NCBI GenBank assembly: GCA_003599425.1
Contig: QZKC01000046.1
Location: 1 to 58,589, forward strand
DNA length: 58,589 bases
Source of the DNA: Nitrospiraceae bacterium
GTDB taxonomy: Bacteria; Nitrospirota; Thermodesulfovibrionia; UBA6902
Reading direction: 5' to 3'
Part shown: positions 1 to 58,589 of the stretch, piece after piece
Layout: each line of letters opens with the position of its first letter
Numbering within the stretch: the stretch's first letter is position 1
Notes under the pieces: model-generated
Database searches by the model: none
What the model was told of the DNA's origin: nothing
The model's input: only the letters and a program-made list of their open reading frames with translations
Made by a program: the position numbers and the translations under genes

Positions 1-1
1 G

Positions 2-76
2 AAGGAGCTGAGGTTTGCAGTGAGAGAAGGCGGAAGGACCGTAGGAGCAGGAGTTGTGACGGAGGTAGTAGAGTAG
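2..76 (+). CDS. tuf: Elongation factor Tu, C-terminal end only (truncated by window start)
   Basis: Translation KELRFAVREGGRTVGAGVVTEVVE* matches the EF-Tu C-terminus; followed by rpmG-trnW-secE-nusG as commonly seen. Confidence 0.93.
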   Translation, partial: KELRFAVREGGRTVGAGVVTEVVE

Positions 77-159
77 CTGGGAGCTTTAAGCTGTTAGCTT
101 AAAAATGAAACCTGAAAGACAGGAATTAATTTAAGGGCGTATGATAGGAGAACGGGTAA

Positions 160-312
160 ATGCAGGACATAATACTTTTGCAATGTACAAGCTGTAAGTG
201 CAAGAATTATTCAACGACGAAGAACAAGAAAAATACGACAGAGAAACTTGCTCTGAAAAAATATTGCAAACATTGCAGAAAACATGTTGAACACAAAGAA
301 ACAAAGGCATAG
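160..312 (+). CDS. rpmG: 50S ribosomal protein L33
   Basis: ORF not in supplied track: [50 protein letters not shown], with paired CxxC motifs, between tuf and tRNA-Trp. Confidence 0.93.
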
Positions 313-387
313 GCCAGTAGCTCTAACGGCTAGAGCGTCGGACTCCAAATCCGAGGGTTGGGGGTTCGAATCCCTCCTGGCCTGCCA
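311..387 (+). tRNA. trnW: tRNA-Trp (anticodon CCA)
   Basis: 7-bp acceptor stem AGGCCAG/CTGGCCT, anticodon loop CTCCAAA, T-loop GGTTCGAATCC, encoded GCCA 3' end; overlaps the rpmG stop codon by 2 nt. Confidence 0.96.
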
Positions 388-410
388 TTGTACAGCAGAG
401 AGAAGGGTTT

Positions 411-596
411 ATGTTTGAGAGAAAAAAAAATTTTTTCAAAGAAGTGAAGACAGAGTTGAAGAAAGTAGTTTTCCCTTCACGGGATGAGGTTATTGGCTCC
501 ACAAAAGTAGTAGTGGTGATGGTGTTTATCATCGCAATGTTCCTGGGAATGATAGATTTACTGCTTTCCAAATTGATCGGCATGGTGGTGAGGTAG
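411..596 (+). CDS. secE: Preprotein translocase subunit SecE
   Basis: 61 aa, FFKEVKTELKKVVFPSRDEVIGSTKVVVVMV motif, single TM, upstream of nusG. Confidence 0.95.
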   Translation: MFERKKNFFKEVKTELKKVVFPSRDEVIGSTKVVVVMVFIIAMFLGMIDLLLSKLIGMVVR

Positions 597-604
597 GAGA
601 ATTT

Positions 605-1129
605 ATGTCAAAGCAATGGTATGTAGTTCATACGTATTCGGGATTTGAAGAAAAGGTGAAAATAAGCATCAAGGAAAGCGCTCAGCGAAGAGGCTTAAAC
701 GACAAGATCGATCAGATATTGATCCCGACGGAGAAGGTGATCGAGCTGAAGGCCGGAAAGAAAAAGGAGACTACAAAGAAATTCTATCCCGGCTATATCC
801 TTATCGAGATGGACCTTGATGATGAAACATGGCATCTTGTAAGCAGTACCCCGAGGGTAACAGGGTTTGTCGGCGGTGAAAGGCCTATGCCCTTACACCC
901 TGAAGAGATCGATGTGATCGTCCAGCAGATAGAGAAAGGGCCCTCGACCCAGGTCAAAACACAATTCGAAAGAGGAGACTCGGTCAGGATCATTGACGGA
1001 GCTTTTGCAAACTTCAACGGATTTGTAGATGATGTGGACAATGTCCATAACAAGCTGAAAGTTATGGTTACGATATTCGGCAGGCAGACGCCTGTGGAGA
1101 CAAACTTTTTGCAGGTTGAGAAGACATAG
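605..1129 (+). CDS. nusG: Transcription termination/antitermination protein NusG
   Basis: MSKQWYVVHTYSGFEEKVK... NGN plus KOW domains. Confidence 0.98.
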   Translation: MSKQWYVVHTYSGFEEKVKISIKESAQRRGLNDKIDQILIPTEKVIELKAGKKKETTKKFYPGYILIEMDLDDETWHLVSSTPRVTGFVGGERPMPLHPEEIDVIVQQIEKGPSTQVKTQFERGDSVRIIDGAFANFNGFVDDVDNVHNKLKVMVTIFGRQTPVETNFLQVEKT

Positions 1130-1242
1130 AAAATTAAAAATAAAAAAGCAAAGATCAAAAATATTGAAGGAAATATTTCCAGTAAAAGCAATTCTTTAAT
1201 TTTGAATTTTACATTTTTTGATCTGTTGTATCGGAGGTTGAA

Positions 1243-1671
1243 ATGGCTAAAAAAGAAGTAATGGCAATGGTAAAGCTTCAGGTTTCTGCAGGGAAGGCAA
1301 ACCCTGCTCCGCCGATAGGCCCGGCCCTGGGCCCGCACGGTATCAATATTATGGATTTCTGCAAGGCCTTTAATGCCCAGACGCAGGCTTTAGGCGATAC
1401 GATCATACCGGTTGTACTGACCGTATACAAGGACAGATCGTTTACCTTTATTCTCAAGACACCTCCGGCATCGGAACTTATCAAGAAAGCTGCAGGCATA
1501 ATAAAGGGCTCCAACGCACCGAATAAAGACAAGGTTGGCAAGATCACCATGGACCAGGTAAGAGAGATCGCAAAAACAAAACTCCCTGACCTGAATGCCT
1601 TCAATGTCGAAAAAGCGATGAATACCATAAAGGGCACAGCAAGAAGCATGGGGGTTGAGGTTGTGGAATAG
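1243..1671 (+). CDS. rplK: 50S ribosomal protein L11
   Basis: [38 protein letters not shown]. Confidence 0.98.
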
Positions 1672-1742
1672 TTGTCAGTTTTCAGTTGTTAGTTCAAAGC
1701 TAATAACTAAGAACTAAAAACTTTATATAAGGTGAGGTAACA

Positions 1743-2432
1743 ATGGGTAAGAAACATGACAGTGCAAAAGAGAAGGTAGACAGGACAAAGCAGTATGACC
1801 TGAAGGATGCGATTGATCTTGTCAAGCAGCTTACGCATATGAAATTTGATGAGACAGTAGATCTGGCCTTTAATCTCGGCATAGATCCCAAAAAGACAGA
1901 CCAGATGGTGCGCGGAAGTGTTGTGCTGCCTCATGGTCTCGGCAAAAAGATCAGGGTTGTGGTCTTCGCAAAAGGCGAAAAGGCTATCGAAGCGAAAAAC
2001 GCCGGCGCTGAGATGGTAGGCGCTGAAGACCTCGTGGAAAAAATCAATGGCGGATGGCTTGATTTTGACAAAGTGGTGGCAACTCCTGATATCATGGGAC
2101 TGGTCGGCAAACTTGGGAAGGTACTCGGCCCAAGGGGTCTCATGCCGAACCCTAAATCAGGCTCGGTTACATTTGATGTTGGCAAGGCAGTAAAGGACAT
2201 CACCGCTGGGAAGGCAGATTACAAGACCGAAAAAGCTGGCATTGTGCATGTCTCAATCGGGAAGGTATCTTTTGATGCCGACAAACTGATTGACAATGCC
2301 AAGGCCGTTATCAGGGCCATTGAAAAGGCAAAGCCGTCAACAAGCAAGGGAAAATATCTCAAGAAGGTTTCGATTTCATCAACCATGGGAGCGGGAGTTC
2401 CCATTAATGTTGCCAGTGTGGCGACAATGTAA
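1743..2432 (+). CDS. rplA: 50S ribosomal protein L1
   Basis: [15 protein letters not shown] and overall L1 sequence. Confidence 0.98.
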
Positions 2433-2471
2433 TTAGTCGCTATTAGCTTATGGCTATTAGCTGTTAAAAAT

Positions 2472-2650
2472 AGGTCAGAGACCGCGGGTACGATTCCGGT
2501 CATCCGGAAGAGTTTAAATGGGAAGGGGTTCAGCCTGCACAGACCAAATTGAAGTAGAGAGCAAAGAGTAGAGAGGAGAAAGAAGAAGCACTCCTCAGAG
2601 TATTCCTACTATCTACTCTCTACTGAGAAACTTCGCTGGGGTCTCTGATA
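2472..2650 (+). promoter_or_regulatory. Ribosomal protein L10 leader (autoregulatory RNA) upstream of rplJ
   Basis: Position upstream of rplJ; AGAGACCGCGGGTA...CCTGCACAGACC core; 9-bp closing helix TCAGAGACC (2475-2483) / GGTCTCTGA (2640-2648). Confidence 0.7.
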
Positions 2651-2662
2651 TAACAAAAGGGG

Positions 2663-3187
2663 GTGAAAGATCTGAACAAGGAAGCGAAAAGCCAGATAGT
2701 GTCAGAACTTCAGGACAAGTTTCAGAGAGCAAAGGGTGTTGTTTTTACTGACTACAGAGGATTGACCGTAGAAGAGATCACGGGTTTGAGAAATAATCTG
2801 AGATCTGCTGCGCTGGAATACAAGGTTGTAAAGAACACACTTGCCAAAATTGCTGCAGAAGGAACACCTGTAAGCACTGCAAAGGACAACTTTATCGGAC
2901 CGGTAGGGATCGCCATTGGCTTTGACGACCCCGTACTCCTCGTAAAGAAGGTTCTTGAGTTTAACAAGACAAATGACAAGCTTCAGATTACAGGCGGTAT
3001 CATCGAAGGCGGAGTCTGCACTTTTGATGCATTAAAGAGGATTTCCGAGCTTCCACCGCGTGAAGTCCAGTTGTCTATGCTCGCTGGTGTGCTGCAGGCG
3101 CCTGCAGGCAAACTTGCGAGATTGTTGAATGCAACGCTTGCACGTTTTGTGTATGCGATGGAAGCGCTTAAACAGAAGAAGAATTAA
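2663..3187 (+). CDS. rplJ: 50S ribosomal protein L10
   Basis: GTG start; KGVVFTDYRGLTVEEITGLRNNLR. Confidence 0.97.
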   Translation: MKDLNKEAKSQIVSELQDKFQRAKGVVFTDYRGLTVEEITGLRNNLRSAALEYKVVKNTLAKIAAEGTPVSTAKDNFIGPVGIAIGFDDPVLLVKKVLEFNKTNDKLQITGGIIEGGVCTFDALKRISELPPREVQLSMLAGVLQAPAGKLARLLNATLARFVYAMEALKQKKN

Positions 3188-3222
3188 GAATTGAAAATTA
3201 ATGGTTAAAATTTAAGGAGGGA

Positions 3223-3612
3223 ATGATGTCTGCAACAAAAGATCAGGTATTTGAGTTTATCGACAAAATGACGATCCTTGAGATGTCAGATTTTATTAAG
3301 GAGTTTGAAGAGAGGTACGGAGTAACAGCAGCGGCTCCAGTTGCGGTTGCGGCAGTTGCCGGCGCCCCGGCAGCGGGCGGAGCTGCGGCAGTTGAGGAAA
3401 AGACAAGTTTTGATGTAATCCTGGCTGCTGCAGGAGACAAGAAGATCCAGGTCATCAAGGTGGTCAGGGAGCTGACGAGCCTCGGCCTTAAAGAAGCCAA
3501 AGACCTTGTTGACGGAGCTCCGAAACCGGTAAAGACCGGCGTATCAAAGGAAGAGGCAGAGGCCATGAAGGCAAAGCTTGAAGAACAGGGAGCAAAGGTA
3601 GAGTTAAAGTAA
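3223..3612 (+). CDS. rplL: 50S ribosomal protein L7/L12
   Basis: Ala-rich hinge and [43 protein letters not shown]-terminus. Confidence 0.98.
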
Positions 3613-3625
3613 CTTTAAGATAAAA

Positions 3626-3695
3626 GAGCACAGAACACAGAGCACAGGCAAAAGAATAATTATGTCTGTGTTCTGTAATCTGAGTACTGTGCTCT
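3626..3695. repeat. Intergenic inverted repeat of the 'acagaacacag/ctgtgttctgt' word family
   Basis: gagcacagaacacagagcacag ... ctgtgttctg...ctgtgctc; arms are reverse complements with internal slippage. Confidence 0.75.
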
Positions 3696-3709
3696 CAAAA
3701 AGGAGTAAT

Positions 3710-6700
3710 ATGGCAGAGGCTTTAAGAACGAGGAAAAATTTCGGGAAGATACCTGAAATACTTGCGATCCCGAACCTTATAGAGATCCAGAAGCGTTCCT
3801 TTGAACGTTTTCTGCAGGGAGATGTGTTAACTAACAAACGGGAAGACAATGGCTTACAGTCGGCTTTTAACAGCGTATTCCCCATAACCGACTATAATGA
3901 AACAGCTTCCATTGAGTTTATTGAATATATAATCGGGAATCCTAAATACACCATCCGGGAATGCCTTGAAAAGGGCATAAACTACGCTGCCCCTCTCAAG
4001 ATCAGGGTCAAACTGAATCTGTGGGAAAAAGGGGAAGGCGGGCAAAAACGTCTGAAAGAATCCAGGGAGCAGGAAGTCTACCTGGGAGAATTGCCGTTAA
4101 TGACCGATACAGGCACATTTATCATAAACGGAGTAGAGAGGGTGGTTGTCAGCCAGCTTCACCGTTCTCCGGGCATATTCTTCAGTCATGACAAAGGCAA
4201 GGCCCCTGCAGGGAGCAAAGTGCTTTTCTCCGCCAGGATTATCCCGGCACGAGGGTCCTGGTTTGACTTTGAATTTGACACGAAAGACACCCTCTTTGTA
4301 AGGATCGACCGCAGAAAAAAGCTGCATGCCACTATCATTCTTAAAGCCCTCGGGTACACAGAGGAGCAGATACTGAAACTCTATTATCCGATAGAAGAGA
4401 TCAAGATAAAAAACAGCCTTGCGACACGTGCTGTAAGCGAAGTGCTTGCAGGATCAAAGGCGTTTAAGAACATAACGGACCCGAAGACACATGAAGTGAT
4501 CGTCAAGGAAGGCGGAAGGATAACGAGATCGTCAATCAAAAAGATGGAAACCGCGCACATAAAAGATATTCCGGTACTGAAAGAAGAGCTTGTCGGAAGG
4601 GTGACCCTGACCGATATTATTGACCCTGAAACAGGGGAGATTATCCTGGAAAGCAATGAAGAGATCACGGAGCAGATGATAGAAAAAATCTTCTCTGTGA
4701 AGATCCCGACGCTTCAACTCCTTTACATCGACGGGATCCGCTATCTCTCCTCACTGCGTGATACGCTCCTTCTGGACAAGGTTAACAGTACTGAAGAGGC
4801 GCTGATCGAGATCTATAAAAAACTGAGGCCGGGTGAACCACCGTCACTTTCGGACGCACGGGCGCTATTTGAGGGGCTGTTCTTTGACCCCAGGCGCTAT
4901 GACCTGTCTGAAGTAGGGCGGCTCAAGCTGAACAAACGTCTTGGACTTGATATTCCCTTGGAGACAAGGGTGTTGACCGATAAGGACATCATTGAGATCC
5001 TTCGTTACCTTTTTGATCTCAGGGCAGGAAAAGGCGAAATCGACGATATTGACCATCTCGGGAACAGGAGGGTAAGAGCTGTGGGTGAGTTGCTCGAAAA
5101 CCAGTTCAGGATCGGTCTTGTGAGGATGGAGCGTGCGATAAAGGAAAAAATGACCCTTACAGAACTTGAGACAGCAATGCCTCATGATATCATCAATGCA
5201 AAGCCTGTTATTGCCGTTATTAAGGAGTTCTTTGGTTCAAGCCAGCTCAGCCAGTTTATGGACCAGACAAACCCGCTCTCAGAGATAACGCATAAAAGGA
5301 GATTAAGCGCTCTTGGCCCAGGCGGCTTGACAAGAGAAAGGGCCGGCTTTGAAGTCAGAGACGTGCACCCGACCCACTATGGCCGTATTTGCCCTGTAGA
5401 GACGCCAGAAGGTCCCAACATCGGACTGATAACATCTCTTGCTTCATACGCACGGGTAAATGATTACGGGTTTATCGTTTCACCTTACAGAAAAGTTATC
5501 AAAGGAAGAGTGAGCGATGAGATACAGTACCTTGACGCGATAGATGGAGAAAAGCACGTCATTGCTCAGGCGACGTCGCCGATTGATGCAAAAGGCAATC
5601 TTATAGGTGAGACCATATCAGCTCGGGTCGGCGGGGACTTCAAGCTCGTTACGCCGGACGAAGTGGAATATATCGATGTGTCTCCAAAACAGATAGTGAG
5701 CGTTTCCGCGTCACTGATACCGTTCCTTGAAAATGACGATGCGAACAGGGCGCTCATGGGTTCAAACATGCAGAGGCAGGCAGTCCCGCTTCTGCAGACC
5801 GATGCCCCGAGGGTCGGAACAGGCGTAGAGGCAGTTGCCGCTCGCGACTCGGGTGTTGCCGTGACCGCCAGGAAATCCGGAATTGTGGAATCAGTTGACG
5901 CATCGCGGATCATGATCCGTTGTGATGACGGCGGCGCTGATGTATACAATCTGGTTAAATTCTACAGGTCCAATCAGGCTACCTGCGTAAACCAGAAGCC
6001 GATCGTCAGGGCAGGACAGAGAGTAAAAAAGAATCAGGTCATTGCGGATGGCCCTGCGACCGACAAGGGAGAACTTGCTCTTGGGAAGAATGTATTTGTT
6101 GCTTTTATGCCCTGGGGCGGGTACAACTTTGAGGACGCGATCATCATAAGTGAGCGTCTTGTAAAAGATGACACGTACACTTCGATACACATTGAAGAAT
6201 TTTTAATAGAAGCCCGTGAAACCAAGCTGGGCCCTGAGGAAATAACGAGAGATATTCCCAATATCGGGGAGGAAGCTCTCAAGGATCTCGACGAAAGCGG
6301 CATCATCAGGACCGGCGCCTATATAAAGCCCGGGGATATCCTCGTGGGCAAGGTCACTCCAAAGAGCGAGACACAGCTTACACCGGAAGAAAAACTCCTG
6401 AGAGCCATCTTCGGTGAAAAAGCAGAGGAGGTAAGGGAAAATTGCCTCTATGTGCCGCCAGGGATCGAAGGGATTGTCCTTGATGTTAAAGTCTTTACAC
6501 GTAAAGGCGCTTCAAAGGACAAGCGGACCAAGAGCATCGAGGAAGAAAAAATATATCAGATCAAGAGAAACCTTGAAGACGAGGTCGAGATAATTACAGA
6601 GAACGGCCACAAAAAAATGAGAGACCTGATATTGAATGAAAAAGTGGCAGAGGATGTAAAGGTCTCCGGGGTCAAGGATATTTTATGTGAAAGCGGAAAG

Positions 6701-7696
6701 CGTATCACGGACAAGATACTTGAGAGGATACCGGATAAATCTCTCCATAAGGTAAAACTCTCTGACCCGGATAAAATGGACAAGCTCAAAGCCATCGAAG
6801 ATGAAACAACAAGGAGGGTCAAAGAGCTTGAAGACCAGTATGAGAAAAAGCTGGAGCAGTTCAAAAAAGGAGACGAGCTTCCGCCCGGAGTCCTTAAGAT
6901 CGTAAAGGTTTACATAGCGATGAAAAGGAAAATACAGGTGGGAGACAAGATGGCAGGAAGGCACGGGAACAAGGGTGTTATCTCCATTGTCGTGCCTGAG
7001 GAGGACATGCCCTACCTTCCTGACGGGACCCCTATCGATGTCATTCTGAATCCACTTGGTGTTCCATCGCGTATGAATGTCGGACAGGTGCTTGAAACCC
7101 ATCTCGGATGGGCTGCTAAGGAATTGAACCTTTATGTCGCCACCCCAGTATTTGAGGGCGCGACCGAACGCGAGATAAAGGGCCTCCTGAAAGAGGCAGG
7201 ACTTCCCGAAAACGGGCAGGTAGTTCTCTATGATGGAAAGACAGGATTGCCGTTCCAGAAGCCGATCACAGTTGGTTCCATGTATATCATGAAACTCCAC
7301 CATCTCGTTGAAGACAAGATACATGCCCGCTCGATCGGGCCGTACTCGCTCGTTACGCAGCAGCCGCTGGGAGGAAAGGCGCAGTTCGGAGGACAGAGAC
7401 TGGGTGAGATGGAAGTCTGGGCGCTTGAGGCCTACGGCGCTTCATATACCCTTCAGGAATTTCTTACTGTAAAGAGTGATGATGTTGCCGGAAGGGCGCG
7501 GGTGTATGAGGCTATCGTGAAAGGCGATGTAAACCTCGAACCCGGGGTGCCGGAGTCATTTCATGTTCTCATTAAAGAACTGCAGAGTCTGGCTCTTGAT
7601 GTAGACCTGCTGGAAGAAAAAGCGATTGAAAAAGGGAAAGACGGCGGCAGCGAGAAACCTGAAAAACGCAAGGCAGTTGCCGGAAAGAAGAAATAA
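3710..7696 (+). CDS. rpoB: DNA-directed RNA polymerase subunit beta
   Basis: Full-length RpoB; start chosen at ATG 3710 ([13 protein letters not shown]) behind AAAAAGGAGT instead of the ORF-track start at 3662, which lies in the intergenic repeat. Confidence 0.98.
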
Positions 7697-7727
7697 TGAG
7701 GAATATATCAACTTATTTAACTGAGAC

Positions 7728-7812
7728 AGCTTCGTCGCTGAAGCTCCTCGCAATGACGGGAACAGGCGCCAGCGTGCACGTTGTCATTGCGAGCGTAGCG
7801 AAGCAATCTCTT
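7728..7812. repeat. Intergenic 'cgcaatgac / gtcattgcgagcgtagcgaagcaatctc' inverted repeat
   Basis: CTCGCAATGAC (7747-7757) and GTCATTGCGAG (7783-7793) perfect inverted repeat flanked by cttcg/cgaag; belongs to a repeat word I recognise from many bacterial genomes. Confidence 0.8.
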
Positions 7813-7848
7813 CAGGATATTCAATAAACCTATAATAAGGAGACTTAC

Positions 7849-10800
7849 GTGGAAGACATTTATTCAATATTTGAAAAGCCAAAGAATCCAACGGAATTTG
7901 AGGCTATTAAAATAAGGCTTGCCTCTCCCGAAAAAATAAGGGCGTGGTCGTATGGTGAGGTCAAGAAGCCGGAGACCATAAACTACCGTACGTTCAAACC
8001 TGAGAGGGACGGCCTCTTCTGTGCAAAAATATTCGGGCCTGTAAAGGACTGGGAATGTATCTGCGGGAAATACAAGAGGATGAAGCATAGGGGAGTGGTC
8101 TGCGACAAATGCGGCGTTGAGGTCATTCAGGCAAAGGCAAGGCGTGAAAGACTCGGTCACATAGAGCTTGCAACTCCGGTTGCGCATATATGGTTCCTGA
8201 AAGGCATACCTTCGCGTATAGGCACGCTCCTTGACATAACCATGCGACAGCTTGAGAAAGTACTGTACTTTGAAAGTTATGTTGTTGTGGACCCGGGCGA
8301 TACAAAGCTGAAGGAAAAAGACCTGCTCACCGATGAGGAATACCGGAAATATGTTCAGGAGTTTGGTGATAAATTCAAGGCTGGTATTGGCGCTGAGGCT
8401 GTAAAGGAACTACTCAGAAATATCAATCTTGACGAACTTGCAAAAGAGCTCAGAGCCAAGATCCATGCGACAGCTTCTCTCGGGATCAAGAGGAAACTGA
8501 CAAAGCGCCTGCGTGTGGTTGAGGCATTCAGAAAATCAGGGAATAAACCTGAATGGATGATCATGGACGTTATCCCCGTACTTCCTCCTGATCTTCGGCC
8601 GCTGGTGCCCCTTGAAGGGGGCAGGTTCGCCACATCAGACCTGAACGATCTTTACAGGAGAGTGATCAACAGGAACAACAGGCTTAAGAGGCTGATGGAG
8701 CTGAACGCACCGAGCGTTATCATCCGTAATGAAAAGAGAATGCTCCAGGAAGCGGTTGATGCCCTTTTTGACAATGGCAGAAGGAGCAGAGTCCTGAAGG
8801 CCACGACAAAAAGGCCGCTCAAATCATTAAGCGATATGATCAAAGGCAAACAGGGGCGCTTCAGGCAGAACCTGCTTGGAAAGAGGGTTGACTATTCAGG
8901 AAGGTCTGTTGTTGTTGTAGGCCCTGAACTGAGACTGCATCAGTGCGGACTTCCAAAGATTATGGCGCTCGAATTGTTCAAGCCGTACATATTCAGCAAG
9001 CTTGAGGAAAAAGGGGTTGTTACCACGATCAAGGCAGCGAAGAAACTGGTTGAAAGGGGTGAGGACATTATCTGGGATTGTCTTGAAGAGGTCATTGCAG
9101 AACACCCGGTAATGCTTAACAGAGCCCCGACCCTTCACCGTCTCGGCATGCAGGCCTTTGACCCTGTGCTTGTGGAAGGCAAGGCGATAAAACTCCATCC
9201 TCTGGTCTGTACGGCATTTAATGCGGATTTTGACGGAGACCAGATGGCAGTGCATGTACCGCTTTCCATAGAGGCACAGATCGAGGCGAGGGTGCTGATG
9301 ATGTCGGTCAATAACATACTCAGCCCGGCAAACGGCAAACCGATCGCCACACCGACACAGGATATGGTCCTCGGCATCTACTATCTGACAAAGGAGAGAA
9401 AAGGAGCAAAGGGGGAAGGCAAGAAGTTCTCCAGTCCCCAGGAAGTCAGGGTTGTATATGATACCGGGATTGCGAAAGGCGGAAGAAAGAGGGGGAAGAA
9501 CACCCATGAAGATGATGCCGAGATAATCGATATCCATGCGAAGATACAGGTTAGGATGAACGGTTCATTTGTCGATACGACGGCAGGCCGGATCATTCTG
9601 AGCGAAATATTGCCTGAGGGTGTCCCGTTCTCCATGATCAACAAGGAAATGACCAAGAAGGAAGTGGCAAAGCTCGTTGAGCATAGCTACAAGAAGCTTG
9701 GCAAAAAGGGAACAGTCATCTTTCTTGACAATATTGAAAAGCTCGGTTTCCGTTACGCAACCATGTCAGGAAGCTCTATATGCATAGATGACATGCGCAT
9801 ACCAAGCAAAAAAGCGGAATTCATAAAGAACGCGGAGCAGGAAGTCCTTGATGTCCAGAGACAGTATGCCGACGGACTTATCACAAACGGCGAGCGGTAC
9901 AACAAGGTCATCGACATATGGGCAGAGGTCACGGAAAACATTGCTGATGAAATGATGCGGGAACTCGGCGTTGAGAGCGGCGAAGATATCAAGAAGCTGT
10001 CTGAAGAAGACCTAAAGGAAAGGCGGTCCTTCAATAATATATTCATGATGGCTGATTCGGGCGCGAGAGGTTCCGCAGCCCAGTTAAGACAGCTTGCTGG
10101 AATGAGGGGACTGATGGCAAAACCCTCCGGTGAGATCATCGAGACACCGATAACTGCGAATTTCAGGGAAGGGTTGACACCGCTTCAATACTTCATATCC
10201 ACACACGGCGCCCGAAAAGGTCTGGCAGATACCGCCTTGAAAACCGCAAACTCAGGATATCTGACAAGAAGGCTCGTTGACGTTACTCAGGATGTCATTA
10301 TACTGGAGGATGATTGCGGCACAAATGAAGGCATCTATCTGACAAGCCTGATCGAAGGCGGTGAGATAATCGAGCCGATTGAGGAGAGATTGTTCGGACG
10401 CGTTGCCGCTGAAGATATTAAGGACCATCATACAAAAGAAAAGATCGTATCTCAGGGACAGGAGATCGATGATGAGCTGTCGCAGAAAATAGCAGCAGCC
10501 GCCATCGACAGGGTCAAGATACGCTCTGTGCTCACCTGTGAGGCCAAGTTCGGTGTTTGCAAGAAGTGTTACGGACGAGACCTTGGAAGAGGTGAGCCGG
10601 TCGAGACTGGAGAGGCGGTCGGAATAATTGCTGCCCAGTCTATCGGCGAGCCTGGGACACAGCTTACCATGAGGACGTTCCATATCGGCGGAACCGCAAC
10701 AAGACTGGTTGAGCAGACAGTGCTCGAAGCCAAAAACAGCGGCAACGTCAAATTCATTGACCTTGCTACGGTCAAAAACAGGGAAGGCGCATTCGTTGTC

Positions 10801-11985
10801 ATGAACAGGAACGGAGGCATTGCCATCGTTGACTCAAAAGGCAGAGAGAGAGAAAAATACTCGGTTGTGTACGGCGCGAGGCTGAGGGTGAAGAACGGTG
10901 AAAAAGTAGAAGCCGGACAACTGCTCGTTGAGTGGGATCCGTATTCAATCCCGATCATTACAGAGGTCGGAGGGAAGATCGCGCTTGGAGACATTGCTGA
11001 GGGCGTTTCTGTCAAGGAAGAGGTCGATGAGGTTACGGGACTTCACCACAAGGTTATCATAGAATACCCGGCCCACATGAGACCGAGGATATCGATCAAG
11101 GATGAACAGGGAAAAGCCACACTAAAGATCCCCGGCACCAACAATATCGCCCGGTATCTCCTGCCGTCAGGAGCCCATGTCCTTGTTGACAAGGGTACGA
11201 TAGTCCATCCCGGTGACGTTATAGCAAAGATACCGAGAGAGACCACAAAGACAAAGGATATCACCGGCGGTCTGCCGAGAGTCGCAGAACTTTTCGAAGC
11301 GAGGAAGCCGAAGGAACAGGCGATCGTTAGCGAGATCGATGGTATAGTCGAATTCAGAGGTTTCCACAAAGGTATGAGAATAGTTGTGGTCAAGGGCGGA
11401 ACAGATACGAGAGAATATTTCATTACCAAAGGCAAACACCTGAGCGTACATGAAGGCGACTGGGTGAAGGCTGGTGAACCTCTTATGGATGGTTCGATAA
11501 ACCCGCACAACATCCTTGAGATACTCGGGCCCAATGAGCTCCAGAGATACCTGGTAGATGAAGTGCAGAAGGTTTACAGGCTTCAGGGCGTTTCCATCAA
11601 CGACAAGCACATTGAAGTTGTCGTAAGACAGATGATGAAAAAGGTAAGAATAGAGGAAGCAGGCGATACAGACTTCCTTGTAGGCGAGCAGGTGGATAAG
11701 GCGATATACGATGAAGAAAACCGGAGAGTGATGAAAGAGAAGGGCAAGCCTGCTCTGGCAAAACCTCTCCTGTTGGGTATCACCAAAGCGTCCCTGTCGA
11801 CAGACAGCTTTATTTCCGCTGCCTCGTTCCAGGAAACGACCAGAGTGCTTACAGAAGCTGCCATCAACGGCATGGTCGATGAGCTGAGAGGCCTTAAGGA
11901 GAATATCATCATGGGAAGGCTTATCCCGGCAGGCACAGGCACCGAGATGTACAAAGCGACGTTTGTGGAATCAGAAGCAGAGTAA
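7849..11985 (+). CDS. rpoC: DNA-directed RNA polymerase subunit beta'
   Basis: GTG start; [16 protein letters not shown] catalytic loop; [20 protein letters not shown] Zn motif. Confidence 0.98.
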
Positions 11986-11994
11986 AAACAAAGG

Positions 11995-12072
11995 GTTCAA
12001 GGGGTCGTGGATCCAAGTGGCCAAGGCTGAAAAAACAGCTATGTTTCATTTGAATCCTTGACCCCTTTTTTA
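11995..12072 (+). terminator. Candidate terminator after rpoC
   Basis: Inverted repeat AAGGGGTC ... GACCCCTTTTTTATTTT with terminal T-run. Confidence 0.55.
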
Positions 12073-12076
12073 TTTT

Positions 12077-12562
12077 ATGAAATTCATTGCCGATTCAATG
12101 CTGGGCCGTCTTGCAAGATGGCTGAGGCTGCTCGGTTATGACACCCTCTATTTTCCTGATATTCAAGACCGTCTTCTGATCAGGATCGCAAGAGAAGAGG
12201 ACAGAGTGCTTCTCACGAGGGACACAAGACTGGTCAGGATGAGGGGATTGAGAAGATACCTGCTTCTTCATGAGAACGATCCCTTTGGGCAGTTAAAAAA
12301 AGTGATCACGACATTTGATCTGGGGACACATCCCATTTTTTTTGAATCAAAAAAAATGGGATGTGTCCCTCGCCTCTACAGCAGGTGTTCACTCTGCAAT
12401 ACTTCTCTTGAGGAAGTCTCCAAAGAGCAGGCAAAACTACATGTGCCTGAGTATGTCTATCAGACCTCAGATGCCTTTAAACAATGTCCTTCATGCGGGA
12501 AATTCTACTGGAAGGGAACGCATCCGGAATTGCTCAGAAAGAAGCTCAGGGATATATTTTGA
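12077..12562 (+). CDS. Mut7-C RNase domain protein (PIN-like plus zinc ribbon)
   Basis: KFIADSMLGRLARWLRLLGYDTLYF...LLTRDTRL...RCSLCN...CPSCGKFYWKGTH; typical Mut7-C architecture. Confidence 0.88.
   Translation: MKFIADSMLGRLARWLRLLGYDTLYFPDIQDRLLIRIAREEDRVLLTRDTRLVRMRGLRRYLLLHENDPFGQLKKVITTFDLGTHPIFFESKKMGCVPRLYSRCSLCNTSLEEVSKEQAKLHVPEYVYQTSDAFKQCPSCGKFYWKGTHPELLRKKLRDIF
12323..12369. repeat. Perfect 21-nt-arm palindrome (5-nt centre GAATC) inside the Mut7-C coding sequence
   Basis: gggacacatcccatttttttt-gaatc-aaaaaaaatgggatgtgtccc. Confidence 0.97.
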
Positions 12563-12574
12563 GCCAGCCGTATG

Positions 12575-13063
12575 CTACCAGACAATGGTGACAGTGAGGG
12601 TTTCAGTATAAGTACCTGCTGAAACATTTTGCTGCGGCGGTATCCTGCCGTAGACTGTGCTTATCCACGGCGATCTTTTGAAAACCTTATTCTGAGCGGT
12701 GAAGGTATTGCCGCTTCCGTCCCCCCATATCTGGGTGCATGCTGCATCAATATATAAATTATAGCTGATGAGATCAGTGCTGCCTGACTGCTTCATTTTT
12801 CTCGGGCTGAATCCACCCGAATTAGGACTTGGCCCGATGGAGAGCGTTACAAATGGCGGCGGGGTTTCATCACAGTCCACGGTTATGCTGGCTGCTGTAT
12901 CAAGCGGGCTTGAGGACAGGACGTTATAACTTCCGAAATTGACCGGTGTGGTCGATAGCGTGCAGACAGCGTGTGCCGGATATAATGGGTTGGAAAAAAT
13001 AATAGCAGCCATAATACAGAAGATAATTAGTATCCATACGCTGCTTCTACTGTTCACAGGCAA
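12575..13063 (-). CDS. Spore coat U (SCPU) domain protein, probable pilus tip/minor subunit
   Basis: Signal peptide; CTLSTTPVNFGSYNVLSSSPLDTAASITVDCD ... YGRIPPQQNVSAGTYTETLTVTIVW; 3' end of the pilus operon. Confidence 0.85.
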   Translation of the reverse strand: MPVNSRSSVWILIIFCIMAAIIFSNPLYPAHAVCTLSTTPVNFGSYNVLSSSPLDTAASITVDCDETPPPFVTLSIGPSPNSGGFSPRKMKQSGSTDLISYNLYIDAACTQIWGDGSGNTFTAQNKVFKRSPWISTVYGRIPPQQNVSAGTYTETLTVTIVW

Positions 13064-15401
13064 TGTCTCCCATATCTAAAAGTATTTCGTCACTGTCCGG
13101 TATGGTCATGGAAAATCTGCATTCGCTTCCCTGATACATGACCCATGCCTGATGTGTACCGGGGGGGATGTTCTCAATATAAAATTCGCCGCTTCTCCCG
13201 ACAAGGCCTTCCAATATTTTATAATTCGCCTGAATGAACAGTCGTCCGAATTCTGGCTTGGCCCTCTCTCTGTTTCTCATTATGGACAGAGTTCCTGTCA
13301 GGGCCTGCATTTTGTTTAAGGAAAATGCAAGCAAAGAGCCGCTTCGTGAGGAAGGGGACAAGTATTTTGACAATTCCCTGATCGTGTAATTAAGCGGAAT
13401 GTCCTGGCTTTCAATGCTGATCCTGTTGTCCTGAAATGAGCTGAGGTTAGGAATGATCAGCTCACCGTTGCTGTCTGTCACGCCGACCTCATTACTGTAA
13501 TGATACACCCTGACGTCTTTAAGGTTACTGACCTTTACCTTGGCGAAGCTGTCGGTTATGGGTCTGCTCAGGAATATCGACCTGTCAATGTATCCGATGC
13601 CCCCTGATAATGACAGTCCATATCCGGTATTGTTCTCATCACCGGTCACATTGATCTCATACTGACCATGATTGTTCTGGTAGAACAGGGCCCCTTTGAC
13701 ACTATTATTATCGCCTGATTTCAAAATGTCGGTTCCAAAACCGAATCCGGCGCCGGGAGGTGGGCTTTTGTGAATGCCGAGCGCTTGGCTTGACGAGTGG
13801 TTGTCTTTAGCAGAATACAGAGACCCGGATATCCCTTTCCCGAAATATACGTGCAAGCCCAAAAGGATCTCATCATTTACTTCTGAATCCCTTGTTTCAC
13901 TGGCAGAGACAAAAAAAGAAGCCCTCTCCGAGAATGATCTGCTATAGCTTAAAGACACGCGGGACGCCTCTCCGTGCTGGTACATGTCAGCATATGAGTA
14001 TTCTGCTGTAAGGTAACCTGTTTTTTTCCCGCCGAATCCTATTGCTCCCGCAGAGTATATTTTTGCCTTGTCATCTGAAGGCTTCACGGCAAGGTTGGAG
14101 TAATTGCGTGAATCTGACCGTGCAACAAGTTTGACATTTACATTTCTGGACTGATAAAAGTATCCCATCATTCCACTTAATCCCGGTTCCCCGGACCGGG
14201 CGCTGAACGCGATGGAAGAGTCAATAACTCCGGCGTTCCCAGCAAGAAAGGACACATAAGCACCAATATTCATTACATCTGTGGATGCTTCTGCTGCATA
14301 GCCTGCCTTCAGTTTTTCTGAGAATCCATAATTGTGAAACGCCAGGAACGCGGGCTTTCCGTAAGAAAAACTTTTTGTCCCGAAATCCTTTTTCATGAAA
14401 CCTGCGCTGTAGCTGTACTCGTGAAGTCCTTTTTTCAGGAGGCGGTTGCTGTAGTAATAGGGTGTTATCACATTCCTTTCTCTCCCATAAGCGTCTTTTA
14501 TCACCATGTTCGCAGTTCCGAGACCTGTTGTAGCGGGGATGTCATTGAAAGTAAATTCACCAGGCAGCAATTTCTCTTTTCTGACAAGTGCACCGTCCAG
14601 ATATATTTCTACATCTGAAGGGGTCTCGAGGGTTCCGTTGAGTTTTAGAGGAGGGAATATGACAAGAGACGGATCGATCGAAAAATTTGACGAATACTGA
14701 ATGCCGCCGAGAAGTGCTGCTGAGCCTAATGGCCCTGGGTAGGCCTGGAAATCTCCGAATGTTACAGTCTGCAATGTGTCTCTGTAGTTTCTGACAAGAC
14801 TGCTCATTAACCGTGCGGCTGTCTTTTCATCTCCTGTCTTCTGGTATGTAAATGTTGTTGTGCCGAGATAATCCCCAACACTGACGCCGAACTCACCTGA
14901 AATGCCTGTGAATGATTCTCCTCTGCCGTTTTCATAATCAAATGAGTAATTCAGAAAGGCGGAACGGTCCTGAGCAACTACCGGTTTATATTTTTTGGCA
15001 TAAGATGTATCGATGTCCTGTTCTCTGAACAGAGAGGGGGATGCCTTTATCTCAAGGGATACTGTTTCTTCTTCAATACTGTATTGGAGACCTGGGATTG
15101 ATTTCAGTGAGACGCAGGTGGCCCCATTGACCTGAATGTCCTGTCCCAGGCCCTCTTTCAGTCCCAGCTGCTCGAAATCATTTCTTGGCATCAATATATC
15201 CCCTTCCGGAACGATGACAAAGAAAAATTCGCCTTTGTCCTGTTCGTTCAGGAGCAGCTTTAAGACTGCCTGATCTTCAGCAGGAGAAGCATAAGGCGAA
15301 ATGAATACGATGAATATTGCATAGAGAATTATGCGTTTAAGTGCCGCACATTTCCCTAACGATGTCAATTTGTTTCCCCATCTCAAACCTGTCTGTCTCA
15401 A
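13047..15401 (-). CDS. Outer membrane fimbrial usher protein (archaic chaperone-usher type)
   Basis: 784 aa; LNGTLETPSDVEIYLDGALVRKEKLLPGEFTFNDIPATTGLGTANMVIKDAYGRE usher motif; exact start uncertain (overlaps the chaperone 3' end). Confidence 0.9.
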   Translation of the reverse strand: MRQTGLRWGNKLTSLGKCAALKRIILYAIFIVFISPYASPAEDQAVLKLLLNEQDKGEFFFVIVPEGDILMPRNDFEQLGLKEGLGQDIQVNGATCVSLKSIPGLQYSIEEETVSLEIKASPSLFREQDIDTSYAKKYKPVVAQDRSAFLNYSFDYENGRGESFTGISGEFGVSVGDYLGTTTFTYQKTGDEKTAARLMSSLVRNYRDTLQTVTFGDFQAYPGPLGSAALLGGIQYSSNFSIDPSLVIFPPLKLNGTLETPSDVEIYLDGALVRKEKLLPGEFTFNDIPATTGLGTANMVIKDAYGRERNVITPYYYSNRLLKKGLHEYSYSAGFMKKDFGTKSFSYGKPAFLAFHNYGFSEKLKAGYAAEASTDVMNIGAYVSFLAGNAGVIDSSIAFSARSGEPGLSGMMGYFYQSRNVNVKLVARSDSRNYSNLAVKPSDDKAKIYSAGAIGFGGKKTGYLTAEYSYADMYQHGEASRVSLSYSRSFSERASFFVSASETRDSEVNDEILLGLHVYFGKGISGSLYSAKDNHSSSQALGIHKSPPPGAGFGFGTDILKSGDNNSVKGALFYQNNHGQYEINVTGDENNTGYGLSLSGGIGYIDRSIFLSRPITDSFAKVKVSNLKDVRVYHYSNEVGVTDSNGELIIPNLSSFQDNRISIESQDIPLNYTIRELSKYLSPSSRSGSLLAFSLNKMQALTGTLSIMRNRERAKPEFGRLFIQANYKILEGLVGRSGEFYIENIPPGTHQAWVMYQGSECRFSMTIPDSDEILLDMGDIACEQ

Positions 15402-16080
15402 TATGCAGGCTCAGGGTCTTTATGCCGCGGCACATGTCCTGAGGTATATCAAACGTAAATGACTTTGACTTGCCGTGATGCAGGTACCCGCCTGCCCTTT
15501 CTGCAGTATATAGTTCCTTGCCGGATACGTCTTTGCCCGCTATTTGCATTGATTTAATAATAAAGTGGATATTCCCCTCGTTCCTGATGCCTACGGATAG
15601 AGCGCTGCCTGTCATATCAAAAGTATGGATAACTCCTGATGCGTTTGCCTTTAGAGGGGATATGAATATCGGAACACCGACTTTCATGATGATCTTGACT
15701 GCTGTGGTGTCTGTCTGGCTGTTATCAGGGATCTCTTCGAAGAAAAGCCTGTATGTCTTTTCCGCCTCCTCATGCGGAACTTTGATACCTATCCTGACTA
15801 TTTTTTCTTCTTCCGGAGCTAATTCCAGCAGCTTTGGAAAAAAGAGGATGTCATCAGTTGACGAATAAACATTGTCCTCTTTCTCATCCTGTGTCCACGC
15901 TACTGAGCTGAGCTGCAGCGCCACTTTGCCCTGGGATTCGTTTTTTATGGTAACAACATCTGTTTTCTTGCTGCTGTCAAAAAAAATTCTTACGGGGTTT
16001 ATCGAGAAATCCACGGAAAAACTATCTGTGGGTAACATGGTCAGGGCAAACAAACATATGATCAATTTCATCGTTATCAT
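15337..16080 (-). CDS. PapD-like periplasmic fimbrial chaperone
   Basis: FSINPVRIFFDSSKKTDVVTIKNESQGKVALQLSSVAW...; start placed at an internal Met (16080 or 16071) before the signal peptide rather than at 16182. Confidence 0.87.
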   Translation of the reverse strand: MITMKLIICLFALTMLPTDSFSVDFSINPVRIFFDSSKKTDVVTIKNESQGKVALQLSSVAWTQDEKEDNVYSSTDDILFFPKLLELAPEEEKIVRIGIKVPHEEAEKTYRLFFEEIPDNSQTDTTAVKIIMKVGVPIFISPLKANASGVIHTFDMTGSALSVGIRNEGNIHFIIKSMQIAGKDVSGKELYTAERAGGYLHHGKSKSFTFDIPQDMCRGIKTLSLHIETDRFEMGKQIDIVREMCGT

Positions 16081-16210
16081 TCTGAAAGATATATTATTTT
16101 CTGACACTATAGCTCCTTTTAGCGATACGTTTGATGTATTGCATGGTTGCCGCCGATAAATCTGGCGGCATATCTCTGTCAACTTTGTGAGATCAGACAG
16201 TTTATTTTAG

Positions 16211-16250
16211 TAAACGGTCAAAGAGAGCCTGTGGCCCTCTTTGACCGTTC
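16211..16250 (-). terminator. Hairpin between major pilin and chaperone genes (terminator/attenuator)
   Basis: AACGGTCAAAGAG ... CTCTTTGACCGTT perfect 13-bp arms, followed on the minus strand by TTTACTAAAATAAA. Confidence 0.75.
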
Positions 16251-16265
16251 CAGTAAAACTAATTG

Positions 16266-16730
16266 CTAATATGCTACTGTTACGGTTACAGTCCCGTTGT
16301 AGGTTCCAGCCTGAACATCCTGAGAAGCCGGAATCCTTCCATAGATATTTTTTGTTATCGTGCTGTTGTTGGCAGCGGTTCCGGTCACACCTGGTGCAGT
16401 GCTCGGCCATAGAGTTGATCTTCCAGATTCCTGATACATTTCAAAGTTCAGCGTATCTGTACCGTCTGTCATGCTTCTTGAACCTGTTATATAGACATCA
16501 TACGCGGTACCCTTTGTACAGGTAAAAGCCACATCTCCAACGCCGTCATCATCATTAGTAGCGGATGTCGGATCGTATGTACCGAAGTTGAGGTTTGTGA
16601 CGCTGGATATGCTGCAGGTTCCTGCGACTGTTACGGTTGAGCTTAAAGACCTTGTGTCTGTTGCGGCCATGGCATTAACAGATGTAAATACAACTGCCGC
16701 TGCCATGAGACTGAGTAGAATACGTTTCAT
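16266..16730 (-). CDS. Spore coat U domain protein, probable major pilin subunit
   Basis: Signal peptide; TVAGTCSISSVTNLNFGTYDP ... NIYGRIPASQDVQAGTYNGTVTVTVAY. Confidence 0.87.
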   Translation of the reverse strand: MKRILLSLMAAAVVFTSVNAMAATDTRSLSSTVTVAGTCSISSVTNLNFGTYDPTSATNDDDGVGDVAFTCTKGTAYDVYITGSRSMTDGTDTLNFEMYQESGRSTLWPSTAPGVTGTAANNSTITKNIYGRIPASQDVQAGTYNGTVTVTVAY

Positions 16731-16929
16731 ACACTTTCTCCTTTTTTGTTTTTGAGGTTTTTTGTTGTGCGCACAGGTCTTATTTCTCGGCAGCTTTTTT
16801 CAAAACTTTAGCTCTTGATGCAAAAATTTATCAATTTTTTTAAGTAGTTAAAACCTTACTGGCTAACCCATAGGGGAAAGCCTGATGGCGCATAAGTGAG
16901 ATGATTGATTATTAGGGGAAAGGCTATTT

Positions 16930-17394
16930 TCAGTAGGCGGAAGATACCATAAATGAGACAGGCCAGTCGTAGTAGCCAGGTGTGGTGTTACTTGATAGAT
17001 AAAATCTGAAGCTTAGGTCTTTAGTAAAGCTTTTTGCTTCATTATATGGAATGTAAAGTTCATTGTTACTATCCTGAATTTTGAGAGAACCAGTATTTGT
17101 TGATACGATTGCCCCCTGGGGAAAATCGTTGTTAGTGAAAAAGGTTATGAATAGGCCGCTATTGGAATTTGTTTTTATTTTTATGGTGATGGCATTATTT
17201 ATATCAATGTAGCCCCTGTTAATATCTTCGTTAGTAACTACTATGTGATCTTCCTGATGAATAGTCTCATACTTTAAGGTCGGCAGTACTGTTACACGGG
17301 CTGTTAAAGGGGCACTGTTATTTTCTGCAAATATTTCAGGGCCATAGATTAATAAGAGGAAGAGTAATGATAATGCTATGAATAATGTTCTCAT
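16930..17394 (-). CDS. Secreted protein of unknown function, first gene of the pilus cluster
   Basis: MRTLFIALSLLFLLLIYGPEIFA signal peptide; beta-rich sequence, C-term GYYDWPVSFMVSSAY resembles a subunit last strand; start at ATG 17394 preferred over GTG 17403. Confidence 0.6.
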   Translation of the reverse strand: MRTLFIALSLLFLLLIYGPEIFAENNSAPLTARVTVLPTLKYETIHQEDHIVVTNEDINRGYIDINNAITIKIKTNSNSGLFITFFTNNDFPQGAIVSTNTGSLKIQDSNNELYIPYNEAKSFTKDLSFRFYLSSNTTPGYYDWPVSFMVSSAY

Positions 17395-17406
17395 GTTATG
17401 CACAAA

Positions 17407-17423
17407 AGCTAATTAGGTGCCAG
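17407..17423 (-). promoter_or_regulatory. Candidate sigma-54 promoter
   Basis: Minus strand CTGGCAC-CTAAT-TAGCT versus consensus YTGGCAC-N5-TTGCW: correct GG/GC spacing, one mismatch in the -12 element. Confidence 0.5.
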
Positions 17424-17616
17424 ATAGTAACTAATTGATTTATAATATTTTAGATGCAAAAAATTCTTTATGAGTGGGCGTTATTGACATAGCGCACATA
17501 TGTTCTATTCTGATAATTATTAAGGAAAAGGATAAAACTAATTGATAATTTGGTAAAACTACGTCAGATTATTGCTGTGGGCGTTTTTGGTCTTTATGAG
17601 CTAATGCTATCTATTA

Positions 17617-18954
17617 TTAACTTAATCCGAATTTATTGATCTTTCTCAGTAACGCCCGTCTGCTCATTCCAAGAATGGCGGCAGCTTTTGTTTTATTTCC
17701 ACCTGACATGATCATAATATTTTGAATGTGAGTTTTTATAATCTCATCTACCGAAAGATTGGTTGAACTTTTTGTACTTACCTTTTTGAGATGTTCTGGT
17801 AAATCTTCAGGCCTGATGAAATTCGCCAGTGTTACAAGGACAGCCCGCTCCAGGACATTTTCAAGCTCCCTGATGTTGCCTGGCCAATCATATGCCATGA
17901 GCAGGCGCTTGGTTGGCATGGATATCCCAGCTATTTCTTTACCTGTTTTTTCTCTGAATCTGTCAAGGAAAAAACGGCAGAGTAATTGTATGTCTTCTTT
18001 TCTGTCTCTCAGAGGGGGCAGATCAATAATAACGGTTGAAAGCCTGTAGAAGAGGTCTTCACGAAAAAGCCCCTGCTTTATTTTCTCGTTCAGATCAACA
18101 TTGGCAGCAGCGATGACCCGGCATTGCGCTTTCTTTGCATCGGTACTTCCGACACGCCTGAACTCTCCATTTTGCAACACCCTTAAAAGATGGGGCTGGA
18201 AACTTAACGGCATATGGCCGATCTCATCAAGAAAAATTGTTCCGCTTCCGGCTGCTTCAAACAGCCCTTTTTTATCAGATATTGCTCCGGTAAAGGCTCC
18301 CTTCACATGCCCGAAGAGTTCGCTTTCAATAAGGTGCTCAACAAGACCACTGCAATTGCAGGCAATAAAGGGCTGCTCGCGGCCGGGACCCAATTCATGC
18401 ATTGCACGGGCAAGCGCCTCTTTCCCTGTTCCTGTATCACCAGTGATCAGCATGGTCCTGTAGTAGGGCGCTACCCGCTGTATCAGGGAAAAAATATCGA
18501 GCATGGCCGGGGTCTTGCTTACCATTCCATGAAAAATGTATTTTTCGTGCAGCGCTTTTTCAATACGGAATATTTCTTTACGCCGCCGGTCTGATTCCCG
18601 TATCCTTTTGATTATTTTTTTGATCGCTGTCTTATCAATGGGGATACCAAGACATGCTGTTGCCCCGCATTTAATGATCTCAACTGCCTTGTTCTCGTCT
18701 TCTCTTGTTCCAACACATACAATATCAACTCTGGGGTCCAGCTTCTTTATCTTTTTAACAGTTGGCACCATGGAGCTTTCGCACGAGTTGCAGGAACAAC
18801 TGATGAATACAACATCTAAATATCCTTTTGATATTTCTTTTAGGATATTATCCTGCTTGAACAGGTCAAATACTTTGAATTCCTCATCCTGCAGGATCGT
18901 TTTAATTTCATCAAGGTAAACAGTATCAACGTACAGCAGCGCATTATGGATCAT
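17617..18954 (-). CDS. Sigma-54-dependent transcriptional activator with degenerate receiver domain
   Basis: GDTGTGKEALARAMHE Walker A, ESELFGHVKGAFTGA, GTIFLDEIGHMP, C-terminal Fis-type HTH; N-terminal receiver-like region without the phosphoacceptor Asp. Confidence 0.92.
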   Translation of the reverse strand: MIHNALLYVDTVYLDEIKTILQDEEFKVFDLFKQDNILKEISKGYLDVVFISCSCNSCESSMVPTVKKIKKLDPRVDIVCVGTREDENKAVEIIKCGATACLGIPIDKTAIKKIIKRIRESDRRRKEIFRIEKALHEKYIFHGMVSKTPAMLDIFSLIQRVAPYYRTMLITGDTGTGKEALARAMHELGPGREQPFIACNCSGLVEHLIESELFGHVKGAFTGAISDKKGLFEAAGSGTIFLDEIGHMPLSFQPHLLRVLQNGEFRRVGSTDAKKAQCRVIAAANVDLNEKIKQGLFREDLFYRLSTVIIDLPPLRDRKEDIQLLCRFFLDRFREKTGKEIAGISMPTKRLLMAYDWPGNIRELENVLERAVLVTLANFIRPEDLPEHLKKVSTKSSTNLSVDEIIKTHIQNIMIMSGGNKTKAAAILGMSRRALLRKINKFGLS

Positions 18955-19104
18955 GAGATCATCTCCGGCATTGGTTATGGTAGCGATGCATATATAATAA
19001 GTCTACTATTATCTTTGATTACCCCTTGTTTTGCAAGGCGAAAACGTATGGGAAACAGGGTGGAAGGCAATGATTTTTCCGGTGGCATCAGTGGATCTGA
19101 TATT

Positions 19105-20157
19105 TCAACGCATGATTAAAGTCCGGTCAATTATTTTCTCGAGGGCGCTCTTTACTTCACTGGGGGTGAGTTTTTTTGTGCATTCAAAAGTAAGGCAGTG
19201 ATTTCCTTTGCATTCCCTGCAGCCCACGTCTCCTCTCAGGACCGTTGAATCTTTGGTAAAGGGGAACCACCTCTTATGCGCACCGGGATGGAAAAATAAT
19301 CCAATGGCAGGAATCGTCCCTACCGCGGAAGCAATATGCAGGGGGCCGGTATCATTTCCAATATAGAGGGAACTGATCTCAAGAAGCGCGATCAGTTCAC
19401 CGAGAGAGAGCATGCCCCCCATGTTGTAAGCATGGGATTTAAGGCCTGCGATGATTTCATATATTTTGGGCAAATCTCTGTTACCCCCAATGAAAACGAC
19501 CTGCAAGCCTTCGGAAGACAGCCAGTCTGAAATTTCAATGAAGCCTTCCGAAGTCCATTCCTTGAACTTTTTGCCTGCCCCGGGATGTATGCAAATTATC
19601 GGCTTATTCTCCGATATCAGCATTGATGAAAGTTTATTTTTTACAGATCGCACATGGGCGTCTGATGCCTTCAGATTTGCATAGGGATTTTCATAAGAAG
19701 CTCCGGCTGCAGAAGAAATTTGGAGATACTTGTAGACCTTGTGCTCTTCTTCCTTTGATAGGTCAACTTTGCGATTATAACACCATGATCTTGTTGCAGT
19801 AGATGAGCCGATACGAAGAGGAGCACCTGTCAGAAAAGCAACTGTCGACGAGATATGCCTCGCCTCAAGGTCTATGATCAGATCGGGAGACACTCTTCTT
19901 GACTGGCAGATAAATTTAAAGAAGATGCCGGCTCTTTTTATTGCGGAGCAGCGCCTGAGTCCTTCCCTGGGATAAAGTATCAGATTGTCATTTCTGCATA
20001 TTGCCTCAGCGATCTCTTTGTATGAGTTATCTACGGCAAGATAGAACCGTTTATCCCTGTAAAAATGTTTTAGCGCTTTGATAGCGGGAATGGAAGCAAC
20101 AAAATTCCCCAGATGCTTATCTGTCATTATAACCAAGACCGTATTAAGTTCTTTCAT
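19105..20157 (-). CDS. Glycosyltransferase family 9 (heptosyltransferase-like)
   Basis: ICIHPGAGKKFKEW ... YIGNDTGPLHIASAVG. Confidence 0.9.
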   Translation of the reverse strand: MKELNTVLVIMTDKHLGNFVASIPAIKALKHFYRDKRFYLAVDNSYKEIAEAICRNDNLILYPREGLRRCSAIKRAGIFFKFICQSRRVSPDLIIDLEARHISSTVAFLTGAPLRIGSSTATRSWCYNRKVDLSKEEEHKVYKYLQISSAAGASYENPYANLKASDAHVRSVKNKLSSMLISENKPIICIHPGAGKKFKEWTSEGFIEISDWLSSEGLQVVFIGGNRDLPKIYEIIAGLKSHAYNMGGMLSLGELIALLEISSLYIGNDTGPLHIASAVGTIPAIGLFFHPGAHKRWFPFTKDSTVLRGDVGCRECKGNHCLTFECTKKLTPSEVKSALEKIIDRTLIMR

Positions 20158-20293
20158 CTTCTCGATTCTCTCGATTATCTGTTTGTTAGTAGTATAAAAT
20201 AATTTTGTTAATCTATGGAATACATTACACCATCGGACGACAGGCAGTTATCAGTATGCTAAACTATCGATTATCCGGATCACTGGAATTCAA

Positions 20294-21721
20294 ATGGCGC
20301 ATAGCTATGTGACTACATTATCGCTGAAAGACTGGCTGAGCTGCAAGAACATTAATATCACAGAATGGTATCTTGTGGGCGGGACTGTGCGCGATCTGTT
20401 GCTTGGTAGCTCTCCAAAAGACATCGACCTTGTCTGCAAGGGGGCAAAGAAATGTGCGCAGGCCATAGCTCAGTGCAACAATGCAGCATTGGTACATATG
20501 GAAAAAAAACCAGGGGAACCATGCTATCGGGTAGTTGACAGGGAGGACAGTGATAACTATATAGATATTGCGGAAATGCGGGGAGAGACCATATATGATG
20601 ATCTCAGCCAGAGAGATTTTACAATTGATGCAATTGCGGCAGTGGTGAATGAGAACAGCTCAGCGGGTTTGATCATTGACCCATTAAAGGGGCAAGAAGA
20701 TATCAAGGCAAAGATCATCAGGCAGACCAGCGAAAAATCCATAGTCTCTGACCCTCTGAGGATATTGCGTGCGTTCCGCCTTTCAGCCTCACTGGGCTTT
20801 ACTATAGAAGAACAGACAGCACATGAGATGAAAAAGCGGGCTGTCATGCTGAAAGATGTATCATCTGAACGCATTATGACTGAACTGCTGCTCATACTGC
20901 GGACGCCGCATAGTTCCGATTTTTTCAGACAGATGGACCGGCTTGGCATGCTGGAGGTCATCTTCCCGGAAATTCGGGCAATGAAAGATTGCCCCCGGAA
21001 CGGGTTTCATCACAAAGATGTATGGGAGCATTCCTTTCTGGTCATGGAATATGCCGAGCACATTATCGGCAATCTCCCTTCTCATTTCAGGGAATGGAGT
21101 TCAGATATACAACAGTACCTTAACAGAAGCAACCGTCTTCCACTCCTGAAACTTATTGCATTGCTTCATGACATTGGCAAGCCTTCCACAAAAAGTATAA
21201 ATCCTGATTCAGGCAAGATAACTTTCTACGGGCATGATGCAGCAGGCGCGGGGATGATTGACTCTGTCGCAGGCAGGTTGAAGGTATCCAGCCGGGACAG
21301 GGACTTTATGGTTCTTCTGACCGCGGAGCATCTTCATGTGCCTGGCATTGTCTCGGAGAACACTTGCTCTGCAACGAGGACACGATGGTACCGCAAAATG
21401 GGGGATGACTCAACTGCTGCCATAATTCTCGGAATGTCTGATGTAATGGGCAGCCAGGGTATCGACTCAACACAGAAATACAGAGAGCGTTTTGTAAGCC
21501 GGGCACAGCAGTGCGTTATTGATTATTATGAAAATCTGAAAGGAAAGATCGAAAGCCCGAACCTTGTTTCAGGGAAGGATATTATCATCCTTGGCATGGA
21601 ACCGGGCCCTGAAATGGGAATAATACTTGAACGGATCAGGGCTGCTCAGGATTCCGGAGAGATCAGCAGCCGTGAAGAAGCGCTTGAACTTGCAAAGAAG
21701 ATGATATCGCTACAGGACTGA
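20294..21721 (+). CDS. CCA tRNA nucleotidyltransferase / polyA polymerase family with HD domain
   Basis: WYLVGGTVRDLLLGSSPKDIDLV, RDFTIDAIA, ALLHDIGKP HD motif. Confidence 0.92.
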   Translation: MAHSYVTTLSLKDWLSCKNINITEWYLVGGTVRDLLLGSSPKDIDLVCKGAKKCAQAIAQCNNAALVHMEKKPGEPCYRVVDREDSDNYIDIAEMRGETIYDDLSQRDFTIDAIAAVVNENSSAGLIIDPLKGQEDIKAKIIRQTSEKSIVSDPLRILRAFRLSASLGFTIEEQTAHEMKKRAVMLKDVSSERIMTELLLILRTPHSSDFFRQMDRLGMLEVIFPEIRAMKDCPRNGFHHKDVWEHSFLVMEYAEHIIGNLPSHFREWSSDIQQYLNRSNRLPLLKLIALLHDIGKPSTKSINPDSGKITFYGHDAAGAGMIDSVAGRLKVSSRDRDFMVLLTAEHLHVPGIVSENTCSATRTRWYRKMGDDSTAAIILGMSDVMGSQGIDSTQKYRERFVSRAQQCVIDYYENLKGKIESPNLVSGKDIIILGMEPGPEMGIILERIRAAQDSGEISSREEALELAKKMISLQD

Positions 21722-21744
21722 AACTTTTGCATCTATAAGATATA

Positions 21745-22749
21745 ATGAACCGTGTGAATACAAGACAACGCGTCATACCCCCGATGGCCCTGATAATAGG
21801 TGTTATTTCTTTTGGGACATCGGGATACATGATCGTGGAAAAATGGAATTTTTTCGACTCGCTGTACATGACTATCATTACCCTGACAACTGTAGGGTAT
21901 ATGGAGGTTCATGACCTGACCCATGCCGGAAGGGTTTTTACCATTGTCCTTGTACTTGTTGGTGTCGGGACAATGTTATATGCGCTTGGCATAGGCGCCA
22001 AAGTGCTGCTTGAAGGAGAAATCAGAGAAATATTTGGGAGGAGGAAATTGAGCAAGAGAATAGAAAATCTGGAGAACCACTATATTATTTGCGGATACGG
22101 CCGAATGGGGAATATCATCTGCCGGGAAATGATACAGCACAAGGCCCCTTTTCTGGTCGTTGAAAAAAACCCGGAGATCCTTGCGTCCATAGACAAGGAT
22201 ATCCTGTCCATGCAGGGAGACTCAACGCAGGACCAGGTTTTAAAAGAAGCAGGCATCGAAAAAGCAAAAGGGCTGATCTCGGTACTTTCTACTGATGCAG
22301 ATAACCTCTATGTTGTATTGTCCGCTCGGGGATTGAATCCGAGGCTCAGGATAGTGGCGAGAGCGAGTGATGAAGGGGCAGAGCAGAAACTTTTCAGGGC
22401 TGGGGCGGATAACGTGGTTTCACCTTATTTCATAGGCGGACTAAGAATAGCCCACACAATACTTAAACCCGCTGTGGTTGATTTTATCGAATTTGCCACG
22501 AAGAGCGGCAATATCGAGTTGCAGATGGAAGAAGTCAAAGTGAAAGAGTCTTCCTCAATAACAAATAAAGCGCTCGATGAATGCGGGATACGAAAAGATC
22601 TCGGGATCATTATAGTTGCGATAAAGAGAGAATCAGGCGAGATGGAATTCAATCCTAAGTCTACGAGCGTAATAAGAAAAGGGGACACCCTTGTTGCGAT
22701 GGGGGAGACGAAGCAATTGAAGACTCTTGAGGACCTGGTTGGAGCGTAG
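21745..22749 (+). CDS. Potassium channel protein, 2-TM pore plus RCK (TrkA-N/TrkA-C) domains
   Basis: TIITLTTVGYMEVHDLTHAGRVFTIVLV pore; YIICGYGRMGNIICREM Rossmann; C-terminal TrkA-C. Confidence 0.88.
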   Translation: MNRVNTRQRVIPPMALIIGVISFGTSGYMIVEKWNFFDSLYMTIITLTTVGYMEVHDLTHAGRVFTIVLVLVGVGTMLYALGIGAKVLLEGEIREIFGRRKLSKRIENLENHYIICGYGRMGNIICREMIQHKAPFLVVEKNPEILASIDKDILSMQGDSTQDQVLKEAGIEKAKGLISVLSTDADNLYVVLSARGLNPRLRIVARASDEGAEQKLFRAGADNVVSPYFIGGLRIAHTILKPAVVDFIEFATKSGNIELQMEEVKVKESSSITNKALDECGIRKDLGIIIVAIKRESGEMEFNPKSTSVIRKGDTLVAMGETKQLKTLEDLVGA

Positions 22750-22758
22750 GGATAAATC

Positions 22759-23982
22759 TTGGGGAAGAGATATGAGATTATCGACAGGATCCTGGAAATT
22801 GAGATATATGTTTATATTGTTTTTATGTTCCTTACAAAAGGAGAAGGGATAAGGAATATCCTGCTCTTTTCAGCTTTCCTTTTCTGGCTTTCGACACTCA
22901 AGCACAGGGAAAACAAATGGGTGTTGAAAACCCCTGTTTTTGTACTGTTCTGGATTTATATAGGGACCATAACTGTTTCCGCTATTTTCTCTATAGACCC
23001 GGGCTATTCTTTTTTCAGCCTCGCGATAGAACCTCTCAAGGCAATCATAATATTATGCCTCCTGTCCACCGTATTGGCGGATGAAAATCGGTTGAAAAGA
23101 TTTGTTTACGTATTGTTTTTTATTCTTGTATTTACCATATCATTGGGCTATTACAGTTACTGGGCGTATGACCTCACTCTCATGAAACCTGTTACCTGGA
23201 TCAGGCATGCATGGCACAACAGATTTGCTATGGACATAAATACACTCCTTCCGTTCACCTTGATACTATTGCTGACAGCAAAGGACCTAAAAATGAAAAT
23301 TGTTGTCGTTGTTGTCATAGTTGCCGCTGTAACTGCGTTGATACTGAGCACATCCAAAGGCGGCCTCGCCGCATTTTTCAGCATGCTTGTCATATGGGGC
23401 ATTTATTTTTCAGTGCGACATAAGCTGAATAAAAAACTGGTGATATCATTTCTGATATTCATATCGCTTGTCATCGGTACAATCTCATATTTTTCTCTTC
23501 CAGAGGAAAAGCTCGCAACCCTGAAACACGATATCACGACCCTGACCAGGAGGACGAAGATATGGGGGCCTCTTGTGCATGCCGCACTCCAAAGGCCTAT
23601 TACAGGTTGGGGATACGGCAGCAGGATCTTTACACTGGACAAACCATTTGAAAGCACGCCCTTTAAGGTTGCGCCTGTTCAAGAGGATTCAGATTTCAGG
23701 AATCCCCATAATGCGTTCCTCAGGATATTTTTTCACCAGGGCGTAGTGGGACTTATTCCCTATATTGCCATGATCGGCGTGTCGGCTGTATCTTTCTGGA
23801 GAGGTGCGTGTAACAGTCAAAATTTACATAGTTTTGTTCTTGCGGCCTGTGCAAGCATTTTGGTCGGCATTTACTTCGTTAATTCCATTGTGGAAAACCC
23901 CCACTTGACAGATGTAGCTTTTACATTAGGGATCGGGCTTGCAGCCGGATATACAGAAAGTTCAAAAAGTCTTACACATTGA
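22759..23982 (+). CDS. O-antigen ligase/polymerase family membrane protein
   Basis: Multi-TM; TSKGGLAAF, GWGYGSRIF, NPHNAFLRIFFHQGVVGLIPY typical of WaaL/Wzy-C; TTG start. Confidence 0.82.
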   Translation: MGKRYEIIDRILEIEIYVYIVFMFLTKGEGIRNILLFSAFLFWLSTLKHRENKWVLKTPVFVLFWIYIGTITVSAIFSIDPGYSFFSLAIEPLKAIIILCLLSTVLADENRLKRFVYVLFFILVFTISLGYYSYWAYDLTLMKPVTWIRHAWHNRFAMDINTLLPFTLILLLTAKDLKMKIVVVVVIVAAVTALILSTSKGGLAAFFSMLVIWGIYFSVRHKLNKKLVISFLIFISLVIGTISYFSLPEEKLATLKHDITTLTRRTKIWGPLVHAALQRPITGWGYGSRIFTLDKPFESTPFKVAPVQEDSDFRNPHNAFLRIFFHQGVVGLIPYIAMIGVSAVSFWRGACNSQNLHSFVLAACASILVGIYFVNSIVENPHLTDVAFTLGIGLAAGYTESSKSLTH

Positions 23983-23988
23983 TACAAC

Positions 23989-24954
23989 TCATTTCATGGC
24001 GAGATGGATCATTCCTCCCACAACGCCGGTCAATTGTGCTGCCGCTCTCAGAAATAACAGGGCTGGAGACAGAAGCCCGGCAGTCAGATCGCGTCTGCAG
24101 GATCTTAGTGTAAAGGGGACAGTTGTCAGTCCGAATAAGGACGCAATAGCCAAAGGAAGATACAGGAACTTGTTGAACAGTACCGCGTGCAAAATACTGA
24201 CAATGATCAGGGGAGGAAAGAGGATTTGGAGTTTCATCATCTGCGGAGTGTGCGAATCTTTCACGGCCTTGCCAGGATTTTTTTTAAGCGCAAGCATCCT
24301 CCAGTACGCGAACTTGTATTTCTTTTTCAGATAAGCGGTAAGCCTGTCAGGATGGATATGATAAACTGCAGCCTTAGGATTAAATACCATCTTATGGCCT
24401 TTCTGTGACAACCGGTATGACAGCTCCACGTCCTCAGCACAGGCAACAGGGAACTCGGTATCATATCCCCCCATCTCAAGGAAGATATCTTTTCTGAAAC
24501 CTGCCGAATAGGTGTCTATGAAGTCAATATACCTGTCTTTCATCATGTAACGGTACTTGTCCTCATATTCAAGCTGGACGAAACGCGCCGTTATCTCCTG
24601 TTGTCTGGTCTTATAGATTCCCTTGACGCCGACAACACGACTGTTCTTTTGTAACGGCTTTAGCATTTCCGTTATCCAGTTGGATTCAGGAAAGCAGTCG
24701 GAATCTGTGAAGAGAATGATCTCCTCATTGGCCTCAGATGCCCCTCTGTTCCTTGCGTTTGCGGGCCCTGCGTTTTGCTGTCTTAACAAACGCACAGTGC
24801 TGAATTCAGAAACAATATCAGGAGTGGAATCAGTTGAACCGTCATCAACCACGATTATTTCATGCTCTCCCGTATAATCCTGACGCATGAGTGAATCAAG
24901 ACATTGCCGAATTGTTTTTTCAGCATTATATGCGGGAATAATGACTGAAACCAT
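23989..24954 (-). CDS. Glycosyltransferase family 2
   Basis: MVSVIIPAYNAEKTIRQCLDSLMRQDY...EIIVVDDGSTDST...RNRGASEANEEIILFTDSDC. Confidence 0.92.
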   Translation of the reverse strand: MVSVIIPAYNAEKTIRQCLDSLMRQDYTGEHEIIVVDDGSTDSTPDIVSEFSTVRLLRQQNAGPANARNRGASEANEEIILFTDSDCFPESNWITEMLKPLQKNSRVVGVKGIYKTRQQEITARFVQLEYEDKYRYMMKDRYIDFIDTYSAGFRKDIFLEMGGYDTEFPVACAEDVELSYRLSQKGHKMVFNPKAAVYHIHPDRLTAYLKKKYKFAYWRMLALKKNPGKAVKDSHTPQMMKLQILFPPLIIVSILHAVLFNKFLYLPLAIASLFGLTTVPFTLRSCRRDLTAGLLSPALLFLRAAAQLTGVVGGMIHLAMK

Positions 24955-25215
24955 GCTACCTCCAGGTTTATGCTATAAGTCATCAAAGATCTTAAAATAT
25001 ATTTAAGATGTTTAGATATCACAAAGGCAAGCCTGTCTCAGGATTTTCTATAATCGACAGAATTGTTTGCATTTTGTCTTTTCATTTTGCAGATGTAATC
25101 TTTCGATAAAATTCAAAGTCTTTTTTTCAAAGGTGTCGTATAGGAATCTTCGTCAGCCTCACCTTTGTGCCTCTGTGCCTTCCATTGGAACGAAGTTCGC
25201 TATGAATAATCCATG

Positions 25216-26709
25216 CTAATAGTTGCAGCCCTGTCGGTGCTTGCCCCCGGACAGTTTCAATAAGTGCTTGGAAAGAGTGATCGCGCCCTTTGAGAGCCTT
25301 TTCAGTTCTTGCGGATTGGACAGCCCTTGTATGAGCTTTTTTGCTATATAAGAAGGCCTCGTATAAAACTTCTTCCTCGCCTCATCGCAGAATGACACGA
25401 GTTCTTTATCAGAAAGACCCGGACGGGAAATGACACAGTTATGAAGCCCTTCCGGAGAGAGCCATTCCCTGAAATCTTCCGTTGTCAGGTACCTGTTTTC
25501 CCGCGCCCAATTGTAGGCATTTGTGCCAGGGTAAACCATGATCGGGAAAAACTGTGCTGTATCGGGATTAAGCTTAAGTGCAAAATCGAGCGTCGTATTC
25601 AGGGTCTCCTTTGTCTCGCCGGGATTGCCGACAAGAAAGCAGCCGTGAATAAGAATGCCAGCCTGCCGGGCATCCTTGAAGAACTGACGTATCCTTTCTA
25701 CCCTCAGGTTCTTTTTCATGGAATCAAGTATTGACTGGTCGCCGCTCTCTATACCGACGCAGAAAAGCCGCGCGCCTGCTTTTTTCAAAAGTATCATTGT
25801 CTCAAGGTCCACGTCAGCCCGCGAATTAGCAGACCATTTGAATCTAAGACCTCTCCGAAGTATCTCTTCAGCGAATTCGGTCGCCCTTTTTTTGTTCACT
25901 GTGAGGGTATCGTCCTCGAACATGATCTCTTTAAGGTCAGGGAAGTTTTTCAGACAGTATTCGATCTCGTCCACGACATTTTTGATGCTGCGGTATCGCA
26001 GTTTGTGCCCATTGAATGTCTGGGGATAGAGGCAGTATACGCAATGGTGAGGACAGCCCCTTCCGGTTATCAGGGTAACAATGGGGTATTGGCTGTGAGC
26101 GTAAAAGTAGTCATGGTAGTCGATATGCTTCCTGTAGACTTCGCTCACGAATGGCAGAGAATCGATGTCCTCAGCGAATTCCCTTTCGCTGTTGTGAAAT
26201 ATCTCATTGCCGCGCCTGAAAGTAAGCCCGTCAATTGCCATCAGTGCCTGCAAGGACACTTCTCCTTTATGCAATACGCTTGCAAGCTCAAGCACTGTGA
26301 ATTCATACTCCCTTCTCGCGACTGCATCAACAGATGCATTCATCTTTAAGGTCTCTTCGGGAAGCGCTGAGGGGTGGGTGCCGACGAGAAGCATAAAACC
26401 GTCTGTGATCTTTTTTATTTTTGCGGCAACGTCCACGTCGTTATGTATACTTGGCGTTGAAGTGTCGATGACAGTAAGCGCGGGAGAAAATTCTTCCGCA
26501 AGTGAAAGCACTTCGTCAAAGGTCATCTTTTTTGCCGGGGCGTCAATGATCTTGATATCAAAGCCGTTCTTTTCGAGAAGCCCCGCGGCATAACAAAGCC
26601 ACATCGGATAATAGAACGTGCCGCTTTTGGTCACAGCGGGGCTCCGCTGCTCGCGTGAAAATTTACCGTGCTCAGACATGAAGGGCGGATTAAGAAATAA
26701 TATTTTCAT
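25216..26709 (-). CDS. B12-binding domain radical SAM protein
   Basis: N-terminal cobalamin-type domain; GRGCPHHCVYCLYP (CxxxCxxC). Confidence 0.9.
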   Translation of the reverse strand: MKILFLNPPFMSEHGKFSREQRSPAVTKSGTFYYPMWLCYAAGLLEKNGFDIKIIDAPAKKMTFDEVLSLAEEFSPALTVIDTSTPSIHNDVDVAAKIKKITDGFMLLVGTHPSALPEETLKMNASVDAVARREYEFTVLELASVLHKGEVSLQALMAIDGLTFRRGNEIFHNSEREFAEDIDSLPFVSEVYRKHIDYHDYFYAHSQYPIVTLITGRGCPHHCVYCLYPQTFNGHKLRYRSIKNVVDEIEYCLKNFPDLKEIMFEDDTLTVNKKRATEFAEEILRRGLRFKWSANSRADVDLETMILLKKAGARLFCVGIESGDQSILDSMKKNLRVERIRQFFKDARQAGILIHGCFLVGNPGETKETLNTTLDFALKLNPDTAQFFPIMVYPGTNAYNWARENRYLTTEDFREWLSPEGLHNCVISRPGLSDKELVSFCDEARKKFYTRPSYIAKKLIQGLSNPQELKRLSKGAITLSKHLLKLSGGKHRQGCNY

Positions 26710-26715
26710 AAGTTC

Positions 26716-28152
26716 TCAGTGTGATACGCGCATGAAAGCCTTTTTCAGATTTCTTCTCAACGCGCCGCTTTTCATGAGTTTGTCCTGCACCCAGTCATTC
26801 ACATACACCTTTGCCGCCACTGCAGCCGCAGGCCCGAGTTTCGGAGCGAGAGATGACTTCATGGAATTATACCTGATTTTTTTTCTTACGTCCCTTACGA
26901 GCCTCAGCGCCTTTATCCGTTCCTCCCCGCTGAAGTCCGGCGTTTCAAAGACCGGCGTATCGCCCCACTGGGAGGAGTTGTTCAGGTATGTTTCGGCGTC
27001 TACGGTGAAATAGCCATTGCCTTTTACCCAGTCATACAATTTGCTCTGAGGGAACGGGATCAGGTTATAGAATCGTGCATCAAATACTGGATACTTCATT
27101 GCAAGGTTCACAGAGTCCCTAACATCATGGATGGTCTCACCTGGAGAGCCGACAATGAAAAACAAGGTAACTTTAAATCCGAGAGAGATGGCATCCTGTA
27201 TCGCCTTCTCAATAACGTCCATCTTGACACCTTTGTTTATATTCTTCAGCACCCTGTCATTTCCACTCTCGACACCGAATGCAAGATAGGCAAATCCGGC
27301 CTCCTTCATGTGCTTCAGGATCTCATAGTTAACTTTATCTGCCCTTACGCCGTTATTGCAGTTTAATTCCAGTCCGTTGAGATTCATATCCCTGATCCTG
27401 CTGCAAAGCTCAATTACCCTGTCCCTGTCAAAGGTGAAGTTGTCGTCAAGCATGCTGAATTGCCTGTAACCCTTGTTGTGCCAGTATTGGATTTCTGCGA
27501 TAATATTATCAGCGCTTCTCTTTCGCCACTGTCGTCCGATAGCGGCCTTTACCGGACAATAGATGCAGCCATAGGGACAGCCCCTTGATGAGACTATCCC
27601 GATCTCCTCTGTTACATACTTGTTGAGGGGGAATTTTTCAAATTTTGGGAACGGGACTTTGTCGAGGTCTTCAATGAACGCCCTTTCACTGTTAAATATT
27701 ATAGTATCGCCACTTTTGTGTATTAATCCCTTGATCGATGAAGGGTCAGCTCCTCTGCACAGCTCAAGTATGGCCTGCTCTCCCTCAAGCACGGCTCCAT
27801 AGTCCATGGCTGGGCATTCACTCAGGACGTTTTCCCTGAGTGTGGAAATATGAGGCCCGCCGGCGATAATATGCAGCGAGGGATTCACTTTCTTGATAAA
27901 ACTGATTATCTCGTACGACCTCCGGTACATGAACGTCATCAGGCTTATTCCAGCAAGATCCGGCCTGAACGAGTCAATTTTTTCTTTGAGCTCCTCCATG
28001 GAAGCACCTGCTGCCATATCGACCACATCGTATTCGATATTATGTGCCTTCAGCGTCTCTGCAATATATCCGAGACCGGCAGGAGGACGTAGAGCGCCGA
28101 AGTGCCCGCCCTTGTAATCAGGGAATACAAGCAATACTTTTTTATATTTCAT
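26716..28152 (-). CDS. B12-binding domain radical SAM protein
   Basis: VLLVFPDYKGGHFGALRPPAGLGYIAETL; SSRGCPYGCIYCPVKAAIGRQWRKRS (CxxxCxxC). Confidence 0.92.
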   Translation of the reverse strand: MKYKKVLLVFPDYKGGHFGALRPPAGLGYIAETLKAHNIEYDVVDMAAGASMEELKEKIDSFRPDLAGISLMTFMYRRSYEIISFIKKVNPSLHIIAGGPHISTLRENVLSECPAMDYGAVLEGEQAILELCRGADPSSIKGLIHKSGDTIIFNSERAFIEDLDKVPFPKFEKFPLNKYVTEEIGIVSSRGCPYGCIYCPVKAAIGRQWRKRSADNIIAEIQYWHNKGYRQFSMLDDNFTFDRDRVIELCSRIRDMNLNGLELNCNNGVRADKVNYEILKHMKEAGFAYLAFGVESGNDRVLKNINKGVKMDVIEKAIQDAISLGFKVTLFFIVGSPGETIHDVRDSVNLAMKYPVFDARFYNLIPFPQSKLYDWVKGNGYFTVDAETYLNNSSQWGDTPVFETPDFSGEERIKALRLVRDVRKKIRYNSMKSSLAPKLGPAAAVAAKVYVNDWVQDKLMKSGALRRNLKKAFMRVSH

Positions 28153-29582
28153 GGCGTGATATTCTCGAGTGAGGGTTCTTGCTTATGGATGATCCCGGAA
28201 CCTTGTAAAAAGGATCTTAACGAGGCATAAAAATTGTCGACATTTGCAGGGCTGTTCTCATAAAGCTCGCCCTTATATGACCAGCCAAACGCCCGGGCAA
28301 GGAAGATATCCCTCTTGCTTATTTCACTTTTGTGGCTACTCAGGGCTTTTTTGATCGTCTGGTGGAGTTCTGTTAGATTTTCTACATCGAAGGTGATGCC
28401 TTTTCCCCTGTAGAAGGTTTTTCCCAATACTACGACCGGCTTGCCCTGTATTAAGGATTCAAAACCAACCTTGGAATTAACGGTGATGACGCAGCCGGCA
28501 TTCCTGATGATGTCATATGAATTATGCCCGGGATGTAGCAGGCGGACGTTCCTGCAGGCGGCAAGTACATGTTTGAGCTTTCCAAGGGAGTGTCCCCCGA
28601 TAGCAGCAGGATGCTCTTTAATATAGAGCTTATAGTCAGACGGAAGCGCTTGAGCTATCTTTTCAACAAGGTTTTCCTGCTCAAAAAACTCCGGGCACCG
28701 CGCAGTGAGCTGCACATCAAGGGGCACATGAAAAGGATAATAAACATATCTCTCTCCCTGAGCAGAATGCGAGTAGTAAAGGCTCAGGACCTTCCTCCTG
28801 AAAGCTTTTACTATGTGCATGCTGATATACCGGGAGATCCAGTTATATTCTTCTTCTCGGTCCAGAATGTATTTGTGATAGAGCTTTCTTGAAAGCCTCC
28901 TGAAATTGTCTGATGAAAACAGGCGCCTGAAGGTCATGTCCCTGAAGAAATGCCTGTCTTTTTTTGGAATGACAATAGTCTTTTGGGTCGTGTACTCATT
29001 GATCAGTTGCTGGAGTTCTTCTGTGACCTCGGCTTTCTTTTCTCTGTAATCCGGCATGTCGGCATAGAGGCTGTTCAGGGTGAATATGACCCGTTTTCTG
29101 AACATGGCCGGCTCGATGAAGACATGATCAATGTTGTTTGTCCTTGCCGCATAATAAAGGGTCAAGGGGGCAATAAACCCGCCGAGTTCCTGCACAATGC
29201 ATCCTGTTTTGTTTTTCTTCAGGATGTCATTAAAGATGGAATAATAACCGGCTGCTTTTGATATGAGGTCCTCTCTGTTTCTTCCTGACATGTGCATCTC
29301 GTGAAAAATAAGGTGTTCCATGCTGACGCCGGTCAATTTTTCGATCTTTTCTGGTGCAGGATAATTCCCTCCGTTACATGATCGTTTGATCTTATGAAGA
29401 CTGAAATAGGGAATGCCTTCCTTATCAAGGAGATCGTCCCCGGCCTCGTGAAAGGTCAGAAAAGCTGCGCTCAGCCCTTCTTCCTTCATAAGCCGTTTGG
29501 CAATGGGAGCGAAGAATTCCACTTCCTGTACAGCCATTATTGCAAAGAGGATGTTGTGTCTTTGTCCGGTCATCAATTGCAT
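28149..29582 (-). CDS. Capsule polysaccharide biosynthesis-like protein (KpsC/KpsS-like glycosyltransferase fold)
   Basis: YIKEHPAAIG ... VITVNSKVGFESLIQGKPVVVLGKTFYRGKGITFDV. Confidence 0.72.
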   Translation of the reverse strand: MQLMTGQRHNILFAIMAVQEVEFFAPIAKRLMKEEGLSAAFLTFHEAGDDLLDKEGIPYFSLHKIKRSCNGGNYPAPEKIEKLTGVSMEHLIFHEMHMSGRNREDLISKAAGYYSIFNDILKKNKTGCIVQELGGFIAPLTLYYAARTNNIDHVFIEPAMFRKRVIFTLNSLYADMPDYREKKAEVTEELQQLINEYTTQKTIVIPKKDRHFFRDMTFRRLFSSDNFRRLSRKLYHKYILDREEEYNWISRYISMHIVKAFRRKVLSLYYSHSAQGERYVYYPFHVPLDVQLTARCPEFFEQENLVEKIAQALPSDYKLYIKEHPAAIGGHSLGKLKHVLAACRNVRLLHPGHNSYDIIRNAGCVITVNSKVGFESLIQGKPVVVLGKTFYRGKGITFDVENLTELHQTIKKALSSHKSEISKRDIFLARAFGWSYKGELYENSPANVDNFYASLRSFLQGSGIIHKQEPSLENITP

Positions 29583-31018
29583 TCCTTCTGTTTTCTGTGG
29601 CAGGCAATGAACATAAGAGATGAAAGGATTGCGGTAATAATAGCTGTTCTTATGATAAAGGTTTGGATAGCCCCGCTTCCGTCTGAGAAGAGACCGAGGA
29701 CAAGATGCTGCGTGATAAAGAACAGAGTTGTCATAAGGAAAATCCCTTTTCCGGTAGACGTATTTAAGGTGCTGATGTAAAATTTATCAAGAAACCAAAT
29801 GAAGGCCCCTAAAATTGCAGGCAAAATAAGTACACCGGATATCCCGAAATTTATATATCCTTCGCCGTGCAAACCGATTCTCGGCCCGCCTGATGTCTCC
29901 TTGTTAATACCGAAAATGCCTAACGTTATACGGCCTATCTGATATTTCTCTTTGAATTTAAAATATTCTGTCGGAATAAAACCCACGATGCCGGCAAGAA
30001 ATGTCCTGCCATACAAAAAAGACAAATTTTTCAGGCGGAAATTGTATATAAGCCGGGCTGATTCTCTTACTTTGACGCCGAAAGCGCTCGTTAAAAATTT
30101 CAAAAATTGTTTGTTTGAGATTCTGAATGCTTCAGTATCGCTTATTTCTGCTATATTAGGAAGAGGCGTTTCAGGTGCCAAGGAATTTAGGCGGGATATG
30201 TTTCGCAGTTTATTTGCAAAAGGCTTATTAATGTTCCCGGGATCAATAAGCATCGCAATATAGGAAATGATCGAGACAATCAGAATGAGGGATATCATGT
30301 TACGTTTATTAATTTTTTGTGAGAGGACCAACCCTCCTATTAATGTTGTAAACGGATAAAATATCTCTCCCCGCTTCAGTGTCAGCAAAAGAATAAGGGT
30401 ACTGAATGATAAAAGAGATATAAACAAGAAGGATTTTTTGACTGATGCTGCCTGCATGATATAGATAATACTGATGAGCCCGCTTACAGCCAGGATTTGC
30501 TGACCTAACACATAAAGGGGCCTTAGCGGTATATATTGTTCTGTAAATCCATAGAAATATTTTGCTGATTCGTTGACATTAATGTATGGAATGTTCCCTG
30601 TTTGCATGAAAACATACCAGATAAGACTACTGCCTATCAGAGTCGAGACAAGTAAAACCGAAAAAGCCTTAACGGCTGGGATCGTTTCTAAGCGTTGAAA
30701 AAAAGAGTTTATCTTTAGTGTGACCGGGAAGTTCAGCTTGTTTTTTAATGTCATGTCTAGAATCAGAATAGGAAGTGCTACAAAAGAAGATGTAATAATC
30801 GCAAACACAATGCTCATATTTACTGAAGAAGCATACAAATTTGGATCAACAATATAGAACTTATCTTGCTCAATTGCGTATGGAAGCAGGAGAGTCCCGG
30901 CTATCAACGATAAGTTCATGAGGGCTATAGATAAATTTCTAATAGAGACAAGTGGATATCTCCTGAATGCACAAATAGAAAGTACAAAAGGAATTATTAA
31001 TCCAGCTCTTATATCCAT
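29573..31018 (-). CDS. Multi-TM membrane protein, probable polysaccharide polymerase (Wzy-like)
   Basis: About a dozen hydrophobic segments, location in glycan locus. Confidence 0.55.
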   Translation of the reverse strand: MDIRAGLIIPFVLSICAFRRYPLVSIRNLSIALMNLSLIAGTLLLPYAIEQDKFYIVDPNLYASSVNMSIVFAIITSSFVALPILILDMTLKNKLNFPVTLKINSFFQRLETIPAVKAFSVLLVSTLIGSSLIWYVFMQTGNIPYINVNESAKYFYGFTEQYIPLRPLYVLGQQILAVSGLISIIYIMQAASVKKSFLFISLLSFSTLILLLTLKRGEIFYPFTTLIGGLVLSQKINKRNMISLILIVSIISYIAMLIDPGNINKPFANKLRNISRLNSLAPETPLPNIAEISDTEAFRISNKQFLKFLTSAFGVKVRESARLIYNFRLKNLSFLYGRTFLAGIVGFIPTEYFKFKEKYQIGRITLGIFGINKETSGGPRIGLHGEGYINFGISGVLILPAILGAFIWFLDKFYISTLNTSTGKGIFLMTTLFFITQHLVLGLFSDGSGAIQTFIIRTAIITAILSSLMFIACHRKQKECN

Positions 31019-31117
31019 TTGTTCTCATAATCCTATATTAAAGTTTGCAACTACTAAGAATTGCTGTCGTTTCGCTATGCTACGAGATTTAAGATTCATA
31101 TTCGAAAGACATATGTC

Positions 31118-32629
31118 TTATGAAGTCTTAAAAAGAATCTGCCTTGCAATTCCCACTATCTCTTTCCTCTCAATTTTATCAAAACCGATGTAGAAAAACG
31201 ATACCGCGTATAAGACTGCGTAGCAGCATTCATAGAGCAGTACAGTATAAAGACTTTCCGGGACGGCGAGTATTTTAAACAGCAGGAGAGCAGGAAGGGC
31301 TGCAAGGATTGAAATGCCGGGCCGGACGATTATCGATGAAATGAACTGGCCGCTCTTGATACTCAGTTTCTTTAACAGCATTTGGTTGGACGGATACCAA
31401 ATGAACAGATATCCCACGAGAGTACCGACGACATTCCCTGTTATCCCGATGTATTGTATCAGGATTGCGCTGACCAGAAAATTGATTATCCCGCCCAGAG
31501 TATAATATTTTACAAGATGCCTGATGATATCAAGGGAGACTGATATCTGGACCGCGACTACTCTTGTGGCCATAAACAGTCCTGTGATCATGTAGAGCTG
31601 AACAAGATATCCGTATTTGACGAAGTCATCTCCGACCCAGGCCTTTAAAAATGGTTCAGCAAGAAAAAAAGAACTGATGACCAGAGGGATTGATACAAAC
31701 ATTGAATACCGTGTTCCGGTCAAGTAGAGGCGATTTATTGTGTCGCGGCTGTTTCTTGAGTGCAGTTCCGACACGTGAGGGAGCAAGGCTGATCCGAAAA
31801 GATTGATAACCGTTGTAACGAGCATGTAAAACTGATACGCGATATTGTAAACGGTTATGTAAAAAGGCTGAAGGAAGATTCCGATCAGGAATACATCAGC
31901 TTTGTTACCCAGGAACCCGGTGATTTTTGTGATGAATTGTGGCCATGCAAAATTTATCACTTCGCGGCACATGGCTTTATTAATGTAAGAAAACCCTATC
32001 CTGTACTTGAAAACCCCATGAGCAAGAAAAAGAGCCGATGCTCCCATTACTGAACTTGATATAACATATGCAGCGCCTATGTATACGAGGCCTTTGCCAT
32101 AAAAAAATACGAGCAGCACCAATAATATTTTCTTCGTGATCTCTATCAACCTAAGGAAGTCATATCTCTGGAATCCTTCAAGAAGCCTGCAGAAAGGGCT
32201 TGAAAGGAGCTCTGTGAAGAGGTAGCCCAACAGGATAAAACCGAGGGATTTTATTTCTTGAATATGTTGTGCTGGGATGTTGAATATGGAGTCAATAAAA
32301 ATAAAGATCACTGCAAAGAGAATAGCTGATGTAACGATTCCCTGAACAACAAAAAAAAGCATAGCTGAATTGATAACTTCATTTATTTTAGAGAACTCTT
32401 CTTTTGCCTTGTAATGGGCAGCATACTTAACAACTGCAGTGCCTATTCCGTGACTGAAGAAATCTGCGGCAGTCACCAAAGAATAAACCAATATTAGAAT
32501 GCCATATTGTTCTGCTCCGAGGTTATTCACAAGGTATGCCACGAGGAAGAAGTTCGCCCCCATCGAAACACATTGTGAAATAAAATTGATCGTAGTATTT
32601 TTTATGACATGACTTTTCATCACTTTCAA
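31118..32629 (-). CDS. Oligosaccharide flippase family (Wzx-like)
   Basis: NTTINFISQCVSMGANFFLVAYLVNNLGAEQYGILILVYSLV; MATE-like multi-TM. Confidence 0.88.
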   Translation of the reverse strand: MKVMKSHVIKNTTINFISQCVSMGANFFLVAYLVNNLGAEQYGILILVYSLVTAADFFSHGIGTAVVKYAAHYKAKEEFSKINEVINSAMLFFVVQGIVTSAILFAVIFIFIDSIFNIPAQHIQEIKSLGFILLGYLFTELLSSPFCRLLEGFQRYDFLRLIEITKKILLVLLVFFYGKGLVYIGAAYVISSSVMGASALFLAHGVFKYRIGFSYINKAMCREVINFAWPQFITKITGFLGNKADVFLIGIFLQPFYITVYNIAYQFYMLVTTVINLFGSALLPHVSELHSRNSRDTINRLYLTGTRYSMFVSIPLVISSFFLAEPFLKAWVGDDFVKYGYLVQLYMITGLFMATRVVAVQISVSLDIIRHLVKYYTLGGIINFLVSAILIQYIGITGNVVGTLVGYLFIWYPSNQMLLKKLSIKSGQFISSIIVRPGISILAALPALLLFKILAVPESLYTVLLYECCYAVLYAVSFFYIGFDKIERKEIVGIARQILFKTS

Positions 32630-32647
32630 GGTTTTGGTGTAATATGT

Positions 32648-33988
32648 TTATAAAAATGGCAGCAGTTTTTCGGACCACTCCCTAACGTCATCAGCAGAGA
32701 ACCTTTTATCATACCGGCCGAGATAATCGCCGAACTTGAATTTAGACAGATTGCTTGCAATATCATATCCCTTCATCCCCAGAGTCCTCCTGACAAAGCT
32801 TTTGATCCTGTTTTTCATGGTAACCCCGCTGAGCTTTCGTATATCGGCATGTATCTCACGTGTAAGGGAATCTATGGTTTCTGCAACGCGTTTGCTGGTC
32901 TCTCCATCTGGTTTGAATATCAGTTCCCGGATTATTTTTTTTCTGTAAGTGTTCATTTCCTGCGATATGGAAAGTGTATTATCACTTATAGAACTGATCA
33001 GTTCTGAAAGATCTTGAACGGATTTGACGGTCCAGGAGCCTTCACGGTATTTTGGCTGCAGAAAATGATCGAGTGATGGCAGCAGTTCGATCTCGGCAGT
33101 ATATTTCCCCATAAGCCAGGCCTCTATGGCAACAGTTGAGCAGCGCTGTAAAGTAAGGTCGCTGACATTCAGGACATCCCATATGTACTCTCCTTCTATC
33201 AGGAATACATTCGGGTTCAATGTCTTTAACTCATCAGCAAAGCGTTGGTAGAGCATCTTTCTCTCTGAGGGATGGTACTTGAGAAGCAGGTTTACACCCC
33301 GCTGTTTTTTCGTAAAGCCGATAATAAGATCAAACATCATATTGCGGTATTCATATTCATATTGGGCCAGTTTTGCTGCATCACTGAATACCGGGATCCC
33401 ATTGGCGCGCTGCTTTTCAAGGTTTTTTTCCAAAAATGACGTATCGGGCCAGAACTCGGCATTGGCAAAATTTGTAGTGATCAGAATATTCATGCGGTGA
33501 AGTGGCATGCCGTATTTGTGAAAGAAATAATCTCTGTCTTTAAGGAGGCGTGACAAGGGAGGCAGATAAAAATCAAATCGGCAGTTCCCGGCAAGGCTGA
33601 CCTTTGATTCAGGCAGTACGTTGTTTTCAAGTATGGCGTTATGCATCAGGGAGTTCCATGCCAGATAACAATCAATAAAATCGATCCCTGAATATTTATG
33701 TGTAAAGAGGAGGGTTTGCTGATCGCTGAACGTTATCCCTTCTGTCGGCAGGATGAGTATTTTTATTCCGCAGGACGTTAAGTGACGAGCGTATTCATTC
33801 CGGTCTTTTTCGTAAAGGTTGTTGTAAATTACCATATGAGGCATGAAGCTGGATATCAGGGCACTGTCTTCGCCAAGGCGCACCAGTTCAACCGAATGCC
33901 CATAATTCTTCTCAAGGAGAAGCTTAAGGTATACGCTTGACGGCAGATCCCTCCATTTGTGATCTACCACTATCATGATCTTTGCCAC
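32648..33988 (-). CDS. Surface carbohydrate biosynthesis protein / glycosyltransferase-like
   Basis: KIMIVVDHKWRDLPSSVYLKLLLEKNYGHSVELVRLGED...; GNCRFDFY; LLLKYHPSE. Confidence 0.6.
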   Translation of the reverse strand: MAKIMIVVDHKWRDLPSSVYLKLLLEKNYGHSVELVRLGEDSALISSFMPHMVIYNNLYEKDRNEYARHLTSCGIKILILPTEGITFSDQQTLLFTHKYSGIDFIDCYLAWNSLMHNAILENNVLPESKVSLAGNCRFDFYLPPLSRLLKDRDYFFHKYGMPLHRMNILITTNFANAEFWPDTSFLEKNLEKQRANGIPVFSDAAKLAQYEYEYRNMMFDLIIGFTKKQRGVNLLLKYHPSERKMLYQRFADELKTLNPNVFLIEGEYIWDVLNVSDLTLQRCSTVAIEAWLMGKYTAEIELLPSLDHFLQPKYREGSWTVKSVQDLSELISSISDNTLSISQEMNTYRKKIIRELIFKPDGETSKRVAETIDSLTREIHADIRKLSGVTMKNRIKSFVRRTLGMKGYDIASNLSKFKFGDYLGRYDKRFSADDVREWSEKLLPFL

Positions 33989-33991
33989 AGG

Positions 33992-34909
33992 TTATTCCTC
34001 TTTGTTTCTTAATCTGACCATGAAAGGCCTCAACATCTTGCCTAAAAAAAGTTTAAACTTTAGCAACCGGTAAAAATTCAAAGCTGCGACTGATCCCAGA
34101 CTTTGAGCTGAATCATCAGCAAGCCTTTCAACCTGTTTTCTGGCAACGATCAATGTGTTCTTGTCATATGGGGATTCATTATCATAGAAGTAATCGCAAA
34201 CACTGAAACCGCAAGTCTTAAGGAGCATCGTTGCTGTGGATCTGCCAAAGTCCCATAAATGCGATTTCTGAAAATAACCAGGGTAAAGGTATTTCCTGAC
34301 TTTTGTCGCACGTTCGAGATCAGGAATTTCAAGGAACAAGAAACCATCTTCATCTAACTGCTGAAAAATGGTTTTCAGGATATGGCCTGGGTTGGTAGTA
34401 TGTTCCAGGACCTGAAAGGCGAATACTGCTGCAAAAGGCATGCTAATATTTTCTGGCATATCATCAGGATACATGCCGGCTACTACATTTAATCCATATT
34501 CTTTCTTGGCGTATTCAGCAAATCCTTTGCTTGGGTCAATTCCATAAACTGTGTATCGTTCACTGTTCAGCATATTCAGAAAATTCCCGCTGCTGCAGCC
34601 TATCTCAAGCACGCTACCTTTTGTAAGGTTATTGAGATGATTGGACAGGAGACGAAAACGTCGTTCTGCCCTTTTGTTCCGATAAGCGATCATTTCCTGT
34701 GAAGGGGACTCGCTGCCCCGGAACTCCTTAGAAAAACGGTTTGAACTATAAAATACGCGTAGTTCATCAGGGGTCATGCGGGGCGAAAGAAATACAAAGC
34801 CGCAGGCAGTACAAAATAAAGCTTTTTCACCGGAAAAAAAATGTCCTCTGTCTGTAACGAGCTTGAAATCATTTCCGTTACAAATGAGGCATTTGTCAAT
34901 ATGAATCAT
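33992..34909 (-). CDS. Class I SAM-dependent methyltransferase
   Basis: CLICNGNDF Zn motif; GSVLEIGCSSGNFLNML; QVLEHTTNPGHIL. Confidence 0.88.
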   Translation of the reverse strand: MIHIDKCLICNGNDFKLVTDRGHFFSGEKALFCTACGFVFLSPRMTPDELRVFYSSNRFSKEFRGSESPSQEMIAYRNKRAERRFRLLSNHLNNLTKGSVLEIGCSSGNFLNMLNSERYTVYGIDPSKGFAEYAKKEYGLNVVAGMYPDDMPENISMPFAAVFAFQVLEHTTNPGHILKTIFQQLDEDGFLFLEIPDLERATKVRKYLYPGYFQKSHLWDFGRSTATMLLKTCGFSVCDYFYDNESPYDKNTLIVARKQVERLADDSAQSLGSVAALNFYRLLKFKLFLGKMLRPFMVRLRNKEE

Positions 34910-34913
34910 GGAA

Positions 34914-36092
34914 TTATATTCTTAAAAGAGACAGGATCTCTTTATGAAATTCAGCAGTCTTTTCCCTGCATGCCTGGCGAATTTCAAAGAGTTTATTTTG
35001 CTCCTGTTCATTGTTCTGAAGTAATTCCCTCATGTTGCTGTACAATTTGTTTGTTGCCAGAGGGTCTGAAATTTCCACTGTCCGGTGTGATAGGCCAACC
35101 TTATCCATGAAACCTTTAATTTTATCATGTGTGGAAAGCGCTATGACAGGTGTGCCTGTACCAACACTGCATACGACAGAATGGCCGCGCATTCCTATGA
35201 CCAGGTCTGCTTTTTTGTACAGATCAAAAAAAAATGGGGCACTGTCAACCCCCCGCAGAGTCTCTGAAGCATTGAATCGGAACCGGGTGAATCCTGTTGG
35301 AAGACTCGCAACAAATTCTCCCATAACGCTGAAATCCCTGACCAGATGCGGGCAAAGGACGAAGTTCACCGGATATTCATCATCTATTTTCTGAAGCATC
35401 TTGCCTATCCGGCTGAAAAACGATCTCATCCTCCTTCTGAGGATAGCTTGACTTGCCAAAGGTATATGTCTCCAAAGATGGCAGTTAAATCTGTTAAAAG
35501 GGTTGTCGCCGGCAAGCTGAATCAGGATGTTGAACCTGTCGGGCATGAAAACATGATGTATGGTGTCAGAGACCGGAACGTACAGTCCCGGGTCAGGAAT
35601 TTCCACAACAGCGTCAAGTGGGTCATTCAGCATGTCCCTTAAACGTCCCAGGGTACCGTCATTGCGCACACTGAAAATCATGCTCTTGCTGGATGTAATG
35701 GCTCTGATCGATTGCAGGAGTTTTTGAGAATGCCGGTATTTCTGATTGGGGAACAAGTTGTGCCCAAGGGCATAAAAAACAACCGGAGTACGTATACTCT
35801 TTAACAGATCAAGTGGAATATTGAAGGCCATGCCTGTATTGTAGTCCTTCCTTCCTCCGTCCATCATGCCACCACCGCCTATTAAAAGAAGGTCGCATTC
35901 TGAGTTCACCCGTTCAACGAAAAGCGAATCAAACTTATTCTTTCCCCAGTAGTTATCATAATCCATCAGTGGATCGGAGATGAATTCAACGGGTCTCCTC
36001 CAGTCTTCTCTCATGGTAGTGTGCATGCCATAAATCAAAGCAGCATCACCGATATTTGTGGAGTGAGTGGCCAGGTGCCAAATTTTTATCAT
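34914..36092 (-). CDS. Polysaccharide pyruvyl transferase family protein
   Basis: LLLIGGGGMMDGG, LVIGMRGHSVVCSVGTGTPVIALS. Confidence 0.85.
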   Translation of the reverse strand: MIKIWHLATHSTNIGDAALIYGMHTTMREDWRRPVEFISDPLMDYDNYWGKNKFDSLFVERVNSECDLLLIGGGGMMDGGRKDYNTGMAFNIPLDLLKSIRTPVVFYALGHNLFPNQKYRHSQKLLQSIRAITSSKSMIFSVRNDGTLGRLRDMLNDPLDAVVEIPDPGLYVPVSDTIHHVFMPDRFNILIQLAGDNPFNRFNCHLWRHIPLASQAILRRRMRSFFSRIGKMLQKIDDEYPVNFVLCPHLVRDFSVMGEFVASLPTGFTRFRFNASETLRGVDSAPFFFDLYKKADLVIGMRGHSVVCSVGTGTPVIALSTHDKIKGFMDKVGLSHRTVEISDPLATNKLYSNMRELLQNNEQEQNKLFEIRQACREKTAEFHKEILSLLRI

Positions 36093-36132
36093 GAAATACT
36101 CCGGTTAATGGACAAATAAAACTATTAAACAG

Positions 36133-37275
36133 TTAAAACTGAAGCAGCTCGCACACTTCCCTGACAGCGCCTCTGCCACCGGGAAGCCTGCACACATAAT
36201 GTGAAATGTCTTTGATCAGATCAAGCCCGTCAGACGGACATGCTGCGAACGCGACCGACCTCATGCATTCAAGATCGCTGACATCGTCGCCGACATACGC
36301 TACATTTGACATGTTTATTTTCATTTTTCTGCAGATCTCCTTCAGGCAGCCGAGCTTGTCTTCAATGCCGATATGGCATTTGTCAATCTTCAGTTTCTTT
36401 GCACGCGCACTGACGATTGGGGAATTTTCTTTGGTAATGATCGCAACTTCGACGCCTTTTTTTCTCAGCAGTGCCAGCCCCTGGGCATCACGGGTGTTGA
36501 ACTTTTTCAGTTCTTCACCTTTCGCGGAGTAATACATCCCTGCGTCCGTTAGTGTGCCGTCTACGTCAACCACGAACAATTTAATATTTCTTATCACCTT
36601 TTTAAAATTCTCCCGGGCTCTTCTTATCAATAACCGTTCTGCAGCTTCCCAGTCTTCCGGCTCGTCGATCTCAACGGCTGTTTCAGGAGGCATTTCATAT
36701 ATTCCGATCCTGCCTCCAAGCCGGCATTTATAGCGTTGCAGTATGTTGCCCTTTGTAATGTAAAAGGCTCCGTTTTCCATTATCCATCCTTCCATATCCT
36801 GACGGCGCGGACGTTTACGGGGATTATAATTAAGCGCCTTTCCATCTGAGGTCCAGAAAAATCTTCTGGTGCGTACTCCCGTCAGCATGGAATCATATTC
36901 ATTCTTTTTAAATAAACGGAGAGCTTTATTAATATCATCCGGTGTTGTCAGCGGAGATGTGGCCTGGAGTGTTATGACTGTGCTGAAATCAACAACCCCG
37001 GCAAAATGGAACATAACCGATTCGGTTGAAGCTGTATCAGTAGCAAGTTCACCAGGACGTTCAATAATTTTTACCCCAAGTCCAAGACCTTCGACAACTC
37101 CGGCTATCTCTGCGCTGTCTGTAGAAACGTACACATTGGATGCTCCTATGGCTTTGCAGGCAGCCTCCAGCGCCCATGCGCATAAAGGCTTGCCTGCAAT
37201 GTCCTTGATATTTTTCCGGGGAATGGATTTTGAACCTCCCCGGAGAGGGATTAAAGCAACAATATTCTTTTTCAT
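36133..37275 (-). CDS. Fusion: acylneuraminate cytidylyltransferase plus KdsC-like HAD phosphatase
   Basis: N-term MKKNIVALIPLRGGSKSIPRKNIKDIAGKPLCAWAL (NeuA); C-term LFVVDVDGTLTDAGMYYSAKGEELKKFNTRDAQGLALL ... AYVGDDVSDLECM (KdsC-like HAD). Confidence 0.92.
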   Translation of the reverse strand: MKKNIVALIPLRGGSKSIPRKNIKDIAGKPLCAWALEAACKAIGASNVYVSTDSAEIAGVVEGLGLGVKIIERPGELATDTASTESVMFHFAGVVDFSTVITLQATSPLTTPDDINKALRLFKKNEYDSMLTGVRTRRFFWTSDGKALNYNPRKRPRRQDMEGWIMENGAFYITKGNILQRYKCRLGGRIGIYEMPPETAVEIDEPEDWEAAERLLIRRARENFKKVIRNIKLFVVDVDGTLTDAGMYYSAKGEELKKFNTRDAQGLALLRKKGVEVAIITKENSPIVSARAKKLKIDKCHIGIEDKLGCLKEICRKMKINMSNVAYVGDDVSDLECMRSVAFAACPSDGLDLIKDISHYVCRLPGGRGAVREVCELLQF

Positions 37276-37285
37276 GAATGGGATA

Positions 37286-38158
37286 TCAGAGCCTTTTCAG
37301 CTTTTTCCGCTGTACATCTTCGACATCCAGGATTTCTTTTTCTTTATAACGCAATGCCTTTTTGACGTTCCTCAGGTCTCTTGCAAGTTTCCGCATTCCA
37401 TCTGGTTCAAGGCTTGCCGCGTGGTCAGTGCCTTTCCATGTTCGGTCCAGTGTAAAGTGGCGCTCAAACCACTGCGCCCCCAATGTTAATGCAGAGATGT
37501 CCGCTGCTATTCCCAGATGGTGGCCTGAAAACCCTATGCCTTTTACCCTGCTTCCATATGTTTCATGAAGCCGTGTTATCTCGGAAAGACAGATCTCTTC
37601 AAATGATACCGGATATCCTGAGGTGCAACTGTAAATTACAAGGTCCCTGTCCCGTCCGTTCTTTTCAAAGAACTCAACGATTGTCTCTTCTTCGCGGCGT
37701 GTTGTCATGCCGAAGGACACATGTATTTGGCCGCTATATTCCTTGCAGAGATACTCGAACATATCGAATTTCATATTGCATGCAGAGGGGACTTTTATCA
37801 GTAAAGGGTTCAATGAGGCGATCTCTTTTGCAGACGTCATGTCCCACACTGATGAGCTGTAGATCACTTTCCACTCTTCACACCATGCTTTCAGTTGCCT
37901 GTGCTGGTCAAGGTTCAGCTCAAGGAATTCTCTGTGCTCTCCGTAGGTGCTTCCATAGGAATGGATGGGATTTGGATGAGGGGACCGGAATTCCTCAGGA
38001 GTTAATAATTCCCGCGGAGTTCTCTTCTGGAATTTGACGACATCAACTTTGCAGAACTGTGCCGCAACCTTGATCATTTCATGGGCGATTTCCATCTCCC
38101 CCTTATGGTTGCAGCCTATTTCTGCAATAACTACCGGGCCTTTATTGTTGGGCATCAA
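37286..38158 (-). CDS. N-acetylneuraminate synthase family protein (NeuB-like), no C-terminal SAF domain
   Basis: VVIAEIGCNHKGEMEIAHEMI...VVKFQKR...GFSGHHLGIAADISALTLGAQWFERHFTLDRTWKGTDHAASLEPDGM; ends at 290 aa. Confidence 0.9.
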   Translation of the reverse strand: MMPNNKGPVVIAEIGCNHKGEMEIAHEMIKVAAQFCKVDVVKFQKRTPRELLTPEEFRSPHPNPIHSYGSTYGEHREFLELNLDQHRQLKAWCEEWKVIYSSSVWDMTSAKEIASLNPLLIKVPSACNMKFDMFEYLCKEYSGQIHVSFGMTTRREEETIVEFFEKNGRDRDLVIYSCTSGYPVSFEEICLSEITRLHETYGSRVKGIGFSGHHLGIAADISALTLGAQWFERHFTLDRTWKGTDHAASLEPDGMRKLARDLRNVKKALRYKEKEILDVEDVQRKKLKRL

Positions 38159-38383
38159 TTGCTTTCTCCTTGTATGAAGGTACTGCCTTTAATAATCGTC
38201 AATAATATAATAACCCTGCGCTATAAATCCAGCTTTACAGCTTCCAGCGCTGCTTGCTTTAATGCTCCATGCCGTGTCATAATTGCCGTTATTTAATGAT
38301 ATAACTTGAAGTTAATACCCGCAGGTTTTAGAATATTGTACCTGGCGCTCAACACATACCAGAGGCCATCAGGAAGCATCGCT

Positions 38384-39349
38384 ATGAAAGAAATTTTAAA
38401 GAAAACCTTAGTTGCATCTTTCCTTGTTTGCATGCTCTTTCTGCAAAATTCGTATGGCGCTACAATGCTTGACAGGGTCGTCGCTGTCGTTAATGACGAG
38501 GTCATAACATGGAGCGAGCTGCGGGGCGTTATCGCGCTTGAAGGGGGAAAATATCTTGAGAATATCCCTGAAGACCGGAAAGATGAGGCCATGAAGGAAC
38601 TTGAGAAGAATTTTCTGAGCACTCTGATCGATATGAAACTGCAGCTTCAGGAAGCGCGGAGGGCAGGGATGAGCGTGAGCGACTCAGAGATAACCGGCGC
38701 CATAAAGGATATAAAGAAAAAATATAATTTAACTGATGAGGACCTGCTTAATTCCCTGCAGGCAGAAGGAATGAACATGGATGAGTACAGGTCCAGGCTT
38801 GGGGACCAGATCCTCCTTTCAAAGGTTGTCAATTTTGAGATCAAGACGAACATTGTTATCACAGACAGGGAAATAGAGCATTATTATGAAGCAAACAAGG
38901 ATAAACTGAGCACAAAAGAAAAGCGCAGGATACGTCAGATATTTCTTGCGGCGCCAAAGGACAGTTCGCTAAAAGGCGCCCTTGAGGCAAAGGCTCAGGA
39001 GATACTCCAGAAGATCAGGAGTGGGGAAGATTTTTCAAAAGTTGCAGAAGGAGCATCGGAAGACAAGAGCAGGCAGTTCGGAGGTGATCTGGGCTATATC
39101 ACCCGCGGCAGCGCCCTGAAGGAGATCGAGGATGCGGCTTTTTCGCTGAATGTCGGAGAGGTCAGCAAACCGTTCTGGAGCCCGGCAGGACTTCATATCA
39201 TCAAGGTGGAGGAAAAGACCGAAGCCGAAGGGCTTGACAATGTAAAGGACAGGATCAAGGGACTGCTCTTTCAGAAGGCATTCGAGGAGAAATACTCTGA
39301 ATGGATAACCGGACTGAAAGAGAAGGCATATATAGAGACAAAACTGTAG
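38384..39349 (+). CDS. surA: Peptidylprolyl isomerase, SurA-like
   Basis: Signal peptide from ATG 38384; MLDRVVAVVNDEVITWSEL; parvulin domain GEDFSKVAEGASEDKSRQFGGDLGYITRGS. Confidence 0.88.
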   Translation: MKEILKKTLVASFLVCMLFLQNSYGATMLDRVVAVVNDEVITWSELRGVIALEGGKYLENIPEDRKDEAMKELEKNFLSTLIDMKLQLQEARRAGMSVSDSEITGAIKDIKKKYNLTDEDLLNSLQAEGMNMDEYRSRLGDQILLSKVVNFEIKTNIVITDREIEHYYEANKDKLSTKEKRRIRQIFLAAPKDSSLKGALEAKAQEILQKIRSGEDFSKVAEGASEDKSRQFGGDLGYITRGSALKEIEDAAFSLNVGEVSKPFWSPAGLHIIKVEEKTEAEGLDNVKDRIKGLLFQKAFEEKYSEWITGLKEKAYIETKL

Positions 39350-39354
39350 AGAGT

Positions 39355-40896
<1,542 letters not shown>

Positions 40897-40906
40897 GAGA
40901 GATTTA

Positions 40907-40928
40907 CCCTCTTTTTGAAAAAAGAGGG
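40907..40928 (+). terminator. Palindrome after guaB, possible terminator
   Basis: ccctcttttt-ga-aaaaagaggg perfect 10-bp arms 11 nt after guaB stop; no clean T-run after it. Confidence 0.45.
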
Positions 40929-41021
40929 GCGAGGGGAGATTTTCTGTAAAATTTTTATCTTTAGGTTGTAAAGAATAATAAATTCAAAATCAAAGATACT
41001 CAAAGAGGGGGAAGAAGGGGC

Positions 41022-42203
41022 ATGAGTCTTTTAAACGAATATATCAATAAAAGGATGAGTGGTAACGACCTTGAGGTTGAGCTACTAAGATTAATCTCCG
41101 AATATAATAAACTTCGAAAAACATATCTATTCGTGTATGCTGCTGCAATTGGGAAACCGATTCCCTCAGTTCCGTTAGAACAATCAGATTTTTATGTTTT
41201 TCATGATTTGCTTTCAGGTAAGAAAGATTACAAAAGAGTTGATATTTATCTGGAGACACCGGGAGGAAGCGGCGAGACAGCCGAAGAAATAGTTGAATTT
41301 CTCCGTAATAATTTTGATACTGTTTCATTTGTCGTATCTGGAGAAGCTAAAAGCGCTGGAACAATCATAGTCTTGTCAGGAGATGAAATATTAATGACGG
41401 AGACTGGAAGTTTGGGGCCGATAGATGCTCAAGTTAGGATAGGACGCTTTGTTGTTTCAGCATATGATTATATTGAATGGGTGAATGAAAAGAGAAAAGA
41501 GGCCGAGAAGCAAGGGGCTTTAAATCCATTTGACGCTACGATGATAGCTCAGATCACGCCTGGAGAGTTAAGCGGAGTTTATCATGCATTGGAATATGCA
41601 AAGGACTTAGTTGTTGATTGGCTTACAAAGTACAAGTTTAAGAAGTGGATTGTTACAGAGACAAACAAATTGCCTGTAACTGAACAAATTAAAAGAAAAC
41701 GTGCTTCAGAGATCGCAAAAGAATTGACCGATCATTCAAAATGGAGATCTCATGGCAGATCAATAAAAAGATATGATTTAGAAGGCATAGGGTTAAAAAT
41801 TAAACGGGTTGAAGATGACTCAAAGTTGAGCGAGCTCATATACAGGATACAAATTGTTTGCAGACTGCTTTTTGATAATACGACAATCTTTAAGATATTT
41901 GCTACTGAAGACACCAAGATATTTAAACAAGCCGCACCTGCGAATGTTCCTATGAAAATCCCTGCTTCGGCAGTTAAACCTGATGCGGTTGAGATTGATC
42001 AAAAATGTCCGCAATGCGGAACAATTCATAAAATATATGCAAAGTTTGTAAACAATCCTAAGGTTGATCGGGAATTAACTGCAAAGGGGTTTAAACCGTT
42101 TCCTAAAGATGGTAAAATGATATGTAAGTGCGGGTATGAAGTTGATCTTTCCGGTATCAAGAATCAAATCGAAACAGATTTAGGAAGAAAAGTCATTGGT
42201 TAG
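41022..42203 (+). CDS. SDH-family Clp-fold serine proteinase with C-terminal zinc ribbon
   Basis: DIYLETPGGSGETAEEIVEFLR ... VVSGEAKSAGTIIVLSGDEILMTETGSLGPIDAQV (SDH/ClpP-like crotonase fold); C-term CPQCG...CKCG. Confidence 0.85.
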   Translation: MSLLNEYINKRMSGNDLEVELLRLISEYNKLRKTYLFVYAAAIGKPIPSVPLEQSDFYVFHDLLSGKKDYKRVDIYLETPGGSGETAEEIVEFLRNNFDTVSFVVSGEAKSAGTIIVLSGDEILMTETGSLGPIDAQVRIGRFVVSAYDYIEWVNEKRKEAEKQGALNPFDATMIAQITPGELSGVYHALEYAKDLVVDWLTKYKFKKWIVTETNKLPVTEQIKRKRASEIAKELTDHSKWRSHGRSIKRYDLEGIGLKIKRVEDDSKLSELIYRIQIVCRLLFDNTTIFKIFATEDTKIFKQAAPANVPMKIPASAVKPDAVEIDQKCPQCGTIHKIYAKFVNNPKVDRELTAKGFKPFPKDGKMICKCGYEVDLSGIKNQIETDLGRKVIG

Positions 42204-42212
42204 GAGGACGAA

Positions 42213-42392
42213 ATGATATCTGAAAAGCCCGAAGAAAGAAAAAAAGAAGAAGAGGCTCTAATTACTTTTCTCAAACGGACCAAAGACGGGGAATATGCCA
42301 GAATTGATAAGGCTTCTCTCGTTTATTCAAGAGTTAAGGAGCAGAGAGAACCATACTATAATGATGAGGAGTATTATTACAGCCTCAGATAG
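42213..42392 (+). CDS. Short 59-aa hypothetical protein coupled to the SDH-type proteinase
   Basis: Not in ORF track; GGAGG ribosome-binding site then ATG; MISEKPEERKKEEEALITFLKRTKDGEYARIDKASLVYSRVKEQREPYYNDEEYYYSLR*; 9-nt gap from upstream stop. Confidence 0.6.
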   Translation: MISEKPEERKKEEEALITFLKRTKDGEYARIDKASLVYSRVKEQREPYYNDEEYYYSLR

Positions 42393-42675
42393 AATTCTTC
42401 ATTGTATCCATCTTCTAAATAGTAATTCACCATTTCTATTGAAATAGTTTTTGTAGTAACTTAATCTTTTCCTATGTGTTCACGCAGACTGGATAGGGGA
42501 AAAGCAGATTATGAACTACAAGAGAGAAGTCCCTTTCAGGCTTTTAAAAGAGGGTCAATTCCTGTTTGACTTTGCATGACTGCACTGTTGCTTTTTTTCT
42601 GTTGCGCATTAACACTGTCTTTGCGTATGATATTTTTAATTCTATGAGGAGGATGTCATTTGTAGGAGGGTAATA

Positions 42676-44568
42676 GTGAGTAAGGATTTCGTTGATATTC
42701 AAAAAATAATTCGGCAAGGAATGGAATCCTATTTACAAGAAAGAGGATTTCCTTCTTTGGAAAATGCTAATAAAAAGCAAAGAGCAAAGGCGTTACTTGA
42801 ATATTACACGAAAGATATTGGTGCTTACCTGTACCAATTTGACGAAGATCAAATAGATGAGGGACTCAGATGTGATGGTTCAAGTGACCTAAATATAGAT
42901 TTTGTCTATAAACATGAAGATACTTTTTATATCATACAATCTAAATACAAGAAATCTGGATGTCTTGACCGGGATGAAGTTTCAGGATTTTTTAAAATTC
43001 ATTCGAGGATACTTGATAAAGAATTCTTTGAGATGAATGCTAATGATACAGTGAAGGATATTCTATCTAATTTCAAAAAAAACAGCCCTGTGCATTATAT
43101 TCTGTTAACTAATTGTCAAATTACCGATACTATCCGGAGTCAATTTAATAAAGAACTTCAGGATGAACAAAAACATTATAAGACGCCGCAAATCTCTTGG
43201 GAATTGAAAGGTTTGACAGAGATAAAACAGGATTATAAAACAGCATTGTCATCGGATGAGCCAATTCCAGAGAAAGTAGTAATCCCACTTGAAAGAATTA
43301 CTAATCATTTTACCGATAAAAAAGAATGGTCATATTTAGACCTGACAAACATTCTTGATGAAGATTTACCTTACCAGACAATCCTGTGTACAGTTAAGGG
43401 GATTGTTCTAAAAGAATTGTATAAACAACATAAAGAGAGACTATTTAACTATAACATTAGAGGGTATCTTGGGCAGAATGTAATAAATAAAAGAATTATT
43501 AATACCATTGAGGAAGACCCGAAATCATTTTATCTTTACAATAATGGAATTTCAGCTATTTGTAGTAATCTCTCCCCGGAAGAAACTTCAGGAGGACATG
43601 GCTTGCAAATAATTTGTGATAATTTTCAAATAATAAACGGTGCTCAAACTACATCATGCATCGGGAAATTTAGAGATGATGCGAAACTGAGGGATGTTCG
43701 GGTTCTTCTAAAAATTACAAAATCAGCAGATATTAAAAAAGAAAGTAAGTCTCTAAATAGAAAGATCATTACTAATAATAATAGTCAAACTGTGATAAAA
43801 GCATCAGACTTTAGGTCAAATGATGAAATTCAAATATTTTTAGAGAAAAAATTTTCAACTTATCACTATAAAGTAACTCCGCCCTTCAAAAGGATAATAT
43901 ATATGCCTAAACGTAAAAAAATATCTAAAAGAAGTGATGAGGTGTTTATAAATATGGAAACCTTAGCAAAAATTATTTTTGCTTTTCATTATGTCCCATA
44001 TCCAATATATGCCAACTCAAATATATTGTTTGATACTGATTCTTCAACCAATGGCAAGTACTGGGATATATTCGGTGAGAATGGAGAGGAACTCTGCTTC
44101 TGGCCTGAAGAGAAAGTCAAAGAAGCTGTAGCTATTTCTATTATATGGTTATATGTTTCTGAAAAACTTAAGACAAAAGCAAAGGAATTAACTCTTCAGA
44201 AAAAAGAAGGTACCATCGATTATCTTGCATGTCTTGCAAAATGGCATTATTTATGGGCCTATGGTGATTTAATCAAGAGGCTTTATCCTGATAAAATGAC
44301 TTGGATAGTAAATAGAGTTGTTGATGGAAAGTTATTTTCAAAGGAAAATAACTTCATTGATATTTGGTTTGAGGGTATAACAGAAAAAATAACAGATGTT
44401 CTCGATTCAGCTTATCAAGACTCTAAAGATGAAGAAGATAGTAATGAAGCAGTTTCCAAAGGATTTCAATTCAAAAATTGGTTAAGAAATCAAAAAGCAT
44501 TCGACAAACTTCGTTCAAAATTTAAAAGGGCAAGTACAACAACATTCACTTTAGACAAAGCTGAATAA
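42676..44568 (+). CDS. AIPR-family protein (abortive infection phage resistance-like), probable nuclease
   Basis: GTG start with GGAGG; LFNYNIRGYLGQNVINKRIINTIEEDPKSFYLYNNGISAIC and NFQIINGAQTTSCIG are AIPR hallmarks; N-term SSDLNIDFVYKHEDTFYIIQSKYKK resembles a restriction-endonuclease-like core. Confidence 0.87.
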   Translation: MSKDFVDIQKIIRQGMESYLQERGFPSLENANKKQRAKALLEYYTKDIGAYLYQFDEDQIDEGLRCDGSSDLNIDFVYKHEDTFYIIQSKYKKSGCLDRDEVSGFFKIHSRILDKEFFEMNANDTVKDILSNFKKNSPVHYILLTNCQITDTIRSQFNKELQDEQKHYKTPQISWELKGLTEIKQDYKTALSSDEPIPEKVVIPLERITNHFTDKKEWSYLDLTNILDEDLPYQTILCTVKGIVLKELYKQHKERLFNYNIRGYLGQNVINKRIINTIEEDPKSFYLYNNGISAICSNLSPEETSGGHGLQIICDNFQIINGAQTTSCIGKFRDDAKLRDVRVLLKITKSADIKKESKSLNRKIITNNNSQTVIKASDFRSNDEIQIFLEKKFSTYHYKVTPPFKRIIYMPKRKKISKRSDEVFINMETLAKIIFAFHYVPYPIYANSNILFDTDSSTNGKYWDIFGENGEELCFWPEEKVKEAVAISIIWLYVSEKLKTKAKELTLQKKEGTIDYLACLAKWHYLWAYGDLIKRLYPDKMTWIVNRVVDGKLFSKENNFIDIWFEGITEKITDVLDSAYQDSKDEEDSNEAVSKGFQFKNWLRNQKAFDKLRSKFKRASTTTFTLDKAE

Positions 44569-44676
44569 TTCGAGACATGGTTAATTTGAAATTTGTAACA
44601 CAATCCACTTAAATGAAATGCTTAATGAAGTTGAGTATACTAACAGCCTTTATATATTTTATTTGAAAGGTTACTT

Positions 44677-46218
44677 ATGCACTTTACAGAAAAAATACTC
44701 GTCCTCGACTTCGGTTCACAATATACCCAGCTCATCGCGCGAAGGGTGCGGGAGCAGAAGGTGTACTCTGAAATTTTACCTTATAACGTTTCACTCGAAA
44801 GGATAAAGGAGTTTGCCCCAAAAGGTATAATCCTTTCCGGCGGCCCTTCAAGCGTCTATGACAAGAAAGCGCCATTGCCGGACAAGGGAATATTTGAACT
44901 TGGCATCCCAGTCCTGGGCATATGCTATGGCATGCAGCTCATGGCATACATGCTTGGCGGCAAGGTAGCAAAAGCGGCAAAGAGGGAATACGGGCGTGCT
45001 GAGCTGACAATTGATGATAATTCGGACTTGCTGAAAAAGATGGGAGCAAGGGGAATCGTATGGATGAGTCATGGCGACAAAATAGTGAGACAGCCTAAAG
45101 GCTTCACCCCGATCGCGCATACCGGCAACTCGCCGATCGCTGCAATGGCAAACAAGGACAGAAAATTTTACGCGCTGCAGTTCCATCCTGAGGTTGCTCA
45201 TACGGAAAACGGGACGAAGGTGCTGAAAAACTTTGTATTCAATATCTGCAAATGCAAACCTGAATGGACCATGCAGTCATTCATCGGGACAACGACGAAA
45301 GAGATCAGGGAAAAGGTCGGACGGGACAAGGTCGTGTGCGCTATCAGCGGCGGTGTTGATTCCGCTGTAACGGCTGTACTCATTCACAAAGCCATAGGGA
45401 AACAGCTCACCTGTATCTTTGTTGACAACGGAGTGCTCAGGAAAGGCGAGGCGGACAAAGTGGAAAGCACTTTGAAAAAACATTTCCACATGAACATCGT
45501 CTGTGTTGACGCCTCAAAGAGATTCCTCAAAAAGCTGAAGGGAGTTACCGATCCCGAAAAGAAAAGAAAGATCATCGGCAATGAATTCATTCATGTCTTT
45601 GAGGAAGAGGCAAAGAAGATAAAAGGCGCTAAATATCTTGCACAGGGGACGCTTTATCCTGATGTTATTGAGAGCACGTCATTCAAGGGGCCTTCTGCCA
45701 CGATAAAAAGCCATCACAATGTCGGCGGGCTTCTAAAGGACATGAAACTCAGGCTCATTGAACCCCTCAGGGAGCTTTTCAAGGACGAAGTGCGGGTGCT
45801 TGGAAGGGAACTGGGAATGGCGGATGAGATCATCAGCAGGCATCCCTTTCCCGGCCCCGGGCTTGCGATACGGATTATAGAGGAAGTTACGCAGGAAAGG
45901 GCAGAGATACTCAGGAAGGCTGACGCGATAGTCCTTGAAGAGATAAAAAAGGCGGGACTGTACCATGACATCTGGCAGGCCTTCGCCGTACTGCTTCCCA
46001 TCAAGACAGTCGGCGTCATGGGCGATGAGAGGACCTATGAGAATGTAGTTGCCGTGAGAGCGGTAAAGAGCGTTGACGGCATGACTGCTGACTGGGCGAA
46101 GATCCCCTATGAAGTCCTCGGCATCATCTCCAACAGGATAATCAATGAAGTAAAAGGCATCAACAGGGTAGTGTTCGACATCAGTTCAAAGCCTCCAAGC
46201 ACGATAGAGTGGGAGTGA
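44677..46218 (+). CDS. guaA: GMP synthase (glutamine-hydrolysing)
   Basis: [58 protein letters not shown]. Confidence 0.98.
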
Positions 46219-46370
46219 GGGGCTTCATTTTTCCTTCACAGTTATTGTGTATAAAACATCCCAAAAAGAAACGCAAAGAGGAGGTGAAATACTGAACTCT
46301 TGCAGAGTCTGCTGAAACGTGATATATACTCGTTATAAAAATCTACCAATAATCCCTTAAGGAGGATAGC

Positions 46371-46787
46371 ATGAAGAAAATACTTTCAATATTTATGGTT
46401 CTTGCGGTTCTGACATTGGCGGTCGGCTGTACGCAGTACCATGCACGGGGAGCAGGTGTAGGCGGTGCGGTCGGAGGCGCGGCAGGAGTGTTGCTTGACA
46501 AAAAGAACCGTTGGCGCGGCGGAGTGATCGGAGCTGTGCTTGGCGCGATTGCGGGAGCTTCCCTGACAGAGGTGTCGATGCAGGCTTCTCAGGAAGCAGC
46601 GCGGCAGAACAGGCCTGTAGAGTACAGGACAACTGATGGACGGGGACAGGTTCAGGCATATCCGCTCGACTATAATGCAGAGACGAAATGTCATAAGGTT
46701 CAGGAGCGGGTGTGGGAGGACGGAAAACTCATTAAGGATGAGATTAAGGAAGTATGCGAGGGGCACAAGACCGAACAGAAATATTAA
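46371..46787 (+). CDS. Glycine-zipper lipoprotein
   Basis: Lipobox LTLAVGC; GAGVGGAVGGAAGVLLDKKNRWRGGVIGAVLGAIAGASLTEV. Confidence 0.8.
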   Translation: MKKILSIFMVLAVLTLAVGCTQYHARGAGVGGAVGGAAGVLLDKKNRWRGGVIGAVLGAIAGASLTEVSMQASQEAARQNRPVEYRTTDGRGQVQAYPLDYNAETKCHKVQERVWEDGKLIKDEIKEVCEGHKTEQKY

Positions 46788-46819
46788 CGCTGGATAATTA
46801 GAAGAAGGTAATTGGTTCG

Positions 46820-46854
46820 AAAGGGCTGCTGTAACGCAGCCCTTTTTCTTTTTC
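46820..46854 (+). terminator. Rho-independent terminator
   Basis: AAAGGGCTGC-TGTAAC-GCAGCCCTTTTTCTTTTT. Confidence 0.92.
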
Positions 46855-46908
46855 AGGGGTCATTATGATAATATTAATGGCTTTATCAGGACGCAGATTT
46901 AACTGAAA

Positions 46909-47004
46909 CAGACCAAGAGAACACAGAACAAAGAACACAGACGTAACAAAAAAAAACTATTTCTATTTACTGGTCTGTTATCTGTGTTCTGCTGTCTGTT
47001 TTTT
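46909..47004. repeat. Second copy of the 'aacacagaaca/ctgtgttctg' inverted-repeat family
   Basis: cagacca (46909-46915)/tggtctg (46971-46977), aacacagaac.../...tctgtgttctg; same word as 3626..3695. Confidence 0.75.
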
Positions 47005-47022
47005 CTGCACCAAATATATTAT

Positions 47023-47748
47023 ATGGAAGAACGGCTACAGAAAATTCTGGCTAAATGCGGCATCGCTTCCCGGCGAAAGGCCGAGGAGATGATACTTGAA
47101 GGCATGGTGACCGTAAACGGCGCTCCAGCTGCACTTGGTATGAAGGCAGATCTTGAGAGAGACCACATCAAGGTCAAAGGCAAGCTTATACGCACTCCTG
47201 AACGAAAGGTATACCTGATCCTGAACAAGCCGGAAAAATGCCTTACGACCATGTCTGATTCAGAAGGACGGACGACCGTGAAAGACTTTCTGAAAGGGGT
47301 CAAGGGACATGTCTTTCCGGTTGGACGGCTTGATTATAATACCGAAGGCTTGCTCATTATGACCAATGACGGAGATATGGCTAATGCCATACTTCATCCC
47401 AGCCGCAAGATACCGAAAACATATCTTCTTAAAGTTGACGGGCTTATCGAAGAAAAAGAGATAAAAAAACTGGAGGACGGCGTCAGGCTTGATGACGGTG
47501 TGACAGCTCCGGCAAAAATAAAAAAGGTCAGGAAGACAGAAGCCAACTCATGGCTTGAAATGACCATTTATGAAGGCAGGAAAAGACAGATCAGGAGGAT
47601 GATGGAAAGGGTAGGCCATTCTGTTATCAAACTGAAGAGGATAAGGATAAACGGCATCTCTCTGGGCAGAATGGAACCGGGCGCCTTCCGGTATCTGAAG
47701 CCTGAAGAGGTAAAAAAGTTGAAGAAGGAAGTCGGAGTTAATAATTAA
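47023..47748 (+). CDS. Pseudouridine synthase, RsuA/RluB family
   Basis: MEERLQKILAKCGIASRRKAEEMILEGMVTVNG S4 domain; GRLDYNTEGLLIMTNDG. Confidence 0.93.
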   Translation: MEERLQKILAKCGIASRRKAEEMILEGMVTVNGAPAALGMKADLERDHIKVKGKLIRTPERKVYLILNKPEKCLTTMSDSEGRTTVKDFLKGVKGHVFPVGRLDYNTEGLLIMTNDGDMANAILHPSRKIPKTYLLKVDGLIEEKEIKKLEDGVRLDDGVTAPAKIKKVRKTEANSWLEMTIYEGRKRQIRRMMERVGHSVIKLKRIRINGISLGRMEPGAFRYLKPEEVKKLKKEVGVNN

Positions 47749-47773
47749 TGTTTGTGCGGCAGTGCCCTGAAAA

Positions 47774-47842
47774 TGTCATTCCGGCTTGTCCGGAATCTTT
47801 CCGGGAATAAAAGGAAGGATTCCCGACGTGGCGGGAATGACA
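47774..47842. repeat. Intergenic 'gtcattcc ... ggaatgac' inverted repeat
   Basis: tgtcattccggcttgtccggaat ... attcccgacgtggcgggaatgaca. Confidence 0.8.
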
Positions 47843-47870
47843 ACATAATAGGAAATAAAAGGTACAATCT

Positions 47871-49664
47871 ATGCTGAGAGATAAATATTGCAGTGAGGTC
47901 ACCGAAAAAGACCTTGGAACACATCTATCGGTTGCCGGGTGGGCGAATAAATGGCGTGACCACGGTGGTGTTATTTTTATAGATGTACGCGACAGAAGCG
48001 GTATTGTGCAGGTAGTATTCAATCCTGAGATCAATCCCGACATTCATCAGCGAGCGCACAAGGTACGGAATGAATATGTCCTGCAGGTGAAAGGTGAAGT
48101 GAGGAAAAGGCCTGAAGGGACCGAGAACCCTTCCATTCCGACAGGAAAGGTGGAGATCATTGCGAATGAGCTGACAATATTAAGTGACTGCAAACCGCTT
48201 CCCTTCATGATCGAGGATGAGACAGACGCATCCGAGTTTTTGCGGTACAAGCACAGGTATCTCGACCTGAGAAGGCCTGTGATACAACGCAATATGATAA
48301 TCAGGCACAGGGCCGCAAAGGCCTTCCGTGAATATCTCGACTCACACGGGTTTCTTGAAATAGAGACCCCGATGCTTACGAAAAGCACGCCTGAAGGCGC
48401 GCGTGATTACCTCGTGCCGAGCAGGACCAACCCCGGACACTTTTTTGCGCTCCCGCAGTCACCGCAGATATTCAAGCAGATATTGATGGTATCAGGGCTT
48501 GAAAGGTACTATCAGATCGTTAAATGCTTTCGGGACGAAGACCTCCGCGCTGACAGGCAGCCTGAATTCACTCAGGTTGATATGGAGATGTCGTTCATTA
48601 ACCGGGAGGACATCATATCTGTTGTCGAGGGGATGATACAAAAGGTCTTTACAGATACTATTGGGGCGAAGATTCAGACGCCGTTTCAAATACTTCCCTA
48701 TCATGAGGCAATGGACCGGTTCGGCTGCGATAAACCGGATCTGAGATTTTCGCTCGAACTGAAAAATGTGAGCGATATTGTAAGGGATTCATCGTTCAAG
48801 GTATTCCTCGATACCATTTCAAATGGCGGCATTGTAAAAGGCATAAATGCAAAGGGGCTTGCGGGATACTCCAGAAAGGAACTTGACGACCTCACCAAAG
48901 AGGTGCAGGGTTACGGAGCAAAGGGGCTTGCCTGGATAAAGATCAGGAATGGTTTTGAATCCCCGATCGCCAAATTCTTCCCCGAACAACTCTTAAAGGC
49001 AATAGCTGAACGGTTAGAGGCAATGGATGGCGACCTCCTGCTTTTTGTTGCTGACAAAGAGAAGGTTGCCAATGACTGCCTTTCCAGATTGAGGAACGAA
49101 CTGGCTAAAAGACTGGGCCTGATAAAGGATGGCAGTTACACTTTTGCGTGGATAACGGATTTCCCTCTCTTTGAATGGAATGATGAAGAGAAAAGATATG
49201 AAGCCATGCATCACCCCTTCACCAGCCCCATGGAAGAAGATATGGAAAAATTTATGTCTGTGGACCAACTCGATGTAGGGGCAAGGCGCGCCTTGCCCTT
49301 ACTGCGCGCCCAGGCTTATGACATTATATTGAACGGCTATGAAATAGGAGGCGGGAGCATTCGTATTCACCGAAAGGATGTACAGGACCGGATGTTCCAG
49401 CTTTTGAATATCACCCCTGAAGAGGCGAATGAGAAATTCGGCTTTCTCCTTGAGGCGCTCGAATATGGCGCACCCCCGCACGGAGGCATTGCCCTTGGCC
49501 TTGACAGGCTTGTCATGATACTTACAGGCGCCCAGTCAATAAGGGACGTCATTGCATTCCCCAAAACTCAGAAGGCTATCTGTCCCCTGAGCAACGCCCC
49601 GTCCGAAGTCGATCCAAAGCAACTCAAGGATTTGAGTATTAAACTTGATCCGGATCTTCTGTAA
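47871..49664 (+). CDS. aspS: Aspartyl-tRNA synthetase
   Basis: Class II motifs; [32 protein letters not shown]-type C-term [11 protein letters not shown]. Confidence 0.97.
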
Positions 49665-49801
49665 GCTGAAAGCTGATAGCTGGCAGCTAATCTCTTTGTG
49701 CCTCTGTGCCTCTGAACCTTTGTGCCTTCTTTGGGTTATTGACGAGTTATGAGAAATGTGATAAGTAGAATACAGATGTTGTCAAATACAGGGGGATTTT
49801 T

Positions 49802-50071
49802 ATGGAAACATGGCAGAGCGGAGAGATCATGGAACATGAAGATGAAAAAATACTCGCGGAAAAATATGCGCTCAGGTTTGGACAGATCGCGGTTGACAAG
49901 GGATTTGTCTCCTCGGAGCAGGTAAGGCAAGCACTTGATATACAGATGTCTGTTGTTAATGCTTCAAGACTGAGGCCCCACAAGCTTATCGGAGAGATCC
50001 TCTTTGAAAAAGGCTGGATGACCATGAAGCAGATCGAGAATGTCCTGGCCGAGATATTTAGGGATAAATAG
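49802..50071 (+). CDS. Small protein related to MshEN/GspE N-terminal-like domain
   Basis: RFGQIAVDKGFVSSEQVRQALDIQ...HKLIGEILFEKGWMTMKQIENVLAEIF pattern. Confidence 0.55.
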   Translation: METWQSGEIMEHEDEKILAEKYALRFGQIAVDKGFVSSEQVRQALDIQMSVVNASRLRPHKLIGEILFEKGWMTMKQIENVLAEIFRDK

Positions 50072-50225
50072 CCTCCCTTAGTCCCCATTGAATCATTAAA
50101 TATTGATATTTGAACAGGCAAGGTGAATTTCTGCGCAATATTGTCTAACCGTTTGAAATTACATGTTAATTAAGCTATTCCTTCAATAAATAAGCAAAAA
50201 TTATAAATTAATTTAAATTTTTATA

Positions 50226-50255
50226 TTGACTCACTTGTGAGGTCTTTCATATTAT
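50226..50255 (+). promoter_or_regulatory. Candidate sigma-70 promoter with AT-rich UP-like region, upstream of adk
   Basis: TTGACT (50226-50231), 18-nt spacer, TATTAT (50250-50255); preceded by A/T tract aaaaattataaattaatttaaattttta. Confidence 0.5.
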
Positions 50256-50382
50256 AGTTACTCGTTAACTCTGTAATTCTTGCAATTACTTACGGATTGA
50301 TACCCTTTTAAAGAATATTCTTCACTAATTTCATTGAAGAAAATTGGTATGGCATCCTATCTATTATGAAAAGGAGATACGC

Positions 50383-51027
50383 ATGAAACTTGTTTTGTTG
50401 GGAGCCCCGGGAGCCGGGAAAGGCACTCAGGCAAAGAAACTTATTGAAAAATATGGCATACCCCAGATCTCTACCGGAGATATCCTCAGAAAGGCCGTTG
50501 CAGACGGCACCCCCCTTGGCAAAGAAGCAAAATCATATATGGACAAAGGCGAGCTTGTTCCTGACTCTGTTGTAATTGGGCTGGTGAAAGAAAGGCTCGC
50601 ACAGGATGACTGCAAAAAAGGATATATCCTTGACGGCTTTCCGAGAAATACGTCCCAGGCAGAGACTCTCGACAAGGTGCTTTCCGGAATGAACGCATCT
50701 CTTGATGTAGCGCTCAGTGTTGACGTTGACAAGGACGACCTCATGAAGAGGCTCACCGGCAGGAGGACCTGCAAGGGCTGCCAGCAGATGTACAATGTTC
50801 ATTTTTCACCCTCAAAGGTGGACGGCAAGTGCGACAAGTGCGGCGGCGAGCTCTATCAGAGGGATGATGACAAAGAAGCGACCATCAAGAACAGGCTTGA
50901 CGTATATGAAAAGGCAACTGCGCCACTTATCGAGTATTACAGCAGGAAGGGCATTCTCAAGTCTGTCATGGGCGTGGGAAACATAGATCAGATTTTCAGC
51001 AAAATTTGCTCCATACTTGGAAATTAA
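50383..51027 (+). CDS. adk: Adenylate kinase (zinc LID type)
   Basis: MKLVLLGAPGAGKGTQAKKL; LID CKGCQQMYNVHFSPSKVDGKCDKCGG (Cys4). Confidence 0.97.
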   Translation: MKLVLLGAPGAGKGTQAKKLIEKYGIPQISTGDILRKAVADGTPLGKEAKSYMDKGELVPDSVVIGLVKERLAQDDCKKGYILDGFPRNTSQAETLDKVLSGMNASLDVALSVDVDKDDLMKRLTGRRTCKGCQQMYNVHFSPSKVDGKCDKCGGELYQRDDDKEATIKNRLDVYEKATAPLIEYYSRKGILKSVMGVGNIDQIFSKICSILGN

Positions 51028-51069
51028 AATACAGCACGTTACTGAAATAACACTTTTAAGGAGGAAGAA

Positions 51070-52284
51070 ATGGCATTAGTCAATCCACATGGAAAAGAGA
51101 AGAAGCTTAAACCCCTTCTTCTCCAAGGCAAGGCACTTGAAGAAGCAAAGGCAAAGGCAAAATCCCTTACACAGGTCAGAATGAGCTCACGGGAAACAGG
51201 CGACCTCATCATGCTTGGTATCGGAGGTTTTACACCGCTTGAAGGCTTTATGACCAAGGCTGACTGGCAGGGCGTCTGCGATAAATATACAATGGCAGAC
51301 GGAACGTTCTGGCCGATACCGATCACGCTCTCAACGACAAAGGGACAGGCAGACAGTATCAAGATTGGAGAAGAGATCGCCCTTGTTGACGAGGAGAGCG
51401 GCGAGACAATGGGACTTATGACAGTGAAAGAGAAATACACGATCGACAAGGCACATGAATGCCAGAAGGTGTTTTGGACAACAGACACCGAGCATCCCGG
51501 AGTCGCAAAGGTCATGGCGCAGGGAGACGTTAACCTTGCAGGACCGGTAAAGGTACTGAGCCAGGGCAAATTCCCCGAGGAGTATCCCGGCGTATATCAG
51601 ACACCTGCAGAGTCAAGGAAGTTCTTTGAAGAAAAAGGCTGGTCCACCGTGGCAGCGTTCCAGACTCGTAACCCGATGCACCGTTCCCATGAATACCTCA
51701 CCAAGATCGCTATCGAGATCTGCGACGGCGTCTATATTCACATGCTTTTAGGAAAACTGAAAGCAGGCGACATCCCTGCTGATGTAAGGCAGAATGCTAT
51801 CGACGCACTTACAGCTAATTATTACGTTAAAGATTCCATAATGGTCGGAGGGTATCCTCTTGACATGAGATACGCAGGCCCGAGAGAGGCGCTACTTCAC
51901 GCACTCTTCAGACAGAACTACGGCTGCAGCCATCTTATCGTGGGCCGCGACCACGCAGGCGTCGGCGATTATTACGGGCCATTCGATGCTCATAAGATCT
52001 TTGACGAGATCCCGAAGGGCGCGCTCGAGACCCAGCCCCTTAAGATCGACTGGACCTTCTGGTGCCACAAGTGCGACGGCATGGCATCAATGAAGACCTG
52101 CCCGCATGGCAAGGAAGACAGGCTCATCCTCAGCGGTACCAAACTGAGAAAGATGCTTTCCGAGGGTGAGGAAGTATCTGACAAGTTCAGCAGGCCTGAA
52201 GTGCTTAAAATACTGAGGGCATATTATGAAGGCCTGAGTGAAAAAGTTGAAATAAAAATGCACAAGCATGCAGAAGGTGGATAG
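51070..52284 (+). CDS. sat: Sulfate adenylyltransferase (ATP sulfurylase)
   Basis: [29 protein letters not shown]. Confidence 0.97.
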
Positions 52285-52425
52285 AAGGCAGACAAGCATA
52301 CTGCTTTCTTTCGAGAGGGCATCTCTATATTGAAAGGAGGTGTTGAGCAGTTTTTGATTCATAAACAAACGGCAATAACTGAGCTTATGTTTAAGCTTAA
52401 AACACTAAAAAGGAGGTAACTTAGG

Positions 52426-52845
52426 ATGCCAAGTTTTGTAATCACAGAAAAATGCGACGGCTGTAAAGCACAGGACAAGACAGCATGTCAGTACATCTGC
52501 CCCAATGACCTCATGGCCCTGAACAGGGATCTCATGAAGGCATACAATCAGGAGCCGGATCAGTGCTGGGAGTGCTACAACTGCGTAAAGATCTGCCCCC
52601 AGCAGGCGATCGAAGTCAGAGGCTATCAGGATTTCAACCCGATCGGAGGCAATGTCATTCCGATGAGGGGTACCGACTCCATCATGTGGACGGTAAAATT
52701 CAGGAACGGGATACTGAAGAGATTCAAATTCCCGATCAGGACCACCGCAGAAGGTTCGGTTGATCCCTATGCAGGGAAGCCGGAGCCGGATTTCTCAAAA
52801 TTAAAAGCATCTGGCTTCTTCAATTACGAAGCCAGACAAGCATAA
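52426..52845 (+). CDS. aprB: Adenylylsulfate reductase subunit beta
   Basis: MPSFVITEKCDGCKAQDKTACQYICPNDLMALN...CWECYNCVKICPQQAIEVRGY. Confidence 0.97.
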   Translation: MPSFVITEKCDGCKAQDKTACQYICPNDLMALNRDLMKAYNQEPDQCWECYNCVKICPQQAIEVRGYQDFNPIGGNVIPMRGTDSIMWTVKFRNGILKRFKFPIRTTAEGSVDPYAGKPEPDFSKLKASGFFNYEARQA

Positions 52846-52863
52846 GAAGGAGGAAAGATAACC

Positions 52864-54873
52864 ATGGAAAAAGAAACTTGTACTTTTTCATACTGCGCAA
52901 AGCCGGAAGTTGTTGAAGTTGACTGCGACCTTCTTATCATCGGCGGTGGTATGTCCGCATGCGGCGCTGCATATGAGGCAGCCAGATGGGCAACACCAAA
53001 GAATATGAAGATAGTCATGGTCGACAAGGCAGCAACAGACAGAAGCGGCGCTGTTGCAATGGGTCTGTCAGCCATCAACACCTACATTGGCGAAAATAAA
53101 GTCGAAGACTATGTTAGATACGTCAGAGGCGACCTGATGGGCATAATCAGGGAAGACCTCGTATATGACCTCGGAAGGCACGTTGATGACAGCGTTCACC
53201 TTTTTGAGGAATGGGGACTCCCGATCTGGAAAAAAGGCGACGACGGTTTCTCTCTTGACGGCTTCCAGGCCAGAGACGAGGGAAAGAAGACCTTACAGGA
53301 TGGCGGTACACCAGTCAGATCCGGTAAATGGCAGATCATGATCAACGGTGAATCCTACAAGGTCATCGTTGCAGAAGCTGCAAAGAAAGCACTTGAATAC
53401 AACAAGAAGGCAACCGGAATGGCGCAGAACCATTTCGAGAGGGTCTTCATCGTGAGACTCCTTAAAGACGCAAACGATCCGAACAGGGTTGCGGCAGCAG
53501 CCGGTTTCAGCGTCAGAGAGAACAAGATGTACCTCTTCAAGGCAAAGGCAATGCTGCTTGGCGCAGGAGGCGCGGTCAACGTCTTCAGGCCGAGGTCCTC
53601 AAAAGAAGGACAGGGAAGAGCCTGGTATCCTGTATGGAACTCAGGTTCCGGATATGCACTCGGCATGCAGGCAGGCGCTGAACTGACCCTTATGGAAAAC
53701 AGGTTCGTGCCTGCGCGTTTCAAAGACGGTTACGGGCCGGTCGGCGCATGGTTCCTCTTCTTCAAGGCAAAAGCAACCAACAGCCTTGGTGAAGACTATT
53801 GCACAAACCCTGAATATCTTGCCGAAGCAAAACAGAAATACGGCAAGTATGTCGACAAGCTCGGCACAGCCATCAGAAACCACCTCATGATGAAAGACAT
53901 GAAGGCAGGCAAGGGACCTATCCTCATGAGGACTCACGAGGCCATGGACGCCATCAACAAGTCCTTCATCGAGAAGTTAGGCGAGAAGGAAGGCAAGAAG
54001 AAAGTGAAACACCTCGAAGCTGAGGCTTGGGAAGACTTCCTCGATATGTGCATCGGACAGGCAGGCCTCTGGGCATGCAAGAACATCGAGCCTGACAAGA
54101 CACCGTCAGAGATCATGCCGACAGAGCCGTATATCCTCGGTTCACACGCAGGCTGCGCAGGATTCTGGTGCAGCGGACCTGGCGACATGGCTGGAGCTCC
54201 GAAGGAATGGTCCTGGGGCTACAACAGGATGTCAACGGTTCCGGGCCTCTTCATGATGGGCGACATCGTCGGCGCATCAGGCCACAAGTTCTCCTCAGGC
54301 TCGCATGCTGAAGGAAGAATAGCGGCAAAGGCCGGACTCGCATTCATCCTTGACAACGCCAGCTACACTCCGAAGATCAGAAGGACGGTCGACGAAGTTG
54401 CAGCAGAGCTCTATGCTCCGTATGAAGTTTATGAGAAATACAAAACATACTCAACAGATCCTGAGATCAATCCGCACTACATCAAGCCGAGCCTGCTTCA
54501 GGCCAGACTGCAGAAGATCGCGGATGAGTACTTTGGCGGCATCTCAACATGGTACATGACCTCAAAGACCATGCTTGAGGAAGGGCTGAACCAGCTCAAG
54601 CTGCTCAAGGAAGACTCCAACAGAATGGCAGCGAGCACGCTCCATGAGCTGATGAGATGCTGGGAGAACTATCACAGGATACTCTCTCTCGAGGCGCATG
54701 CACGCCACATCCTCTTCAGGGAAGAGAGCAGATACCCCGGTTACTACTACAGAGGTGACTTCGATTTCATCGATGACAACAACTGGAAAGCATTCACCTG
54801 CTCCAAGTACAACATGGAAACCGGAGAGTTCGCCATGTCCAAGAGAGATTACGTGCAGATCGTTTCTGATTAA
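52864..54873 (+). CDS. aprA: Adenylylsulfate reductase subunit alpha
   Basis: CDLLIIGGGMSACGAAYEAARWA; ends RDYVQIVSD; adjacent to aprB. Confidence 0.97.
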   Translation: MEKETCTFSYCAKPEVVEVDCDLLIIGGGMSACGAAYEAARWATPKNMKIVMVDKAATDRSGAVAMGLSAINTYIGENKVEDYVRYVRGDLMGIIREDLVYDLGRHVDDSVHLFEEWGLPIWKKGDDGFSLDGFQARDEGKKTLQDGGTPVRSGKWQIMINGESYKVIVAEAAKKALEYNKKATGMAQNHFERVFIVRLLKDANDPNRVAAAAGFSVRENKMYLFKAKAMLLGAGGAVNVFRPRSSKEGQGRAWYPVWNSGSGYALGMQAGAELTLMENRFVPARFKDGYGPVGAWFLFFKAKATNSLGEDYCTNPEYLAEAKQKYGKYVDKLGTAIRNHLMMKDMKAGKGPILMRTHEAMDAINKSFIEKLGEKEGKKKVKHLEAEAWEDFLDMCIGQAGLWACKNIEPDKTPSEIMPTEPYILGSHAGCAGFWCSGPGDMAGAPKEWSWGYNRMSTVPGLFMMGDIVGASGHKFSSGSHAEGRIAAKAGLAFILDNASYTPKIRRTVDEVAAELYAPYEVYEKYKTYSTDPEINPHYIKPSLLQARLQKIADEYFGGISTWYMTSKTMLEEGLNQLKLLKEDSNRMAASTLHELMRCWENYHRILSLEAHARHILFREESRYPGYYYRGDFDFIDDNNWKAFTCSKYNMETGEFAMSKRDYVQIVSD

Positions 54874-54895
54874 TCTGTAATGTGACACTCAGATT

Positions 54896-54922
54896 CTCCG
54901 GGCGTCCACAGGACGTCCGGAG
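54896..54922 (+). terminator. Hairpin after aprA, likely terminator/attenuator
   Basis: ctccgggcgtcc-aca-ggacgtccggag, one wobble, then agttattt. Confidence 0.65.
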
Positions 54923-54983
54923 AGTTATTTACGTTATCAAGTCATGAGTTTCCCTGTAACAAAATCGGGAAATACAAATATTT

Positions 54984-55070
54984 CCCCTCCCTTGACGGGA
55001 GGGGATAAAGGGGAGGGTGAAATAAAATCAGACCCCCTCACCCTAACCCTCTCCCGCAGGGGGAGAGGTG
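54984..55070. repeat. Intergenic G/C-tract inverted repeats ('ccctcaccctaaccctctccc' word)
   Basis: cccctccc-ttgac-gggagggg (54984-55004) and cctctcccgcagggggagagg; gggagggtga/tcaccct also complementary. Confidence 0.8.
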
Positions 55071-55158
55071 AAAAAGTATATTGTCATTTAATGTAAGTTT
55101 GCAGTAAAGTATAACCCGCTTGATAATGTAAATAACTCTGTTGAAATGGAGGCATCGT

Positions 55159-56415
55159 ATGTCAGAGCAACAAAAAACAGTTTTAGTGGTCGGCGGAGGC
55201 TTTAGCGGCCTTACCGCTGCTGTTGAAACTGCGGAAGCAGGTTTAAACGTCATCATCGTTGAGAAATCACCGTTTCTCGGCGGCAGGGTGACACAACTTA
55301 ACAAGTATTTCCCGAAGCTGTGCCCGCCCAACTGCGGCCTTGAGATAAACTTCAAGAGGATAAAGAACAGCGGCGACATCACATTCCACACCCTTGCCGA
55401 GGTAGAAAAGATATCCGGGCAGGAAGGGAATTACGATGTCACGATACGCAAGGCCCCGCGCTTTGTAAATGATAAATGTGTAGGATGCAATGCGTGCAAT
55501 GAGGCCTGTCCTGTGGAGATGCCGAATGAGTTCAATTTCGGACTGGACAAGACAAAAGCCGCTTACATCACTCACAACCAGGCGTTCCCGTTCCGGTATG
55601 TGCTTGACGGCAGACACTGCAAAGGCAAGGCCTGCGCGAAATGCGCTGAGGCATGCAAATATGACGCTATCAATCTTGACATGAAGCCGGAAACAGTGAA
55701 CGTAAAAGTGTCGTCGATAGTCTACGCGACCGGATGGAATCTTTATGATGTGTCCAACCTCGACATCCTCGGCGGCGGCAAGATAAAGAATGTAATAACC
55801 AACATGCAGATGGAAAGGCTCGCTTCTCCGAACGGTCCGACCGGAGGCAAGATTCTCAGGCCTTCTGACGGCAAGGAAGTGAAAAACATCGCATTTGTAC
55901 AGTGCGCAGGCAGCAGGGATGAGAACCACCTCCCGTACTGTTCATATATTTGCTGTATGGCCTCCCTGAAACAGGCGACCTATCTGAGAGAGCAGTACCC
56001 TGACTCAAAAGCCCGGATATTTTACATCGATATGAGAACGCCCGGAAGGTATGAGCAGTTTTACTGGAAGGTCAAGGAAGACACGAACGTTACCCTGACA
56101 AAAGGCAAGGTCGCAAAGGTCGAGGAAGACGCTGCTACAGGCGATGTCATTCTCACTGCTGAGGACGTTCTCCGCGGAGAAAAGATCACGGAGAAGTTCG
56201 ATATGGTGGTGCTTGCAGCAGGTATGGTGCCTTCAACAAAGGCCTCGAAGATCCCTGCCGACATTTCATATACGGACGAGGGATTTGTGGTGCCCGCTTC
56301 ACTGAAGAAGGGAATGGTCGCTGTCGGTACACTGAAGAGCCCGGTTGATGTTGCAAGGTCTGTACAGGACGCGACAGGGGCGGCAATCAAAAGCATTCAG
56401 AGTGGGAGGAGATAG
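55159..56415 (+). CDS. qmoA: Quinone-interacting membrane-bound oxidoreductase subunit A (HdrA-like)
   Basis: FAD motif VLVVGGGFSGLTAAVETAEAGLNVIIVEK; ferredoxin-like Cys; position after aprBA; start at ATG 55159. Confidence 0.92.
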   Translation: MSEQQKTVLVVGGGFSGLTAAVETAEAGLNVIIVEKSPFLGGRVTQLNKYFPKLCPPNCGLEINFKRIKNSGDITFHTLAEVEKISGQEGNYDVTIRKAPRFVNDKCVGCNACNEACPVEMPNEFNFGLDKTKAAYITHNQAFPFRYVLDGRHCKGKACAKCAEACKYDAINLDMKPETVNVKVSSIVYATGWNLYDVSNLDILGGGKIKNVITNMQMERLASPNGPTGGKILRPSDGKEVKNIAFVQCAGSRDENHLPYCSYICCMASLKQATYLREQYPDSKARIFYIDMRTPGRYEQFYWKVKEDTNVTLTKGKVAKVEEDAATGDVILTAEDVLRGEKITEKFDMVVLAAGMVPSTKASKIPADISYTDEGFVVPASLKKGMVAVGTLKSPVDVARSVQDATGAAIKSIQSGRR

Positions 56416-56421
56416 AGACAG

Positions 56422-58589
56422 ATGGAAAAGAAATATGGCGTATATATCTGTAAGGGATGCGGCATAGGCGCATCAGTCGATATAGCAAAGGTGAAAAAGA
56501 GCGCTTCCATTGCTGCAAAGATCCCGGTGGAATCAGTAAAGGAACACGATATCCTTTGCAGCCCTGAGGGGCTTGAGGTTATAAAGAATGACATTAAAGA
56601 AGGGGTAAACACCATTACTATCGGAGCATGCTCGCCGCGTGTGAAGTACGAAGAATTTGATTTCCCTGGCTGCATAACCGAGAGGGTGAACCTGAGAGAA
56701 CTGATCGCATGGACTCAGGAGCCCATGAGCAGCGATGCGCAGAGCCTGGCTACTGACTATATAAAGATGGGGGTTGTCAAGACACAGAAGGGCAGCCTTC
56801 CTGAACCCAGCATTCTTCCTGACCTCAGCAAGACCATACTCGTCATAGGCGGGGGAATGTCCGGGTTGACTGCGGCTGTTGAAGCAGCCGATGCCGGTTA
56901 TGAGGTTGTGCTTGTGGAAAAAGAGGCAGACCTCGGCGGCTTTGCTGCAAAGATATATAAGGATATACCAAGAAAATATCCGTATGACACACTTGAAGAG
57001 CCGAGGGTCTTTGAAAAGATCAAGGCTGTTGAAGCACATAAAGGCATAAAAGTATTTAAGTCAGCGTTTGTAGAAAAGACAGACGGACAGCCGGGACTCC
57101 TCGATGTGACGATCAGGCAGAACGGCAACAGCGAGACCATGAGGGTCGGCGCGATCATCATGGCAGCAGGATGGAAGCCGTATGACGCCTCCAAACTTGA
57201 ATACCTCGGCTATGGAAAACCCAATGTCATCACCAATCTCCAGATGGAGGAAATGGCAAAGAAGGGCAAGATAGTGCGCCCTTCAGACGGCAAAGAGGCA
57301 AAGAAGGTCGCCTTTATCCAGTGCGCAGGTTCAAGGGATGCGAACCATCTTCCTTATTGTTCATCATTTTGCTGCGCAACATCCCTTAAGCAGGCCAAGT
57401 ATGTGAGAGAGAAAAACGGCGATGCAGTCGCTATGATCTTCTATAAAGATATCAGGACTCCGGGCCAGTCAGAGCTTTTTTACAAGAACATGCAGAATGA
57501 CGCCGGTGTGCTGATGACAAAGGCTGACGTGACCGGCATCAGCGATGCGGGAAACGGCAATCTCTATGTTGAGGCTGACAATACCCTCCTCGGGGAAAAG
57601 ATCAGGGTGGAGGCTGACCTCGTTGTCCTTGCAACTGGTGTAGTGCCCGTCACTCGCGCACCGCAGGAATACCTCGACGGCCTCATCGCAGCCCAATTGA
57701 AGGGCGATGCCCCAAAGAAAGAATATATCGACAATACACCGAAACCCGAGTTCATTCTCAATCTGCAGTACAGGCAGGGGCCTGAACTCCCGTCTCTTGA
57801 AGGCGCGTACGGGTTTGCGGATTCGAACTTTATCTGTTTCCAGTACGAGACGAGAAGGACCGGCATCTATGCCGCAGGTTGCGTCAGGCAGCCCATGAAC
57901 ACGGGTGATGCGGCTGAGGATGCTGCGGGTGCGGCATTGAAGGCGATCCAGTGCGTAGAGCATGTTGCGCAGGGAATAGCAGTTCATCCAAGGGCCTGGG
58001 ATGCGACATTCCCTGACCCGATGATGATCAAATGCACGTCCTGCAAGAGGTGTACGGAGGAGTGCCCCTTCGGAGCCATAGATGAAGATGAAAAAGGCAC
58101 CCCGTTCTACAGGCTTAACCGCTGCCGCCGCTGCGGAACCTGCATGGGCGCATGCCCTGAAAGGATCGTGTCCTTCAAGGACTTCAGCGTCGACATAATC
58201 GGCTCCATGATAAAGACCATAGAGATCGACGAAGATGAGTTCAGGATCGTGGTGCTTGCATGTGAAAATGACGCGTATCCTGCCCTGGACAGCGCGGCCA
58301 TAAAGCGCATCAAAATGAACCCGAAGGTAAGGATCATCCCTGTCAGATGCCTTGGTTCAACGAACCTGGTCTGGGTAACGGACGCTTTCTCACAGGGTAT
58401 TGACGGATTGATACTTTTAGGATGCAAATACGGTGAGAACTATCAGTGCCACTTTGTAAAAGGCAGCGAGCTTGCGAATTACCGTTTCAGCAAGGTGAAG
58501 GAGACGCTCGACAAGCTTCAGCTTGAATCAGAGAGGGTACAACTGATGCAGGTGGCAATAAATGAATATGACAAACTTCCGGAGTTGAT
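56422..58589 (+). CDS. qmoB: Quinone-interacting membrane-bound oxidoreductase subunit B (truncated at window end)
   Basis: Open frame to window end, not in ORF track: MEKKYGVYICKGCGIG...; HdrA-like FAD domain, two ferredoxin clusters CTSCKRCTEECP / CRRCGTCMGACP, MvhD-like C-term GLILLGCKYGENYQCHFVKG. Confidence 0.93.
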   Translation, partial: MEKKYGVYICKGCGIGASVDIAKVKKSASIAAKIPVESVKEHDILCSPEGLEVIKNDIKEGVNTITIGACSPRVKYEEFDFPGCITERVNLRELIAWTQEPMSSDAQSLATDYIKMGVVKTQKGSLPEPSILPDLSKTILVIGGGMSGLTAAVEAADAGYEVVLVEKEADLGGFAAKIYKDIPRKYPYDTLEEPRVFEKIKAVEAHKGIKVFKSAFVEKTDGQPGLLDVTIRQNGNSETMRVGAIIMAAGWKPYDASKLEYLGYGKPNVITNLQMEEMAKKGKIVRPSDGKEAKKVAFIQCAGSRDANHLPYCSSFCCATSLKQAKYVREKNGDAVAMIFYKDIRTPGQSELFYKNMQNDAGVLMTKADVTGISDAGNGNLYVEADNTLLGEKIRVEADLVVLATGVVPVTRAPQEYLDGLIAAQLKGDAPKKEYIDNTPKPEFILNLQYRQGPELPSLEGAYGFADSNFICFQYETRRTGIYAAGCVRQPMNTGDAAEDAAGAALKAIQCVEHVAQGIAVHPRAWDATFPDPMMIKCTSCKRCTEECPFGAIDEDEKGTPFYRLNRCRRCGTCMGACPERIVSFKDFSVDIIGSMIKTIEIDEDEFRIVVLACENDAYPALDSAAIKRIKMNPKVRIIPVRCLGSTNLVWVTDAFSQGIDGLILLGCKYGENYQCHFVKGSELANYRFSKVKETLDKLQLESERVQLMQVAINEYDKLPEL

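Follow-up and report, generated by a model that had tools for sequence, protein, structure and literature searches.

What occupies the interval between guaB and guaA in this Nitrospiraceae genome, and do the genes found there work as one system? In the window (the whole stretch of 58,589 nucleotides that was analysed), the ORF list places a protease gene, a small ORF and an AIPR gene between the two flanking genes and nothing else, and all five genes run on one strand (Table 1). The original prediction had placed the same three genes between guaB and guaA, the small ORF being 59 aa long, and the coordinates and Pfam families agree with that description. It had gone on to propose that the three genes form a single defence system.

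Table 1. Genes of the guaB–guaA interval and predicted functional residues, in window coordinates.
Feature	Position	Strand	Evidence
guaB (IMP dehydrogenase), upstream flank	39427..40896	+	PF00478 2.8e-163
SDH-type ClpP/SppA-fold serine protease (predicted fold), C-terminal zinc ribbon, 393 aa	41022..42203	+	PF01972, phrog_11747, AF2 model
Ser111 codon (GEAKSAG), predicted nucleophile	41352..41354	+	invariant 87/87; helix start in model
Asp135 codon (LGPIDAQ), predicted triad member	41424..41426	+	invariant 87/87
His244 codon (SHGR), predicted triad member	41751..41753	+	invariant 87/87
Four-cysteine zinc ribbon C329/C332...C368/C370	42006..42131	+	four Cys present in 40/87
Companion ORF, 59 aa, proposed inhibitor	42213..42392	+	companion HMM; position behind protease
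AIPR-family protein, 630 aa, GTG start, candidate stand-alone defence gene	42676..44568	+	PF10592, AbiU
AIPR N-terminal motif D75...Q88xK90 (NID...IIQSK)	42898..42945	+	alignment A4
guaA (GMP synthase), downstream flank	44677..46218	+	PF00117 7.9e-49, PF00958 8.8e-47

All three islet genes are A+T-rich in comparison with their flanks. GC (GC3) is 0.373 (0.307) for the protease and 0.316 (0.247) for the AIPR gene, against 0.516 (0.565) for guaB and 0.492 (0.591) for guaA, and the small ORF has a GC of 0.378. The AIPR gene had been called visibly more A+T-rich than its neighbours; the protease is A+T-rich too. Among 29 guaB loci of related genomes, guaA lies within about 330 bp of guaB in 18, while five have no guaA inside the examined stretch and three stop at a contig edge. 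Other small genes occupy the spot behind guaB in three of the 29: a TIGR04255-family cassette in G300 and in G325, where it reaches the contig end, and a DUF4258 gene in G321. Since this position varies among relatives, holding either guaA or other small genes, the islet was acquired, as had been supposed, and the region beside guaB is a small cargo hotspot in this family. The TIGR04255 cassette includes a 147-aa ORF, with DUF7689 added in G300, and another genome (G272) has a HEPN/nucleotidyltransferase pair near guaB. The cassettes on the guaB side in relatives lie at 4808-7237 of locus L057, 1831-3519 of L062, 1715-2604 of L064 and 7323-8047 of L058. At the borders of the insertion no convincing direct repeats or mobile-element signature were seen, and promoter and terminator signals were at chance level.

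The protease itself is patchily distributed. In a sample of 296 genomes of the phylum it was found in 25 and in none of the three genomes of the same genus, and its best match (77%) comes from another family of the same class. Two other regions of the window were read by eye. Consecutive minus-strand ORFs of 162, 784, 281, 154 and 157 aa at 12575-17403 resemble a chaperone-usher fimbrial or spore-coat-U type cluster, the last of them being A+T-rich (0.365). At 50344-54873 stand ORFs resembling adk, sat, aprB and aprA, a likeness which suggests that the organism may be sulfate-reducing or sulfur-oxidising.

The small ORF starts 9 nt past the protease stop, and its start is preceded by AGGAGG. 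Companions of this kind were counted in homologous loci as ORFs of 45-85 aa whose start falls within -30 to +60 nt of the protease stop, with the other CDS ends of the same loci as control. Such an ORF lies behind the protease in 35 of the 38 close homologues and in 50 of the 56 distant ones; the corresponding control values are 26 of 205 CDS ends (13%) and 68 of 391 (17%). The small ORF and the protease therefore belong together, as had been proposed, in the two-gene operon with a small partner that is looked for in a toxin-antitoxin system. All three exceptions among the close homologues are damaged loci: the protease is frameshifted in L121 and also in L123, where the companion is intact, and in L122 the companion is present and frameshifted; some loci are MAG contigs, in which binning and frameshift errors are possible. 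The unit is a two-gene module of protease and small ORF.

This module has spread widely and horizontally. A genome scan brought up 80 loci, spread over many bacterial phyla and Archaea, and with an iterated HMM members of the companion family were recognised downstream of the protease at 34 loci, again in both Bacteria and Archaea. Across 31 loci, protease identity and companion identity are correlated (r=0.85), which shows co-inheritance of the two and not contact. Beside the 77% protease relative (L069), a 59-aa ORF is 71% identical to the window companion, with 14/8/21 substitutions by codon position, and AIPR is absent nearby; likewise, a Leptospira plasmid carries a 52% identical protease and a 61-aa ORF without AIPR. 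Conservation of the companion is concentrated at its C-terminus, EEYYYSLR in the window. Companions of distant clades differ in sequence, and many of them appear, in our reading of the alignments, to begin with a helix-like part at the N-terminus and to continue in an extended segment of Y-x-L type. The neighbours of the close homologues, tallied without a matched control, are mixed; methyltransferase and type IIG restriction genes are among them, and no family dominates.

What kind of protease is it? It matches PF01972 (SDH_protease) at 3e-10, with 40 bits against a curated cut-off of 31.3, and phrog_11747 at 3e-49; against the NF047768 equivalog (Clp_like_SDH), it scores 50.1 bits, below the cut-off of 250. 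The AF2 model, for which one row of the input alignment (from a plasmid record) was left out, has a mean pLDDT of 89.7, and Foldseek matched it to the NfeD protease 1510-N, ClpP and SppA (best E 3.7e-5; TM-scores by target length 0.40-0.63). By this model, the protease is a ClpP-like-fold enzyme with a predicted nucleophilic Ser, and the family assignment as an SDH-type Clp-fold proteinase is borne out by PF01972. Ser111, Asp135 and His244 are invariant in 87/87 SDH-type homologues, as are Gly81 and Gly82, and Lys205 is conserved at 89%. Ser111-His244-Asp135 is accordingly read from conservation as the predicted catalytic triad. The zinc ribbon that had been proposed is also confirmed: the close family keeps C329, C332, C368 and C370 without exception (alignment A2), and the homologues that hold all four cysteines (Table 1) make up a zinc-ribbon subfamily.

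Compared with known enzymes, the protease shares a core with GG and Ser motifs with the SDH-type proteinases of PF01972 and NF047768, but differs from them in its zinc ribbon and dedicated companion. With SppA, NfeD (1510-N) and ClpP it shares the predicted fold and a Ser at a helix start after the GG motif. However, SppA and NfeD have a Ser-Lys dyad, whereas the invariant order in the window family is Ser111-Asp135-His244, and no AAA+ partner gene was seen beside it. Neither the protease nor the companion has any match in the PADLOC defence library, and no published function or experiment for the protease, the pair or DUF6527 was found in the literature searched. An identity as a phage head-maturation protease was considered and rejected: the profile matches are weak, and where phage copies are annotated they do not sit at the canonical position of a capsid protease. 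In a viral fold library, the top structural matches are SDH-fold proteases of giant viruses of protists (Mimivirus-like, Hyperionvirus, Klosneuvirus and others), which encode several of them.

The most informative relatives are carried by E. coli lambdoid prophages, in which a LexA/CI-type repressor is followed, directly or one small gene further on, by a 300-aa SDH protease and a 56-aa companion (5038-6879 of L210; also L214 and L216). This is the position held in lambda by rexAB, which sits behind the repressor and is expressed in the lysogen; we know of no sequence relation of the pair to RexA or RexB. In a blastn search of 5,426 E. coli genomes, 17 had a match to the protease and 20 to the companion, the companion match spanning the full query in 20/20. 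All 17 protease loci carry the companion, and a protease without it was not seen among them, whereas five of the 20 companion loci are without an intact protease. The companion stands alone behind the repressor, followed by hicBA, in FHI_NMBU_10, 48 and JNEC-KY176; in CP52E, an IS3 element has cut off the start of the protease, and in UCPROB-002, a frameshift splits it, with the companion intact in both. The three companion-only loci share one protein accession and probably derive from one deletion, so that, with the IS insertion and the frameshift, the independent losses of the protease number about three. Within E. coli, the large partner is thus never found without the small one, as toxins are not without their antitoxins, on the basis of few independent events. 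Type II toxin-antitoxin systems likewise keep the small partner when the large one is lost, although a protease would be an unusual toxin and its toxicity here is putative. Other phage copies of the protease occupy moron-like positions, lying between a late regulator and lysozyme in a Shewanella Mu-like phage and adjoining HicAB in Porphyromonas prophages. In prophage-like loci of Bacteroidota (4495-8482 of L112, and L170), the pair is found among phage structural genes.

The third gene of the islet is a clear member of the AIPR/AbiU/MzaE/phrog_1841 family, although it falls below the MzaE equivalog cut-off (72.4 bits against 1050) and has no MZA genes beside it. It matches PF10592 at 2.3e-36 (126.5 bits against a curated cut-off of 25), phrog_1841 at 3.8e-54 over residues 14-585, and PADLOC AbiU at 3e-24; its proposed link to defence by family is upheld by the PF10592 and AbiU matches. 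The protein is distant from all others found, the best being about 30% identical; no close relatives were found in viral contigs, and phages hold weak relatives only. In an alignment of 27 AIPR proteins (A4), D75 is at least 90% conserved and the consensus is GID...IxQxK; D...QxK is a signature of Mrr-like nucleases. The predicted structure of the N-terminus (pLDDT 82) gave no PDB match below E 0.3, so that the nuclease-like N-terminus of the original prediction is retained by its motif and not by its fold.

How might the pair act? Our preferred reading, which we hold tentatively and at a little short of an even chance, is that a mobile protease and its dedicated inhibitor, which together would probably form a module for phage exclusion or abortive infection, came to lie next to an independent AIPR defence gene in the variable spot behind guaB. 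This spot would have received two independent cargoes. The first would be a cytosolic ClpP/SppA-fold serine protease with a dedicated companion of ~60 aa. This companion would most likely act as an inhibitor or antidote, its conserved, extended C-terminal segment filling the substrate groove of the protease. Once the companion is lost or displaced, for instance upon phage infection, the protease would be free to cleave proteins of the host or the phage, leading to phage exclusion or abortive infection. The second cargo would be the AIPR gene, whose product likely acts in defence on its own, with an N-terminal, Mrr-like nuclease part. We infer that the companion is probably an inhibitor, and favour inhibitor or antidote over pure substrate, because it outlives the protease and never the reverse. 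A lock by the tail would be physically reasonable in this fold, since SppA in PDB 4kwb, which is on the Foldseek list, holds its own C-termini in its active sites. The defence reading draws mainly on the prophage position and the moron-like contexts, which make such a role of the pair plausible.

The proposal of a single defence system made up of all three genes could appeal to their shared strand and islet and to their common A+T-richness, yet we now regard it as very improbable and largely refuted. The nearest relatives have the protease and companion without AIPR. AIPR (PF10592) occurs in 5 of 45 other protease-carrying genomes, the same rate as the phylum background of 35/296, and in those five it lies on a contig other than that of the protease, as judged by contig numbers and lengths. 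The original prediction had called for a search for protease-AIPR neighbours across genomes and had named their never co-occurring elsewhere as evidence against a single system; the two are adjacent in none of the 45, and the three-gene system was rejected on this co-occurrence. The 283-nt gap that had been noted between the small ORF and the AIPR gene is of the length given and also speaks against one system, as does the GC3 of 0.31 for the protease against 0.25 for the AIPR gene, which suggests separate histories. The AIPR gene is independent cargo. The two-gene module could instead serve proteolysis under stress or in protein quality control, as an accessory function that travels on mobile DNA and is not concerned with phage defence. 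Its ClpP/SppA/NfeD fold would suit such a role, many neighbours are housekeeping genes and some contexts are ordinary chromosomal ones; however, we consider this unlikely given the patchy presence (25/296), the spread across domains, and the positions in prophage lysogeny operons, at moron-like sites and on plasmids.

The main rival of the inhibitor reading is that the companion is a cognate substrate or adaptor, whose C-terminus is trimmed or read so that an active peptide is released or targets are selected. The conserved C-terminus of the companion would fit this, and so would the operons in which SDH-type relatives occur, where the fold may act on the tails of small proteins. On Rhizobium and Methylocystis plasmids (L221, L222, L220, L225), a multiubiquitin-domain gene, an E1-like ThiF gene and DUF6527 precede an SDH-type protease, and the Methylocystis operon has an annotated E2/UBC gene. 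R. gallicum has both a ubiquitin-like gene in the operon and a 68-aa ORF behind the protease, and one ubiquitin-like operon with an SDH-type relative is without the companion. Because relatives occur in such operons, once without a companion, an SDH-type protease can have other partners. The Rhizobium plasmid proteases are about 39-42% identical, over the matched part, to that of the window or of E. coli; the window protease differs in having an unrelated 59-aa protein as partner. We presume that these multiubiquitin/E2/ThiF/DUF6527 operons resemble Bub operons, whose protease reportedly acts on ubiquitin-like conjugates; for the window family, this resemblance of its relatives may serve as a lead only. 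No ubiquitin-like, E1 or E2 gene was found beside the protease among the window ORFs, and no ubiquitin-like operon was seen among the listed neighbours of the close homologues, which counts against the substrate reading. A Prok-E2_B search of 29 genomes with close homologues gave zero matches, as did the controls. Persistence of the companion after loss of the protease would also be unexpected for a pure substrate, and we judge the substrate or adaptor reading to be rather unlikely, with the inhibitor reading preferred.

A broader proposal, possible but doubtful in our estimate, is that SDH-type ClpP-fold proteases with small companions constitute an unrecognised cross-domain class of toxin-antitoxin or phage-exclusion modules, kin to the protease of the ubiquitin-like operons; in the modules that stand alone, the companion tail would serve as a C-terminal pseudo-substrate lock that infection frees. 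The protease family is widely annotated (its prophage form in 17 E. coli genomes), and its function was not found in the literature searched. Recognition of a dedicated small partner turns it into a testable hypothesis, that of a protease toxin with its inhibitor in a prophage-encoded exclusion system. The pairing would account for the persistence of one protease on mobile DNA across Bacteria and Archaea, and may tie it to the ubiquitin-like operons.
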